NCBI RefSeq assembly: GCF_004116465.1
Contig: NZ_PDJV01000015.1
Coordinates: forward strand, 1-59,839
DNA length: 59,839 nucleotides
From: Arcobacter sp. F2176
Lineage (GTDB): Bacteria; Campylobacterota; Campylobacteria; Campylobacterales; Arcobacteraceae
Reading direction: 5' to 3'
In this document: piece by piece, positions 1-59,839 of the stretch
Position numbering within the stretch: position 1 is the stretch's first letter
Layout of the letters: each line of letters begins with the position of its first letter
Program-made: the position numbers and the translations under genes
The notes under the pieces: model-generated
The model's input: the letters and a program-made list of their open reading frames with translations, nothing else
Databases searched by the model: none
What the model was told of the DNA's origin: nothing

Positions 1-498
1 ATTTATACAGGTACATTTTCAAAATCTCTTTCTCCTGCTCTAAGAGTTAGTTATCTTGTGTTACCAACAATATTATTGCCACTATACAAAGAGAAATTTA
101 ATTTTCATTTCTCTGGTGTATCTATTGATACACAAAAAACGCTTGAATTATTTATTAAAGATGGTTATTGGGAAAAACACATAAGGAAAACTAGAATTTT
201 AAATAAAAAGAAACATAACATTATGAAAGAATCTTTACTCTTTTATTTAAAGGATAAGATTAAAATACTAAGAGAAGGAAGTGGATTATCAATAGTTATT
301 GTGCCTATTGTAAAAATAAATTGGGAAATACTTGAAAAAGAGGCAATAAACAAAAAAATAAAACTTTATTATATACATTCAGATTCTACTGCAACATTTA
401 AAGCTATATGTATGGGATTTGGGAGCTTCTTAGAAGAAGAGATTCCTTTTTCTGTGGAAATTTTTTCAAAAGTTTTTTTACTGGCTATATGTAAATAA
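1..498 (+). CDS. MocR/PdxR-type GntR-family aminotransferase-like regulator, C-terminal part (cut by window edge)
   Basis: The reading frame is open from base 1, so the 5' part lies outside the window; 165 residues and the stop are visible. The first codons read IYTGTFSKSLSPALRVSYLV. This is the PLP-lysine signature (K8 here) of the fold-type I aminotransferase domain of MocR/PdxR regulators, in which a GntR winged helix is fused to an aminotransferase-like domain. The rest fits the small C-terminal subdomain (a GLSIVI segment near residue 93). A GTG at 58 could look like a start but lies inside the conserved domain. The regulated gene cannot be seen. Confidence is good for the family, nil for the target. 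Confidence 0.75.
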   Translation: MYTGTFSKSLSPALRVSYLVLPTILLPLYKEKFNFHFSGVSIDTQKTLELFIKDGYWEKHIRKTRILNKKKHNIMKESLLFYLKDKIKILREGSGLSIVIVPIVKINWEILEKEAINKKIKLYYIHSDSTATFKAICMGFGSFLEEEIPFSVEIFSKVFLLAICK

Positions 499-1141
499 TA
501 TTTTAATAATTATAGACTAATTTTTCTTTTATAACTATAGATTAAAAATTTTGTTAATTTTTGCTAATTTTCCCTAACTAAAATATTAATAACCTAATCA
601 TCAATAGGTTTGGTTTAATATATTCCATAATAGTATGATTTATCAACAAGAAATAGAATACAAAATTTTGAATAATCTCTTTCTTAACCACTAGGTTTTG
701 AAACACGAAGTACTCAAGTAAGTTTTCCGTGTTCCATAAAGTGTTCAAAAAGTAAAAACTGCAAAGTTCCATAAACCTTAAGTGATTATGGAAGAAAAAA
801 GTGAACTTTTTAATTTACTCATAATTTATTATTTTGACAAGGACTATTCAAGGACTTTTGTATTTTATTTAAAACTTAAATTGAATTAGAAGTCTTATAT
901 TATGGTAGTTTAAAGGCAATAATAAACATCTAAGTACTGGGACACCTAATCCCATCGTTTACCTTTTATGTTAAATATTTATTTTTTAATTTAACCTCAT
1001 TATAAACGATAATGGCAAAGAAATAGATAAAATTTGTGTTATTCTATATTTTGTTCTTGAAAAGACAGATAAAACTGATTTACAAAGCATTATCTTTTAA
1101 ATGATATACTTGAGTTTTAAAAATAAAAAATAAGGAATATT
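499..1141. other. Gene-free AT-rich stretch with nested inverted repeats
   Basis: I find no convincing gene in these 643 bases. The only ORF is a 64-codon minus-strand frame without a recognisable domain or ribosome binding site. The stretch does hold nested inverted repeats at 954-1010. The outer arms are ATCGTTTA/TAAACGAT and the inner arms GTTAAAT/ATTTAAC. GTTCCATAAA also occurs twice, near 728 and 764. The promoter and ribosome binding site (AAGGAAT) of the next gene lie at its right end. Confidence 0.5.
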
Positions 1142-1828
1142 ATGAAAAAAACACTACTAATATTAGCATTTTGGGGATCATTTTTAAGTCTAAATGCAAC
1201 AACAATCTCATTAAATGAAAGTTTTACAAATACTGCAAAAACTACAAGCTACAAAATTAATGTTTCAGCAGAAAATCAAAGTCCAAGTTTTGATACTATA
1301 CAAAATAATATGGAATCAATATTAAAGAAAGTAAAAGATTTAAAAGAACATAAGAATTTAGAATGTAGTGGAGGCAAATACTCGATAAATCCAAATATTG
1401 TTTATATCAATAATAAAAAAGAAAATAAAGGGTATATTTCTAATATTAATTTTACTTGTACATATGATGATACTAAAAGTTTAAATGAATTCATAAATTA
1501 TTTGAATAAATCAAATATAAATAAAACATCAATAGGTACTTCTAATCCGATTCTTACAGAAGAAGAGATGTTAGTTTCATACAGAAAGTTAGAAAATCAA
1601 GCTTTTACTTTTGGAATTGATTATGCAAAAAATTTAGAAAAATTATTTTCTAATAAAACTTGTAGCATTAAAGATATTAATATTTCTAAAGATCAAAGAT
1701 ATACACCTGTACTTAGAAATACGCTTATGGAAGCTTCAGCTTTGAGTAAAACATCTAGTATTGCTAAACCTATTGATGATTCTTTAGAAGTTAAAATAAA
1801 TACAAACTATACTTTTCTTTGTAAATAA
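1142..1828 (+). CDS. Secreted SIMPL-domain (DUF541)-like protein
   Basis: The 228-residue product begins with a Sec signal peptide (MKKTLLILAFWGSFLSLNA, cleavage near residue 19), so it should be periplasmic or outer-membrane associated. The body resembles the SIMPL/DUF541 family: an early SYKINVSAENQ strand, a helix with spaced lysines, and a repeated beta-alpha arrangement. Cysteines near residues 75, 105, 182 and 227 could form disulfides. The function of this family is poorly defined. The start is supported by AAGGAATATT just upstream. The gene stands alone, followed by a strong terminator hairpin. The SIMPL assignment rests on pattern recognition only. Confidence 0.6.
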   Translation: MKKTLLILAFWGSFLSLNATTISLNESFTNTAKTTSYKINVSAENQSPSFDTIQNNMESILKKVKDLKEHKNLECSGGKYSINPNIVYINNKKENKGYISNINFTCTYDDTKSLNEFINYLNKSNINKTSIGTSNPILTEEEMLVSYRKLENQAFTFGIDYAKNLEKLFSNKTCSIKDINISKDQRYTPVLRNTLMEASALSKTSSIAKPIDDSLEVKINTNYTFLCK

Positions 1829-1855
1829 TAAAAGAGCGTTTAGCTCTTTTATTAT
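1826..1855 (+). terminator. Rho-independent terminator after the SIMPL-like gene
   Basis: The perfect inverted repeat TAATAAAAGAGC / GCTCTTTTATTA has a 5-base loop and overlaps the stop codon. The T-rich 3' arm supplies the U tract. Confidence 0.8.
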
Positions 1856-2004
1856 TAAATTACTACTTTATCTATTCACCTAAGGTTTAACAAGTTATTG
1901 CGAGTTATACTACTGAAATATATGCTTAAATTTTAAAAGAAATAAATTATGAAAAATACTGATCTAAAAAATACTACCTATAAAATTAATCAAAAAGAAA
2001 ACAA

Positions 2005-3627
2005 ATGAAAAACAATATATTTTCAGGTCTAACCGTTGGAATTATTGCATTGCCATTATCTATGGCATTAGCAATTGCAGTTGGTGTTCCACCACAAAAT
2101 GGTCTTTACACTGCTATTATCGCTGGTATATTAGCATCTATATTTGGTAGCAGTAAAATAAATATTTCAGGACCAACTGCTGCTTTTGTAGTCATCTTAA
2201 TTCCAATTGTACATGAATTTGGACTTGTTGGACTTTTATTGTGTGGATTAATGTCAGGATTTATTCTTGTTTTAATGGGATTATTTAAACTTGGGAACTT
2301 AATAGAACTAATTCCTTATCCTGTTACTGTTGGATTTACAACTGGTATTGCTGTAGTAATTGCTACTTTTCAAATAAAAGATTTTTTTGGTTTAAAGATT
2401 GAATCTTTTACTGGTCATTTCTATGAAAAAGTTTATACTTTAATCAAAGCCTTTCCTACATTTCAAATCAATGAATTAATTGTAGGAATAATAACTTTGG
2501 GCTTATTAATATTATGGCCAAAAGTAAAAACTAAAATACCAGCTCCTTTGATTGCTTTATCAATAGTTACAATAGGAGTTTATTTATTTAACTCAAATAA
2601 TCCAGATATTCAAATATCGACTATTTTTTCAACTTTTAGTTATCAAATAGGAGAAATAAAAGGAAACGGAATTCCCCCTATTCCTTTGCAGTTCAATATT
2701 CCTTGGGCTAATTATTCGATGGCTGATTTAAATTTAGATTTATTATATAAATTATTGCCACATAGTATTGCAATTGCCATATTAGGTGCTTTAGAATCGT
2801 TATTATGTGCTGTAATATCAGATGGAATGACAAACAATAGAACAAATCCAAATAAAGAGTTAATAGGACAAGGAATAGCAAATATTGTAGTTCCTTTTTT
2901 TGGAGGTATACCAGCAACTGCTGCAATTGCTAGAACTGTTGTAAATATCAAATCAGGTGGAACAGCAAAAATTTCTTCGATTATTCATTCTATATTTATT
3001 CTTTTTTCAATACTATTTTTTGCTTCATATTTATCATTTTTACCTATGGCTTCACTTTCTGCTTTACTCTTAGTTGTTGCTTGGAATATGTCAGAAGTCA
3101 AACACTTTATAAAAATAATAAAAGTAGCACCCAAACATGATGTTTATGTATTATTAGTATGTTTTTCTTTGACTGTACTTCTTGATATGCAAATTGCTGT
3201 TGCTGTGGGAATGGGACTTGCTTCTATTTTATTTATAAAAAGAACTATAGAATTATACTCTATTGAACTTATTAATAAAGAGCACTCTATTGTTCATGAA
3301 AATATTCCAAATGATATTGCTATTTATAATATCAATGGACCTATGTTTTTTGGTGCAGCACAAAATGCTCTTAAAATACTAATTTCTACAAAAGAAGACA
3401 TAAAAATTGTTATTTTAAATATGGAGCATGTAACAATGATAGATATGACTGCTCTTGTTGCAATAGAATCAATGATAGAGAACTTTGAAAGAAATGAAAA
3501 AGTTCTTATAATAACTGGCGTAAATAAGAGAATAATGAATAAATTAAATAAATTTGGGATTATTTTTGATTCAAAAAAATTAATTTTAAAACCTGATATT
3601 GATTCAGCACTAAAATTTTATAACTAA
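2005..3627 (+). CDS. SulP (SLC26)-family anion permease with STAS domain
   Basis: The 540-residue inner-membrane transporter has the SulP order. It starts with a short N-terminus and the GLTVGIIALPLSMALAIAVG helix, then the SGPTAAFVV loop and about 10-12 hydrophobic segments to residue ~410. It ends with a cytoplasmic STAS domain (about 425-540, with YNINGPMFFGAAQNAL and MIDMTALVAIESM). SulP proteins carry sulfate, bicarbonate or other anions; the substrate cannot be told from sequence, and no carbonic anhydrase is adjacent. The start ATG overlaps the stop of a 19-codon ORF (1949-2008) in an ATGA junction, and its own ribosome binding site is weak, so translational coupling is possible. Confidence 0.88.
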   Translation: MKNNIFSGLTVGIIALPLSMALAIAVGVPPQNGLYTAIIAGILASIFGSSKINISGPTAAFVVILIPIVHEFGLVGLLLCGLMSGFILVLMGLFKLGNLIELIPYPVTVGFTTGIAVVIATFQIKDFFGLKIESFTGHFYEKVYTLIKAFPTFQINELIVGIITLGLLILWPKVKTKIPAPLIALSIVTIGVYLFNSNNPDIQISTIFSTFSYQIGEIKGNGIPPIPLQFNIPWANYSMADLNLDLLYKLLPHSIAIAILGALESLLCAVISDGMTNNRTNPNKELIGQGIANIVVPFFGGIPATAAIARTVVNIKSGGTAKISSIIHSIFILFSILFFASYLSFLPMASLSALLLVVAWNMSEVKHFIKIIKVAPKHDVYVLLVCFSLTVLLDMQIAVAVGMGLASILFIKRTIELYSIELINKEHSIVHENIPNDIAIYNINGPMFFGAAQNALKILISTKEDIKIVILNMEHVTMIDMTALVAIESMIENFERNEKVLIITGVNKRIMNKLNKFGIIFDSKKLILKPDIDSALKFYN

Positions 3628-3707
3628 ATTATTATTTTTTAATAATCGAAAGTTTCTTTTTATTTCCTTTAGCTATAATTAAATAATTTATTTAATGTAG
3701 GAATCTT

Positions 3708-5651
3708 ATGAAATTTTTTGATAATGAAAAAAATATTTTAAATTTAATTAAATATGGAGCAATAATACCTGTAATAATATTCTCTTTTATTATTACATAC
3801 ATATTTATTGAACAAAAAAAACAAGATGTTAAAAAAGAAGTTGATATTTTAAAAACGAACTATTTAAATGAAAACAAAAAAATTGTTAGATATGAAGTAT
3901 TAAATATCATCTCTTTAATAAATGATGAAATAAGTAAATCAGAAGAAAATTTAAAAAAAACTATCAAAGAAAAAGTATATGAAGCATACAAAGTAGCAAA
4001 TATACTTTATACAGAAGAATCAAATGAGTTTTCAAACGAACAAACAAGATCAAAAAAACGCATACTAACTACTATAAAACATGCATTAACAGGAATGTCT
4101 TACAATAATAATAGAGGTTATTTTTTTATAGATGACATAAATGGTGTTAAGATATTACAACCCTTTAATAAAGAGTTTGAGGGAAAAAATATGCTTGATT
4201 ACGAAGATGCGAAAGGTTATAAATTTGTAAAAAAAATAACCCAAACAATTAAAAATAAAAATGAAGCCTTTGATAAGTACTATTGGTATAAACCAAATAA
4301 CAAAACTCACGCTTACGAAAAAATAAGTTTTTACAAATATTTTGAACCATATAATGTAGTTATTGGTACTGGTGAATATACCATGGACTTTCAAGAGAAG
4401 GTAAAGAAAAAAGTTTTAGAATGGATTACAAGATTTAGATACAACGAAAATGGATATATCTTTGTATATGATTTAAATGGTAATTGTCTGTCTGATATTA
4501 GAACAGAATGTATTGGTCAAAATAGGCTAAAAGTAAAAAATTCTAAAGGTGATTTTGTCGTAAAAGATATATTGAATTTTGCAAAGACTAATAAAGAAGG
4601 ATATTTAGATTATCTATCAACCTATAATGCAAACTATAAATCATCTGCAAAAATCTCTTATATAAAACTTTTTGAGAAGTGGAATTGGGTAATTGGAAAT
4701 GGTTTTTATTTAGATAGGTTAAATGAAGTAATAAAACAAAGAGAAATTGAACTTACGAAAAATAGTAAGCAAGTTATAAACAAGATACTAATTATTAGTA
4801 GTATTATGACACTTTTTTTAATAGCAATTTCTTTTTATGTATCAAATATCATTGCTACAAAATTTAAAGAATATAGAAAAAACTTAGACTTAGAAACAAA
4901 AAAAACAATTGAAAAAGAAATGCTATTAATTCAACAATCAAAAATGGCAATTATGGGAGAAATGATTGGAAATATTGCACATCAATGGAAACAGCCACTA
5001 AACTTAATAAGCATGTCAAATAGCCTTCTAAGGCTAAATAAAGAAGATGAAAGTCATAACTCTGAAGAAGAAATAAACGAAGCAATTGATAATATTGACA
5101 ATTCAGTTATTCACTTAACTACTACAATTGATGATTTTAGAAACTTTTTCAATCCAAGTAAAGAGAAAACATACTTTAATATAGAAACTATTTTTGAAAA
5201 AACATTAAAATTAATTAGTTCAGAATTTAAAACTAGTAATATTGAAATTATTAAAAATATAAAGGAAACATATCTAAGTGGCTATCAAAATGAACTTTTA
5301 CAAGTTTTTATAAATATTATAAAGAATGCAAAAGATGAATTTATAAAATCTCCACATAAAACTCAAAAGCAATATGTATTTATTGATGTTTTTGAAGACA
5401 ATACTTTTTTATATATTAAAATAAAAGACACTAATGGTGGGATTCCTAAGGATATTTTAAGTGATGTATTTAAACCATATTTTACGACTAAAAAAGACAT
5501 GGGTGGAACTGGTATTGGGCTTTATATGAGTAAACAAATCATTACAAATATGAATGGAGAAATCAATGCGACAAATGAAGAATTTCAATATAACAATGAA
5601 ACTTATGTAGGTGCTCAATTTTCTATAAAACTACCAAAAAATTGTAAATAA
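3708..5651 (+). CDS. Membrane sensor histidine kinase with periplasmic double-Cache domain
   Basis: The 647 residues comprise TM1 (about 13-31), a long periplasmic region, TM2 (about 358-378) and a kinase core. The periplasmic region holds two Cache_2-type repeats, with the related lines NNNRGYFFIDDINGV and NENGYIFVYDLNGN. The kinase has the H-box NIAHQWKQPL (His425), an N-box NIIKNAKDEF and a G-box GTGIGLYMSKQI. Cache modules bind small ligands such as organic acids or amino acids; the ligand is unknown. No response regulator is adjacent, so it is an orphan kinase. GTAGGAATCTT precedes the ATG. This H-box variant is common in Campylobacterota. Confidence 0.88.
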   Translation: MKFFDNEKNILNLIKYGAIIPVIIFSFIITYIFIEQKKQDVKKEVDILKTNYLNENKKIVRYEVLNIISLINDEISKSEENLKKTIKEKVYEAYKVANILYTEESNEFSNEQTRSKKRILTTIKHALTGMSYNNNRGYFFIDDINGVKILQPFNKEFEGKNMLDYEDAKGYKFVKKITQTIKNKNEAFDKYYWYKPNNKTHAYEKISFYKYFEPYNVVIGTGEYTMDFQEKVKKKVLEWITRFRYNENGYIFVYDLNGNCLSDIRTECIGQNRLKVKNSKGDFVVKDILNFAKTNKEGYLDYLSTYNANYKSSAKISYIKLFEKWNWVIGNGFYLDRLNEVIKQREIELTKNSKQVINKILIISSIMTLFLIAISFYVSNIIATKFKEYRKNLDLETKKTIEKEMLLIQQSKMAIMGEMIGNIAHQWKQPLNLISMSNSLLRLNKEDESHNSEEEINEAIDNIDNSVIHLTTTIDDFRNFFNPSKEKTYFNIETIFEKTLKLISSEFKTSNIEIIKNIKETYLSGYQNELLQVFINIIKNAKDEFIKSPHKTQKQYVFIDVFEDNTFLYIKIKDTNGGIPKDILSDVFKPYFTTKKDMGGTGIGLYMSKQIITNMNGEINATNEEFQYNNETYVGAQFSIKLPKNCK

Positions 5652-5733
5652 TTACATCCTATCTTAAAAAATAATTAAGTTATGTTTAAATAACTTATGT
5701 TATCTTTATAATAAAAAGATTAAAAGGAGTAGT

Positions 5734-6750
5734 ATGCAAATAAGCCACCAAGAAGTAATAGAGAAGAAGTATTTGTCAAAACTTTTTTTTAATAATAAAA
5801 ATGAACCAAGACATCTAGGTATTGAAATTGAGTACTCAAATCTTTCATTAGAAAAAAGTGCTGAGCTTGTGTCTGAATTATTTGGTGGAAATTTAGAAAA
5901 AATTACAAAATATGAACTTGAATTAAAAGATACTAAATATGGAAACTTTAAATTTGAACTAGATGCACAATTACTCCAAAAAATGCAAACTGATAATTTA
6001 TTTAATAAACTTAGTAACATAATAGGAAATATGTCCCATAGTATAGATGATATTGTAGATAAAACATCAAAGCGATTTGTACCTTTTGAAATAGCAACTC
6101 CTCCAATACCAATTAAAGACCTAAAAGAAGCTGATAGATTAATTGAAAGTCTTAGGTTAAATGGAGCATTAGGGACTACTCATTCACTTTATTATGCCTT
6201 TGGAGTTCATTTTAATATAGAGCCACCAAGTCAAAATATTGAAGATGTACTAAGACTTTTTAAATCATTTTTAATTATTCAAAAATGGATAGAACTACAA
6301 AGTGAAGTTGATATTGCAAGAAAAGTTTCACCTTATATAAATGATTTTCCAAAAGAGTATATTAAAAAAATTATTGATTTAGATTATAAACCAACAAAAG
6401 AAGAGTTTCTGCAAGATTACATAAAATATAATCCTACAAGAAATCGTATTTTAGATATGTTGCCACAATTAGCTTTTTGGAATGAAAAAGAAGTAAGAAA
6501 ACATCTTCCAAAAGAGAAAATAAATCCAAGACCTACATATCACTATCGATTACCAAATTCAAAAGTAAATCTATTTAGATGGAATCTTTCTCAAGAGTTT
6601 CAATTATGGGTAATAGTTGAAATCTTAGCAAACAATGAAAAAGTATTTACAAAAATGAGTAAAGAGTTTTTGATTCAACTTGATTCACCTTTATTTAATA
6701 AAAATGAATGGATAGAACAATGTCATGGTTACATAACAGACCTACTATAA
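5734..6750 (+). CDS. Amidoligase-family enzyme (glutamine synthetase-like fold)
   Basis: The 338 residues match the predicted Amidoligase_2 family, GS-like ATP-dependent enzymes thought to join amines to carboxylates. An early GIEIEYSNLS line supplies the acidic metal-binding residues, and further lines read VPFEIATPPIP and YAFGVHFNIEPPS. Near the C-terminus YHYRLPNSKVN adds basic residues. AAAAGGAGTAGT is a good ribosome binding site. The gene overlaps the following class I glutamine amidotransferase/peptidase C26 gene, a pairing known from comparative genomics of this family. The substrate is unknown; peptide modification or a gamma-glutamyl-type metabolite are the usual proposals. Confidence 0.8.
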   Translation: MQISHQEVIEKKYLSKLFFNNKNEPRHLGIEIEYSNLSLEKSAELVSELFGGNLEKITKYELELKDTKYGNFKFELDAQLLQKMQTDNLFNKLSNIIGNMSHSIDDIVDKTSKRFVPFEIATPPIPIKDLKEADRLIESLRLNGALGTTHSLYYAFGVHFNIEPPSQNIEDVLRLFKSFLIIQKWIELQSEVDIARKVSPYINDFPKEYIKKIIDLDYKPTKEEFLQDYIKYNPTRNRILDMLPQLAFWNEKEVRKHLPKEKINPRPTYHYRLPNSKVNLFRWNLSQEFQLWVIVEILANNEKVFTKMSKEFLIQLDSPLFNKNEWIEQCHGYITDLL

Positions 6751-7406
6751 TAGTTACAGGTCCTAAAAAAGGATTTGTATCTAGGTTCTTTATAATCTTT
6801 TCTCTTTTTTTATGTGGAGCTCGTACTAAAATAATCACTCCCAATAAACCCTATGATGATTTAGATATGGATGGATTACTCATAAGTGGAGGAAATGATT
6901 TATATAATGCTTTTATTGAAGATAAAACTTGCAAATTAGAAGATGTAATATCTTATAAAAGGGATGTTTTAGAGTATACACTTTTAAATAAAGCTGTAGA
7001 AAATAATAAACCAGTTTTTGGAATATGTAGAGGATATCAACTAATAAATATATTTTTTGGAGGAGAACTTTGCAAAGACATAAGAAGAGATGGATATGAT
7101 TACAAATATACTCCACTACCTTGGAAAACTATAAGTGTAACAAAAGGTGGTATTTTAGATACATGTTTAAAAACTTCAAATTTAAAGATAAATACATTAC
7201 ACCATCAAGCTGTACAAAAACTACCTGAATCTTTTAAATTAGAAGCAGTTGATAAATATAATATTATTCAATCAATATCAAAAAAAGATGAAAATAATTT
7301 AATATTTGGAGTACAATGGCATCCTGAATATCTTTTTTACAAAAAGCAACATTTAAAGATTTTTAAAATATTTGTGGATACTGTTAAATCTAAGTTAAAA
7401 GATTAA
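6720..7406 (+). CDS. Gamma-glutamyl-gamma-aminobutyrate hydrolase-like class I glutamine amidotransferase (peptidase C26)
   Basis: The 228-residue enzyme keeps the class I GATase triad: nucleophile Cys103 in GICRGYQLIN, and His201 and Glu203 in GVQWHPEY. It also has the LISGGNDL turn. I choose ATG 6720, inside the amidoligase gene (31-base overlap), because MSWLHNRPTIIVTGP leads straight into the first beta strand. ATG 6708 is possible but adds only four residues. It most likely works with the amidoligase, either hydrolysing gamma-glutamyl amide products or removing or recycling the conjugated group. Free glutaminase activity alone is less likely without a synthetase partner. Confidence 0.8.
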   Translation: MSWLHNRPTIIVTGPKKGFVSRFFIIFSLFLCGARTKIITPNKPYDDLDMDGLLISGGNDLYNAFIEDKTCKLEDVISYKRDVLEYTLLNKAVENNKPVFGICRGYQLINIFFGGELCKDIRRDGYDYKYTPLPWKTISVTKGGILDTCLKTSNLKINTLHHQAVQKLPESFKLEAVDKYNIIQSISKKDENNLIFGVQWHPEYLFYKKQHLKIFKIFVDTVKSKLKD

Positions 7407-7529
7407 TTGTTTTTTTGATACTATTCACATACTAATTAGGCATTCTATTATTTTCACCTAAACCATTAAAAACAACTACTGATCTTCTTGAAGATACAAT
7501 ATGCCTGAACTCTATTAAAGGCAATTATA

Positions 7530-8429
7530 ATGGAAAATTTTATACTTATTATTTTATGTATTGGATTAGGTTATTTATTTCAAATTCTTAAGGCATTCCC
7601 CGGAAATACTCCTGAGATTTTAAATAAATTTGTAATTTATATATCGATGCCAGCTATGATACTTCTTGAAATCCCTACAATGAATATATCACTTACAATG
7701 ATAATCCCAATAGTAATTGCATGGAGTGTTATGAGTATTACTGCTGTTATTACTTTTTATGTTTCAAGATGGCTTGAATTTACGAAAGAAGTTACAGGTG
7801 CTTTGATGTTAGTGACTGTTTTGGGTAATACTTCATTTTTAGGTATTCCTTTAATAAATGCTTATTATGGGCAAGAGGCTATGGCTTATTTACTTATTTA
7901 TGATCAACTTGGTACTTTCATATTTTTAATCAGTTATGCAACTTTTGTTTTAACTTTGTACTCAGGTAGTGGAAAAACTAATTTTAAAATTATTACTATC
8001 AAAGTTGTGACTTTCCCTCCTTTTCTTTCATTGATTGTTGGTCTTTTACTTATGGGAACAACTCTTTCACCTATGGTAATACACATATTAAAAATATTTT
8101 CAAATACAATTGTGCCCTTAGTTTTAGTAGCTGTTGGTTTACAATTACAATTTAAAATACCAGCCCATGATATTAAGCCATTTTTTGTTTCAAGTTTTAT
8201 AAAACTTATTATTGGTCCAGCAATTGCTTTTCTTATTTGTTTTATATTTGGTTGGAGTGGATTACCAGCAAAAGTTTCAATTATAGAAGCTGCAATGCCT
8301 GCTATGATAACAGCAGGTGCTATGGCATCTATGGCAGGATTAGCTCCAAGATTGTGTTCTGCAATTGTAGGATATGGTATCATCTTCTCTTTTGCTACCA
8401 CAGGAGCATTATATTTTATGATGCAATAA
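7530..8429 (+). CDS. AEC (auxin efflux carrier) family transporter
   Basis: The 299-residue protein is hydrophobic throughout, with about ten membrane segments. It shows AEC family hallmarks: an early LGYLFQILKAFP segment, a central TVLGNTSFLGIPLINAYYG line, and a second half ending in AAMPAMITAGAMASMAGL. The family exports or exchanges small carboxylates in bacteria; the substrate here is unknown. AAAGGCAATTATA precedes the start. The gene is separate from its neighbours by over 100 bases on each side, and no regulator is adjacent. Confidence 0.85.
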   Translation: MENFILIILCIGLGYLFQILKAFPGNTPEILNKFVIYISMPAMILLEIPTMNISLTMIIPIVIAWSVMSITAVITFYVSRWLEFTKEVTGALMLVTVLGNTSFLGIPLINAYYGQEAMAYLLIYDQLGTFIFLISYATFVLTLYSGSGKTNFKIITIKVVTFPPFLSLIVGLLLMGTTLSPMVIHILKIFSNTIVPLVLVAVGLQLQFKIPAHDIKPFFVSSFIKLIIGPAIAFLICFIFGWSGLPAKVSIIEAAMPAMITAGAMASMAGLAPRLCSAIVGYGIIFSFATTGALYFMMQ

Positions 8430-8531
8430 ATTGGATATTTAAAATAATATTAGGTTTTTATATTGATTTTCTTCGTTATAAAGAGTAAAGTTTTGTATGG
8501 TATATTTCAAAAAATATTATAAAGGATAAAA

Positions 8532-9041
8532 ATGTCAAAAATAGGAATATTAGTTGCAAGTGCAAGTAATAATAGAAAACTTGGTGATAAATTAAAAGAG
8601 TTAGCAACAATTGAAAATGTTGAAGCAGAAGTTATTAATTTAGTGGATTTAGACTTACCTCTATATAGTACTGTAGAAGAAGAAAGAAATGGAATTCCAG
8701 ATACTGCAAAAGAATTAGCAAATAAAATTTTATCTCTAAAAGCATTTATTATTGTTGCTCCTGAATATAATGGAGTTATGCCACCAGTTCTTAATAATGC
8801 AATGGCATGGACTTCAAGAGCAACTGAATCTTGGAGAGATGCTTTTAATGAAAAAATTGTAGGATTAGCAACACACAGTGGTGGTGGAGGACAAAAAGGT
8901 CTTCAAGCTATGAGAATACAATTTCAGCACTTAGGTGCAAATATTTTAGCAAGAGAACTATTAACAACTTATGAAAAACCTCTAAGTGAAGATAGTGCAA
9001 AAATTATGATTAAACAGTTAGTTAAACTTTCAAGAGACTAA
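8532..9041 (+). CDS. NADPH-dependent FMN reductase-family flavoprotein
   Basis: The 169 residues form a flavodoxin-like fold. The phosphate-binding loop is at GILVASASNNRKLGD, followed by PLYSTVEEE and the family line FIIVAPEYNGVMPPVLNNAMAW (residues about 77-97) that contacts FMN. It is cytosolic and should use NAD(P)H to reduce FMN, quinones or similar acceptors; the true substrate is not visible. AAAGGATAAAA is the ribosome binding site. A strong convergent terminator follows at once. Confidence 0.85.
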   Translation: MSKIGILVASASNNRKLGDKLKELATIENVEAEVINLVDLDLPLYSTVEEERNGIPDTAKELANKILSLKAFIIVAPEYNGVMPPVLNNAMAWTSRATESWRDAFNEKIVGLATHSGGGGQKGLQAMRIQFQHLGANILARELLTTYEKPLSEDSAKIMIKQLVKLSRD

Positions 9042-9076
9042 AAAAAGGCAAAGTTAAAATAACTTTGCCTTTTTTA
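9042..9076. terminator. Bidirectional terminator between FMN reductase and pstB
   Basis: The inverted repeat AAAAAAGGCAAAGTTA / TAACTTTGCCTTTTTT has a tiny loop. It sits between two convergent genes and offers a U tract on either strand. Confidence 0.85.
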
Positions 9077-9104
9077 ATAACAATAAAATAACTGTTATTT
9101 TTAA

Positions 9105-9887
9105 TTATCCAAATCTTCCAGTAATATAATCTTCAGTTTTTTTCTCTTTTGGATTTAAGAATATATTTGATGTTTCATCATATTCTATTAAATCTCCCAA
9201 ATACATAAAAGCAGTATATTCACTAATTCTACTTGCTTGTTGCATATTATGTGTAACAATTGCAATACTTACTTCATTTTTAAGTTCAACTATCAACTCT
9301 TCAATAGCAGCTGTCGATATTGGGTCTAGTGCAGATGTTGGTTCATCAAATAATAAAAGTTCAGGTTTTAAAGCAACCGCTCTTGCAATACACAATCTTT
9401 GCTGTTGTCCACCACTTAATCCCATGGCACTTTTATTCATACGATCTTTTACTTCACCATATAAAGCACTACCTTTTAAAGCCATTTCAACTCTATCTGA
9501 TAGTTCAGTTTTATTTTTAATTCCAGATATTCTTAAACCATAAGCAACATTATCAAAAATACTCATTGGAAAAGGTGTAGGTTTTTGAAATATCATACCT
9601 ACTCTTTGTCTTAAAGATATAAAACTATTCTCTTTTTTTAAATCAAGAATATTTTCCATTTTTTTCTTTTTTTGATTTAAAAGCATCAATTTACCAGAAT
9701 ATTCGTTTCCAGGATATAAATCATGAATTCTATTTAAAGATCTAAGTAGTGTAGATTTTCCACATCCACTAGGTCCAATTAAAGCTGTGATTGAATTTTT
9801 TTTAATTTTTAAGTTAATATCATTTAATGATTTAGTTTGTGCAGAGGCATATCTAAAACCAAAATTTTCTATACTCATAATTGACAT
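9105..9887 (-). CDS. pstB: Phosphate ABC transporter ATP-binding protein PstB
   Basis: The 260-residue ABC ATPase has Walker [17 protein letters not shown], the PstB-typical loop with NRIHDLYPG, a Q-loop [21 protein letters not shown], the signature [14 protein letters not shown] and Walker [15 protein letters not shown]. It powers high-affinity phosphate import from the inner face of the membrane. It is the last gene of pstS-pstC-pstA-pstB on this strand, five bases after pstA. No phoU follows before the terminator, which is a difference from the enterobacterial operon. Confidence 0.95.
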
Positions 9888-9892
9888 TTATT

Positions 9893-10696
9893 TTATCCTT
9901 TGTGTCTTGTAATGTATCTTCCAGATAGGTTTATCACTAAAACCAATGCTGTAAGTATAAATGATGCTGCCCAAGCTAAATCTCGGCTTGCTGTAACTGG
10001 GTCATTTGCAAGATTGTAAATACTAACAGTCAGTGAAGGGAAGGCTTCTGTTAAATCTAAACTAAAATAGTTACTTGTCTCACTTGTAAAAAGAAGTGGT
10101 GCTGTTTCTCCAATAATTCTTGCAAATGATAAAAGTAAACCTGTCATAATTCCTACTTTTGCAGCTTTTATAACAATATCAAGGGTAACTCTATATTTAC
10201 TAGCACCTAGTGCCATACCAGCTTCTCTTAACTCTCTTGGAACTAGTGATAACATATTATCTGTTGTATTAATAACAATTGGTATCATCATAATAGCTAA
10301 AGCAATACTTCCAGCAAATCCACTTGTTCCTCCTGTGGGAACAACAATAATTGCATAAACGAAAGCACCAATAACAATTGATGGAGCACTCATCATAATA
10401 TCACTAAGGTCTCTTATAACTCTTACAAATTTTTTACCACCATACTCTTGTAGATAAATACCTGCTAACATTCCAATAGGAATACCAATTAGTGAGGCAA
10501 TACCTGCGATAATAAATTGACCAATAATTAGATTTCTAAGTCCTCCATTTATTAAGTCATTAAAAAATAATGAAAGGTGAAAAGAACTCAATCCTTTTAT
10601 TACTAAAGTAATTAATATCCAACCTAAAAAAGCTAAACCAATCAAAGCCGAAATAGTTGATAAAATTAATATAAACTTATTTAAAAACAATCTCAT
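9893..10696 (-). CDS. pstA: Phosphate ABC transporter permease PstA
   Basis: The 267-residue permease has six predicted membrane segments and the EAA-type cytoplasmic loop PRELREAGMALGASKYRVTLDIV (abridged) expected for PstA. It pairs with PstC to form the phosphate channel. Its ATG overlaps the pstC stop by one base, indicating translational coupling. Hydrophobic N-terminus, GITPIG-like turns and the ETAPLLFT line near the C-terminal third all match the family. Confidence 0.94.
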   Translation of the reverse strand: MRLFLNKFILILSTISALIGLAFLGWILITLVIKGLSSFHLSLFFNDLINGGLRNLIIGQFIIAGIASLIGIPIGMLAGIYLQEYGGKKFVRVIRDLSDIMMSAPSIVIGAFVYAIIVVPTGGTSGFAGSIALAIMMIPIVINTTDNMLSLVPRELREAGMALGASKYRVTLDIVIKAAKVGIMTGLLLSFARIIGETAPLLFTSETSNYFSLDLTEAFPSLTVSIYNLANDPVTASRDLAWAASFILTALVLVINLSGRYITRHKG

Positions 10697-11661
10697 TAAT
10701 TAACCTTTCTAAGAAAATAAATTTTTGCAATTGAGATAACTGTAAAACTTATTACAAAAAGTAAAAATGCTAAATAAAACAATGATGACATCGTAAGTCC
10801 TGTTGCTTCTCCAAAGTTATTTGCCATAGCAACTGGAATTGATACAGTAGGATCAGTAAGTTTTGTTGGCATTGAAAAAACAGAACCAATCAAAAATGCA
10901 ACTGCCATTGTCTCACCTAAAGCACGACCAAGAGCAAGTATAATTGAACCAATAATTCCACTTTTTGAATAAGGGAATATTATATCTTTTATAACTTCAA
11001 ATTTTGTTGCACCTAAAGCATAAGCAGACTCTTTTAAAACATCAGGTGTCGTTCTCATACTATCTCTTGTAATTGCCGCCATAAAAGGAAGTATCATAAC
11101 ACCAAGAACAAGTCCTGCTGTTAAAAGTGATACTTGATATCCACCTACAATACCTTGAACAATCGGTGCGAAATAAAATAGACCCCACATACCAAAAATA
11201 ATACTTGGAATTGCAGCTAAAAGTTCTATTGCTATACCTACCATATTAGAGATATTTTTTGGAGCAATTTCTGCTAGAAAAACTGCTATTCCCATAGCAA
11301 TTGGAAGAGCAAAAACCATTGCAATCAAAGTTGAAAGAATAGTACCAACAATAGGAATCAATCCACCATAAATAGTTTTAGTCAATGAATCGGAATCATC
11401 AAATAAAATATCATCAAATGCATCATCTGATTCTTCTTCAACCGCTGCAGTTGATTTTTTTGTAGACTCATTTGTTTTAAATTTTGATTCTGGTTCTTCT
11501 ACAGTAACATATTTTTCCCAAGAAGAATCAGTAATAAAGCCCCATCCATATTCATTCATCGCAGGTTTTGCTGAATTAAATAGACTAACAAATATTCCAA
11601 TAAGAACTACTAGTACAAAACTTGCACTAATAAAAGAGAGATTTTTAAAAATTTTTTCCAT
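10696..11661 (-). CDS. pstC: Phosphate ABC transporter permease PstC with acidic periplasmic insertion
   Basis: The 321-residue PstC has a first TM at about 10-30, then a stretch at about 47-95 rich in Asp, Glu, Ser and Lys, then the permease core. The core includes the coupling loop DVLKESAYALGATKFEVIK and the line GRALGETMAVAFLIG. The insert lies between TM1 and TM2, hence in the periplasm, where ordinary PstC proteins have a shorter loop. It contains SDDAFDDILFDDSDS, which could bind cations or contact PstS. Apart from this insert the protein is a standard PstC. Confidence 0.93.
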   Translation of the reverse strand: MEKIFKNLSFISASFVLVVLIGIFVSLFNSAKPAMNEYGWGFITDSSWEKYVTVEEPESKFKTNESTKKSTAAVEEESDDAFDDILFDDSDSLTKTIYGGLIPIVGTILSTLIAMVFALPIAMGIAVFLAEIAPKNISNMVGIAIELLAAIPSIIFGMWGLFYFAPIVQGIVGGYQVSLLTAGLVLGVMILPFMAAITRDSMRTTPDVLKESAYALGATKFEVIKDIIFPYSKSGIIGSIILALGRALGETMAVAFLIGSVFSMPTKLTDPTVSIPVAMANNFGEATGLTMSSLFYLAFLLFVISFTVISIAKIYFLRKVN

Positions 11662-11738
11662 TTACAACCAATACTTATAAATTCTAAAAAATGCATAAAA
11701 TACACTTTTGAAAACTTATATTTTAAAGATAAGGTAAA

Positions 11739-11766
11739 AACAACTTGAACTTTAGTTCAAGTTGTT
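11739..11766 (-). terminator. Intercistronic hairpin between pstS and pstC
   Basis: A perfect 12-bp stem, AACAACTTGAAC / GTTCAAGTTGTT, lies 13 bases after the pstS stop and is followed on the minus strand by a short T run. It probably acts as a partial terminator or 3'-stabiliser, allowing more PstS than membrane components. Confidence 0.75.
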
Positions 11767-11779
11767 TAGTGTGACGATA

Positions 11780-12778
11780 TTATTTAATACCTTTGTCAGC
11801 CCAGTATTTACTAATTTTAGTTGTTAATGCATCTGGAAGAGGAACATACCCTAATTCACTTGCAAGTGCTTGTCCATTTTTATATGACCAGTCATAGAAA
11901 GCTGTAACTTTTTTATTCATATCAGTTGCTTCTTTTGGTAATAAAATAAATGTTGCAGCAACGATTGGATATACATCTTTACCTGAAGGATCAGCAATTA
12001 CAGCATAAAAGTCTTTTTTAGGATCAAGAGCAGCTTTTGCAGCAGCAGCTTGGAAAGCTTTTAATTCAGGTGCAATATAGTGACCATCTTTATTTTCAAC
12101 AGAAGCCATTTGAAGTTTATTATTTGTTGCATCAGCATAATCAACATAACCAACAGAATATGGAGTTTGTTTGATAAGTGCAGCTACACCAGTATTTCCT
12201 TTACCACCAACATGGTGATTACCTGGCCAGTTAAGAGACTTTTTAGCTCCAAAAGATTCTTTCCAGTCTTTAGAAATTTTACTTAGGTAGTAAGTAAAGT
12301 TAAATGTAGTTCCAGAACCATCAGCTCTGTGTACAAAAGTAATTTTTTCATGAGGAAGTTTTACACCTTTATTTTCAGCTGTAATAATTTTATCATCCCA
12401 ATATTTGATTTTTCCAAGAGCTATTCCTGCAATTGCAGATCTACTCAAACTCAATTTTGAAATATCTGGCATATTATAACTCATTGTAATTGCACCAACT
12501 ACACCTGGAAATTGATATAATTTTGCACTATCTAATTTTGTAGGATTTAATGGCGCATCTGTACCTGCAAAGTCAACTGCTCTTGCTTTTGCATCTTTAA
12601 TACCTGCTGAACTTCCTTTTGAAATATAATCAATTTGAACACCTGTTGCTTTGTAATAAGCACCAATCCATGATTGATAAACACTATAAGGGAAAGAAGC
12701 TCCACTACCTTTTAAATCTGCTGCTGAAACTGAAGAAACTGTTAGCAATGCTGCTGCTAATAACGCGATTTTTTTCAT
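11780..12778 (-). CDS. pstS: Periplasmic phosphate-binding protein PstS
   Basis: The 332-residue protein has a signal peptide (MKKIALLAAALLTVSSVSA) and the phosphate-binding motifs of PstS: LKGSGASFPYSVYQSW, a GSSAGIKD loop, DFAGTDAPL and the HRADGSGTTFNFTYYLS segment. It captures inorganic phosphate for PstCAB. It is first in the operon, separated from pstC by 118 bases holding a strong hairpin. AAAGGTAATTAAC precedes the ATG. Confidence 0.95.
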   Translation of the reverse strand: MKKIALLAAALLTVSSVSAADLKGSGASFPYSVYQSWIGAYYKATGVQIDYISKGSSAGIKDAKARAVDFAGTDAPLNPTKLDSAKLYQFPGVVGAITMSYNMPDISKLSLSRSAIAGIALGKIKYWDDKIITAENKGVKLPHEKITFVHRADGSGTTFNFTYYLSKISKDWKESFGAKKSLNWPGNHHVGGKGNTGVAALIKQTPYSVGYVDYADATNNKLQMASVENKDGHYIAPELKAFQAAAAKAALDPKKDFYAVIADPSGKDVYPIVAATFILLPKEATDMNKKVTAFYDWSYKNGQALASELGYVPLPDALTTKISKYWADKGIK

Positions 12779-12819
12779 TTGTTAATTACCTTTTTTTAAT
12801 TTAGTGAGAGAATTCTAAT

Positions 12820-12860
12820 CTTCTTTAATTACAAAACGGTTACAGTATTAATTAACAAAC
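12820..12860 (-). promoter_or_regulatory. Candidate Pho-type repeat upstream of pstS
   Basis: On the minus strand three TGTWAYY-like units (TGTTAAT, TGTAACC, TGTAATT) occur 13 and 11 bases apart, about 40-80 bases upstream of pstS. Eleven-base spaced direct repeats are what PhoB-type regulators bind. Campylobacterota use a divergent phosphate regulator, so this is only a candidate. Confidence 0.3.
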
Positions 12861-12894
12861 TTAAGAATAATTATTTAATTTTCAAATTACAAAG

Positions 12895-14571
12895 CTAAAA
12901 AAGCCCTGTAATTAAGCCATCATCATCGATATCGATTTTTTCTGCAGTTGGTACTTTAGGAAGGCCAGGCATCGTCATCATATTTCCAGCAATTGCAACT
13001 ATAAAACCTGCTCCATTTTCTAGTTTTATATCACTTATTTCTATGATATGATTAATAGGTGCTCCTTTTAAAGAGGGATTTGTTGAAAATGACATTTGTG
13101 TTTTTGCCATACAAATAGGAAGTTTTCCATACTTATTTTGAAGTTTATCTATCTCTTCATGTACTTTTGAACTTGCAACTATCTCTTTTGCTCCATATAT
13201 TTTTGTAGCAATTACTTCAATTTTATTCCAAATAGGAAGGTTATCATCATATAGATAATCAAAACTAGCTTCTTTATTATCAACAACATCGATAATCTCA
13301 TGTGCTAACTCTTCTGCCCCAGCTCCACCTTTTGCCCAATGACTTGAAATAACACACTTCACCCCTAACTCTTCACACTTTTTCTTTAAAAGTGAAGTTT
13401 CAGCATCAGTATCATGGGTAAAGTGATTTATACTAACAACAACAGGAAGATTATAATTTTTAGTGATATTGTGAATATGTCTTTGTATATTTGCAAAACC
13501 TATTTCAAGGGCTTCTAAATTTTCTTGATTTAGATGATCTGTTTCAACACCTCCATGATATTTTAGTGCTCGTACGGTTGCCACTAATACAACAGCAGAA
13601 GGTTTTAATTTTGAGCTTCTACATTTAATATTTAAAAACTTTTCAGCTCCTAAATCCGCTCCAAAACCAGCTTCCGTTACTGTATAATCTGCTAACTTTA
13701 GTGCTGTTTTTGTAGCTGTTACAGAGTTGCATCCATGGGCAATATTAGCAAAAGGACCACCATGAACTATAGCAATATTATTCTCTAAAGTTTGCACTAG
13801 ATTTGGTTTTATAGCATCTTTTAAAACAGCTGCCATTGCTCCGTGAGCTTTTAAATCACTGGCATATATAGGAGTTGTTTTATCAGTTTTATATCCAATA
13901 ATTATTCGTCCTAGCCTCTCTTTCAAATCTGCTCTATTTGTAGCTAAACAAAGTATTGCCATAACTTCAGAAGCTACAACAATATCAAAGCCATCTTCTC
14001 TTAAGAAACCATTTCCTATCCCACCTTGTCCAATAGTTATTTTTCGTAAAGCTCTGTCATTCATATCTAAAACACGCTTCCATTTTATGCGTCTTGAATC
14101 TATATTTAAAGCATTTCCATGGTGAATATGATTGTCAATCAAGGCTGCCAATAAATTGTGAGCAACCCCAATAGCATGAAAATCTCCAGTAAAGTGAAGA
14201 TTTATGTCTTCCATAGGTACAACTTGTGCATATCCTCCACCAGCAGCTCCACCTTTTAATCCAAAACAAGGCCCAAGTGAAGGTTCTCTTAAACAGATAA
14301 TTGTCTTCTTCCCAATTCTATTTAAAGCATCGCCCAAACCAACTGTTGTGGTTGTTTTACCCTCACCTGCTGGAATTGGACTTATGGCAGTTACTAATAT
14401 AAGTTTTCCCTCTTTATTTTGATGACTTAAACTATCAACATACTCTAAAGATAGTTTTGCTTTATAATGACCATAAGGGTCAAGATGTTCAGCTGGAATA
14501 TTAAATTTCTTTTTTGCCAAATCAATAATTGGTATCATAGAGGCTTTTTGTGCTATTTCAATATCTGACAT
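12895..14571 (-). CDS. fhs: Formate-tetrahydrofolate ligase
   Basis: The 558-residue enzyme has the full family length and motifs: the ATP loop [40 protein letters not shown] (split here), [15 protein letters not shown] and the C-terminal [11 protein letters not shown]. It makes 10-formyl-THF from formate, ATP and THF in the cytosol. In a genome with two formate dehydrogenases it ties formate to one-carbon metabolism. It is a single-gene unit between pstS and a convergent-free gap; CAGGTC-type spacing is absent, but AGGAAGAGAT precedes the ATG. Confidence 0.95.
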
Positions 14572-14729
14572 ATCTCTTCCTATTATATAAAAATATTATT
14601 TTCTATTCTACACTATCTGCCTTTAGAAATATATAGGTATTTTCTTAAATATCTAAGTTTACTGTATATATTTTAACCATTATTTTTTATTCTTTTAGTT
14701 ACAATACGAAAAAAATATAAAGGCATTTT

Positions 14730-15128
14730 ATGGAAATTGGGATATCAACACCTGCTTTACTCTTCCCTGCTATTTCTCTACTTCTTTTAGCATATACAAA
14801 TAGATTTTTAACAACTGGACAACTTATTCGTTCAATTAGTAGACAAGCAAGAGAACAAAAAAATAGTGAACTAAAAGGTCAAATTGCAAATTTAAAAACA
14901 AGACTAGAACTTACAAAATGGATGCAGTTTTTTGGAGTGGTATCAATGTTATTATGTACTGTTTCTATGTTTTCACTTTTTTTAGAGTTTCATGATATTG
15001 GTAAAAAAATATTTGGATTGAGTTTACTTACAATGTGTATTTCTTTATGTATTTCTTTGTGGGAAGTATATATATCTTCAAATGCTCTAAACTTGGAATT
15101 AAAAGACTTGGATGACATTTGCAAATAG
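14730..15128 (+). CDS. DUF2721 family membrane protein
   Basis: The 132 residues match DUF2721. The N-terminal segment ISTPALLFPAISLLLLAYTNRF is membrane-spanning. A basic cytoplasmic stretch with RSISRQAREQ follows, and then two further hydrophobic helices. The family has no assigned function. AAAGGCATTTT precedes the start. The stop codon lies in a convergent terminator shared with the next gene. Confidence 0.8.
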   Translation: MEIGISTPALLFPAISLLLLAYTNRFLTTGQLIRSISRQAREQKNSELKGQIANLKTRLELTKWMQFFGVVSMLLCTVSMFSLFLEFHDIGKKIFGLSLLTMCISLCISLWEVYISSNALNLELKDLDDICK

Positions 15129-15153
15129 AAGTTCTAAATATGAACTTCTATTT
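15123..15153. terminator. Bidirectional terminator overlapping two stop codons
   Basis: The perfect 12-bp stem AAATAGAAGTTC / GAACTTCTATTT has a 7-base loop. It overlaps the stop of the DUF2721 gene and touches the stop of the minus-strand glycosyltransferase gene. Confidence 0.85.
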
Positions 15154-16372
15154 ATTTAAAGTATTTTTCCAAACGATGAAAAAGTCCCTTCCAAGTCTTA
15201 TCGTCCAAATGGCTTAGAACTTCATCTATCTTATATTCATTATCATTTAAAAATTCTACACTAACTTCATCTATTTTTTGGCTAAGTTCCCTTTCAAAAG
15301 CTTCTATATCTTCAGCATAAGGAGTATCTACATTTTTTAATCTTGGCATTTTTACATATCTAATTGCACCAAGAGCTTTTAACTCTTCACCCATAAACTC
15401 ATCAAGTCCGGGTAAGTCTGTGCAAATAACTTTTACACCTGAAGCTAAGGCTTCAATCACAACCAAAGGTAAACCTTCAAAAAATGAAGGAAGAATAAAC
15501 ACATCACAAGTTTGTAAAAACACAGCAAGTTTATCTTGAGATATGGCTCCTAGATAATTAACTTCTGTTTTTCTTTTGCTTAAACTTTTTATTATTGTCT
15601 CACTCTCTTCTACATTGCCATGTCCGATTAAATTTAACTCTATATTTTTATAATTTTTACTTTTATCAAGGGCATTTAAAAGATTTGGAACACCTTTGTA
15701 ATTACAAATTTTTCCTACATAAGCTATCTTTATCTTTTTATTCTTTTCTCTTTTTATAGGGAAAAACATATTGGGGTTATATCCACTTCCACTTGTGATT
15801 ACTTGGCTATCTTTTACATCATGAAGCTCTACTATCTCTTCTCTTTGAGCAGAATTTAAAGCAAAAATATAATCACACTTTGGCACAGCTTTTTTTACAA
15901 TAGGAACTAATCTAGGTGAGCGTTCAAGCTGTCGCATATCTGTCCCATGGCATAAAACTAGAACTTTCAAATTTGGAAATAAGTCTTTTATATATCCACA
16001 TAAAAGCCAAATATGATTGCAAATCACAACATCAGGCTTGAACTCAACTACAGCTTTTTTAATTACCTTTTTAAATGCCTTTTCATACTTCTCATACATT
16101 TTTTCATCTAAATCACTATATTTAGTACTAGAATAAGGCATAACATCACTCATACCAACAACTGGAAAATTTAACTCATCACTTTCAAATAATACTGGAT
16201 AAAAATTCTGTGCCTTTAGATTTTCTATATCAGGATTTTGTTCACTAAAAGGAACTCCCGCAATCACTGCTTGTTCAAGATTTTGTTCATTTCCTGTTTT
16301 AAATAATTGTTGAAGAAAAACTCCACTTCCAGTTTTTCCAGGTCTTTGTGATAAAGCATGTAAAATTCTCAT
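15152..16372 (-). CDS. GT4-type glycosyltransferase (glycosyltransferase family 1 fold)
   Basis: The 406-residue GT-B enzyme has an N-terminal HALSQRPGKTGSGVFLQQL donor/acceptor loop. In the C-terminal half it shows IAYVGKICNYKGVPNLLNAL, a FILPSFFEGLPLVVIEALASG segment with the E-x7-E nucleotide-sugar motif, and CHGTDMRQLERSPR. It would transfer a sugar from a nucleotide or lipid donor to an unknown acceptor. No polysaccharide cluster surrounds it. The start gives a clean MRILHAL strand. Confidence 0.85.
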   Translation of the reverse strand: MRILHALSQRPGKTGSGVFLQQLFKTGNEQNLEQAVIAGVPFSEQNPDIENLKAQNFYPVLFESDELNFPVVGMSDVMPYSSTKYSDLDEKMYEKYEKAFKKVIKKAVVEFKPDVVICNHIWLLCGYIKDLFPNLKVLVLCHGTDMRQLERSPRLVPIVKKAVPKCDYIFALNSAQREEIVELHDVKDSQVITSGSGYNPNMFFPIKREKNKKIKIAYVGKICNYKGVPNLLNALDKSKNYKNIELNLIGHGNVEESETIIKSLSKRKTEVNYLGAISQDKLAVFLQTCDVFILPSFFEGLPLVVIEALASGVKVICTDLPGLDEFMGEELKALGAIRYVKMPRLKNVDTPYAEDIEAFERELSQKIDEVSVEFLNDNEYKIDEVLSHLDDKTWKGLFHRLEKYFK

Positions 16373-16413
16373 TTTTACCTCTGTTGATATTTTATAAATG
16401 AAATCATAACAAA

Positions 16414-16575
16414 TTAATTCTTCTTTTTAAATGCTTCTAGATTAGATTTATAAATAGAAGAGAAGATTAAATTTACTTCCTCTTTGGTTTTAAACTCTTT
16501 TTCTTTGGTTTTGCTGTTTACTTTTAAAGCAAATAATAAACTTATAAAAACAAATAATACAAACATAGTTTTCAT
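16414..16575 (-). CDS. Small secreted or membrane-anchored peptide (53 aa)
   Basis: A minus-strand ORF of 53 codons starts at ATG 16575 behind a good ribosome binding site (AAGGAATTAAA). The product starts with a signal peptide or anchor, MKTMFVLFVFISLLFALKV. A lysine/glutamate-rich tail follows with NSKTKEKEFKTKEEVNL and ends in KKKN. It lacks cysteines and any family I recognise. It is 41 bases upstream of the glycosyltransferase and in the same direction, so the two may be co-transcribed. Its size puts it below usual ORF cut-offs. Confidence 0.6.
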   Translation of the reverse strand: MKTMFVLFVFISLLFALKVNSKTKEKEFKTKEEVNLIFSSIYKSNLEAFKKKN

Positions 16576-16718
16576 TTTAATTCCTTATATAAATTATAAA
16601 GTTTAAAAGAAATTTTGTCTTTTTATTATGATTGAATATATTTATCAAATCGTGCTATTATTTTTATGATATTCTAGTATTTCCAAATTTTGCTTATAAA
16701 ATATGCTAATATCTTCAT

Positions 16719-17585
16719 ATGAAAAAAACTGATACAAAAAATGAACATAGACAAAGAATAAATGAAGTTCAATACCATATTTATAAACATCTTTCTATGA
16801 AATTAACAATTGAAGATTTGGCAAAAATCTCTTCATACTCTCCATACCATTTTCAAAGAATATTTAAAGAGATAACAGGCAAAAGTGTTACTAATTATAT
16901 AAAAGACTTAAGGCTAGATTGTGCTGCAAATCTTCTTATATTTAACCCTACCTCTTCAATTACAAATATTGCTTATAACTGTGGGTTTAAATCTTCCGCG
17001 ACCTTTAGTAATGAGTTTAAAAAAGCATACAAGTGCTCACCAAATGAATGGCGAAAAGAAAAACATAAAAACCATACACCAAAAGAGTATGAATTAAAAA
17101 AAAGAAAAGTAGACTTTTCAAAAATAGAGATAAAAAAGATACCAGAAATAACTATCGCTTATATGAGACATATGGGATATGACAAAACTATAAAAAAAAG
17201 GTGGCAAAAATTTTTATACCTTTTAGAAGAAGATTTTGATATAAAAGAACCAACTATGATGGCAATACACCATAGCAATCCCAATATTACATCAGTAGAA
17301 AAATATAGATATGTAACATGTGTTGATTTAGAGGGTAAAAAAATAGAACCAAAAGGGGATATTGGATTATGTTCTATCAAGGGTGGACTATATGCAACTA
17401 TTAGATTTCAAGGTGTTTGTGAAGATGTTCTAACTTTATATCAAAAGATATATTATCAATGGATTCCAAGTAGTGAATTTGAAGCCTTAGAGGGTTCAGC
17501 TAGTGTTTTATACTACAAAAATAATTACCTAGATCCAAATGATGAGTTTGATATAGAGTTTAGAGTGCCTGTTCGGTATAAATAA
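16719..17585 (+). CDS. AraC-family regulator with GyrI-like effector domain
   Basis: The 288-residue regulator has an N-terminal AraC/XylS double HTH (about 18-112). The second helix-turn-helix line reads FNPTSSITNIAYNCGFKSSATFSNEF (abridged), followed by KCSPNEWRKE. The C-terminal GyrI-like small-molecule-binding domain starts at about 133, with IPEITIAYMRHMGYD, and ends with EFDIEFRVPVRY. Such proteins sense amphipathic compounds and drugs (Rob/SbmC type). It stands alone; no transporter is next to it. Targets are unknown. Confidence 0.9.
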   Translation: MKKTDTKNEHRQRINEVQYHIYKHLSMKLTIEDLAKISSYSPYHFQRIFKEITGKSVTNYIKDLRLDCAANLLIFNPTSSITNIAYNCGFKSSATFSNEFKKAYKCSPNEWRKEKHKNHTPKEYELKKRKVDFSKIEIKKIPEITIAYMRHMGYDKTIKKRWQKFLYLLEEDFDIKEPTMMAIHHSNPNITSVEKYRYVTCVDLEGKKIEPKGDIGLCSIKGGLYATIRFQGVCEDVLTLYQKIYYQWIPSSEFEALEGSASVLYYKNNYLDPNDEFDIEFRVPVRYK

Positions 17586-17703
17586 AGCTATATGTCGTAC
17601 TTTTATCTACTTTCATGAGTTTTCCTTTGTATTTTTATACTTTGGAATGATTTTATTGTTTTATTGTGTAGTGGAAATAAAGGTTGTTAGTCGTTTTTTA
17701 AAA

Positions 17704-17772
17704 CTTTAACGTTTAAAATGAGCCGATGAATTGCCCGCAGGGTAATTTATTGGCTCAACTGATTTGTTAGGC
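17704..17772 (-). other. attC recombination site (59-base element)
   Basis: The 69-bp imperfect palindrome, read on the minus strand, has R'' GCCTAAC, then L'' TGAGCC (17757-17752), a central hairpin AATTACCC-TGC-GGGCAATT (17747-17729), then L' GGCTCA (17724-17719) and R' GTTAAAG (17710-17704). Six perfect L pairs and the core sites are the attC layout. R' would be GTTAGGC in the excised circle, giving a perfect R pair. Confidence 0.82.
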
Positions 17773-18495
17773 ATATCATGAACCAAGTGCATTTTCATGA
17801 AGAACAGCCACAAAACTTTTTATTTGTTCCAGCTGAATTTTTTCGTGATCAATGTTTTCCAAATGGCTAGATGCGATGTTTTTTACCCACTCGGGAACGC
17901 CAACAGCACTAGCTAAGTGGACCTTGGCTTCCACCACCATTTGCTCATGAGTAGATAAAGGTTTCAGTAGCCCGTTTAATTGAAGATGTTGTTCAATGAG
18001 ATGACCGATGACGGATTCACATTTTGAAATCATTTCAAGCAGGTAAAAGCCAAAGGCTGAATATGACTTTTTTCCACTCCGATTTGCGATAGTTTGCGGT
18101 GCGATCATGAGTGGCATGTCATCTTTGATGTGTGCCGAACTACAAATATCAAAGCCTCTGTGAATTACAGCATTTCTTAGCTCTCTCAAATAGGAATAAT
18201 TATTTTCTCCATCTGTAAATCCGGGAAATGACAAAGCCTCTTTAATTTTTTGTTTAAAATCTTGTGAAAACGGGTACTCATTTTCTAGGAGCATCTCCGT
18301 AGCTGAAAGTAAGTTAGCAAGATAAAGCGAATAATATGTTCGTATGTCGTTCTGCTGATCGACTGAGAGAGGACATTTTATAGATAGTGCATTTTTCAAA
18401 GCTAAGTTTTTGGCTTGGAAGTACCACTTCAATCCTGAGATTAGTTCTCTCGCCTGTGTTGAATCTACTGACATGTTGTGTCTCCTATCGCCTAA
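17710..18495 (-). mobile_element. Single integron gene cassette inserted at a secondary (non-integron) site
   Basis: On the minus strand the element begins G|TTAGGC (18496-18490). The ORF starts 16 bases later and ends three bases before an attC site (17772-17704). The left junction GTTAGGC is the exact complement of the attC R'' box GCCTAAC, as expected when an integrase joins a cassette to a target G|TT. The right junction (GTTAAAG) would then be target-derived. GC content is visibly higher than in the flanks (over 50% in some 60-base lines). No intI, attI or second cassette lies in the window. Confidence 0.8.
17776..18474 (-). CDS. Cassette-borne protein with HEPN-like R-X4-H motif
   Basis: The 232-residue, cytosolic, all-helical-looking protein carries LRELRNAVIHRGFDI. 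The spacing Arg100-NAVI-His105 matches the RX4-6H motif of HEPN nucleases, including the polar residue after Arg. The N-terminal helices (LYLANLLSATEMLLENEYPF) fit a HEPN-type bundle. No other domain is recognised. HEPN proteins often act as RNases in defence or toxin systems, but many are non-catalytic, so function is inference. Codon use and GC differ from all neighbours. The gene fills the cassette; GGAGACACAAC is its ribosome binding site. Confidence 0.65.
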   Translation of the reverse strand: MSVDSTQARELISGLKWYFQAKNLALKNALSIKCPLSVDQQNDIRTYYSLYLANLLSATEMLLENEYPFSQDFKQKIKEALSFPGFTDGENNYSYLRELRNAVIHRGFDICSSAHIKDDMPLMIAPQTIANRSGKKSYSAFGFYLLEMISKCESVIGHLIEQHLQLNGLLKPLSTHEQMVVEAKVHLASAVGVPEWVKNIASSHLENIDHEKIQLEQIKSFVAVLHENALGS

Positions 18496-18581
18496 CTATT
18501 TATTTATTGAACATTCATTATATACAAAATAGCCTTGAACTTATGATATTTATAACATAAATAATGTTGCTTTAATGTATG

Positions 18582-18611
18582 AAAGAAAAGCCTTTATTCG
18601 GGCTTTTCTTT
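18582..18611 (-). terminator. Terminator of the selA-selB-methyltransferase operon
   Basis: An 11-bp stem, AAAGAAAAGCC / GGCTTTTCTTT, is followed on the minus strand by T-rich sequence. It lies about 150 bases beyond the methyltransferase stop and outside the cassette. Confidence 0.7.
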
Positions 18612-18701
18612 TAATTATTGATTTAAATTTGTCTGTATTAATATATTTTCAAAGTATTTTTCTGAAATTTCATGTATGGTTTACCACTCCAGTCTTTTTT
18701 G

Positions 18702-18728
18702 CTTACTTTTTTGAGACCAAAAAGTAAG
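18702..18728. repeat. Inverted repeat downstream of the methyltransferase gene
   Basis: CTTACTTTTT / AAAAAGTAAG with a 7-base loop. It may be a second terminator or a small dispersed hairpin element; only one copy is seen here. Confidence 0.45.
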
Positions 18729-18763
18729 AAATACGAAGACCGTCAGGTGTTCATGAAAATAAA

Positions 18764-19381
18764 CTACAAATAAAACCGAATCAACCGCCCCTCTATCTCA
18801 ACCCTAGAAAACCCAAACTCCTCTTTCATCCACTCAAAAGTTTTTCTTTGATACATAAAAATATGTGTTGGGTCATTTTTGTAGTACCACTTGTCAAAAT
18901 CAATACTCTCATCGTAAATATCTGTCATAAGATACAGACTTCCATCATCTTTTAAAAGTGATTTTAAAAGAGCAAACTCTTTATTTGGTTCTTGAAAATG
19001 CTCTATAACCTCACTACTTGTAATGTAATCATATTTTTGTTCCAATAATGATTTATCATCTAAATAAAACAAGTCATAACCATATATTTCATAACCATTG
19101 TCACTAAGCACTTTTATAATTGCAGAATCTTTTCCACAACCAAAATCAAGTCCAATACTACTTTTTGACTTATCATTTAAAACTGAGTTTGTGATGGGAG
19201 AGAGAAAGTTTTGGTATCTTATATCATTTGAATCATTTTTATGTTTTTCATAAATATTTTTTTCATCATTACCTATTAGATGAAACTCTTTTGACTTAAA
19301 CACTCCAGCACAACACTCACATTTATAGTGAGTGTTTTTATAAAAAAGCTTTGCCTTACTATTACATAAAGGGCAAAGCAT
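18764..19381 (-). CDS. Class I SAM-dependent methyltransferase with N-terminal zinc ribbon
   Basis: The 205 residues start with two CxxC pairs (MLCPLCNSKAKLFY and YKCECC), a likely zinc ribbon. A Rossmann methyltransferase fold follows, with the SAM loop SIGLDFGCGKDSAII, then DYITSSEVIEHF and LKDDGSLYLMTDIY. The substrate is unknown. The ATG follows the selB stop directly (TTAAATG), so it is translated with selA and selB. This conserved-looking linkage raises the question whether it acts on selenium compounds or on tRNA; nothing in the sequence decides it. Confidence 0.8.
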   Translation of the reverse strand: MLCPLCNSKAKLFYKNTHYKCECCAGVFKSKEFHLIGNDEKNIYEKHKNDSNDIRYQNFLSPITNSVLNDKSKSSIGLDFGCGKDSAIIKVLSDNGYEIYGYDLFYLDDKSLLEQKYDYITSSEVIEHFQEPNKEFALLKSLLKDDGSLYLMTDIYDESIDFDKWYYKNDPTHIFMYQRKTFEWMKEEFGFSRVEIEGRLIRFYL

Positions 19382-21211
19382 TTAAGCAAAGACTCTTTTT
19401 GTTTCTACTTTTTTAATCTCCGAATAATTATCAAGATAATCCAAATATGCAATTAAATATTTTCTACTAAGTTCAAATCTCTCTTTGAAGTTTGCTATTT
19501 CTATATAACCATCTACTTTTATGATGCTTTTCATAGCTTTTACAATATTGTTCAAGCTTTCAAAATGTATGAAAAGATTGTGTTGTAGTCTTATTACTTG
19601 TTTTTTAGAAGTTAGAGCTTTTAAGATATCATCACCTAGTTTTCTATCAATATCCAAATCATCATAGATATTATAAGGAGCAGTAGGAGAAATATCTTCT
19701 TCTTTTAATCTATTTAAAACAATATCTTCTAAATCTTTTAAGAAATCCTCTTTAATATTGGCATTTTTATATAGATTACCCTCTTTTATTAAAAAATTTT
19801 CTTCTTCTAATTCATCTAAAACACTGTCTATAAACAAAGCACTTGCCCATTTTACTCTTAAGGCAATAGAAGCATTAGAAAGCATCGCATAAGCATTTTT
19901 TTCATATACATTTTTTATATATTCTTTTAATTCCACTTTTGTATCATTTGGATAAATAATTAAGTCTTTTTCATCCACAAATACCTCATCAAGATTTTTT
20001 GCAAACGCTAAAGCCTCTTCATGACTTAAAGCAAATCTTTGAGTTGAAGAGATTATCCCTAATCCTTTTCTATGAGCATTTAGGAGTTCATAATAAGCAT
20101 TTATAAAATCATTTTTTTCTAAAGCTTCTAAAAGTTTTCTTTTTTGGTTTTTTTTCATGGGATCAATTACTGGATTTAGTACTTTTCCTCCACATATCGT
20201 CTCATTACCATTTCGTAAAATCACTTTCTCACCAAAAATTGTATATAATTTTTCTGTTGCTTTTAATGTAGCAAAACCCACTTCTAGCGAATTAATTGAA
20301 TCAAAAAGTAAAGCTTTTATCTCTATTTTTTTTGCACCTATAAAAAGCGAATATGATTTATTATGCAAAAGTTTTTTATCTTTTAGACAAGAAAAAGAGA
20401 TATCAATACCATCAAAACCTCTTACATAACCTCTTTTAGTAATCAAGTCACCTCTAGATATACTTTGTACATCTATATTTTGTAAATTTAGTGCTGCTCT
20501 ATTTGATATATTTGCTTCTATTACATTTTGATTGTGAACTTGTATATTTTTTAGTTTTGTCTCTTTTTGACTTTCGCTGATAAATACTTTTTCATTTAGC
20601 TCAACTTTTTTTCCTAAAACAGTTCCTGTTACAACTGTACCAATACCTTTTGGTGAAAATACTCTATCCACATAAAATCTAAAGAAGTTTTCTTCTTGTT
20701 TAATACTATTATTTATAGTAAAAAGTTGATTTTTTAGTTTTTCAATTGAGCTTTCATCATATATTGAAACTTCACTTACAAATTTTATTTCAAAATCAAA
20801 AGTTTCCAAGAACATCAATATTTGTTCTTTTTTCAAAGCTAACTCTTCCGGGTTTACTAAATCTTTTTTTGTAAGGATTACTATTAACTCTTTTAGTCCT
20901 AATAAATTTATGATTTCAATATGCTCTACTGTTTGAGGTTTTATTCCTTCAACAGCACTTACGACTAACATAACATAATCAAATCCAAATGCCCCAGCAA
21001 TCATATTTTTAACTAATTTTTCATGTCCAGGTACATCTATAAATGCTATATTTTGTTGTCCTCGTGTTAGATTAGAAAAGGATAAATCAATAGTTATACC
21101 CCTTTGTTTCTCTTCATTTGTATCATCACCTTCAAAACCATTTAGAGCTTTTATTAAAGCTGTCTTACCGTGATCTATATGTCCTGCTGTTCCTATAATG
21201 ATATTTGACAT
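19382..21211 (-). CDS. selB: Selenocysteine-specific translation elongation factor SelB
   Basis: The 609-residue factor has the GTPase motifs GTAGHIDHGKTALIKAL, DVPGHEKLVKNM and TKKD. Beta-barrel domains II-III follow (RVFSPKGIGTVVTGTVLG), then C-terminal winged helices that in SelB bind the mRNA SECIS hairpin. It delivers Sec-tRNA to in-frame UGA codons. It overlaps selA by one base. In this window its clients are the two FdhA proteins and SelD. Confidence 0.95.
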   Translation of the reverse strand: MSNIIIGTAGHIDHGKTALIKALNGFEGDDTNEEKQRGITIDLSFSNLTRGQQNIAFIDVPGHEKLVKNMIAGAFGFDYVMLVVSAVEGIKPQTVEHIEIINLLGLKELIVILTKKDLVNPEELALKKEQILMFLETFDFEIKFVSEVSIYDESSIEKLKNQLFTINNSIKQEENFFRFYVDRVFSPKGIGTVVTGTVLGKKVELNEKVFISESQKETKLKNIQVHNQNVIEANISNRAALNLQNIDVQSISRGDLITKRGYVRGFDGIDISFSCLKDKKLLHNKSYSLFIGAKKIEIKALLFDSINSLEVGFATLKATEKLYTIFGEKVILRNGNETICGGKVLNPVIDPMKKNQKRKLLEALEKNDFINAYYELLNAHRKGLGIISSTQRFALSHEEALAFAKNLDEVFVDEKDLIIYPNDTKVELKEYIKNVYEKNAYAMLSNASIALRVKWASALFIDSVLDELEEENFLIKEGNLYKNANIKEDFLKDLEDIVLNRLKEEDISPTAPYNIYDDLDIDRKLGDDILKALTSKKQVIRLQHNLFIHFESLNNIVKAMKSIIKVDGYIEIANFKERFELSRKYLIAYLDYLDNYSEIKKVETKRVFA

Positions 21212-22557
21212 TAATTAAATACCCTTTTTATTATACTTTCTATTTGTTCTATCTCTTCTTCTTGAATTGTTCTAAAATCCAATAATACTTTTTCATTCTC
21301 TATTCTAGTGATTAGATTATTTTTTCTTAAAAGTTGTTCTATTTTATTTGGTTTATAATCTTTATATTCCAGTGTTAACGCAATAGTTGGTATCTTTTTA
21401 TTGGGAGTTGTTCCTCCACCTATTAGTGTTTGGTTCTTAATTACTTCGCATTTACAAATATTATCTATTAGTTTTTTTAATCTATTTGCTCTTTGCTCTA
21501 AAACTTCTATTTTGGTATATAACATATTTAATGTAGGAATATTTTCTAAATCATTTGTTAAATATGAATTTAGTGTGTCTTCAAGTATTGCTAAAGTTAT
21601 TTTATCAACCCTTAACATTCGCAAGAGTTGATTCTTTTTAATCTTTTCTATTAACTCTTTTTTTCCTATGATAATACCTGCTTGTACACTTCCTAGTAAT
21701 TTATCACCTGAAAAACTTAAAAGTGAAGGATTGTATTCCATGATTTTTAAAATAGAGGGTTCAGCACTTGATAGATTAAAAGGTAAGTCAATCATATGTC
21801 CACTTCCCATATCATAATAATCTATTACCTCATTTTGTGAAGCAACTTTTACTATATCCTCAAACTCCACATCACTACTAAAACCTTCAATAGTATAATT
21901 TGATTTATGTACTTTCATGAGCATAGAAGTATTTTCATTGATAGCGTTTTCATAATCTCTTAGGTGAGTTTTATTTGTAGTTCCAATCTCTTTTAAAACT
22001 GCCCCACTTTGAGCCATAACTTCTGGAACTCTAAAGCTTCCACCTATTTCAACTAGTTCTCCTCTACTTACTACTACTTCTTTATTTTTAGCAAAAGTGT
22101 TCATGATAAGAAAAACTGCACTTGCGTTGTTATTTACAACTATTGCATCTTCACATCCAGTCAAAGCTTGTAATGTTTTTACAATATGGGCATATCTCTC
22201 ACCCCTTTGACCTTTTTTTAAGTCATATTCCAAATTATTATATGAAGTTGCTATTTCTATAGCTTTTTCTAAACTTTGTTTACTCAATAAACTTCTACCT
22301 AAATTTGTATGTACTATTATTCCTGTAGCATTTATAACTTTTTGTAAAGAAGGAGATACTAATTCTTCATATGTTTTAAGAACTTCTTCTACTAATTTAT
22401 CTTCATTTATTTCACTAATATTTTTTTGAAGTATTTCACTTCTCAAGTTCTCAATTATCACTTGTGATATTTTAGTAATTAAGTTAATTGAATATCCATC
22501 AAAATTCTTCTTTGATACAAACTTATCAATTTTTGGAATAGCCTTGAGTAAACTCAT
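21211..22557 (-). CDS. selA: L-seryl-tRNA(Sec) selenium transferase SelA
   Basis: The 448-residue PLP enzyme has family motifs VINATGIIVHTNLGRSLLS, NNNASAVFL, RGELVEIGGSFRVP and the PLP lysine in SFSGDKLLGSVQAG. It converts Ser-tRNA(Sec) to Sec-tRNA(Sec) using selenophosphate from SelD. It is the first gene of the selA-selB-methyltransferase operon, and the tRNA-Sec gene lies divergently just upstream. Confidence 0.95.
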   Translation of the reverse strand: MSLLKAIPKIDKFVSKKNFDGYSINLITKISQVIIENLRSEILQKNISEINEDKLVEEVLKTYEELVSPSLQKVINATGIIVHTNLGRSLLSKQSLEKAIEIATSYNNLEYDLKKGQRGERYAHIVKTLQALTGCEDAIVVNNNASAVFLIMNTFAKNKEVVVSRGELVEIGGSFRVPEVMAQSGAVLKEIGTTNKTHLRDYENAINENTSMLMKVHKSNYTIEGFSSDVEFEDIVKVASQNEVIDYYDMGSGHMIDLPFNLSSAEPSILKIMEYNPSLLSFSGDKLLGSVQAGIIIGKKELIEKIKKNQLLRMLRVDKITLAILEDTLNSYLTNDLENIPTLNMLYTKIEVLEQRANRLKKLIDNICKCEVIKNQTLIGGGTTPNKKIPTIALTLEYKDYKPNKIEQLLRKNNLITRIENEKVLLDFRTIQEEEIEQIESIIKRVFN

Positions 22558-22611
22558 TTTGACCCTTTCAGATGTTTTTAAAAATATTTAATGTAAGATT
22601 CCCACTTACTT

Positions 22612-22712
22612 TGGGAGATAAGTGTACCTGGTGGGCACCACAGGCTTCAACCCTGATTGACGGTTTATGTGTAATACGCCGTGGGAGGTTCGATTCCTTC
22701 ATCTTCTCGCCA
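22612..22712 (+). tRNA. selC: Selenocysteine tRNA (anticodon UCA)
   Basis: The gene is about 100 bases long. It has a T arm (GGAGG-TTCGATT-CCTTC), a long variable arm (about 22660-22682), an anticodon loop CTTCAAC holding TCA, an extended D stem and an encoded CCA at 22710-22712. The acceptor gives seven pairs including two G-U. The top position would be U-C if an 8-bp stem is taken, so the 5' end is 22612 or 22613. It lies between selA (divergent) and selD (convergent, one base away). Confidence 0.88.
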
Positions 22713-22713
22713 A

Positions 22714-23748
22714 TTAATAAATCATAATTGGTGTAACTCCCCTTGGAATAACTTCCCCTATAATTGCAGCATAACCATAAGTTAACTCTTCTACTTTTTT
22801 TATATACTCTTTTGCATCATCTTTATCCATAGCAACTAATAAGCCACCTGAAGTTTGAGCATCACAATACATAAGTTTACAAGAACTATCTGCACACATT
22901 ACAGTCATCTTATCTTCTAGATATTTTAGATTTCTTTTTGTTCCACCTGGAACTACACCTTGCTGTGCTAAATCATAAGCATCTTGCATAACAGGAACTT
23001 CACCACAATGTATTGCAAAGGTAGTAGTAGGATTTGTTGACTCAAAAGCATGTCCAATAAGTCCAAAACCAGTAATATCTGTACAAGAGCTCACATCATA
23101 TTGTCTTAATATTTTTGATGGTAAATAATTTAATGTCTCCATTACTTTTATGGCTTCCCTTGTTGTATCATCACTTAATAAATCTCTTTTAATAGCTGTA
23201 GTTAAAATACCCATTCCTATTGGTTTTGTTAAAACTAATACATGTCCTATTTTGGCTGTATTATTTCTATATATATTATTTGGATGAATCATACCAGTTA
23301 CTGATAATCCATAATACATTTCAGGGCTTTCAATAGTATGTCCACCCATCAAAACTCCGCCACACTCTTTTATTTTTTCATTTCCACCATTTAAAATTTC
23401 TCCTAATACTTCTCTACCATGGTTTTTTGCATCAAAACCGACTATATTCATAGCCGTTTTAACTTCAGCTCCCATAGCAAAAATATCACTAAGTGAATTT
23501 GCAGCAGCTATTTTCCCATAAATATAGGGATCATCAACAACTGGAGTAATAAAGTCAAGTGTTTGTACTAAGGCATTATCTTCACTTATTTGATAAACAC
23601 AAGCATCTTCACTATTTTCAAAACTTACCAAAACTTTTTCATCTGTCGGTCTAAGGTTACAAAGAGACTGTTTTAGATCACCCGGACCCATCTTTGCAGC
23701 TCAACCAGCAGCTTGAACAAATTTTGTTAATTTATATCTGTTGTTCAT
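22714..23748 (-). CDS. selD: Selenide, water dikinase SelD, itself a selenoprotein (UGA read as Sec16)
   Basis: SelD makes selenophosphate from selenide and ATP. An ATG at 23691 gives 325 residues but misses the active-site start. Extending upstream past TGA 23703-23701 to ATG 23748 gives MNNRYKLTKFVQAAGU, then AAKMGPGDL, exactly the SelD N-terminus with U in place of the catalytic Cys and Lys19 kept. Full length is 344 residues. A small hairpin (AGAT/ATCT around a GGGTCC loop, 23693-23675) could serve as SECIS. Later motifs include TGFGLIGHA and ALVQTLDFITPVVDDPY. GGGAAATA is the ribosome binding site. Confidence 0.93.
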
Positions 23749-24095
23749 TATTTCCCTTGTGAATGCATTTTGTGGATTAGTTTATATCAAATAGAGAATA
23801 TCACATTTTATGTAAACCCAACCCATGAGTTAATGCAAATTAATTGCAGAGATTATATCTTTTTTTAGTTAAATATAGATTTAACATATAGTAAAGTACT
23901 TTTTACTTTTTAAGCTTTTGTTTATTAATAAAGGAATATAGTTTTATTTAATAAGTATAATTTAAGGTTAGAATATATCTTAAATAATTTACTTTTAATA
24001 GTCTAAGGCTTAGACATACATGACTTAAAAGTTCTTTTTATAATATTTCCTTTTTTTTCATGTATAAATAATAATTATAATACAAGGAAAAACTT
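23749..24095. promoter_or_regulatory. Divergent control region between selD and the dehydratase-type gene
   Basis: These 347 bases hold no gene. A 29-base motif at 23900-23928 recurs upstream of the transglutaminase gene. A perfect 15-base dyad, GTCTAAGGCTTAGAC, lies at 24001-24015, about 80 bases before the next start. ACAAGGAAAAACTT is the ribosome binding site of that gene. Confidence 0.45.
23900..23928 (+). promoter_or_regulatory. Shared upstream motif, copy A
   Basis: The 29-base stretch TTTTTACTTTTTAAGC plus YTTGTTTATKAA is matched at 26649-26677 with three differences. Its recurrence upstream of two neighbouring operons suggests a common regulator or promoter. Confidence 0.4.
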
Positions 24096-25418
24096 ATGAG
24101 TGTAGAAGAACACAGAAAATTACTTTCAGAAATTAATGTTGATGTTGATAGACATGCAAAAATGATGAATATGGGACTTGAGTCTTATAAAGCTCAATTT
24201 ATGTCTCAAAAAAATAGACCAGAGGGTATGAAATACTTTGATTGGTTTATGAGTGAAATTCAAGGTCAAAGAATCGCTGAAATCAATGAACTTAGAAAGC
24301 AAAAAAAACCAGCTGTTGGTGCATTTTGTATCTTTGTACCAGAAGAGATAATTGTAGGAGCTGGTGGTGCATGTTTTGGTTTATGTGGTGGAAGCCCTGC
24401 AACAATCGCAGATGCTGAAACTGAACTTCCAAGAAATATCTGTCCTTTAATCAAATCAGCTCATGGATTTAAACTTCAAAGAACATGTGCATATACTCAA
24501 TCTTCTGATTTCATATATGGTGAAACAACCTGTGAAGCTAAGAAAAAAACATGGGAAATCCTTAATAAACATCATCCAGTACATGTTATGAATATTCCAC
24601 ATATGAAAAGAGATAAAGATTTAAAAATGTGGAAAGAAGAAATAGTTGAGTTCAAAAAACATATTGAAGAAGTTACTGGAAAAAAACTAAGTCTTGAAGA
24701 GATGTTAGAAGGAACAAGAATTATAAATGAAAAAAGAAAAGCACTTTTAAGACTTGATTCACTAAGAGGATTAAATCCAGAAGTTATGCCAATAACTGGA
24801 AAAGATGCACTATTTGTAACTCAAATGGGATTTTTAGATGATCCAAAAAGATATACACAAAAAGTAAATGAACTTTGTGATGAATTAGAAAAAAGAGTTG
24901 AAGATAAAATTTCAGTATTTGAAAAAGATACTCCAAGACTTATGATTTTAGGAACTCCTATTGCTCCACCAAATTGGAAACTTCACACTGCTGTTGAAAG
25001 TTCAGGTGGTGCTATTATAAATGAAGAGTCATGTATTGGACATAGATATTATAAAGATAATGTAGATATTGATAATATCAAAAATGAAGATGACTTGATG
25101 GAAGAACTAATGAAAAGATATAGTGCAGTTGATTGTGCATGTTTTACTCCAAATACGCCAAGAATTGATAAAATCTTAAAAATGTATAAAGATAGACAAG
25201 CTGATGGAGTTATATATTATACACTATCTTTTTGTCATACATACAATGTAGAATCATTCCTAGTAACAGAAGCTCTAGAAGCAGCTGGAATTCCTTGTTT
25301 AGTAATAGAATCAGATTATTCTCCTGAAGATGCAGGACAAATAAAAACAAGAGTTGAAGCTTTCTTAGAAAGTATCTCATTTAAGAAAAAAGCAAATAAG
25401 CTAAAATCAAAAAGCTAA
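24096..25418 (+). CDS. 2-hydroxyacyl-CoA dehydratase / double-cubane cluster protein family
   Basis: The 440-residue protein belongs to the HgdB/BcrB-like family (E. coli YjiM relatives). Cysteine motifs that could hold iron-sulfur clusters include GAGGACFGLCGGSP, RNICPLIKSAHG, QRTCAYTQS and, later, DCACFTPNTP and FCHTYNVES. It overlaps its ATPase activator by one base. A single dehydratase-like subunit with its own activator, and no CoA transferase or second subunit, fits the double-cubane-cluster reductase pairs better than a fermentative dehydratase. The substrate is unknown. The neighbouring selD and YedF-like genes suggest a selenium or sulfur link. Confidence 0.82.
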   Translation: MSVEEHRKLLSEINVDVDRHAKMMNMGLESYKAQFMSQKNRPEGMKYFDWFMSEIQGQRIAEINELRKQKKPAVGAFCIFVPEEIIVGAGGACFGLCGGSPATIADAETELPRNICPLIKSAHGFKLQRTCAYTQSSDFIYGETTCEAKKKTWEILNKHHPVHVMNIPHMKRDKDLKMWKEEIVEFKKHIEEVTGKKLSLEEMLEGTRIINEKRKALLRLDSLRGLNPEVMPITGKDALFVTQMGFLDDPKRYTQKVNELCDELEKRVEDKISVFEKDTPRLMILGTPIAPPNWKLHTAVESSGGAIINEESCIGHRYYKDNVDIDNIKNEDDLMEELMKRYSAVDCACFTPNTPRIDKILKMYKDRQADGVIYYTLSFCHTYNVESFLVTEALEAAGIPCLVIESDYSPEDAGQIKTRVEAFLESISFKKKANKLKSKS

Positions 25419-26179
25419 TGTATTGGGGAGTTGATGTTGGTTCCACATATACAAAAATATGTGGAATCAATGAAAAAAAAGAGCTAGTTGAAATGAGTGT
25501 TATTCCAACTATTGTAAATCAAGATGAAATAGTAAAAAAATATCTAAAAGATAAAGATATAAAAATGCTAGTTTCCACAGGATATGGTAGACACATGATA
25601 GAAGAAACCTTCTCATGTCCTGTAATAAGTGAAATAAAAGCACATGCAAAAGGCGCATATTTTTTTAATAACAATGCACAAATGGTTATTGACTTAGGTG
25701 GGCAAGATAGTAAGGTAATATTACTGGATAAAAGCGGTGGTTTTGTTGATTTTAAGATGAATGACAAATGTGCGGCTGGAACTGGCAAGTTTTTAGAAAT
25801 AGCAGCAAATAGAATGGGCTTAAATCTAGATGAATTTTCAAAGATTGGATTTGAAGCCAATAAAAAATTATCTATCTCAAGTATGTGTGCTGTTTTTGCA
25901 GAATCAGAAGTAGTTTCACTAATTGCAAAAAGAGAGAGTGCTTCAAATATCTGTTATGCAGTACATGAATCAATCGCTTCAAGACTTGCATCTATGGCTA
26001 GCAAGTTTGCTTGTAAAAGTGAGATAATACTTTTTACAGGTGGAGGAGCTTTAGATAGTTTTTTAGTAAAACTATTATCTGAAAAATTAGAAAAAACTAT
26101 TCTTGCATCTAAACATCCTCAACTAACAGGAGCAATTGGTGCTGCTCTTTGTGGATATGAAATTTATCAAGAAATATGA
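25418..26179 (+). CDS. BadF/BadG/BcrA/BcrD-family ATPase activator
   Basis: The 253 residues form an acetate/sugar kinase-fold (ASKHA) ATPase with GVDVGSTYTKICGI (phosphate 1), a VIDLGGQDSKVI loop, FTGGGALDS and NDKCAAGTGKFLEI. The last is the cysteine loop that with CAVFAESE (Cys near 166) bridges a [4Fe-4S] cluster across the homodimer. It pumps electrons at low potential into the partner encoded immediately upstream. It is of the YjiL type by length. Its stop is followed by a convergent hairpin. Confidence 0.88.
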   Translation: MYWGVDVGSTYTKICGINEKKELVEMSVIPTIVNQDEIVKKYLKDKDIKMLVSTGYGRHMIEETFSCPVISEIKAHAKGAYFFNNNAQMVIDLGGQDSKVILLDKSGGFVDFKMNDKCAAGTGKFLEIAANRMGLNLDEFSKIGFEANKKLSISSMCAVFAESEVVSLIAKRESASNICYAVHESIASRLASMASKFACKSEIILFTGGGALDSFLVKLLSEKLEKTILASKHPQLTGAIGAALCGYEIYQEI

Positions 26180-26184
26180 TTTTA

Positions 26185-26212
26185 ATCAACAGAGAGAGAG
26201 ATCTCTGTTGAT
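26185..26212. terminator. Convergent terminator-like hairpin
   Basis: A perfect 11-bp stem, ATCAACAGAGA / TCTCTGTTGAT, with a 6-base loop separates the activator gene from the minus-strand YedF-like gene. There is no long T run, so it may act mainly as a 3' end stabiliser. Confidence 0.6.
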
Positions 26213-26215
26213 TGA

Positions 26216-26557
26216 TTAAAAAGTAACTATATCTTCACTTAAAAGAGAGTTTACAATATCCATTGCATTACCAGCAACTCCAACTTTTAAATCATCTCTC
26301 TTATTATAATAATCAAGACAAGTTCCACAAGAGTAGATTTTAACACCTTTTTCTTCTATCTTTTTCAAGATAATAAGTATCTCATTATCTTCTTTTTCTG
26401 TAGTCAAAAGAACAGCACTATTAACGCAAATAATAGATTTAGGTGTATTTTCTTGTTCAAGAATTGCACTTAAAAAGCCTTTTGTTAGCATTGAGCCTAA
26501 TTCACCATCACCGATTTTATCTGATTTTAAAAATAGAGTTTTTTTCATAGTTTTCAT
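26216..26557 (-). CDS. YedF-like DsrE-family selenium-metabolism protein
   Basis: The 113-residue DsrE/DsrF-like protein matches the C-terminal half of YedF. It has LFLKSDKIGDGELGSMLTKGFL, a helix EILIILKKIEEKGVKIYSCGTCLDYY with a CGTC pair, and a KVGVAGNAMDIV end. Full YedF proteins carry a TusA domain in front, which is missing here. YedF genes usually sit with selD, as here (three genes away). A persulfide or perselenide carrier role is inferred from the family. AAAAAGGTATAAA supports the start. Confidence 0.75.
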   Translation of the reverse strand: MKTMKKTLFLKSDKIGDGELGSMLTKGFLSAILEQENTPKSIICVNSAVLLTTEKEDNEILIILKKIEEKGVKIYSCGTCLDYYNKRDDLKVGVAGNAMDIVNSLLSEDIVTF

Positions 26558-26648
26558 TTTATACCTTTTTGTATAACTAATACATAGTTTAATATAAAAT
26601 AATTTTACGCTTCATTATATTAATAAATGTTTAAACTAGGTCAAATAT

Positions 26649-26677
26649 TTTTTACTTTTTAAGCACTTGTTTATGAA
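26649..26677 (+). promoter_or_regulatory. Shared upstream motif, copy B
   Basis: This copy of the 29-base motif lies 119 bases upstream of the transglutaminase start; copy A is at 23900. A nearby dyad, ACCATA-GGT-TATGGT, lies at 26714-26728. Confidence 0.4.
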
Positions 26678-26795
26678 GCTTACAATAATATTTCAAGATA
26701 AATATAGTTCAAGACCATAGGTTATGGTTTGAGTTAATGTGAATTTATTTACTTTATCTCTTGATAGAACAAAACACTATTAGAGGTTATTATCC

Positions 26796-27887
26796 ATGGA
26801 AAGAAGAACATTTTTAAAAGGTTCAGCACTACTTACTACAACTATGCTTGTAAGTCCAAGCTTTTTAAGTGCAAAAGAAACAAACGCTTTTGGAATCAAA
26901 GAAGGAACTAGAAAATTTACAATTACAAATAAATTTGAAATCAAACCAAGTGATGAAGAGACTCAACTATGGGTTCCACTTCCTTTAGATTCTACTTATC
27001 AAAAAGTTGCAAACTTAAAATATGAAGGAAACTATGCAGAAGCATATATAGCAAAAAATGATTATGATACAAAAGTACTTTATGTAAAATGGAACAAAGG
27101 GACTGAAACAAGAGTCTTAACTGTTAAAATTGACATGGTAACTATGCAAAAAGAACATAATCTAAAACTTGCTAAAAATAATATGAACTATCCTAAAGAT
27201 GTTCAAAAATTCTTAGAAGGAACTGCTCATATTCCTGTAAGTGATAAGATGAAACTATTTACAGATAATATTATCAAAGATGCAAAAACTCCACTTGAAA
27301 AAGCTCAAGCAATCTATGATTGGACAGTTACTACTATGTATAGAGATAATAGTGTAATTGGTTGTGGAGTTGGTGATGCTAAAAAAGCAATTGAAGAAAA
27401 AATCTATGGTGGAAAATGTACAGATATTAGTTCTGTTTTTGTAACACTACTTAGAAATGCAAACATTCCAGCAAGAGAAGTATTTGGAATAAGAGTTGGT
27501 AAATCAAAAATCGCAAAAGCTTGTGGTAAAGCAGATGAAAATGGTTTAGCAAAAATAACTGGTGGTCAACATTGTCGTGCTGAATTTTATATAAGTGGTT
27601 TAGGATGGGTTCCTGCTGATCCTGCTGATGTTACAAAAGTAAGACTTGCAGAAAAACTTACAAACGAAGATCAAAAAGTAAAAGATGCAAAAAAATTCAT
27701 GTTTGGAAATTGGGAAATGAATTGGGTAGCATTTAACTACGCAAGAGATTTCGTACTTAATCCAAAACCTGCACAATATCCACTTAATATGTTAGGATAT
27801 CCATATGCAGAAACTGGAGAAGATCCATTAAATTATTATGATGCGAAGGATTTCTCTTATAGTTATATCTCACAAGAGCATAAGTGA
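26796..27887 (+). CDS. TAT-exported transglutaminase-like protein
   Basis: The 363-residue protein starts with a twin-arginine signal (MERRTFLKGSALL) ending near LSAKE, so it should be folded before export to the periplasm. An N-terminal beta domain is followed by a transglutaminase/protease core. The core has the full triad: Cys in GGKCTDISSVFVTLLR, His in GGQHCRAEFYI, and Asp in GWVPADPADV. Such proteins are usually peptidases or amidases. Its stop overlaps the next, MerT-like gene by four bases (GTGA). Use of the TAT route suggests a bound cofactor or metal. Confidence 0.85.
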   Translation: MERRTFLKGSALLTTTMLVSPSFLSAKETNAFGIKEGTRKFTITNKFEIKPSDEETQLWVPLPLDSTYQKVANLKYEGNYAEAYIAKNDYDTKVLYVKWNKGTETRVLTVKIDMVTMQKEHNLKLAKNNMNYPKDVQKFLEGTAHIPVSDKMKLFTDNIIKDAKTPLEKAQAIYDWTVTTMYRDNSVIGCGVGDAKKAIEEKIYGGKCTDISSVFVTLLRNANIPAREVFGIRVGKSKIAKACGKADENGLAKITGGQHCRAEFYISGLGWVPADPADVTKVRLAEKLTNEDQKVKDAKKFMFGNWEMNWVAFNYARDFVLNPKPAQYPLNMLGYPYAETGEDPLNYYDAKDFSYSYISQEHK

Positions 27888-28210
27888 ATAAAATAAATAT
27901 TCCGATAATAGGAGCAGTTTTAACTGCTCTTTTATCAACATTATGCTGTTTACCAGCATTTTTATTCTTATTTTTTGGAATATCAAGTGGAGTATTGACC
28001 TATTTTACTGAACTTGATTTTTTAAGAATTCCAATGGTTATAATAACCTTTGCACTCTTATTTTTTGCAGTAAAAAGATTTAAAAAGAAAATATCATGTA
28101 AATGTACAAAAAAACAAAGAACAATACACATTATCTTTACAACACTATTTTTTTCTTTAATCTTTTTTTTATTACTATACCCTGAACTAATACCACTATT
28201 TATGGATTGA
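27884..28210 (+). CDS. MerT-like small metal transport membrane protein
   Basis: The 108-residue protein has three hydrophobic segments. A Cys-Cys pair sits in the first (LSTLCCLPAFLFLFFG), as in mercuric transport protein MerT, and a second cysteine pair lies in the cytosolic loop (KKISCKCTKK). GTG is the start, overlapping the transglutaminase stop. A MerP-like gene follows with a similar overlap. No merA or merR is present, so the substrate may be another soft metal such as copper rather than mercury. Confidence 0.65.
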   Translation: MNKINIPIIGAVLTALLSTLCCLPAFLFLFFGISSGVLTYFTELDFLRIPMVIITFALLFFAVKRFKKKISCKCTKKQRTIHIIFTTLFFSLIFFLLLYPELIPLFMD

Positions 28211-28212
28211 AT

Positions 28213-28491
28213 ATGAAAACACTTATTTTATTTTTATCATTATGTACTTTTATTTTTGCTTCAAATATAAGCATCATAAAAGTTGAAAAAATGCACTGTC
28301 CTTTATGTACTATTGCTGTAAAAAAAGCCATCAAAAAAGTTGATGGTGTAGAAAAAGTTAGTGTTAAACTAAATACAAAAAAAGCAACCGTTATTTATGA
28401 TGATAAAGTTAAGCTAGCTGATATATTAGCAGCTATTAAAACAACTTCATATGAAGGTGTTGTTTTATCTACATCAAAATATACAAAATAA
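28213..28491 (+). CDS. Periplasmic MerP-like heavy-metal-binding protein
   Basis: The 92-residue protein has a signal peptide (MKTLILFLSLCTFIFA) and one HMA domain with the metal-binding motif MHCPLCTIAVKKA and a ferredoxin-like beta-alpha-beta-beta-alpha-beta pattern. It would pass metal to the MerT-like transporter. The start is ATG 28213, or TTG 28207, which overlaps the preceding stop in TTGA. A strong terminator follows. Confidence 0.75.
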   Translation: MKTLILFLSLCTFIFASNISIIKVEKMHCPLCTIAVKKAIKKVDGVEKVSVKLNTKKATVIYDDKVKLADILAAIKTTSYEGVVLSTSKYTK

Positions 28492-28521
28492 AAAAGCTTC
28501 ACCTTTAAAGTGAAGCTTTTT
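28491..28521. terminator. Bidirectional terminator after the MerP-like gene
   Basis: The 12-bp stem AAAAAGCTTCAC / GTGAAGCTTTTT has a 7-base loop and a T tract on both strands, between convergent genes. Confidence 0.88.
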
Positions 28522-28528
28522 TTATATA

Positions 28529-28963
28529 TTATTTATTCTTAGTACAGCCATCAATACTATATTTCCCAGCACCTTGTAAAAAAATTGCTAAAGAACCCAT
28601 AAGATAAAATATTTGAACTTCCATTGCCCATGCGCCAACTTCTGATAATGTAAAAAAGTCATCTAAATGTCCAAGAAAAACTGCCATAATTAATGTAAAG
28701 AAAATAATTATAGAAGCTATTCTTACTCTAAAACCTATTATTAACATTATGGGAGCAACAATCTCACCAATATATGAACCATAAGCAATAATAGTTGGTA
28801 GTCCTTTACTAGCCAATAATTCTTCTATAAATGATATACCATAATTTATTTTAGCCATTCCATGAAACAAAAGTAAAAAACCAACTGTAAATCTTAACAT
28901 TAATTTTGAAATATCTGTATAATCACGCTCTGATGAAATACAGCAACTTTCTTTTTTCTCCAT
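28529..28963 (-). CDS. DoxX family membrane protein
   Basis: The 144-residue protein has four hydrophobic helices with DoxX features: LMLRFTVGFLLLFHGMAKI, an Ala/Gly-rich second helix GSYIGEIVAPIMLIIGF and FLQGAGKYSIDG at the end. A short cysteine-containing N-terminus (ESCCISSE) precedes the first helix. The family is linked to redox and thiosulfate metabolism but function is loosely defined. It is transcribed away from the MarR gene. Confidence 0.82.
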   Translation of the reverse strand: MEKKESCCISSERDYTDISKLMLRFTVGFLLLFHGMAKINYGISFIEELLASKGLPTIIAYGSYIGEIVAPIMLIIGFRVRIASIIIFFTLIMAVFLGHLDDFFTLSEVGAWAMEVQIFYLMGSLAIFLQGAGKYSIDGCTKNK

Positions 28964-29105
28964 TTTATTCCTTTATATAATCAATATATACATATTTTTA
29001 TTCTCAATAATCATGGAATAATATCAATAAGAGGCTTACAAGTACCTTACTAGTAAATTACTTTTTAGTTAAGTTTTATTTATCAAAATTAAGGTATAAT
29101 TTTTT

Positions 29106-29597
29106 ATGAATATAAATGACCTTAATGCAGATATTACAGCACACAAGAAAATAGTACTTTCACCCCTTAGTGAAGTATTAAAATTAACTTTCCCTTTTTA
29201 TTTGGCATACAATAAAATACAAAAAAACATTTCTAAAATTGAAGATAGCAATTATAATTTAAGTGATAGTGAAACTGATGCACTGATTACTATTTTAGCC
29301 CTTAGAGATGAAAAACAAACAATTTCTCCAAAAAAATTAAGTGAAAAATTAATTTTTTCTTCAGCAGCAATCACTAAAGTATTAAAAAAACTTGAAGATA
29401 GAAAGTTTATAATTAGACTTGACAATGAATATGATAAAAGAAGTAAATTAGTACAGATAACTCCTTTAGGAGAAGAGATTTGTAGAAAAGTATTTGAAGA
29501 TATTCTGACTTATGAAAATAATTGTTTTTCAATTCTTAGCGATAAGGAAAAAGAGCTTTTTCTAACTCTTTTTATAAAAATATTAAAAAATATTTAA
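29106..29597 (+). CDS. MarR-family transcriptional regulator
   Basis: The 163-residue winged-helix regulator has SDSETDALITILALRDEK and ISPKKLSEKLIFSSAAITKVLKKLEDR (abridged) as the DNA-reading helices, a wing with DNEYDKRSKLVQITPLGEE, and dimerising helices at both ends. Regulators of this family usually sit near their targets, here DoxX (divergent) and the transglutaminase/Mer-like operon. The ATG comes directly after AAGGTATAATTTTTT, which leaves a short leader. The ligand is unknown. Confidence 0.88.
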   Translation: MNINDLNADITAHKKIVLSPLSEVLKLTFPFYLAYNKIQKNISKIEDSNYNLSDSETDALITILALRDEKQTISPKKLSEKLIFSSAAITKVLKKLEDRKFIIRLDNEYDKRSKLVQITPLGEEICRKVFEDILTYENNCFSILSDKEKELFLTLFIKILKNI

Positions 29598-29637
29598 TTC
29601 TTTTATCACTTAAATATTTTCGTACTTGTAGTTTTTT

Positions 29638-30300
29638 TTATAAACTCTCCAAAGAAGGAGCATTGAACCTATAAGTTTTATGTTGGACTTTTATTAAAAT
29701 ATTTTTCTCTGAAAGCTCTTTAAAGAGCTTTATCAAAGTTGGTTTTGATATACAAAACTCTTCCATAATATCTGTATATGAAGCTGTAAAATGACTTTCA
29801 TTATCTAAATTATTTATAATATGTTTTACAATAGCCACTTGCTTACTATCAGTAATTGCAGCAATTGTTCTTATAACACTTCTACTTTTTTGTATCTCTT
29901 TTTGTTGAACAATTGGCAATAAAATATCATGCAAAGTATTAAGTAACTCTTTTATATTTATCGGCTTAACTATATAATTCTCAACTTTTAGTTTTATTGC
30001 ATCAAGTAAATAATTTGTATCTGTATGAGCAGTTGTAAGAATAGTAGGAATATTAATGTTTTTGCTTTTTATATGATTTAAGAAATCAATTCCATTTTCA
30101 TTTTCTAATAAAATATCAGTAACTATAGCATCAACTTTTTTATTTAATAAAATTTCCATTGCTTCACATGAAGTTTTTGCAAGGAATATATTATTTACAA
30201 AATCTTCTAATACATCAGATGTATGTTTTAATAAATTTTCATCGTCTTCTAAATACAAAATATTAAAATCTCTTAAGATTCCTAAATCTCTATTTTTCAT
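29638..30300 (-). CDS. Response regulator (REC plus C-terminal helix-turn-helix)
   Basis: The 220-residue regulator has a receiver domain with acidic pair LEDD, phospho-acceptor Asp62 in AIVTDILLENENG and Lys in YIVKPINIKEL. The C-terminal HTH includes SYTDIMEEFCISKPTLIKLFKEL. Its ATG overlaps the stop of a degraded histidine-kinase end (30290), so it was once the third gene of a binding-protein/kinase/regulator operon. The intact paralogue of that kinase (38122-39705) has no regulator beside it, so this protein is its likely partner. The targets are probably the FDH genes. Confidence 0.88.
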   Translation of the reverse strand: MKNRDLGILRDFNILYLEDDENLLKHTSDVLEDFVNNIFLAKTSCEAMEILLNKKVDAIVTDILLENENGIDFLNHIKSKNINIPTILTTAHTDTNYLLDAIKLKVENYIVKPINIKELLNTLHDILLPIVQQKEIQKSRSVIRTIAAITDSKQVAIVKHIINNLDNESHFTASYTDIMEEFCISKPTLIKLFKELSEKNILIKVQHKTYRFNAPSLESL

Positions 30301-30475
30301 CTATGTCCTCATCATTTATTGGTATTTTAATTGTAAAGAGTGAACAATTATAATTTTGATTGGAAACTTTGTACATTCATAGTAATTGAGCCAAAAACTG
30401 TCTCCACTAATGACAGACTCACCACAAGATTTAATTATTCCAGCTTTTGGCACTGATTCCCAAGTTTTATAGTAA
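30290..30475 (-). pseudogene. Collapsed remnant of a histidine kinase and periplasmic-binding-protein gene pair
   Basis: Read on the minus strand, bases up to about 30390 translate to NQNYNCSLFTIKIPINDED, nearly identical to the C-terminus of the intact kinase at 38122. A block near 30398-30413 matches that kinase's H-box DNA (TGTCTCCACT). Bases 30412-30450 match the N-terminal DNA of the binding-protein gene near 40708-40745 (CAGACTCACC, AAGATTTAATTATTCC). Three ordered pieces of a 2.8-kb gene pair are thus packed into under 200 bases by internal deletions. Confidence 0.8.
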
Positions 30476-30637
30476 AACCCATGTATTCTTTTTCTTTAAA
30501 AATTAAATATTGTATATTTAAAATTGGAATTAGTACTAAAAGTTTTTAACCATTGTATATTTTACTAGATAAATAATTAAATACTGATATTAAATTTAAA
30601 GCTGTTTTGTTACTTAAATTAAAGATTTAATTAATTT

Positions 30638-30655
30638 GGTAAATTAAATTTTAAC
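30638..30655. promoter_or_regulatory. Palindrome type I, site 1
   Basis: GGTAAATTAAATTTTAAC follows the 18-base pattern GGTAAA-N6-TTTACC with one mismatch. Other copies are at 30693 and 40970. Confidence 0.4.
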
Positions 30656-30692
30656 TTTTAAGTGTAAGTTAAGAATTTTAGCAATAAAATTC

Positions 30693-30710
30693 GGTAAATA
30701 AAGTTTTACC
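30693..30710. promoter_or_regulatory. Palindrome type I, site 2
   Basis: GGTAAATAAAGTTTTACC keeps both 6-base arms and is followed by AAAG, as is the copy at 40970. Candidate site for the response regulator encoded at 29638-30300. Confidence 0.5.
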
Positions 30711-30812
30711 AAAGAGATTTTAAAAATTACTTTTTAAATGTGTGTAAAATTTATTTTATCTATGTGTCTATTTTATAGTATTTAAAGAGCGATTAAATCT
30801 TATCTTTTAATA

Positions 30813-30837
30813 CTAATATGCTATTTTTGCATATTAG
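30813..30837. promoter_or_regulatory. Palindrome type II, site 1 (upstream of FDH cluster 1)
   Basis: CTAATATGC - TATTTTT - GCATATTAG: perfect 9-base arms around 7 bases. The spacer is the reverse complement of that in sites 2 and 3. Confidence 0.65.
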
Positions 30838-30883
30838 ATATGGTAAAGAAAGATAAGCTTTTTTAAATTATTTTTTTCAAATA

Positions 30884-30908
30884 GTAATATGCAAAAATAG
30901 CATATTAC
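30884..30908. promoter_or_regulatory. Palindrome type II, site 2
   Basis: GTAATATGC - AAAAATA - GCATATTAC, 71 bases after site 1. Confidence 0.65.
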
Positions 30909-30953
30909 ATACATTAGAGAAAAGATAAACTTTTTAAATTATTTTTTTAAATA

Positions 30954-30978
30954 CTAATATGCAAAAATAGCATATTAT
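30954..30978. promoter_or_regulatory. Palindrome type II, site 3
   Basis: CTAATATGC - AAAAATA - GCATATTAT, 70 bases after site 2 and 34 bases before the first FDH gene, so a bound protein would block or place RNA polymerase. Confidence 0.65.
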
Positions 30979-31011
30979 AGATGTTAAAGAAAAAAATATC
31001 TGGAGGAAACC

Positions 31012-31218
31012 ATGAAAGATAATAGACGGAGTTTCATTAAAAAAACTCTGAGTGCAAGCGCACTTGTAGCTGCTGCTGGTGCAACTGTTGCAATGGCTAG
31101 TACTAAGAATAATACAAGTGATGGTTCACATGGTGTTGTCGTAGGAAAATCTAATAAAAAAGAGATTTTATACAAAGAGACAGCGGAATGGAAAGCTTTT
31201 TATAAAGCTAGTTATTAA
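31012..31218 (+). CDS. Formate dehydrogenase-region twin-arginine small protein, copy 1
   Basis: The 68-residue protein has a twin-arginine-type signal (NRRSFIKKTLSASALVAAAG) and ends KKEILYKETAEWKAFYKASY. It fits the known family of small TAT proteins encoded just before fdhA (TIGR02811-type). Their role is not settled; maturation or export of FdhA is likely. It is 13 bases upstream of fdhA and has a paralogue at 43557 with the same VVVGxSxxKEILYK core. Confidence 0.85.
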   Translation: MKDNRRSFIKKTLSASALVAAAGATVAMASTKNNTSDGSHGVVVGKSNKKEILYKETAEWKAFYKASY

Positions 31219-31231
31219 GGAGTAAAAGATA

Positions 31232-34078
31232 ATGGGCAAAAATGAACTTAACGACATATCTTTGAAAATGGGAAGAAGAAACTTTCTAAAACTTGCTTCA
31301 ATTGGTGCAGGAGTAGGAGCAACATCAATGTTCGCATCTACAGATACAGTAAGAAAAGCAACAGAAGATGAAGTAAAAAATCCTTTCCCAGGATCAAAAA
31401 AAGTCAAAACTATTTGTAGTATATGTTCTGCAGGATGTGGAATCGTAGCTGAAGTACAAAACGGAGTTTGGGTAAGACAAGATGTAGCACAAGACCATCC
31501 TATAAGTGAAGGAAGTCATTGTTGTAAAGGTATAGATCAAATAGATTTAGTAAAAAGTAAACAAAGAGTGAAACATCCACTTAAAAAAGTGGCAGGGAAA
31601 TGGCAAAGAATTTCTTGGAAACAAGCAATTGATGAAATTTCTGAGAAAATGTTAACTTTTAGAAAAGAAAATGGTCCAGATGCAGCAATGTTCTTAGGAT
31701 CAGCAAAATTTAATTTACAACAAGCTTTTTATTTTAGAAAGTTTGCTGCAATGTGGGGTACGAATAATATCGATCACGTAGCTAGAATTTGACATAGTGC
31801 AACTGTCGCCGGTGTGGCGAATACATGGGGTTATGGCGCTATGACAAATCATTTTGGTGATGTTGTCGGACACTCTAAAGCAATTTTAATGATTGGAGCA
31901 AATTCAGCTGTTGCAAATCCAATTGGATTTAAACATTTTCTTCAAGCAAAAGATAGAAATAATGCAAAACTAATAGTTGTTGATCCAGTATATACAAAAT
32001 CTGCAGCAAAAGCAGATCATTATTTAAGAATAAGAACAGGTACAGATGTAGCATTTATTTATGGACTATTACATATCATTTTTAAAAATGGTTGGGAAGA
32101 TAAAAAATTTATTGATAGTCGTGTATATGGTATGGAAGAAGTACGAGAAGAAGCTAAAAAATGGACACCAGAAGAAACAGCAGATGTTACTGGAATTCCA
32201 TCTGAAAAAATTATACACTTAGCAACACTTTTAGCAAAAACAAAACCAACTACAGTTGTTTGGGCGTTAGGTATTACACAACATAGTACTGGGACATCAA
32301 ATACAAGAATTCTACCAATACTTCAACTAGTATTAGGAAACATGGGTAAAGAAGGTGGAGGATGTAATATTATTAGAGGACATGATAATGTTCAAGGTTC
32401 TACTGATATGTGTTGTCTAGCCGATAGTTTACCAGGATATTATGGATTAGCTGAAGCATCTTGGAAATATTATGCGAAAGCATGGGGTGTTGATTATAAC
32501 TGGTTACAAGGAAGATTTCACTCACCAAAATGGATGAATGAAAAAGGATTCTCACTTGCTAAATGGTGGCAAGGTGTATTACAAGAAGAAAAAACATATT
32601 CTTCAAGTCCTATTAGAGCTTTATGGGTTCAAGGTACGGGTATTACATCAATGGCACAAACTGCTAAAGTAAAAGAAGCACTTGATAAATTAGACTTATT
32701 AGTAATTGCAGAGCCATTTGTAAATGAAGCAGCCGTAATAACAAATAAAACCGATAATATTTATATATTACCTGTAGGAACACAGTTTGAAACAGAAGGA
32801 AGTGTAACTGCAACAAATAGATCTTCACAATGGAGAAGTAAAATTGTTGATCCTCTATATGAAAGTAAAACTGACCATGAAGTAATGTTTGAATTTGCTA
32901 AAAAATTTGGTTTTTATGATGAATATGTAAAAGCAATGAAAATGAATGTTGTTGATGGTGAATATAAAGTAGTAAAAAAAGACTTTAATTGGCCAGATGA
33001 TGCATCAGATGAATTAGCAAGAACAGTAAAAACAATTGGACTTGGTGGATGGACAGCAAAAAGATTGAAAGAACATCAAGAGAATTGGCACTTATTTGAT
33101 CCAATAACTTTAAAAGGTTCGGGGAAAATGAAAGGTCAATATTATGGATTACCATGGCCAAGTTGGGACACAAAACACCCAGGAAGTCCAATATTATACG
33201 ATGTAGATACACCAATGTTAAAAGGTGGAATGGGATTTAGAAATAGATTTGGGTTAGAACATGATGGAGTTTCACAATTACCAGATGAAAGAGTAAGTGT
33301 AAAAGGTTCTAAAATCAAAGGTGGATATCCAGAAATTACAAAAGCTAATATAGAAAAAGTTTTAGGAATTACATTAACCCAAGAAGAAAAAAGAAAAATG
33401 GGTGCAAACTGGAAAGTTGACCTAAGTGGAATTATTCAAGAAAAATGTAATGAGGCTGGAGTATGTGTATATGGAAATGCAAAAGCAAGAGCAATTGTAT
33501 GGACATTCCCAGATCCAATACCAAAACATAGAGAACCAATTCACTCTCCAAGAATGGATTTAGTTAGAAAGTATCCAACATATGAGGATCAAACAAATAA
33601 CTTTAGAGTTGATGTGAGATTTAAATCAGAGCAAATGGCTCAAGATTGGTCAAAAGAGTTTCCTACTATGTTAGTAACTATGAGGGTAGTAAACCTAAGT
33701 GGAGCTGGTATGATAGAAAGAACAAGTAAATATCTCTCTCATATTACACCTGAAATGTTTGCAAACATAAATCCAGAGTTAGCAGCAGAACATGGATTAA
33801 GAGATGGTGATATGATGTGGTTACATTCACCTCAAGGAACAAAAATTAAAGTAAAAGCTCAATACAGTAATAGAGTTACGCCAGATAGAATTGCATTACC
33901 ATATAACTTTGCAGGTGTAATGCAAGGTTTTGATATGAGTGCAAATTATCCAGAAGGAACGAAACCTTATGCAATAGGTGAAAGTTCAAACACAATTACA
34001 AACTATGGATTTGACATCATTACTCAAATACCAGAATTCAATGCTGGATTATGTAAAATTGTGAAAGCAAAGGACTAG
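31232..34078 (+). CDS. fdhA: Formate dehydrogenase catalytic subunit FdhA, selenocysteine-containing, copy 1
   Basis: The gene is a single 948-residue reading frame crossing TGA at 31790-31792 (Sec187, context HVARI-U-HSATVAGVAN), the metal ligand of the Mo/W-bis-MGD site. It has a TAT signal (GRRNFLKLAS, residues 14-23) and an N-terminal [4Fe-4S] site CSICSAGCGIV...CCKG. Molybdopterin domains follow, including WALGITQHSTGTSN and GGGCNIIRGHDNVQGSTD. The C-terminal cap domain ends LCKIVKAKD. A SECIS hairpin follows the TGA. The enzyme faces the periplasm and oxidises formate to CO2, passing electrons to FdhB and FdhC. Confidence 0.95.
31806..31820 (+). promoter_or_regulatory. SECIS element of fdhA copy 1
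   Basis: TCGCC-GGTGT-GGCGA lies 13 bases after the UGA, the distance and GGU-type apical loop SelB needs. The second copy (44360) keeps the loop and swaps the C-G pair for T-A, so the stem covaries. Confidence 0.8.
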
Positions 34079-34081
34079 GAG

Positions 34082-34684
34082 ATGAGTGAAATGGCAAGAA
34101 TGAAATTCTATTGTGATGAAGATAGATGTATTGAGTGTTTTGCTTGTACAGTTGGTTGCTCCGAAGCACATGAACTACCAACAGGTATAAGTAGAAGAAA
34201 AGTAATAACATTAAACGAAGGTATTGAAAATTTAGAATATTCATTATCAATAGCTTGTATGCATTGTACAGATGCACCATGTGAACAAGTATGTCCTGTG
34301 GATTGTTTTTACATAAGAGAAGATGGAATAGTACTACACGATAAAAATAAATGTATCGGATGTGGATATTGTTTATATGCATGCCCATTTGGAGCACCAC
34401 AATTCCCACGAGATGGAGCATTTGGAGCAAAAGGAGCAATGGATAAATGTACAATGTGTGCAGGAGGACCATTAGAAACAAACAGTGAACATGAAAGAGA
34501 ACTTTACGGACAGAATAGAATAGCAGAAGGTAAAGTACCAATGTGTGCAGCAGTATGTTCTACAAATGCATTATTAGTAGGAGATTCACAAAAAGTTTCT
34601 GAAATATTTAGACAAAGAGTTCTATCAAGAGGACATAACCATGCCGCTACAACAAGAGCATGGAGTTCAGCATACAAATCATAA
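34082..34684 (+). CDS. fdhB: Formate dehydrogenase iron-sulfur subunit FdhB, copy 1
   Basis: The 200-residue protein holds four ferredoxin-type cysteine sets: CIECFACTVGC, CMHCTDAPCEQVCPVDC, CIGCGYCLYACPFG and CTMCAGG...CAAVC, enough for four [4Fe-4S] clusters. It relays electrons from FdhA to the membrane cytochrome FdhC. It follows fdhA by three bases, with its stop overlapped by an alternative FdhC frame. It is closely similar to the copy at 46619. Confidence 0.94.
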   Translation: MSEMARMKFYCDEDRCIECFACTVGCSEAHELPTGISRRKVITLNEGIENLEYSLSIACMHCTDAPCEQVCPVDCFYIREDGIVLHDKNKCIGCGYCLYACPFGAPQFPRDGAFGAKGAMDKCTMCAGGPLETNSEHERELYGQNRIAEGKVPMCAAVCSTNALLVGDSQKVSEIFRQRVLSRGHNHAATTRAWSSAYKS

Positions 34685-34697
34685 AGAAAGAGTTAAT

Positions 34698-35591
34698 GTG
34701 AAACTAAAAAATATATTAATAATCTTTTTAGCACTAAGTTCACTGGCATTTGCCAGTGAAAGTGCAATATTTGGGAAAGATTTAATTCCAAATATTTTAG
34801 CATATGATAAAGAAGGATCTTTACATTTAGGTAAATGGTTTACTTTATTACAAAGCACATATTTTAAACCTATATTCTTAGGCGTATTAATAGGAGTACC
34901 AACAGTCTTTTTTATACACTATAAAATTATAGGACCAATGATTTTTTCTCATGATAGAAAAAAGATTTATGTTTTTTCTATCTTTAATAGAATAATACAC
35001 ACAATAGCAGCAATAGCATTTATCTTAATTGTCCCAACAGGATTTGCAATCGTATTTGGAACAACATTAGGTGGTGGAGAATTTATAAGATTTTGTAAAG
35101 ATGTTCATTCAATAGCAACAATACTATTTGTGATTTCAGTAATTCCTATGCTAATGATGTGGTTTAAAGATATGCTTCCAACAAGTGATGATATAAAATG
35201 GATGATGATACTTGGTGGATATTTAAACAAAAGAAAAGACCCTATTCCAGCAGGAAGATTTAATGCTGGACAAAAGATGTGGTTTTACATTTGTACATTT
35301 GGTGGAATCGTAATGATAATCACAGGTGCAATAATGTTTTTCCAAGATTTTAAAATAGAATTTATAGCTTCACTTGGATTAACACAAATTGATTTATTAA
35401 GAGCAAGTGCAATTATTCATAATATATTAGGATTTGCAGTTGCAGCATTATTTATGACACATATTTATATGTCAGTATTTGCAATTAAAGGTGCAATTCA
35501 TAGCATAATAAGTGGTTATAAAGAAGAAGAAGAAGTAGAAATTCTTCATAGTACTTTTTACAAAGAACTTAAAAAAGATAAAAAACTTTAA
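34698..35591 (+). CDS. fdhC: Formate dehydrogenase cytochrome b subunit FdhC, copy 1
   Basis: The 297-residue membrane protein has four main TM segments and conserved histidines (FNRIIHTIAAIAF, CKDVHSIATILFV, SAIIHNILGFAVAALFMTHIY) for two b hemes. It passes electrons to menaquinone. I start at GTG 34698, not ATG 34641. GTG follows AAGAAAGAG and leads into a signal peptide (KLKNILIIFLALSSLAFA) that matches copy 2. The ATG would add 19 charged residues overlapping fdhB. A terminator follows. Confidence 0.92.
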   Translation: MKLKNILIIFLALSSLAFASESAIFGKDLIPNILAYDKEGSLHLGKWFTLLQSTYFKPIFLGVLIGVPTVFFIHYKIIGPMIFSHDRKKIYVFSIFNRIIHTIAAIAFILIVPTGFAIVFGTTLGGGEFIRFCKDVHSIATILFVISVIPMLMMWFKDMLPTSDDIKWMMILGGYLNKRKDPIPAGRFNAGQKMWFYICTFGGIVMIITGAIMFFQDFKIEFIASLGLTQIDLLRASAIIHNILGFAVAALFMTHIYMSVFAIKGAIHSIISGYKEEEEVEILHSTFYKELKKDKKL

Positions 35592-35604
35592 AAACTTTAA
35601 AATT

Positions 35605-35629
35605 CCTCTCTTTTTTGAGAGGTTTTTTT
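35605..35629 (+). terminator. Terminator between fdhC copy 1 and the polyferredoxin gene
   Basis: CCTCTC-TTTTTT-GAGAGG followed by seven T. It separates the enzyme subunits from the accessory genes. Confidence 0.85.
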
Positions 35630-35656
35630 CTTATATTTATAAAAGAAAGGCTAAAT

Positions 35657-37336
35657 ATGCAAGAGTTTGTATATCATAACCCTGATGGGTTGGATTTCCC
35701 TTTATCTGAAAGTATATTTGTTACAAATGATATAGAGAAAACAAAGGATATTAAATTCTTAATTTCAAATAGTGCTGAAGTAGATAGCGAAGTAAGTGCT
35801 GACGAAATTGATTTTTATATTAAAAATACAAAAGATTCGATTTCAAAAAAAATACAAAATGTTCATAAACTTTATGAAATTGCTGCAGTTAAATTTGATA
35901 ATGCTCAAGATGTCATTTATACACAAAAAATAGGAAATAAATTATTATTAATTGCAAATGATGATGATTCAAAAGAATTTATTTCAAAAACAGACTCAGA
36001 TGAATTTGATATGTTTAGAATAAGTGAAGATATAATTAAATCAATTTCTGGTCATATTGGTAATTTAACAGTTATTGTGGATGATGAGGGCAAAGATGTC
36101 ACTTTAAAAGTTGATCAAATTGTATGGTTTGATATTAAAGAATTAGGATTAAGACAAAGTGGAGGATTTGATCCAAAAGGATCTTCTATTGATGAAGTGC
36201 TAAGTGTTTTAAGAAAAAATGTTGAAGAGTATGAGTATAAAAAATTCATTACATACGATGCTAATATATGTCAATATCATGAAAGAAGAGAAGAAGTTTG
36301 TGGAAGATGTGAAGAAGTATGTCCCACTACTGCAATTATAAAAATTGATGAAAAAAAACATTTGGAATTCTCACAAATTGATTGCCAGGGATGTGGTGGA
36401 TGTATTTCAATTTGTCCTTCTGGAGCGCTTGATTATGCCCCAATTAATAAAAATTCTATATATGAAATGGCAAAAAAGTTTAGAGGTAATATTCCTTTAA
36501 TTCTTCCCCAAAAGATAAATCTTTCACAATTAAATATAACACTAAAAGAAAATGTACTTCCTTTTAAAATAGATGGAGAAAAGTTTTTACATGAAACTTC
36601 ATTCTTAACAATTCTACAAGAAAGTGGTTCTCAAGTTATATTTTATACTGACTTCTTATCTAAAGGAAGTACAGATGCTATTAGAATTTTAAATGATATT
36701 TATACTAAAAAATATGGCAAAAAAGCTATATATGTAGCAATAAATGAAGATGAGTTATCACAAGCCCTAGAAGAAGTTGATTTAATTGATGGTTCTACAT
36801 TTTCATATAATCAAGAAGATGAAAGGAAAAGAGAAGCTTTTGCTGTTAGATTATCATCTCTTGTGGGAAATGATGATTTAGGTATTGTTAAAACTGGTGA
36901 AAATGTTCATTATGCAAAAGTAAATATAAATCAAGATAACTGTACCTTATGTTTATCATGTGTTGGAGCCTGTAATGTCGATGCCCTTAAGGCATATCCA
37001 GAAGATAATACACTAAGATTAAATCCATTAATTTGTACGGGATGTGGATATTGTGAACTTTCATGTCCAGAAAAAAATTGTTTAACAATTGAGCAAGATA
37101 TAATTGAATTAAATAGCCAGTCGTTTTTAGAAAGAGTAGTAGCTCAAGATGAACTTTTTGCATGTACTGAATGTGGTAAAGAGTTTGCAACTAAAAAGGC
37201 AGTAGAAAAAATCGCAACTATAATGTCTCCAATTTTTGCAAATAATCCTATAAAACAAAAAACTTTATATTGCTGTGAAGATTGTAAACCAAAAGTTATG
37301 TTTGCAAATGATGAAATAAGGAATCAAAGAGTATGA
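35657..37336 (+). CDS. Polyferredoxin-like 4Fe-4S protein of FDH cluster 1
   Basis: The 559-residue cytosolic protein (no signal) has four ferredoxin motifs: CGRCEEVCPTTAI (with an upstream Cys), CQGCGGCISICPSGAL, CTLCLSCVGACNV and CTGCGYCELSCPEKNC. It ends with a zinc-ribbon-like CTECGKEF...CCEDC. ATG 35657 is chosen because MQEFVYHNPDGLDFP matches the paralogue at 41002; the upstream in-frame ATG at 35615 overlaps the terminator. Such proteins accompany fdh genes in Campylobacterota and may supply or divert electrons or help cofactor insertion. Exact role unknown. Confidence 0.8.
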   Translation: MQEFVYHNPDGLDFPLSESIFVTNDIEKTKDIKFLISNSAEVDSEVSADEIDFYIKNTKDSISKKIQNVHKLYEIAAVKFDNAQDVIYTQKIGNKLLLIANDDDSKEFISKTDSDEFDMFRISEDIIKSISGHIGNLTVIVDDEGKDVTLKVDQIVWFDIKELGLRQSGGFDPKGSSIDEVLSVLRKNVEEYEYKKFITYDANICQYHERREEVCGRCEEVCPTTAIIKIDEKKHLEFSQIDCQGCGGCISICPSGALDYAPINKNSIYEMAKKFRGNIPLILPQKINLSQLNITLKENVLPFKIDGEKFLHETSFLTILQESGSQVIFYTDFLSKGSTDAIRILNDIYTKKYGKKAIYVAINEDELSQALEEVDLIDGSTFSYNQEDERKREAFAVRLSSLVGNDDLGIVKTGENVHYAKVNINQDNCTLCLSCVGACNVDALKAYPEDNTLRLNPLICTGCGYCELSCPEKNCLTIEQDIIELNSQSFLERVVAQDELFACTECGKEFATKKAVEKIATIMSPIFANNPIKQKTLYCCEDCKPKVMFANDEIRNQRV

Positions 37337-38037
37337 AAACTGAAGAATTAAATAAAGCAAGAGCAATCTATTATGGATTGTTCTGTTCATTATTTTCATT
37401 TATAGATGATAATAAAGAGTATAAAAATATAGAAAAAATAATTGAACTTTTATCAAGTAGTCCAATTGATGAACATAGTAAAGAAGCATTAAATAAAATG
37501 AATGAATTTTTAAAAGATAAAGGTTTTGATGGATTAAAAGAAGAAAACAATCAAGTTTTCTTTAGTCCAAGTACAAGTTATATTCCTGTAACAGCTTCTT
37601 ATTATAATGAAGATAGAGATGATGGTAAAAAAAGAGTTGAAATGACTAATATAGTATTAAAATCAACTTTCAGAAAAAATACAATAAGTTTTAAAGATGC
37701 AGAAGATCATATCTGTTTTATATTGAACTTTATTCAAAAACTAATCGAAGAAGATTTCAAAAATATTGAAAACCCCTTAGTCTTAGAGTGTTTTTCAAAT
37801 ATTTTAAATGGATTTATTGATTTATTTATTGATGATGTTTATAAACATGAAGAGAGTGATTTTTATAAAAACAGTGCAATATTATTAAAAGTTTTTATTG
37901 AATTAGAAAGAGCATTATTAAATGTAGAAAAACCTAAAGAACATAAAAAAAGAACTCAACATGAGTTATTTCATAAAAAAAGAAAAGAGTTCGTAAAAAG
38001 AGCAAAAAGAAATTTTGACGAAGTTACAAGTCTTTAA
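37333..38037 (+). CDS. TorD/DmsD-like chaperone for FdhA, cluster 1
   Basis: The 234-residue all-helical protein matches TorD-type redox-enzyme maturation chaperones, with NKARAIYYGLFCSLFSFI, FFSPSTSYIPVTASYYNED and KKRVEMTNIVLKS. It should bind the TAT signal of FdhA until its cofactor is in place. It overlaps the polyferredoxin stop by four bases (ATGA), so the two are coupled. The C-terminal tail is rich in Lys/Arg. Confidence 0.78.
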   Translation: MKTEELNKARAIYYGLFCSLFSFIDDNKEYKNIEKIIELLSSSPIDEHSKEALNKMNEFLKDKGFDGLKEENNQVFFSPSTSYIPVTASYYNEDRDDGKKRVEMTNIVLKSTFRKNTISFKDAEDHICFILNFIQKLIEEDFKNIENPLVLECFSNILNGFIDLFIDDVYKHEESDFYKNSAILLKVFIELERALLNVEKPKEHKKRTQHELFHKKRKEFVKRAKRNFDEVTSL

Positions 38038-38052
38038 TAGATTTCTTTTAAA

Positions 38053-38082
38053 GTTTAAATATGCAAAAAAGCATATTTAAAC
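38053..38082. terminator. Convergent terminator palindrome containing an ATATGC core
   Basis: A perfect 12-base arm pair, GTTTAAATATGC / GCATATTTAAAC, with a 6-base A loop, then ATTTTTT. It lies between convergent genes. Its centre resembles the type II palindromes but its spacer is one base shorter. Confidence 0.7.
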
Positions 38083-38121
38083 AAATTTTTTATTTACAAA
38101 CCCTTTTAAAATACTTAAGTT

Positions 38122-39705
38122 TTATTCTGCGTTTTTGTCTTCATCATTTATTGGTATTTTTATTGTAAAAAGTGAGCAATTATAGTTTTTATTGTCCTTA
38201 ATTTTATGTACAATATTTTTATAACTAATTGAACCATTTATATGTTTTTCAATAATTTGTCTTGACATATAAAGCCCTATTCCCGTACCTGCACTTTTGT
38301 ATTTTGTTGTATAATAAGGTTCAAAAATTTTTGGAACGATTTCTGGAGGAATTCCACCTCCATTATCTAACATATTAATCATTGCTCTATTTTTATATTT
38401 ACTAACCATAATTTTAATAATTCTATCATTTTTATCAACATTAGAACATAAAGCATCTTTTGAATTTGAAATAATATTTAAAAATACATGGGAAATCTCA
38501 TTATAAAAACTATTTAAAGTAATTTTATCTTTTATTATAAGTTCAATCTTGATATTCTCCTTTGAAAGAAGATATTTTGATAACTCAATTGAGTGCTCAA
38601 TACACTTTTCTATATCAAATTTTATTTTAGATTTATCAGGTGAAAAGAAGTTTTTAAAATCATCTAAAGTATTTGACATATTATTAGCAAGTAATAAAGC
38701 ATCATTTACTTTATCATCAATAAACTCATCAGTCAATTTACCTAATTGCATTTTTGTTTGAAAACTCTGCACTATCATTGTAATTGACCCTAAAGGTTGT
38801 CTCCACTGATGAGCTATATTATTAAGCATCTCACCTAAGCTTGCAAATCTAGCTTGTTGAAACATAATAATATCTTTCTTTCTATTTTGTTGAACTTCTT
38901 TTGAAATCTTTTTCTCTAAAAGTTCATTTAAAGTTATTAACTCTTTAGTTTTTTCATCAACATTTTTTTCTAGCGAATCATTTAATTGTTTAAAATCATT
39001 AGTAACAAAAATTGATAAAAGTATGGAAAATACAAAAACTAAAAATATTGAAATAATAGAAAAAATGATAATAGTATTAAATACTTTTTGAGTATCATTT
39101 TTTTCATTTATTGCAATTGATAAATCATAGTTTATCAAACTTGTTATATATATCGATATGGAATTAATCTCTAAATTTAAATCATCTAATTGCTCAGAAT
39201 TAGGTTTAGTGTGGATACTATTTAAAGCACTTTCAATACTTGACATTTTTGTATTTATATTTTTAATAATATTATTTTTTAAAAGTTCACTATCTATATC
39301 TTTACTTCTTGATATTATAAACTTTTTTATAAAAGAAGTAATCATCTCATCTGTATTTAAAGCACTTTGTATTCTATATAATTCCCAATTCTTTCTAATT
39401 ATTTGTTTTCCCAAAATTAATACTTCATTGGCTTGTTTAAAATTGAGATTTCCACTATCCAATTCTCTTAGGGTATCCTGTATATTAATGACATAAGTAT
39501 CTTTAATATTTTCTAATTTTATTAAAGAGATTGTTCTTTTGTTAAAAAATTTATCAAAGTCTTCCTTTATAATAAAAATAGAGATTTGAGATAACAAGAC
39601 TATACAAATCATTCCACTTGCAATAATAAAGATTAAAAAATAAGTTTTATATGAAAAGCTTAACTTTTCAAAATAATTTGTTATTTTTGAAAATATATTT
39701 TTCAT
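38122..39705 (-). CDS. Sensor histidine kinase paired with a periplasmic binding protein
   Basis: The 527 residues comprise TM1 (about 18-38), a helical periplasmic region of about 165 residues, TM2 (about 208-232), a coiled coil, the H-box NIAHQWRQPL (His299), an N-box NIISNSKDAL and a G-box GTGIGLYMSRQI. It overlaps the binding-protein gene by one base. The likely input is the liganded binding protein, in TorT/TorS style. No response regulator follows; the collapsed paralogue at 30290 still abuts one, which is the likely partner. Confidence 0.88.
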   Translation of the reverse strand: MKNIFSKITNYFEKLSFSYKTYFLIFIIASGMICIVLLSQISIFIIKEDFDKFFNKRTISLIKLENIKDTYVINIQDTLRELDSGNLNFKQANEVLILGKQIIRKNWELYRIQSALNTDEMITSFIKKFIISRSKDIDSELLKNNIIKNINTKMSSIESALNSIHTKPNSEQLDDLNLEINSISIYITSLINYDLSIAINEKNDTQKVFNTIIIFSIISIFLVFVFSILLSIFVTNDFKQLNDSLEKNVDEKTKELITLNELLEKKISKEVQQNRKKDIIMFQQARFASLGEMLNNIAHQWRQPLGSITMIVQSFQTKMQLGKLTDEFIDDKVNDALLLANNMSNTLDDFKNFFSPDKSKIKFDIEKCIEHSIELSKYLLSKENIKIELIIKDKITLNSFYNEISHVFLNIISNSKDALCSNVDKNDRIIKIMVSKYKNRAMINMLDNGGGIPPEIVPKIFEPYYTTKYKSAGTGIGLYMSRQIIEKHINGSISYKNIVHKIKDNKNYNCSLFTIKIPINDEDKNAE

Positions 39706-40850
39706 TATTTTATCTCAACAAACTTATTTTTTTTGAATTGAAAAAAATAAGTTTTATTTAAAAGTTGGGAACCTTTAAACTTTAAAGGAATACCTTTTAA
39801 AAGATTACTTGGAGTACTTTGTAAAGAAGAAATTAACTTTTCTCTTGTTCTCTCACCCTTTATTCTAGATATAGCATTAACTAAAACTTTAGATGCTAAA
39901 AATGATTCAAGAGAAATAAATCCCAACTCAGCTTCTGGATGATATTTTTTCATTAAAGTTTGATACTCTTTTATTATTGGAATAGAAGTATCTGTATAGC
40001 TAGGAACAACTTGAGAAAATATTAAATCTTTAGTATCTAAATTATAATTTTTTAACTCTTTTACCATTGCATTAGCATCACCAAATGAGATATTACAAAA
40101 AATTGTATTTTTAAAGTTTTTATTAGCTTTAGCTTTTTTTACAAATAAAGCATTGGCTTGATAAGAACCAATCATAATAATTGCATCTGGTTTAGCATCT
40201 TTTATCTCATTAAAAGCATGTGTAATTGATAAAGTATTTCTTTTATAAGAACCTTCTGCTGCTAAAGATAAATTTCTACTTCTCAAACTTTTTAAAAGTG
40301 AAATATAACCCTCTTCTCCATAATCATCATTTTGGTAAAAAACAGCAATCTTTCTTAAATCTCTTTTATCATGTAAATAATAAAGCAAACCTTCAATCTC
40401 TTCTTTATAAGAACTTCTAAAATTAATGAAATTTTCGTTTTGATTATTTCTTAAAAATGATGCTCCGGAAAAAGGAGCAATAAAAGGTATATTTTCATCG
40501 TAAATAATTGGCAAGATTTTTTTAATAGTAGGAGTACCAACAAAACCAAATAAGGCAAAGACTTTATCTTCATAAATTAATTTATTAGTATTATCCTTAG
40601 TAAGTTCTGGTTCATACTTATCATCATAGGTTATAAACTTTATTTTATTATTACCTAATAGTTTTTTTTCATTGACATATTTAAAATAAACATCTGCACC
40701 TACAATAACAGACTCACCCCAAGATTTAATTATTCCTGTTTTAGGCAATGAAGAACCTACGACTATGGTATTTTTTGTAAAGACTTCATCTTTAAAATAA
40801 TAAAAACAAATAAGAAGTATAAATAGTATTATAGGAATTCTTTTAATCAT
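39705..40850 (-). CDS. Periplasmic ligand-binding protein (Peripla_BP_6/branched-chain amino acid-binding type)
   Basis: The 381-residue protein has an N-terminal membrane anchor or signal (MIKRIPIILFILLICFYYF). A type I periplasmic-binding fold follows, with VVGSSLPKTGIIKSWGES, ALFGFVGTPTIKKILPI and PFIAPFSGASFLRN. No ABC permease genes are near, and the gene is fused translationally to a kinase, so it is a sensor protein, not a transporter part. ATG 40892 would add 14 hydrophobic residues; ATG 40850 is preferred because it gives a normal signal sequence. Ligand unknown; formate or a related acid is only a guess. Confidence 0.82.
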   Translation of the reverse strand: MIKRIPIILFILLICFYYFKDEVFTKNTIVVGSSLPKTGIIKSWGESVIVGADVYFKYVNEKKLLGNNKIKFITYDDKYEPELTKDNTNKLIYEDKVFALFGFVGTPTIKKILPIIYDENIPFIAPFSGASFLRNNQNENFINFRSSYKEEIEGLLYYLHDKRDLRKIAVFYQNDDYGEEGYISLLKSLRSRNLSLAAEGSYKRNTLSITHAFNEIKDAKPDAIIMIGSYQANALFVKKAKANKNFKNTIFCNISFGDANAMVKELKNYNLDTKDLIFSQVVPSYTDTSIPIIKEYQTLMKKYHPEAELGFISLESFLASKVLVNAISRIKGERTREKLISSLQSTPSNLLKGIPLKFKGSQLLNKTYFFQFKKNKFVEIK

Positions 40851-40969
40851 GCAAAAGTTTACTAAAATAATTAAAAAAATTAGCTTTACCATAAAGTAAC
40901 ACCCAATATTAAAAAGTTAAATTATATTTTACCTTTTAAGTTAAATTTAATTGTAAATAACTAAAATTA

Positions 40970-40987
40970 GGTAAAATATATTTTACC
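40970..40987. promoter_or_regulatory. Palindrome type I, site 3, in the divergent kinase/polyferredoxin promoter region
   Basis: GGTAAAATATATTTTACC is a perfect 18-base palindrome just before polyferredoxin copy 2. It matches the dyads at 30638 and 30693, so the two FDH clusters and the sensor operon may share one regulator. Confidence 0.55.
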
Positions 40988-41001
40988 AAAGGGCATAGTT
41001 T

Positions 41002-42702
41002 ATGCAAGAATTTATTTATTACAATCCTAATGGACTTGAGTTTCCAGTTAGTGATGAAATACTAGTAACTACTGATCTTAATGAAGTTCAAGATAAATCA
41101 TTTTTAATATCAAATACAAACCTTATAAATAGTGAATTAACAGCAAAAGAAGTTGATTTTTACATTAAAAATTCAAAAGATAACTTATCAGAAAAAATCC
41201 AAAATGTATCAAAACTTTATGAAATAGCAGCAACAAAATATGATTTTGCACAAGATATTTCTTATGACCAAGAAATATCAAAAGATATTCTTTTAATAGC
41301 TAATAACAAAGAAGACCATGATAATTTTGTTGCAAAAACTTTAAATGAAGATTTCAATCTTTTTTATATAAAAGAAGATATATTAAAATCAATATCAGGA
41401 CATATTGGAAACTTAAGTGTTGTAGTTGATGATGAAGGGAAAGATGTAACTTTAAATGTCTCTCAAATAGTTTGGTTTGATGCTAAAGAAGAAGGATTAA
41501 AACAAAGTGGAACTTTTGACCCAAATAAATTTTCATTAGAAAATATAATAAATACTCTAAAAGATAATATTACTTCATACTCATATAAAAAGTTTACTAC
41601 TTATGATAAAAACATCTGTCAATATGATGGAAGAAGAGAAGAAATTTGTAGCAAATGTGAAGAAGTTTGTCCAACCGTTGCTATTGTTAAAGATGACAAA
41701 ACAAAAACCTTAGAATTTTCACAGATTGATTGTCATGGTTGTGGTGGTTGTATATCTGTTTGTCCAAGTGGAGCACTAGATTATGCTCCATCAAATAAAG
41801 AATCAATTTATGAATTAAGTAAATTCTTTAAAAATAAATATCCTTTAATTCTTCCTTCAAAAATGGAACTTGATAATTTAGATGTTCCATTAAAAGAAGA
41901 TGTTTTACCTTTTGCAATAGAAGGTGAAAAATTCTTACATGAAGAAACACTTTTAACACTTCTTCAAATGTCAGGTTCTCAAGTTGTCTTTTATACTGAT
42001 TTTATCTCAAAAGGAACTGGTGATTCAATTAGAATATTAAATGATATTTATCAAAAAAAATATGCAAAAGATGCAATTATTGTTGCAGCAAATGAGGAAG
42101 AACTAATTATTGCATTAGAAGAAGTATCTTTTATAGAAGGTTCTTATTTTAATTTCAATCAAGATGAACTTAAAAAAAGAGAAATCTTTTCACATAGATT
42201 ACAAAAAATAGTTGGTGAAGATAACTTAGGTGTTGTTAAAACAGGCGAACATGTACATTATGGACTGGTAAAAGTAAATGAAGCAAACTGTACATTATGT
42301 TTAGTTTGTGTTGGTGCATGTAATGTAGATGCACTACAAGCAGATGCCACTGATAATACTTTAAGATTAAATCCAAGTTTATGTACATCATGTGGTTACT
42401 GTGAAGTTTCATGCCCAGAAGCTGATTGTTTAACAATTGAAAGAGATGTAATTCATTTAGAGCCTACTTGGTTTAAAGAAAACATCTTAGCAAAAGATAC
42501 TCTTTTTGCCTGTGTTGAGTGCGGAAAAGAGTTTGCCACAACAAAATCAATTGAGAAAATAGCAGGAATAATGGGTCCAATTTTCTCAAGTGATCCAGTA
42601 AAGGAGAGAAGTTTATACTGCTGTGCTGATTGTAAACCAAAAATAATGATGCAAAGTTATTTTGATAAAAAAAATGAAGGACAAAATGATGCAAGACAAT
42701 AA
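41002..42702 (+). CDS. Polyferredoxin-like 4Fe-4S protein of FDH cluster 2
   Basis: The 566-residue paralogue of the protein at 35657 has the same cysteine sets (CSKCEEVCPTVAI, CHGCGGCISVCPSGAL, CTLCLVCVGACNV, CTSCGYCEVSCPEADC, CVECGKEF...CCADC). In this cluster it comes first, before the chaperone, whereas in cluster 1 it follows fdhC. It begins 15 bases after a perfect palindrome. It is cytosolic; the function is the same unknown accessory role. Confidence 0.8.
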   Translation: MQEFIYYNPNGLEFPVSDEILVTTDLNEVQDKSFLISNTNLINSELTAKEVDFYIKNSKDNLSEKIQNVSKLYEIAATKYDFAQDISYDQEISKDILLIANNKEDHDNFVAKTLNEDFNLFYIKEDILKSISGHIGNLSVVVDDEGKDVTLNVSQIVWFDAKEEGLKQSGTFDPNKFSLENIINTLKDNITSYSYKKFTTYDKNICQYDGRREEICSKCEEVCPTVAIVKDDKTKTLEFSQIDCHGCGGCISVCPSGALDYAPSNKESIYELSKFFKNKYPLILPSKMELDNLDVPLKEDVLPFAIEGEKFLHEETLLTLLQMSGSQVVFYTDFISKGTGDSIRILNDIYQKKYAKDAIIVAANEEELIIALEEVSFIEGSYFNFNQDELKKREIFSHRLQKIVGEDNLGVVKTGEHVHYGLVKVNEANCTLCLVCVGACNVDALQADATDNTLRLNPSLCTSCGYCEVSCPEADCLTIERDVIHLEPTWFKENILAKDTLFACVECGKEFATTKSIEKIAGIMGPIFSSDPVKERSLYCCADCKPKIMMQSYFDKKNEGQNDARQ

Positions 42703-43459
42703 AACTGTAAATAAAGCAAGAGCTCTTTATTACAATCTATTCGAAAACTTCTTTTTTGTAAGCACAAAAAGTGAAAACTATTTTGAATTGGTTAGATTAA
42801 TAAATATTTTAAAAGAGAATCCATTAGATGCAGAGTCTGGTCAAGCATTGAATAATATTTCTGAAATGCTAGATCCTACTTCTAATGTAGCTTTAGTTCA
42901 AGAGTATGATGATTTATTTCATAATCCTTTGACAAAAAAAGTAAGAATAACTGCATCATACTATGATGAAGGTGTTGAATCTGGTAAAAAAAGAGTTGAA
43001 ATGATTCAATTCGTTGCAAAAACAAAATTAAGACGAGATGAAAAAAACTATTTTGAATATGAAGATTCAGTAGCTTTTATTTTTTCATTGATGGCTTCAT
43101 TATGTGATGCAATTGCAAATGGTGAAAAAGAGTATGAAAATACTGTTCATTGTATCTTTGCAGAAATTATAAATGAATTTATAGAAGAGTTTGCAAAAGA
43201 TGTTTTTGAACATAATAGTTCGAAAATATTCAAAGAAGTAATAATAGTTTTACACTCATTTATTGCCTTTGAAAGACTATATTTAGATGTTTCAAAAGCA
43301 CCTAAAAAAGAAAGAATTATTAAAAAAGTTGAAGTTGAAGAAATCTCTGAAGCAGAATTAGAAAGAAGAGCAAAAAACAAAGCTCTTAAAGCTTTAGGGC
43401 CAAAAAAAGAAGAGAGTTGTCCTATAGATAATGTCTCTGCTTCTGAAACAGAAGTCTAA
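42689..43459 (+). CDS. TorD/DmsD-like chaperone for FdhA, cluster 2
   Basis: The 256-residue protein is paralogous to 37333-38037 (NKARALYYNLFENFFFV, HNPLTKKVRITASYYDEG, KKRVEMIQFVAKT). I start at ATG 42689, 7 bases after GAAGGAC; ATG 42686 is equally possible. The gene overlaps the preceding stop by 14 bases. The C-terminus is a charged extension with a lone Cys (EESCPIDN). Two hairpins separate it from the next gene. Confidence 0.78.
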   Translation: MQDNKTVNKARALYYNLFENFFFVSTKSENYFELVRLINILKENPLDAESGQALNNISEMLDPTSNVALVQEYDDLFHNPLTKKVRITASYYDEGVESGKKRVEMIQFVAKTKLRRDEKNYFEYEDSVAFIFSLMASLCDAIANGEKEYENTVHCIFAEIINEFIEEFAKDVFEHNSSKIFKEVIIVLHSFIAFERLYLDVSKAPKKERIIKKVEVEEISEAELERRAKNKALKALGPKKEESCPIDNVSASETEV

Positions 43460-43479
43460 AAAAGGTTTTCCTTTTTTAG
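43456..43479 (+). terminator. Hairpin at the end of the chaperone gene
   Basis: CTAAAAAAGG-TTTT-CCTTTTTTAG overlaps the stop codon. No clean T run follows, so it is a weak terminator or attenuator. Confidence 0.55.
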
Positions 43480-43519
43480 AGATTTTATAAAGAGAGTTTA
43501 ACTCTTTTTATAAAGTCTC
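43479..43519 (+). other. Long RNA hairpin before the FDH cluster 2 enzyme genes
   Basis: An 18-bp stem runs from GAGATTTTATAAAGAGAG to its complement CTCTTTTTATAAAGTCTC, 38 bases before the GTG start. It may be a processing or stabilising structure that uncouples enzyme from chaperone expression. Confidence 0.6.
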
Positions 43520-43556
43520 TTAATAAAGGGGCTTAATTTCTATAAGGAGGTCAGTC

Positions 43557-43769
43557 GTGCAAAAAAGCAGAAGAGAATTTGCAAAAAAAACTGCAATGAT
43601 TACTGCGGGTGCTGTAGCTGTTACAGGTACTACTGTATTGGCTGCTACTGGCAAATCATCAGGTCAAGATGATAGTAATAATGGTGTTGTTGTGGGAGAA
43701 TCTAGAAATAAAGAGATTCTTTACAAAAAAACTGCGGCTTGGGAAGAATATTACAAGAACGCAAGATAG
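43557..43769 (+). CDS. Formate dehydrogenase-region twin-arginine small protein, copy 2
   Basis: The 70-residue protein starts at GTG after a strong AAGGAGGTC. It has the signal SRREFAKKTAMITAGAVAVTG and the conserved end NKEILYKKTAAWEEYYKNAR. It is paralogous to the protein at 31012, which fixes the start. It lies 16 bases upstream of fdhA copy 2. Confidence 0.85.
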   Translation: MQKSRREFAKKTAMITAGAVAVTGTTVLAATGKSSGQDDSNNGVVVGESRNKEILYKKTAAWEEYYKNAR

Positions 43770-43785
43770 TATATAAGGGTATAGT

Positions 43786-46608
43786 ATGTCAGCAAATACA
43801 TATGAATCTCTAAATGCAAAAGTAGGTAGACGGTCATTTATGAAAATGGCTGCAGTTGCTACTGCATTTGGAGTGACATCATCTTTTGCAAGTACTACAG
43901 CTACAAGAAAAGCAACTGAAGAAGAGATTAAAAATCCTTTTCCAGGTTCAAAAATGGTTAAATCCGTTTGTACTGCTTGTTCTGTAGGTTGTGGTGTTAT
44001 AGCAGAAGTTCAAAATGGTGTGTGGGTAAGACAAGAAGTCGCTCAAGATCACCCTGTATCACTTGGAGGGCACTGTTGTAAAGGTGCAGATATGATTGAT
44101 ATGGTTAGATCAGAAGTTAGACTTAAACATCCAATGGTGAAAAAAGATGGTCAATGGAAAAGAATCACTTGGGATGAGGCTTTAGACGGTATTGCTTCAA
44201 AACTTGAAGATTTAAGAAAAAAAGATGGACCAGATTCAACAATGTTTTTAGGTTCAGCAAAATTCAATAATGAGCAAGCTTATTATTACAGAAAATTTGC
44301 TGCAATGTTTGGAACTAATAATATAGATCACCAAGCTAGAATTTGACATAGCTCAACAGTTGCCGGTGTGGCAAATACATGGGGTTATGGTGCTATGACA
44401 AATTCTTTAGGAGATATTCAAAACGCAAAAGCGATTATAATTTTTGGAGCGAATCCTGCGGTTAACCACCCAGTTGGATTTCAACATTTTTTAAAAGCAA
44501 AAGAGAGAAATAACGCAAAAATTATTGTAATAGATCCTAGATTTACTAAAACTGCTGCAAAAGCAGATTTATATGCACAAATTAGACCAGGAACTGATAT
44601 TCCATTTATGTATGGAATGTTAAAAATTATTTTCGAAAATGGTTGGCATGACAAAAACTTTATTAATGATAGAGTTTATGGTATGGATGAAATCATGAAA
44701 GAAGCTAAGAATTGGCCTATTGAAAGAGTTGCAGATGTTACAGGTGTAAAAGCAGATTTAATTGTACAAATTACAAAATTATATGCAAAAAGTACGCCAG
44801 GAACATTAATTTGGGCTATGGGTTTAACTCAACACTCAAATGGAACATCAAATACAAGAATGGCTCCAATCTTACAACTTGCTCTTGGAAACATGGGTCT
44901 AGAAGGTGGTGGAACAAACATCTTAAGAGGTCATGATAATGTTCAAGGTGCGACTGACTTTGGTTGTTTAGCTGATTCATTACCAGGATATTATGGTTTA
45001 TCTGAAGGTTCATGGAAATATTTTGCTAATGCTTGGGGTGTAGATTTTGATTGGCTACAAGGTCGATTTAAAGATGCTTCTTGGATGGGTAAAAAAGGTT
45101 TCTCATTAGCTAGATGGTGGGCTGGTGTTTTAGGTGAAAATCCAGGTGAAGATGCAATTCATAATGCAGGTACAAGATTAAAAGCTTTAGTTGTTATGGG
45201 TAATGGTATTACATCAACAGCTCAAACAAAAAAAGTAAAAGAAGCAATTGATAATTTGGAAATTGCAGTGTTCTGTGATCCTTTTGTAAATGAAGGTGCT
45301 ATTATAACTGATAAACAAAATGATGTTTATATTTTACCAGCAACTACTCAATTTGAGACTTCAGGTTCATTAACTGCTACAAATAGATCAGCTCAATGGA
45401 GAGACAAAGTTGTTGAACCAATGTATGAGTGTAAAGCAGATCAAGATATTTTATTTGAACTTGCAAAAAGATTTGGATTCTATGATCAATTTGTTGCTGG
45501 AATGGGAAAAGGTAAAGACTTTACTTGGCCTGAAGATGCAACTAATGAGATAGCAAGAACAATTAAAACTATTGGATTAACTGGTTGGACTGCTGATAGA
45601 TTGAAAAAACATCAAAAAAATTGGCACATGTTTGATCAAGTTACAGGTAGAGGTTATGGAGAAATGACTGGTGAGTACTATGGTTTACCATGGCCTTGTT
45701 GGACAACATCACATTCTGGAAGTCCTGTTTTATATAATATAAACAGATCTGTAAAAGAAGGTGGTATGGGATTCAGAAATAGATTTGGATTAGAACATGA
45801 TGGTGTAGATTTACTTGCAGGTAAAGGAAGTGCACCTAAAGATTCAAATAATAAAGATGGTTACCCAGAAATTACAAAAGATAATATTGAAGAAGTATTA
45901 AAAATCAAGTTAACAGCTGAAGAGAAATCTAAAATTGGTAAAAACTGGAAAGTTGATACATCAAATATTATTGCGGAAAAATGTATGGAAGCTGGAATTG
46001 CTCCTTATGGAAATGCTAAAGCGAGAGCTAAAGTTTGGGGATGGGCAGATGAAATTCCTAAACATAGAGAACCATTACATTCACCAAGAACAGATTTAAC
46101 AAAAGAATATCCAAGTTTTGCAGATAAACCAAATCACTGGAGAGTTGATACAAGATATATTTCTGAGCAAAGTAAGCAAGATTGGGCGAAAGATTTCCCA
46201 ATTAACTTAATTACAGGAAGACTTGTTAACTTAAATGGTGCAGGTATGGAAAATAGAGCAAGTAAATATCTTGCTAAATTAAGTCCAGAGATGTTCTGTG
46301 ATATTAATCCAGATTTAGCTGGTAGATATGGTATTAGAGATGGTTCAATGATGTGGATTCATTCACCTCAAGGAACTAAGATTAAAATAAAAGCTCACTA
46401 TTCTTATTCAGTTAGTCCTGATAGAGTATTTATTCCTATACACTTTGCTGGTGTTATGGAAGGTGAAAGTTTATTACATAAATATCCTGATGGAACTGCA
46501 CCTTATGCAATTGGGGAAAGTGGAAATACTGTTTCTAACTACGGTTATGACATTGTTACACAAATTCCTGAAACAAAAGGTGGATTATGTCAGATAGAAC
46601 AAGCGTAG
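43786..46608 (+). CDS. fdhA: Formate dehydrogenase catalytic subunit FdhA, selenocysteine-containing, copy 2
   Basis: The 940-residue frame crosses TGA at 44344-44346, again codon 187 (DHQARI-U-HSSTVAGVAN). TAT signal GRRSFMKMAA, [4Fe-4S] ligands CTACSVGCGVI...CCKG, and molybdopterin motifs GGGTNILRGHDNVQGATD and IPIHFAGVM are kept. It is clearly homologous to copy 1 along its whole length but differs in the loop after about residue 570, where it lacks several residues. As in copy 1, it should act in the periplasm. Confidence 0.95.
44360..44374 (+). promoter_or_regulatory. SECIS element of fdhA copy 2
   Basis: TTGCC-GGTGT-GGCAA begins 13 bases after the UGA. The loop is identical to copy 1, and the stem has a compensating base-pair change. 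Confidence 0.8.
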
Positions 46609-46618
46609 GAGAAGTAAC

Positions 46619-47233
46619 ATGAGTAGTAATAATGTAGATTTTTCAAGAATGAAATTTTACTGCGATGAACACAGATGTATTCATTGTGATGGTTGCTCTG
46701 TTGCTTGTGCCGAAGCGCATGAGTTACCAGTTGAGATTTCTAGAAGAAAAGTAATAACAGTTAATGAAGGTAAGCAAGGTTTAGAATTTTCTTTATCTAT
46801 TGCTTGTATGCACTGTACAGATGCACCTTGTGAACAAGTTTGTCCTGTAGATTGTTTCTATATTAGAGAAGATGGAATCGTTTTACATGATAAAGATAAA
46901 TGTATCGGTTGTTCATATTGTCTATATGCATGTCCTTTTGGAGCACCACAATTCCCTAAAGATGGGGCATTTGGTACAAAAGGTGTAATGGACAAATGTA
47001 CTATGTGTGCTGGTGGTCCTGATGAAACTAATAGTGAACACGAAAGAGAACTTTACGGTCAAAATAGAATTTCTGAAGGTAAAGTTCCTGTATGTGCAGC
47101 GATGTGTTCTACAAAAGCATTATTAGTTGGTGATTCAGAATCTATCGCAGACATTTATAGAGAAAGAGTAATATCATTTGGTCATGGAGTACAGTCTATG
47201 CCTTATGGTTGGGATAAAGCGTATGGAAAATAA
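46619..47233 (+). CDS. fdhB: Formate dehydrogenase iron-sulfur subunit FdhB, copy 2
   Basis: The 204 residues have four [4Fe-4S] motifs (CIHCDGCSVAC, CMHCTDAPCEQVCPVDC, CIGCSYCLYACPFG, CTMCAGG...CAAMC). The middle part is nearly identical to copy 1, the C-terminus differs. The last codons overlap the following cytochrome gene by 11 bases. AGGAGAAGTAAC is the ribosome binding site. Confidence 0.94.
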   Translation: MSSNNVDFSRMKFYCDEHRCIHCDGCSVACAEAHELPVEISRRKVITVNEGKQGLEFSLSIACMHCTDAPCEQVCPVDCFYIREDGIVLHDKDKCIGCSYCLYACPFGAPQFPKDGAFGTKGVMDKCTMCAGGPDETNSEHERELYGQNRISEGKVPVCAAMCSTKALLVGDSESIADIYRERVISFGHGVQSMPYGWDKAYGK

Positions 47234-48194
47234 AAGTTTTCTAAGTGAATATAAAGCCTATTTAGGAATAGGCTTATTATTCATCCTTTTAACATATTGG
47301 TATTTTTGGTTAGCAACGATAGCGGATATAAATTATGTATATCAGTTTTTATTACAAATGGCACAAGGTAATTTTACAGGACAAGTTGTTCCTTTTGAGA
47401 GTTTAACTCATTATCAACAAATGGAAGTAGGATTATTTGGACCAAAGTATGACGCCATAGCACCAGAAGTTATAAGAGCATTTGAAGAGAGACAACATCT
47501 ACTACCTATAGTTTTTACAGTAGAGTTTTTTCTATTTCTTACGATGTTCATTGTAGCAAAAGGCAGAAAACAAGCAAAAATTACAAGAGAAAATGAAAAA
47601 ATACAAGTTTATTCGATTTTTCAAAGAATTGTAATTCTTTTAAATATTTTATTTATGATTTATCTATTTATCACTGGGTTTTCAATTACATTTGGAAACT
47701 GGACAGGTGGTGGATATATCGCAAGAATGATGAGAGCAACTCATGAGGTAATAGGACTTGGGTGGATTCCAATATGGCTTTGTATGACAATAATAGCCTT
47801 TAAGGACCACAAATATTTTATTAGACCTAGTGGAAAAATTTGGAATAAGATTTTCTTAAGAGGAAAATATAAGCATATGGATAGAATCAATTATTACATG
47901 TTTGTAGCATTTGGTTCAATATTGGTTGTAAGTGGTTTTATCATTTGGTATTTATTTCCAGATGCTTCAACTTATGCACAAACAATACAAGTAAAAAGAT
48001 TTATTCTTTTTTTCCATTTTATGGGAAGTGCAATTATTTCATTTTTTACATTTGAGACCATTTACTCTTATTTTGTATCTGTAAAAGGATACATTCCTGG
48101 TGTTATTACTGGTAAGTTACCAGTTGAATACCTAGAACAGTTAAGACCCGATGTTTTATTGGAAGATAAAACATTAAAAATAGAAGGTAAATAA
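47223..48194 (+). CDS. Extra cytochrome b-like membrane subunit, found only in FDH cluster 2
   Basis: The 323-residue protein has an N-terminal TM (about 11-30), a periplasmic loop of about 75 residues, then four TMs resembling FdhC. Shared lines include IQVYSIFQRIVILLNILFM, FSITFGNWTGGGYIARMM, RATHEVIGLGWIPIW and a late FILFFHFMGSAIISFFTFETIY. ATG 47223 overlaps the fdhB stop; ATG 47178 would put 15 extra residues inside fdhB. It may be an additional quinone- or heme-bearing anchor. Alternatively it could be an older FdhC replaced by the next gene. Confidence 0.75.
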   Translation: MENKSFLSEYKAYLGIGLLFILLTYWYFWLATIADINYVYQFLLQMAQGNFTGQVVPFESLTHYQQMEVGLFGPKYDAIAPEVIRAFEERQHLLPIVFTVEFFLFLTMFIVAKGRKQAKITRENEKIQVYSIFQRIVILLNILFMIYLFITGFSITFGNWTGGGYIARMMRATHEVIGLGWIPIWLCMTIIAFKDHKYFIRPSGKIWNKIFLRGKYKHMDRINYYMFVAFGSILVVSGFIIWYLFPDASTYAQTIQVKRFILFFHFMGSAIISFFTFETIYSYFVSVKGYIPGVITGKLPVEYLEQLRPDVLLEDKTLKIEGK

Positions 48195-48340
48195 GCTTAA
48201 TAGCTTGTTTACTTATATTAAATTTATATTATTATAGTTTGAAGACAAAATATTATTATGCTATTTAATTTATTTGAATTAATAAGTTGATAAGATTTTT
48301 TTTATGACTAAAGTTTTATTGAATTTTTGAGGAGAGATTC

Positions 48341-49219
48341 ATGAAAAAAAGTTTGTTGACATTTTTTATTTTACTATTTGCAACTTATGCAAATGCAGAT
48401 AGTGCAATTTATGGGAAAGATTTATTAATTAATATAATAAATCAAGGAAAAGAAGGAAATTTAGACTTAGCAATGATTTTTACAATTTTGCAGGCTAAGT
48501 ATTTTTCTGTTATATTTTTAGCTATTTCTTTTGGTGTTCCTGTTGTATTTTTTATTCATTATACAATAATTGGACCTATGATATTTTCACATGATAGAAA
48601 GAAAATTTTTATTTTCACTCTCTTTCATAGAACAATACATTGGTTAGCAGGAATATCATTTTTAGTGCTAATACCAACTGGTTTGGTAATGGTATTTGGA
48701 AGTTTCTTCCATGGTGGAGAATTTGTTAGAGTTTGTAAAGAGTTACATGCTGTTTCAACAATTGTTTTTGCAATTGCAGTTGTTCCAATGCTTATAATGT
48801 GGTTCAAAGAAATGTTACCTATTGCAGCAGATATACAATGGATTAAGATATTAGGTGGATACCTAAATAAAAGAAAAGACCCTATTCCTGCAGGAAAATT
48901 TAATGCAGGACAAAAAATGTGGTTTTGGACTTGTACAGCTGGTGGTATTTTAATGATTATCACAGGTGCAATAATGTATTTTCAAGATTTTCATATTGCA
49001 GTACTAAGATCATGGGGAATTATGCAAATTGATGTATTGAGAGTTAGCGTAATACTTCACAATGTAATGGGAATGTTAATGGTAGCTTTATTCTTTACAC
49101 ATGTTTACATGTCAGTATTTGCAATAAAAGGTGCTATTCATAGCATGTTTACAGGATATAAAGAAGAAGAAGAAGTAGAAATACTTCATAGTATTTTTTA
49201 TAAAAAATTAAAAAAATAA
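48341..49219 (+). CDS. fdhC: Formate dehydrogenase cytochrome b subunit FdhC, copy 2
   Basis: The 292-residue protein is closely similar to copy 1, with a signal peptide (MKKSLLTFFILLFATYANA), heme-ligand histidines in FTLFHRTIHWLAGIS, CKELHAVSTIVF and SVILHNVMGML, and GGYLNKRKDPIPAGKFNAGQ (abridged family line) near the middle. TGAGGAGAGATTC precedes it. A 146-base gap separates it from the extra cytochrome gene, so it may have its own promoter. Confidence 0.93.
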   Translation: MKKSLLTFFILLFATYANADSAIYGKDLLINIINQGKEGNLDLAMIFTILQAKYFSVIFLAISFGVPVVFFIHYTIIGPMIFSHDRKKIFIFTLFHRTIHWLAGISFLVLIPTGLVMVFGSFFHGGEFVRVCKELHAVSTIVFAIAVVPMLIMWFKEMLPIAADIQWIKILGGYLNKRKDPIPAGKFNAGQKMWFWTCTAGGILMIITGAIMYFQDFHIAVLRSWGIMQIDVLRVSVILHNVMGMLMVALFFTHVYMSVFAIKGAIHSMFTGYKEEEEVEILHSIFYKKLKK

Positions 49220-49230
49220 AGTATAATATT

Positions 49231-49264
49231 CAAAGCTAGTGAATAACAGCATTCACTAGTTTTG
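49231..49264 (+). terminator. Hairpin after fdhC copy 2
   Basis: CAAAGCTAGTGAAT / ATTCACTAGTTTTG: a 14-bp stem with one G-T pair and a 6-base loop. It separates the enzyme genes from the fdhD operon. Confidence 0.7.
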
Positions 49265-49273
49265 ATAATTTAA

Positions 49274-49294
49274 AATATGCATATTTCGCATATT
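49274..49294. promoter_or_regulatory. Palindrome type II, site 4 (upstream of fdhD)
   Basis: AATATGC - ATATTTC - GCATATT has the same arms and 7-base spacer as sites 1-3, and ends 11 bases before the fdhD start. Confidence 0.65.
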
Positions 49295-49305
49295 AAGGAA
49301 AAGAT

Positions 49306-50097
49306 ATGGATGACAACACAAAATATTTAAAAACAGTAATAATTGACAAACTTATAGAAAATGAAGCTCATGAATTCGAAGATGTGACTATAGAAGAAGC
49401 ACGTCTCAATCTATTTTTAAATGGAGAAAAAGCCATATCAATGATGACTATACCAAAAGATCAAGATGCTCATGCAATTGGTTTTTTGATGAGTGAAAAT
49501 GTTATATCAAGTATAGATGATATTGAGGTTTTAGAAGTAAGTAAAGATGGCTTAAGAGTTGACATAAAAGCTAAAATTGACCAAAATTCTTTACAAAACT
49601 TATATAAAGAAAAAACATTGGTTAGTGGCTGTGGTGGTGGAGTCACTGGCAATATTGAAGGCAGTTTAGAAATACCCTTTAATCAAACTGCTTTTAAAAT
49701 AAAACCTGAAACTATTTATACAGAAGTTAAAAAGTTTTATCAAGAGAGTGAACTTTATAATTTAACAGGATGTGTACACAAAGCTATGATTTATTTGCTT
49801 GAAGGATCAACTATTACAGCAGAAGATATTGGAAGACATAATGCAATTGATAAAGTTATGGGGAAATGTAAACTTCAAAAACTAGATACAACAAAGTCTA
49901 TACTTTTTGTATCAGGAAGATTAAGTTCAGAAATGGTTACAAAAGCTGTTATGCATAAAATCCCAATTATAGTTTCAAGAACAGCCCCAACTTATCTTGG
50001 AGTTCAAACAGCTCATAAACATGGACTTACATTAATTGGTTTTGCTAGAGGTAAAAAGATGAATTTATATACTCATAGTGGGAGAATAGATGTCTAG
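49306..50097 (+). CDS. fdhD: Formate dehydrogenase accessory sulfurtransferase FdhD
   Basis: The 263-residue protein transfers sulfur from a cysteine desulfurase to the Mo/W cofactor of FDH. Family lines include EEARLNLFLNGEKAISMMT, FLMSENVIS, GRHNAIDKVMGK and SRTAPTYLGVQTAHKHGLT. The loop reads VSGCGGGVTG, so only the first cysteine of the CxxC pair known from E. coli FdhD is present. AAGGAAAAGAT is the ribosome binding site. It starts a run of overlapping genes through tupC. Confidence 0.93.
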   Translation: MDDNTKYLKTVIIDKLIENEAHEFEDVTIEEARLNLFLNGEKAISMMTIPKDQDAHAIGFLMSENVISSIDDIEVLEVSKDGLRVDIKAKIDQNSLQNLYKEKTLVSGCGGGVTGNIEGSLEIPFNQTAFKIKPETIYTEVKKFYQESELYNLTGCVHKAMIYLLEGSTITAEDIGRHNAIDKVMGKCKLQKLDTTKSILFVSGRLSSEMVTKAVMHKIPIIVSRTAPTYLGVQTAHKHGLTLIGFARGKKMNLYTHSGRIDV

Positions 50098-50518
50098 TAT
50101 AGATGATAAAGTAAATATACAACTTGATGATACTCAAAAAGAGTTTCTATATACAAACTTAGATGAAGAGGGGAAACTCTCTTGTCTAAAAGCTTTTAAA
50201 GTGGCAAGAAAAATAGGAAGAAAACCAATGGAGATGTCTGCTATTACAAAAAGCTTAGGTATAAAAATTACAAATTGTGAGCTTGGAGTTTTTGGAAAGC
50301 TAAAATTTAAAGATCCAAATATAAATGTATACAACAGAATCAAACAAAACTATATGGGACATAAAACTTTAGAGTGCAAAGTTTTATGGGATGAAGCACA
50401 AAAATCTACACTTAAAACAGTAGGTTCTACTGTAAAAAATTCTGATATTGAAGTTACACATTGTCAACTTGGATGCTTTAGAGAAAAGAAAGGTTTAAAA
50501 AATGAACATAAAAGTTAA
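50090..50518 (+). CDS. Conserved-looking protein of unknown function with duplicated C-x-L-G-x-F motif
   Basis: I do not recognise a domain in these 142 residues. The visible pattern is an internal repeat: KSLGIKITNCELGVFGKLK (about 52-70) and KNSDIEVTHCQLGCFREKKG (about 114-133). The first half (KLSCLKAFKVARKIGRKPMEM) looks like a helix-turn-helix and the two cysteine motifs could bind a metal. It overlaps fdhD by 8 bases and the ModE-like gene by 17. It is cytosolic. A regulator or metal-sensing partner of the ModE-like protein is possible but unproven. Confidence 0.7.
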   Translation: MSSIDDKVNIQLDDTQKEFLYTNLDEEGKLSCLKAFKVARKIGRKPMEMSAITKSLGIKITNCELGVFGKLKFKDPNINVYNRIKQNYMGHKTLECKVLWDEAQKSTLKTVGSTVKNSDIEVTHCQLGCFREKKGLKNEHKS

Positions 50519-50879
50519 AGTTTGGATTGAGGATGATAATAAAAACCTTATTTTTGGAAGTGGGAAAACTGAAATTTTAGAATACATTGACTTAACAGGT
50601 TCTATTTCAAAAACTGCACAAAAAGTAGGTATGAATTACAAAAAAGCATGGAGTCACATAAAAATCTTAGAGAATTATATAGAAGATGATTTAGTTATTA
50701 CACAAAAAGGTAGAGGGGAAGGTAGTGGTACTAAACTAACCCCAAAAGCTAAAGAATTAGTAAACTTGTATAAAACTCTTGATGAAGATATAAAAGAGTT
50801 TGCTCAAAAAAGATTTAATGAACTCTTTATTCTAAAAGAGGATAAAATTATTAGCACAAAGGAAAATACAAATGCATAA
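50502..50879 (+). CDS. ModE-type winged-helix regulator lacking the molybdate-binding domain
   Basis: The 125 residues match only the N-terminal DNA-binding domain of ModE/LysR-type winged helices: GSGKTEILEYIDLTGSISKTAQ (abridged), a recognition helix VGMNYKKAWSHIKIL, a wing TQKGRGEGSGTKLTP and a dimerising helix. The C-terminal TOBE domains that bind oxyanion in E. coli ModE are absent, as in Campylobacter ModE. It could control the type II palindromes around the FDH genes. Tungsten or molybdenum sensing would then need another way in. Confidence 0.82.
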   Translation: MNIKVKVWIEDDNKNLIFGSGKTEILEYIDLTGSISKTAQKVGMNYKKAWSHIKILENYIEDDLVITQKGRGEGSGTKLTPKAKELVNLYKTLDEDIKEFAQKRFNELFILKEDKIISTKENTNA

Positions 50880-51864
50880 ACTAAATATTTTGCAATATAA
50901 TAATATGCAAAATTTCCATATTAGAGATGAATTAAAATTGAATATTCTAAGTGATAATATTGAATACTTAAATTTAGAGAAAGAATTTTTAGGAAAATAT
51001 AATTTTTCTAGATTAAATACTTTTTCTTTTTGTAAAGCTGGATTTTTAGACCTATTAATTCAATTAAATAAAAAAGGTAAAATAGCTATTTCTGTTGGTG
51101 AAACACAAAGTTTAGTAGAAGCTGGAAAAGAGTTTGAAGAATTAGGGTTTAAATTAACTTGGATAAATTTACAAAAAGATGGCACATTAAATATAAAAGA
51201 TATTTCAAATATAAAGATTGATTTTGCTTTTATATCTTCCTATGTAATGGATACTTTTGTCAAAATAAACCTTGAAGAAATAAAAAGTTTATCCAAAGCA
51301 AAAATAATCTCAAATGCAAGTGCAGCTATTGATAGAACTAGTGATGCTATATATTTTGATTGTTATAAACTTACTGGCTTTTCATTTGATGGAGTAATAC
51401 TTTTTGATGATGAATTATTTGATGAAAAATCAATAGGTTTTACAAATCCAATAGCAGTTGATTTAATATATGAAGCTTTAAAAAATCAAATTTTTGAGGA
51501 AACATCAAAAAAACTATTTGAAGAAAATCTAAAAGAAGTTTTAAAAGATGATATCTACTTTTTTGTAGATAATAAACTGACTCTACCCTACTCTTTGCAT
51601 TTTGCACTTAAAGGAATAAAAGCAAGAGAATTAATAAGAACCTTAGCCTTAGATAATATACATATTACAAATGGTGAAGGCTGTTCTTTAGGTCTTTCAA
51701 AACCTTCACAAATCATCCAAGCTATGGGATATGATGAAACAACTAGCCGAAACTCTATTTCATTTAGTTTTGATAGAAAATATACTAAAGAAGAAGTTGA
51801 AATAATAGTTAAAAAACTAGCAAAAAAATATAGACAAATAAAAGTTTTAAATGAAGGAAAATAG
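50872..51864 (+). CDS. Divergent class V aminotransferase / cysteine desulfurase (NifS-like)
   Basis: The 330-residue PLP enzyme is shorter than IscS/NifS (about 390-400). It keeps the PLP lysine region FDCYKLTGFSFDG (Lys166), the cysteine loop ITNGEGCSLGLSKPSQ (Cys272) and the C-terminal line AMGYDETTSRNSISFSF. The N-terminal third is reduced. Position between fdhD and moeA suggests it is the dedicated sulfur donor for FdhD. Selenocysteine lyase activity to feed SelD is an alternative. AAAGGAAAATACAA precedes the ATG, and a type II palindrome lies inside its first codons. Confidence 0.75.
   Translation: MHKLNILQYNNMQNFHIRDELKLNILSDNIEYLNLEKEFLGKYNFSRLNTFSFCKAGFLDLLIQLNKKGKIAISVGETQSLVEAGKEFEELGFKLTWINLQKDGTLNIKDISNIKIDFAFISSYVMDTFVKINLEEIKSLSKAKIISNASAAIDRTSDAIYFDCYKLTGFSFDGVILFDDELFDEKSIGFTNPIAVDLIYEALKNQIFEETSKKLFEENLKEVLKDDIYFFVDNKLTLPYSLHFALKGIKARELIRTLALDNIHITNGEGCSLGLSKPSQIIQAMGYDETTSRNSISFSFDRKYTKEEVEIIVKKLAKKYRQIKVLNEGK
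50901..50923. promoter_or_regulatory. Palindrome type II, site 5, inside the NifS-like gene start
   Basis: TAATATGC-AAAATTT-CCATATTA matches the 23-base pattern with one mismatch (C for G in the right arm). Confidence 0.4.
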
Positions 51865-53112
51865 ATGAATCAAAAATTAAACTTTTTAGACTTTGAAGAA
51901 GCTTTTTCAAAAAGCTTAGAATTGGTAAATAAAATTTCTAAAGTGGAGATAGTACCTCTTTCATCTTCTTTAGGAAGAATAATATCAAAAGATATTATTT
52001 GTAGAAAGAACCTTCCCTCTTTTGACAACTCTGCTATGGATGGCTTTGCTATAAAGTTTGCTGATGCAGGCAAAACATTAAAAATCAACAAAGTGATTTT
52101 TGCAGGTGATAAAAATGAAAAAGTAAAAGAGTCATTAAAAGATAATGAATGTTATAAAATCATGACAGGAGCAAAAGTTCCAAGTGATGCTGATACTATT
52201 ATTCCAATAGAAAATTGTACTAATGTAACAAAAGAGAGTGTTACCGTTCCTCAAGATATAAAAAAAGGCTCAAACCTACGATTAAAAGGAGAAGAACAAA
52301 AAGAAGGAAATATTCTTTTTTCTAAAGGTGAAGAGATAAATTCATCTCATGTTACTCTTTTAGCTTCTCAAGGTATTGTTATGGTTGAAGTTTATAGGAA
52401 AATATCTATCGCCATTGTTTCAACAGGAAATGAGATAAAAGAACCTTGGGAAAATGCAGATGAAGAAGAGATATATAACTGTAACTCTTTTGCTTTAATT
52501 TCTCAACTAAAAGAAAAAGGATTTGATGCCACTTATTGTGGTGTAGTTCCTGACAACTTAGAAAAATCAAAAGAATATATCAGTAATCTAAAAAGCTATG
52601 ATGTAATAATTACAACAGGCGGTATTTCAATGGGGGATGCTGATTTTGTAGGAGAGGCATTCTTACAAAATGGTTTAGAAACAGCTTTTCATGGTGTAAA
52701 TATAAAACCAGGTAGACCTATTATGATGGGAAAAATGGATAAAACAGTAGTGATTTGTTTGCCAGGTAATCCACTTACAGCAATGGTAAATATATATTTA
52801 TTTGTAATTCCTATGTTAAAAAAACTACAAGGAGCAAATGAATACTACCATGATATATCAAAAGCTGAAAATAAAACAGAATTTAAAACTAAAAAAGGGA
52901 GGGTAAATATAGTATTAGGAACGATTAAAAATGCGAAGTTTTATGTGACAAGAAACAACAAATATGGATCAGGAATGATTACAGCACTTTATGAGAGTAA
53001 CACAATTTTAGTTACTAATGATTCCACATCATTAATAAGTGAAAATCAAGAGATTAAAGTAATAGAATTCAATAAAAAATTACAAAATACACAAATTAAT
53101 ATATTTAACTAA
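51865..53112 (+). CDS. moeA: Molybdopterin molybdenumtransferase MoeA
   Basis: The 415-residue enzyme inserts metal into molybdopterin. Family motifs are LPSFDNSAMDGFAIKF, KIMTGAKVPSDADTIIPIE (abridged), STGNEIKEPWE, ITTGGISMGDADFVGEA and CLPGNPLTAMVNIYLF. It follows the NifS-like stop directly and precedes tupA by 12 bases, so it is likely the tungsten-handling MoeA for these FDHs. A second MoeA elsewhere in the genome would support that. Confidence 0.93.
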   Translation: MNQKLNFLDFEEAFSKSLELVNKISKVEIVPLSSSLGRIISKDIICRKNLPSFDNSAMDGFAIKFADAGKTLKINKVIFAGDKNEKVKESLKDNECYKIMTGAKVPSDADTIIPIENCTNVTKESVTVPQDIKKGSNLRLKGEEQKEGNILFSKGEEINSSHVTLLASQGIVMVEVYRKISIAIVSTGNEIKEPWENADEEEIYNCNSFALISQLKEKGFDATYCGVVPDNLEKSKEYISNLKSYDVIITTGGISMGDADFVGEAFLQNGLETAFHGVNIKPGRPIMMGKMDKTVVICLPGNPLTAMVNIYLFVIPMLKKLQGANEYYHDISKAENKTEFKTKKGRVNIVLGTIKNAKFYVTRNNKYGSGMITALYESNTILVTNDSTSLISENQEIKVIEFNKKLQNTQINIFN

Positions 53113-53124
53113 AAAGGAAACAAT

Positions 53125-53943
53125 ATGATTAAAAAAACATTATTTACACTAGGATTAAGCGCGATTATAGCATCTTCATTATTTGCAAAAGATTCACTTA
53201 TGATGGCTACAACAACAAGTACAGATAATACAGGACTTTTAGATTATTTAGCTCCAAAATTTGCTAAAGACACAGGTACAACACTAAAATGGGTTGCAAC
53301 AGGAACTGGTAAAGCACTTAAAATGGGAAGCAACTGCGATGTTGATGTATTATTTGTACATGCACCTGCTAGTGAGAAAAAATTTGTAGCTACTGGGTAT
53401 GGAATTAATAGAAAACAAGTTATGTACAATGACTTTGTAATTATTGGACCAAAATCTGATCCAGCACAAGTATCAGGTATGGATCCTGCTAATGCACTTA
53501 ATGTTATAAAAACAAAAGAAGCAAAATTCTTTTCAAGAGGAGACAACTCAGGTACAAATAAAAAAGAGTTATCTTTATGGAAAAATGCAAATGTTGATGC
53601 AAAAGCTGAATCAAATTGGTATGTACAAACAGGTCAAGGTATGTTAAGAACTATCAATATGGCTGCTGAAAAAAATGGATATACAATGACAGATAGAGGA
53701 ACTTGGATTAAATATATGTCACAAACAGGTGATAAAAATACAATGAAAGTTGTAGTTGAAGGTAATAAAACTTTATTTAACCAATACTCAGTTATAACAA
53801 TCAACAAAGAAAAATGTCCAAATGTTAAACCAGAACTTGCAACAGAATTCACAAGTTGGGTAACTAAACCTGAAACTCAAAAAGTAATCGCTGATTTTAG
53901 ATTATTAGGACAAGCACTGTTTATTCCTAATGCAGATAAATAA
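53125..53943 (+). CDS. tupA: Tungstate-binding protein TupA
   Basis: The 272-residue periplasmic protein has a signal peptide (MIKKTLFTLGLSAIIASSLFA) and the TupA signature TTTSTDNTGLLDYLAPKF, with GTGKALKMG, RKQVMYNDFVIIGPK and FSRGDNSGTNKKE lines for oxyanion binding. The TTTS motif separates TupA from ModA. AAAGGAAACAAT precedes the start. It serves TupB and TupC downstream. Confidence 0.93.
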   Translation: MIKKTLFTLGLSAIIASSLFAKDSLMMATTTSTDNTGLLDYLAPKFAKDTGTTLKWVATGTGKALKMGSNCDVDVLFVHAPASEKKFVATGYGINRKQVMYNDFVIIGPKSDPAQVSGMDPANALNVIKTKEAKFFSRGDNSGTNKKELSLWKNANVDAKAESNWYVQTGQGMLRTINMAAEKNGYTMTDRGTWIKYMSQTGDKNTMKVVVEGNKTLFNQYSVITINKEKCPNVKPELATEFTSWVTKPETQKVIADFRLLGQALFIPNADK

Positions 53944-53968
53944 ATTAAAGTAAGGGTTAAAAAGTAGA

Positions 53969-54664
53969 ATGAATCTATTCCGTGATGGTTTCAAAGAGGC
54001 AGTAGAGTTACTAGTAGCAGGAAACGAAAGTGTTTACTCTGCTATTAGTACAACAATAACTGTATCATCTTGGTCTTTATTTATTAGTTTACTAATAGGC
54101 TTACCTTTGGGCTTTGCCCTTGGGTATTACAACTTTTTTGGAAAAGCAGTTATTAGAACTATAGTGGATACCCTTTTGGCATTACCAACTGTTGTAATTG
54201 GATTAGTTGCATATACAATGCTTTCTCGTGTTGGTCCATTTGGGGAATATGGTCTTCTTTTTTCACAAAAAGCCATAATAATTGGTCAAATAGTTCTTGG
54301 TTTGCCTATTATTATAGCTTTAACTGCAACACAAGTCGAAGCAGTAGATAAAAGACTTTATACCTCTCTTAAAGGACTTGGTGCAAACTCTTTTCAAATA
54401 TTAACTGCAACACTTGTTGAAGCAAGATTTGGAATTATGACAGCAGCAATGACAGCTTATGGAAGAATTATTACAGAAATAGGTATTTCTATGATGGTTG
54501 GTGGTAATATCAAATACCACACTAGAACAGTAACAACTGCAATTGCTTTAGAAACGGGTAAAGGTGAGTTTGTAACAGGTATTGCACTTGGATTAGTTCT
54601 ATTTGCAGTTGCATTAATTGTAAATATAGCACTATCTCAATTGAAAAGGAAATGGACTCAATGA
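53969..54664 (+). CDS. tupB: Tungstate ABC transporter permease TupB
   Basis: The 231-residue permease has about five TMs and the coupling loop RLYTSLKGLGANSFQILTATLVEA (abridged), followed by AYGRIITEIGISMMVGGNIKYHTR, typical of TupB/WtpB. It is cotranscribed with tupA, with 25 bases between, and overlaps tupC. Inner membrane. Confidence 0.92.
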   Translation: MNLFRDGFKEAVELLVAGNESVYSAISTTITVSSWSLFISLLIGLPLGFALGYYNFFGKAVIRTIVDTLLALPTVVIGLVAYTMLSRVGPFGEYGLLFSQKAIIIGQIVLGLPIIIALTATQVEAVDKRLYTSLKGLGANSFQILTATLVEARFGIMTAAMTAYGRIITEIGISMMVGGNIKYHTRTVTTAIALETGKGEFVTGIALGLVLFAVALIVNIALSQLKRKWTQ

Positions 54665-55683
54665 GACACTTATATGAACTTCAAAATATTGAGCAATATT
54701 ATGAAAATAAAAAAGTACTTTACATTGAGAATCTAAAACTAAATGATAATCAAATAATAGGATTCTTTGGACCAAATGGAAGTGGAAAGTCTACACTATT
54801 TTCTCTTTTATCTTTTATTGATAAGCCAAGTAGTGGAAATATCTTTTTTAATGGTATTATAAATAACAAGATTGATGTGGAAACCAAAAAAGATATTGTA
54901 ATGGTACCTCAAAATCCATACCTTTTAAAAAGAACTGTTTTTGAAAATGTCGCTTATGGACTAAGACTTAGAGACCAAACAGAAAATTTAGAAAAAAAGG
55001 TAAATGAAGCTTTATCTTTAGTTGGACTTGAAAGTTCGTTTAGTACACGAAAGTGGAGTCAATTATCAGGGGGAGAAGCACAAAGAGTTGCTTTAGCTGC
55101 AAGACTTATATTAAAGCCAAAAGTTTTGATACTTGATGAACCAACCTCAGGAGTAGACACAAATTCAGCACAACTTATAAAAGAAGCAATATTATCAGCA
55201 AAACAAAAATGGCATACAACTATCTTAATCTCAAGTCATGACAACCATTGGTTAAATAATATTTGTGATAAAAAAATAGCTCTTTTTCAGGGAAATGTAG
55301 TGGAAAGTGGTAGTGTTAATCTTCTTTTTTCACCTTGGGAAAAAGATGAAGATTTAAATCTAGTGAAAAATTTTAGTGATGGACAAAAGTTAACTATTAA
55401 AAATTCATTTGATAAAAAAAGAGATTCTGTTGTAATGATAAATTCTGATTACATAAAAATATGTAGAACAGATTGTGAACATATGATTACAGATGAAACA
55501 TTAAAAGGGGTTATTAACTCAATACATCAACAAGAAGATGGAGATTTACTTTTAATTGAGTTTTTTATTGCAAGTATTCCTTTTAATTGTAAAATTTCTA
55601 GAAAAGATATGGAAACACAAAGATTATTGCCAGGGGATAAGATTTATATAAATATCTCTACTGAAAATATTTGTTGGATTTAA
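54661..55683 (+). CDS. tupC: Tungstate ABC transporter ATP-binding protein TupC with C-terminal TOBE-like domain
   Basis: The 340-residue ATPase has Walker A FFGPNGSGKSTLFSLLS, signature LSGGEAQRVALAARL and Walker B VLILDEPTSGVDT. Residues about 245-340 form an extra beta-rich region resembling a TOBE/oxyanion-binding domain, which could regulate uptake by tungstate. I start at ATG 54661, whose ATGA overlaps the tupB stop; ATG 54652 sits too close to its AAGGAA. Tungsten supply fits the FDHs upstream. Confidence 0.9.
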   Translation: MRHLYELQNIEQYYENKKVLYIENLKLNDNQIIGFFGPNGSGKSTLFSLLSFIDKPSSGNIFFNGIINNKIDVETKKDIVMVPQNPYLLKRTVFENVAYGLRLRDQTENLEKKVNEALSLVGLESSFSTRKWSQLSGGEAQRVALAARLILKPKVLILDEPTSGVDTNSAQLIKEAILSAKQKWHTTILISSHDNHWLNNICDKKIALFQGNVVESGSVNLLFSPWEKDEDLNLVKNFSDGQKLTIKNSFDKKRDSVVMINSDYIKICRTDCEHMITDETLKGVINSIHQQEDGDLLLIEFFIASIPFNCKISRKDMETQRLLPGDKIYINISTENICWI

Positions 55684-55731
55684 TATATAACTATGTATAA
55701 TTATAAAAAATAGTTTACCAAAAGGAAAAAA

Positions 55732-55923
55732 ATGTTTATAAAGTTAAATGAAAGAGTACATTTAAATCTAGATAAGATCACTAGAACTAAGATTGATCAT
55801 GTTGAAGATGGAATTAGAGTTAGATTTTATGAGGGACAAGACCAAGTTGCAAAATCTAAAAGATTTGAAAATATAGAAGATGCTACAAAGTGGCTTGAAG
55901 ACTTACTATATTCAGCTAAATAG
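55732..55923 (+). CDS. Small conserved-looking protein, function unknown (63 aa)
   Basis: A 63-residue acidic/basic soluble protein (MFIKLNERVHLNLDKITRTK..., with WLEDLLYSAK at the end) starts after AAAAGGAAAAA. I recognise no domain; the pattern of strands and a final helix suggests a small single domain. It follows tupC by 48 bases and ends in front of a hairpin, so it may be the last gene of the fdhD-tupC run. Confidence 0.65.
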   Translation: MFIKLNERVHLNLDKITRTKIDHVEDGIRVRFYEGQDQVAKSKRFENIEDATKWLEDLLYSAK

Positions 55924-55929
55924 TATGAT

Positions 55930-55958
55930 AAAGAGCCCTCTTAAAAGGTCTCTTTTAT
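55930..55958. terminator. Terminator after the fdhD-tupC region
   Basis: AAAGAGCCC-TCTTAAAA-GGTCTCTTT with one mismatch, followed by TATCTCTTTTTATTT. It separates convergent genes. Confidence 0.65.
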
Positions 55959-55973
55959 CTCTTTTTATTTAAT

Positions 55974-57581
55974 CTAATCTTTTGATAAAGATATTAAACC
56001 ATCAGCTAAATTAACTTTCCAAGCATAGTAATCATGCCCATTTTGGAACTCTTTATATATAAAATCATAACCTTTTGATTCAAGTACTGTTCTTAAGTGT
56101 CTATTACTTTCTAAAATATCTATTGAAAAATATCCTGTCTCATAAACACCAGCATTTAAATAAAATCTGATATCTTTCTTTTTACTTTTAGCAATTTGTC
56201 GTGTTAACCATTCTGGTTCAGGGTCATTGTTAGAATCTTTCCAAAAAGAACCTGACTGACTTAAAACATTTCCAAAATATTGGGGATAAGTATAAGCAAC
56301 AAAAGCAGAAGCTAAACCACCATAACTAGAACCTGTCAAAGTTGTATCTTTTGCTTTAAATTTCATATTTGTTTTTGCTTCAACAAAAGGTAGTAATTCT
56401 TTTGCCATAAAATCTGCAAACTTTTTATTTGAAGGCAATTCTTCTGCTCTTGAGTTTCTCGTTGGATTATCAATAAAAACAGCAATTGTTGGCTTGATTT
56501 TATTTTTATAGATTAAATTATCAAGAATAGTAGGTGTATCAACTTTTACTTGATATTCAACTCCATCAAATACAAAAAGAAGTTTATAATCTTTTTTTGA
56601 ATCAAAGTTTGAAGGTTTATAAATAGTAATATTTCTAGTATTATTTAATATTTTACTTTTTATTTTATAATTATTTAATGAACCTTTCAAACTATTTGAT
56701 TTTACTCCCCAGTCTTTATATTCTTTATTCTTTATTTCAAAAGTTGAATTAGTCATATACTTATCTAAGTTCAAATCTTTTGACATCTTATAAGGGTGCT
56801 TATTTAGAGGATCCATTTGAGATGTTGCTAAAATAGCCATTCTATTTTCTCTACTATTTCCATCAAGAACAGGTACATCAGGGGCAATTTGATATGACAT
56901 TCTAATGCCATTTTTAACTACAAAACTTTTAAACCAAATATCACTATTTCCTAATCTATCAAAATATACATGGTCATGTGTTGGTCCACCAAATAATCTT
57001 ACATTGTGTTTTGCACCTTGATATAAAAATGTTAAGATAGACTCATTTTCATTTATTGGTTCCACTAATGGTGTTCCTAATTTTTTAACTTGTTCCCAAA
57101 ACTTTTTTGTATCTTTATTTGTTAAAAGATTCTTTTTTTCTTTTTTGATTATTTCACTTATTATTTCTACTTTTTTATTCTCTTTGAATTTTACAGGTAG
57201 AACTTTATTTATGCTTAATTTAAAAGTATTATCTTTTGACTTATTTTTTAAATTTATATAATATTTTCCAGACTCATTTGTCACAAATATTAATCTATTT
57301 TGAAGTTTATTTGGTTGATCTAATCTTCGTACAAAATGTTTATTATTATCCAATAATTCAACCCTATCAACTTTAGTAGTTAAGGTAAAACTACCTGTTA
57401 CATATGAATCTTTTTTTAAATCCAAAGGAAATAAAACTTCTTTATTTGCTTTTATTTTCTCTTCTAAAACAATAGGTTTTGATAGTGCAAATAATGATGA
57501 ACTAAGAAATACAATGCAAATCAAAGAGAAGATAAAACTTCTTTTTATTTTTCTAGAATCTATATTCAAGTGACACTCCAT
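55974..57581 (-). CDS. Enterochelin-esterase-like siderophore hydrolase
   Basis: The 535-residue exported protein has a signal peptide (KIKRSFIFSLICIVFLSSSLFA), an N-terminal beta region, then an alpha/beta hydrolase of the Fes/IroE type. The nucleophile elbow is LTGSSYGGLAS; KLLFVFDGVEYQV and the late GHDYYAWK histidine complete the triad. It would cleave a ferric siderophore in the periplasm. ATG 57581 overlaps the receptor gene; TTG 57569, six bases after GGAG, is an alternative start. ATG 57614 is too far upstream. Confidence 0.8.
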   Translation of the reverse strand: MECHLNIDSRKIKRSFIFSLICIVFLSSSLFALSKPIVLEEKIKANKEVLFPLDLKKDSYVTGSFTLTTKVDRVELLDNNKHFVRRLDQPNKLQNRLIFVTNESGKYYINLKNKSKDNTFKLSINKVLPVKFKENKKVEIISEIIKKEKKNLLTNKDTKKFWEQVKKLGTPLVEPINENESILTFLYQGAKHNVRLFGGPTHDHVYFDRLGNSDIWFKSFVVKNGIRMSYQIAPDVPVLDGNSRENRMAILATSQMDPLNKHPYKMSKDLNLDKYMTNSTFEIKNKEYKDWGVKSNSLKGSLNNYKIKSKILNNTRNITIYKPSNFDSKKDYKLLFVFDGVEYQVKVDTPTILDNLIYKNKIKPTIAVFIDNPTRNSRAEELPSNKKFADFMAKELLPFVEAKTNMKFKAKDTTLTGSSYGGLASAFVAYTYPQYFGNVLSQSGSFWKDSNNDPEPEWLTRQIAKSKKKDIRFYLNAGVYETGYFSIDILESNRHLRTVLESKGYDFIYKEFQNGHDYYAWKVNLADGLISLSKD

Positions 57582-59637
57582 AACTTCTTGGTGCTCCATA
57601 CATTGTATATCCACCTTTCATTAAAGAAGAAAAATATCTTTCATCAGTTACATTATTTACATTAAAAGATATATTTGTATTTTTATTGATTTTGTAACTT
57701 GACATTAGATTATAAATTGTATAACTTTTTTGTGATACATCTTCATATTTTCTATCATGCGCTTTACTTTTCCAATTTGCTGATATACCAACTTTTAAAC
57801 CTGCAATTTCTTTAGGAGAATAAGTAAGCGAAGCATTTAACATTCTTCGTGGAATATATCTTGTAACATCTTTTTTGTTAGCATCTTTAATAGAAAGGTT
57901 TGTATAACCAATAGAAGTGTTTATAGTATCATTAATATCACCAGAAACTTCTATTTCAAATCCTTTGCTTGTAACTCCATCTATGGCTTTATAATAACTA
58001 TCACCATTAGCTCGTTTACCAGCTTCTTCTGCAACATTTTCTTTTTCTGTTTTAAATAAAGCAAAAGAACTATTTAATGCTCCATCAAAAAATGAAGATT
58101 TAAATCCAACTTCATAATTAATACCCTCTTCTGCATCTAATTGTGTTCCACCTTCATCACTATTATTTTGAGGATTATATGTTGTTGTATAACTTACATA
58201 AGTAGATATATCATCTGTTATTTTATAAACTAAAGAAAGATAAGGAGTTAAAACTGAAGTGTCTTTTTTACTATATGCTCCATTCCACGCCATTCCTTCT
58301 TCTTCAAAATTTGCTATTTTACTACCAACTAATAAACTAAAATTATCAACTATATGAAAATTTGTAGCTGCTGTAAAAGATAACTCTTTTTGTGTATAAT
58401 CTGTATTTTCAACTGTTGAAGGGTCATAATTTCTAGGAGGCGTTGAACCATCCCATGTACTTAAATTTATAGGATATTTTGTTACTTCTCTTAATCCTTT
58501 CCCTTTATATTTTTGTTTAGTATAATTTGTATTTAAAACAATTTCATGCTCTCTGTCAAATAAAGAATATGCTCCATTTAAAGTAAAATCTAATGAATTT
58601 GTTTTGTATTCATCATCAGCATATATATTAGCCCAAACTTTACCTGGATCTAAATTTGCCACATCATTATCTTGTTCATTTTTATTATAAGAATAAGTTG
58701 ATTTTAGCTTCCATTTATCTGATAATATAGACTCTAATTCTAAAAAAGCATTAGTTGTAGTAGTATTTCGATATGACCAATCTGAACTTGGATTTACAGA
58801 TATGTCATATTTCTTTTCTTGTAATTCACGACTATCAAATCCTCCATGTTGAGAACCATTGTTTTTATCTTCAACTCTTGTTAATCCAAATGTCAAGGTA
58901 TTATTGTCATTAATATCTCCATCAATCATTGTTGATAATACTGTTGCTTTAGTATCTCTTCTATCCAAATATGAATCTGCTTTTTCATAAGCTGCTAAGA
59001 CTCTTGCTCTTACAGTTTTTGATTCATTTAAAGCCCCTGAAATATCACCTTCTATTCTTCTTTTGTTCCAAGAGCCACCTGATAATTTTGTACTTGCTTG
59101 AAATTCTTTTGTAGGTCTTTTTCTAACCATATTAATAGTAGCAGAAGGATCTCCATGATTACTTGTAAGTCCAGTTGCTCCCCTTGTAACTTCAATATGA
59201 TCATAAAGAAACATATCCATATCACCATAAATATAGCCATTATTGCTAGAACCTACTCCATCTACTAAAAAATTAGTAATATTAAAACCTCTTGATGTAT
59301 ATCTTGTTCTATCACTTTCTAACTGTTCTACTTCTATTCCTGTAGTATTATTTAATACTTCATTTATTGTATTTAAATCAAAATCTCTCATTTGCTGTTG
59401 CGTTATAACAGATACACTTTGAGGAGTATCCAAGATTGAAAGATTCATTTTTGTTGCAGAAGACATTGAACCTATAGTATATGAATTACTATGCTCTGTT
59501 ACATCATCACTATTTGATACAACATCAACTGAACCCAATGAGGTACTGTCTTCATTTATTTTGTCACTTGCAAGCAAAGTATTACTTAATGCAATTATTG
59601 TTGCAAATGATAGTAACGATTTTTTAGAAAAAATCAT
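57553..59637 (-). CDS. TonB-dependent siderophore receptor
   Basis: The 694-residue outer-membrane receptor has a signal peptide (MIFSKKSLLSFATIIALSNTLLA), then a plug domain (about 60-180: SILDTPQSVSVITQQQMRDF, RGFNITNFLVDG and EVTRGATGLTS). A 22-strand barrel follows, ending in aromatic YRF. It imports a ferric siderophore using TonB energy. The esterase gene follows with a 29-base overlap. A Fur-box-like dyad lies just upstream, so it is likely iron-repressed. Confidence 0.92.
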   Translation of the reverse strand: MIFSKKSLLSFATIIALSNTLLASDKINEDSTSLGSVDVVSNSDDVTEHSNSYTIGSMSSATKMNLSILDTPQSVSVITQQQMRDFDLNTINEVLNNTTGIEVEQLESDRTRYTSRGFNITNFLVDGVGSSNNGYIYGDMDMFLYDHIEVTRGATGLTSNHGDPSATINMVRKRPTKEFQASTKLSGGSWNKRRIEGDISGALNESKTVRARVLAAYEKADSYLDRRDTKATVLSTMIDGDINDNNTLTFGLTRVEDKNNGSQHGGFDSRELQEKKYDISVNPSSDWSYRNTTTTNAFLELESILSDKWKLKSTYSYNKNEQDNDVANLDPGKVWANIYADDEYKTNSLDFTLNGAYSLFDREHEIVLNTNYTKQKYKGKGLREVTKYPINLSTWDGSTPPRNYDPSTVENTDYTQKELSFTAATNFHIVDNFSLLVGSKIANFEEEGMAWNGAYSKKDTSVLTPYLSLVYKITDDISTYVSYTTTYNPQNNSDEGGTQLDAEEGINYEVGFKSSFFDGALNSSFALFKTEKENVAEEAGKRANGDSYYKAIDGVTSKGFEIEVSGDINDTINTSIGYTNLSIKDANKKDVTRYIPRRMLNASLTYSPKEIAGLKVGISANWKSKAHDRKYEDVSQKSYTIYNLMSSYKINKNTNISFNVNNVTDERYFSSLMKGGYTMYGAPRSYGVSLEYRF

Positions 59638-59653
59638 TTAATCTCCTTTTAAA

Positions 59654-59672
59654 TTGATACTGAGTATCATAA
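59654..59672 (-). promoter_or_regulatory. Fur-box-like dyad upstream of the TonB-dependent receptor
   Basis: TGATAC-TGA-GTATCA is a perfect dyad with the GATA-type core of Fur sites, 17-35 bases before the receptor start. Confidence 0.6.
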
Positions 59673-59710
59673 CCAATAGAAATGACAATGAAATAACTTT
59701 AGGAAGAAAA

Positions 59711-59839
59711 TTGACAAAAATTCCAAATTTAACACAAAAAGATATAAATATTTTAATTGTAGAGGATGAAACACTTTTAGCAATGGGTATGAAGTGAGTA
59801 TTAAATGAAATTAATTACAATGTAACAGGAATAGAAACA
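59711..59839 (+). pseudogene. Start of a response regulator interrupted by an in-frame UGA (continues past the window)
   Basis: From TTG 59711, behind AGGAAG, the frame reads TKIPNLTQKDINILIVEDE, then TLLAMGMK, then TGA at 59795-59797, then VLNEINYNVTGIE. This is the first strand and helix of a receiver domain, with the acidic pair in VEDE. The homology continues after the TGA, so this is a nonsense mutation (for example TGG to TGA) or, less likely, recoding. The window ends before the phospho-acceptor Asp. Confidence 0.65.

Follow-up and report, generated by a model that had tools for sequence, protein, structure and literature searches.

Most histidine kinases co-evolve with a response regulator to which they are linked, and many genomes are rich in unpaired ones; how such pairs separate is an open question. 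That question is raised by a locus of Arcobacter sp. F2176 (assembly of 3.27 Mb in 98 contigs), where the regulator and the kinase of what appears to be one sensor system lie 8 kb apart, as the original prediction had stated. A literature search, covering mainly journals outside subscription, turned up neither this sensor system nor such a split. The window analyzed here is the whole of contig 15 (59,839 nucleotides), from a single strain of the host species. It was compared with one locus from each of 20 Arcobacteraceae genomes, among them an A. nitrofigilis-like genome (G001), which is the nearest relative examined (99.0% rpoB identity), and the next species of the same genus (G002, 96.4%).

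The response regulator, RR1 (29638-30300, minus strand), has a receiver domain and a RepL-like winged-helix C terminus (Pfam Response_reg, 2.4e-19; RepL, 3.6e-5) and is 93% identical to its G001 counterpart. Upstream of it are approximately 700 bases without a gene, followed by the TAT-leader gene and fdhA of a first fdh operon, in the order TAT-fdhA1-fdhB1-fdhC1-ferredoxin-TorD. Past this cassette lie an intact sensor kinase gene, HK2 (38122-39705, minus strand; HATPase_c, 1.3e-16), and an intact binding-protein gene, BP2 (39705-40892, minus strand; Peripla_BP_6, 1.2e-42). These are followed by the start of a second fdh operon (41002-46608, plus strand; ferredoxin-like, TorD-like, and fdhA2), which is the usual neighbor of the sensor operon across the family. 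Both fdhA genes carry an in-frame TGA near codon 187 (31790-31792 and 44344-44346), presumably a selenocysteine codon, although no Rfam model matched a selenocysteine element at fdhA1 at the gathering score (29600-41500 searched).

At the level of genes this is a two-component system with a binding protein: a regulator with a receiver domain, a HATPase kinase with an H-box, and a periplasmic binding protein, which form one gene row in relatives. Purifying selection acts on both the regulator and the intact kinase, with dN/dS of about 0.09 and 0.11, respectively. TorT/TorS/TorR is likewise a three-gene sensing system composed of a periplasmic binding protein, a kinase, and a regulator. Our locus resembles it in layout, with the binding-protein gene placed immediately before the genes for a membrane kinase and a DNA-binding regulator, and the probable target enzyme operon alongside. 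It differs in having a Peripla_BP_6 binding protein, a kinase in which no receiver domain was detected, and a RepL-like winged-helix end on the regulator; we claim no membership in that family.

The ancestral gene order is settled by the relatives. Binding protein, kinase, and regulator are all present in 20 of 20 Arcobacteraceae genomes and contiguous in 19, bearing out the predicted order binding protein-kinase-regulator. Kinase and regulator are likewise adjacent at 13 additional loci from the named collection and in six of six genomes that belong to the order but not to the family. The single exception, G024 (L043:1394-6109), has a 5-kb block between the regulator and the kinase, which encodes a putative ABC transporter of the polyamine type together with a glycerophosphodiesterase (GDPD); only a few bases of the kinase end are left there, and the separation is an independent one. 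As the left flank of RR1 is syntenic with both G001 and G002, the regulator is at its ancestral place.

Between RR1 and the first fdh operon is a real gene fossil, of an already known kind but unusually legible. It had been proposed, from the window alone, that short pieces at 30290-30475 match in order the 3' end, the H-box, and the 5' region of the intact pair at 38122-40892. We scored local alignments against 500 dinucleotide shuffles, and the similarity stayed above chance beyond the first 80 bases. Piece 1, the kinase 3' end (30290-30362, minus strand), aligns at 30291-30362 to 38123-38194 with 61 of 72 bases identical (score 89; shuffle maximum 39). Piece 2, the H-box region (WRQPLGSITMIVQSFQ; 30353-30408, minus strand, frame-shifted), aligns at 30366-30408 to 38764-38807, which encodes the HQWRQP H-box (score 36; shuffle mean 19 and maximum 32). 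Piece 3, an Arcobacter-type N-terminal region of the binding protein (PKTGIIKSWGESVI; 30409-30456, minus strand), aligns to 40704-40751 of the intact copy (42 of 48 identical, score 66; shuffle maximum 34). All three keep the order and strand of the intact pair, but they are short (43-73 bp) in an AT-rich genome, and piece 2 is marginal on its own. An independent DNA search with 30290-30700 as query found, in the same genome, the end of the kinase gene at 85% and the start of the binding-protein gene at 88%, as well as two kinase spots in G001 (93% and 80%) and in G002 (84% and 83%), the second spot in each being the orthologous H-box.

The reading frame of the fossil is destroyed. On translation, its three pieces fall into three different reading frames with a switch at each junction, leaving no ORF, while the intact gene stands at the same place in relatives. 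The parent sequences of pieces 1 and 2 share about 9-10 nt of microhomology (TTTTGATTG) at their junction, and those of pieces 2 and 3 share about five bases (AATGA). The junctions thus coincide with spots of parental resemblance, a pattern that deletions at short repeats would leave. The stop codon of the fossil kinase (TAG, 30290-30292) still lies inside codons 3-4 of RR1; the overlap with the regulator start, which had been proposed, measures 11 bases and is seen in relatives too. Consensus promoter matches near the fossil were no more numerous than shuffles yield. Piece 1 matches the G001 kinase end at 66 of 71 positions, but this closeness is partly forced by the regulator start and its ribosome site, and thus does not date the copy. 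We also dropped piece 1 as proof of orthology to A. nitrofigilis: once the last 20, regulator-constrained bases are left out, A. nitrofigilis is separated from the fossil by two differences over about 47 sites, and from the intact copy likewise by two. For piece 3, the intact pair is a slightly closer match than G001, and the G002 binding protein agrees at only 38 of 48 positions.

The remains extend farther than had been proposed, to about 30553. A fourth piece (30484-30553, minus strand; ATG at 30551-30553, followed by in-frame stops) resembles a decayed start and signal-peptide region, and its best in-register matches are mostly Malaciobacter-type binding-protein starts, with our strain's own intact copy at background. 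The surrounding stretch, 30484-30860, aligns with an intergenic stretch of G014 (295 of 391 positions) and into the coding start of the G014 binding protein, but only weakly with the promoter on the intact side of its own locus. We consider the assignment of piece 4 to a Malaciobacter-type binding protein moderately supported. Because piece 3, only 28 bases away, is of Arcobacter type, the binding-protein fossil looks like a hybrid of native and Malaciobacter-type sequence, with a recombination point at about 30457-30484, again with moderate support. A Malaciobacter-like donor for the entire fossil was considered and dropped, as piece 3 has no match to the donor type.

The first fdh cassette (31011-38037, plus strand), which encodes the TAT-leader protein, fdhA1, fdhB1, fdhC1, a ferredoxin-like protein, and a TorD-like chaperone, has a similar affinity. 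In FastTree protein trees its ferredoxin-like, TorD-like, fdhC1, and fdhA1 products group with those of the Malaciobacter-like genomes G014 and G030, to which its gene order and promoter are also closest. “Malaciobacter-like” is an approximate label, given on the strength of gene order and promoter, which the M. halophilus locus (L069) shares. Together these comparisons suggest that the cassette was acquired, is of Malaciobacter type, and arrived with its own promoter. The palindrome AATATGC-N7-GCATATT has four copies genome-wide, all of them within the window: three copies (30815-30835, 30886-30906, and 30956-30976) are in tandem repeats of about 70 bp upstream of the TAT leader and fdhA1, and the fourth (49274-49294) closely follows the gene for the fdh2 gamma subunit; a similar sequence is found upstream of the G014 TAT gene. 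In G014 itself, two tandem TAT-fdhA1-B-C copies surround a ferredoxin/TorD pair (L047, 4334-16387), which indicates that the fdh locus is often rearranged. In G001, the predicted operator of the regulator (see below) is followed by an apparent ferredoxin-like gene start (L039, about 15979-15600), the gene being otherwise missing before TorD1; this is possibly another collapsed gene at the locus.

Which of the two sensor pairs, then, belonged to RR1? Silent-site distances (dS) between our strain and G001 are 0.15-0.52 for the seven flanking genes common to the three genomes and 0.42 for RR1. The intact kinase, by comparison, is at 0.89 from G001 and 0.96 from G002, and the intact binding protein at 0.90 and 0.99, although the kinase and binding-protein sequences diverge widely among all three genomes of the genus, and values near 0.9 approach saturation. 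Since the intact pair, unlike RR1 and the flanks, is equally distant from both relatives, the simplest reading is that HK2-BP2 is not the vertical partner of RR1. By position, the fossil would be the regulator's own native sensor pair (HK1-BP1). The original prediction, otherwise largely right, is therefore amended in this respect: it recognized two copies of the sensor operon but took the fossil for the second, a place that the intact pair appears to hold.

If so, the intact pair might once have had a regulator of its own, and a likely remnant of one, RR2, overlaps the stop codon of the intact kinase (38096-38132, minus strand). This stretch, ACGCAGAATAAA-ACTTAAGTATTTTAAAAGG, resembles the regulator starts of relatives (ATGCAAAATAAAGATTTAAATATATTACAAGA), with the ATG changed to ACG and a one-base deletion. 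Anchored at the stop codon, it has a mean score of 17.3 against 21 regulator starts, a value reached by 16 of 524 post-stop stretches; 15 of these are true kinase-regulator overlaps of relatives, leaving one of about 509 unrelated stretches. Free local alignment against whole regulator genes gave no significant signal, and for this reason we rate support for a collapsed second regulator start (about 36 bp, interrupted by a gap) as moderate. Thus, a remnant is clear at one copy (HK1-BP1) and moderately supported at the other.

We consider it likely that two full sensor operons once flanked the acquired fdh cassette and then underwent complementary loss, RR1 and HK2-BP2 being kept. The starting state would have been a tandem of two complete modules, each divergent: one with RR1-HK1-BP1 and fdh1, the other with RR2-HK2-BP2 and fdh2. 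Recombination inside the binding-protein gene would have linked the Malaciobacter-type cassette to the native sensor operon, and a single crossover with a donor molecule, either circular or tandem, that carried RR-HK-BP-cassette would yield the present order. Deletions at short repeats, in an order that we infer, would then have reduced HK1-BP1 to a few hundred non-coding bases that now form a leader before RR1, and left HK2-BP2 beside the remnant of RR2. Loss of one regulator and one sensor pair may have been allowed by redundancy, if one regulator served both operons. More tentatively, and with the odds somewhat against it, the present two-component system was assembled from two halves, a native regulator and an imported kinase and binding protein, through such complementary loss, and the fossil records the event that fixed the cassette: when the native sensor pair was deleted, a direct repeat able to loop out the new cassette would have gone with it, which would have stabilized the cassette. 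In its collinear, disrupted remains at the ancestral place, its intact paralog elsewhere, and its short-repeat deletions, the locus resembles bacterial pseudogene remnants and operon splits after duplication. It differs from the typical case in that the two decayed halves appear complementary, with a foreign metabolic cassette between them.

Other histories would dispense with a foreign sensor pair, or with a former pair altogether. The native operon might have been duplicated in tandem within the lineage, with or around the insertion of fdh1, one copy then decaying; the closeness of piece 3 to the strain's own intact binding protein fits such a duplicate, and the kinase tree, which joins the intact copy with G001 (0.957), favors it. 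Nevertheless, a within-lineage duplicate should not be equally distant from G001 and G002 at silent sites when RR1 and its flanks are not, nor does it explain a promoter and fourth piece of Malaciobacter type, and we regard this history as unlikely. That clean splitting of regulator and kinase does happen is evident from G024, and the cassette could in the same way have been inserted between RR1 and its kinase, the pieces being an insertion scar or by-product of transposition. However, they derive from three places spread over 2.6 kb and stand in the correct order, which calls for a full former copy. Neither a transposase gene among the ORFs at the junctions nor terminal repeats were found, the repeats in 30476-31020 being those of the fdh1 promoter, also present in G014. 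We thus hold a simple insertion to be very improbable.

Even less credible is that the short region is a functional element under selection, for instance a small RNA or a leader with a regulatory role. Its location between a promoter-bearing intergenic region and the start of RR1 would suit such a role, as would the ribosome site of RR1 within the last kinase bases, but 29600-41500 contains no Rfam match, and the pieces carry independent substitutions, frameshifts, and stops. Furthermore, the element is absent from relatives: none of those examined has the short version alone, the intact operon being kept instead, as anticipated for a true fossil.

On the favored reading of complementary loss, HK2 and RR1 would still form one pathway, acting on a common operator before both fdh operons. 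The palindrome GGTAAA-N6-TTTACC occurs exactly twice in the window, once in each fdh promoter, and in none of 100 shuffles. The site on the fossil side (GGTAAATAAAGTTTTACC; 30693-30710) has a half-site about 55 bp away, and both it and the site on the intact side (GGTAAAATATATTTTACC; 40970-40987) are conserved in relatives. Among the intergenic regions between the binding-protein gene and fdh in 20 relatives, 15 contain the exact palindrome and the rest variants, usually with a half-site 52-55 bases away; the G014 fdh locus has three sites. We infer that this palindrome is the operator of the regulator, and its presence at both surviving promoters suggests that the two fdh operons probably share one regulator. 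As to what the binding protein senses, a natural guess would be formate or selenium status.

Only two further copies are found in the genome, for a total of four. One is upstream of an Fe-S subunit gene, with a site also near the G030 homolog. The other (G000:C35:3473-3490; L108:1974-1991) is upstream of fdhT/yedF, in a gap shared with the divergent typA, and both gene products exceed the curated NCBIfam cut-offs (598 versus 350 bits and 143 versus 79 bits). The equivalent site in G001 is at 3154740; the G001 fdhT itself (L109:2118-3318) is interrupted by a frameshift that puts residues 1-58 in one frame and residues 57-401 in another. All six Arcobacteraceae genomes with fdhT have the upstream site (one with a single mismatch), and it is absent from both genomes with fdhT outside the family. 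In Campylobacter jejuni, fdhTU are selenium accessory genes (Shaw et al. 2012, as cited in PMC6682613), whose role is described there as post-transcriptional (PMC6682613). The fdhT/yedF pair of our strain is comparable, and lies downstream of the same palindrome as the fdh operons; in contrast to the C. jejuni account, the transcriptional tie to a two-component system is our own prediction.

The locus therefore preserves, still legible in its DNA, an intermediate in the separation of a kinase from its regulator, so that duplication around a cassette, deletion at short repeats, and complementary retention become testable. It also provides a testable regulon for an apparently uncharacterized sensor system of the Campylobacterales, in which a single palindrome stands before the fdh operons and the selenium gene fdhT.
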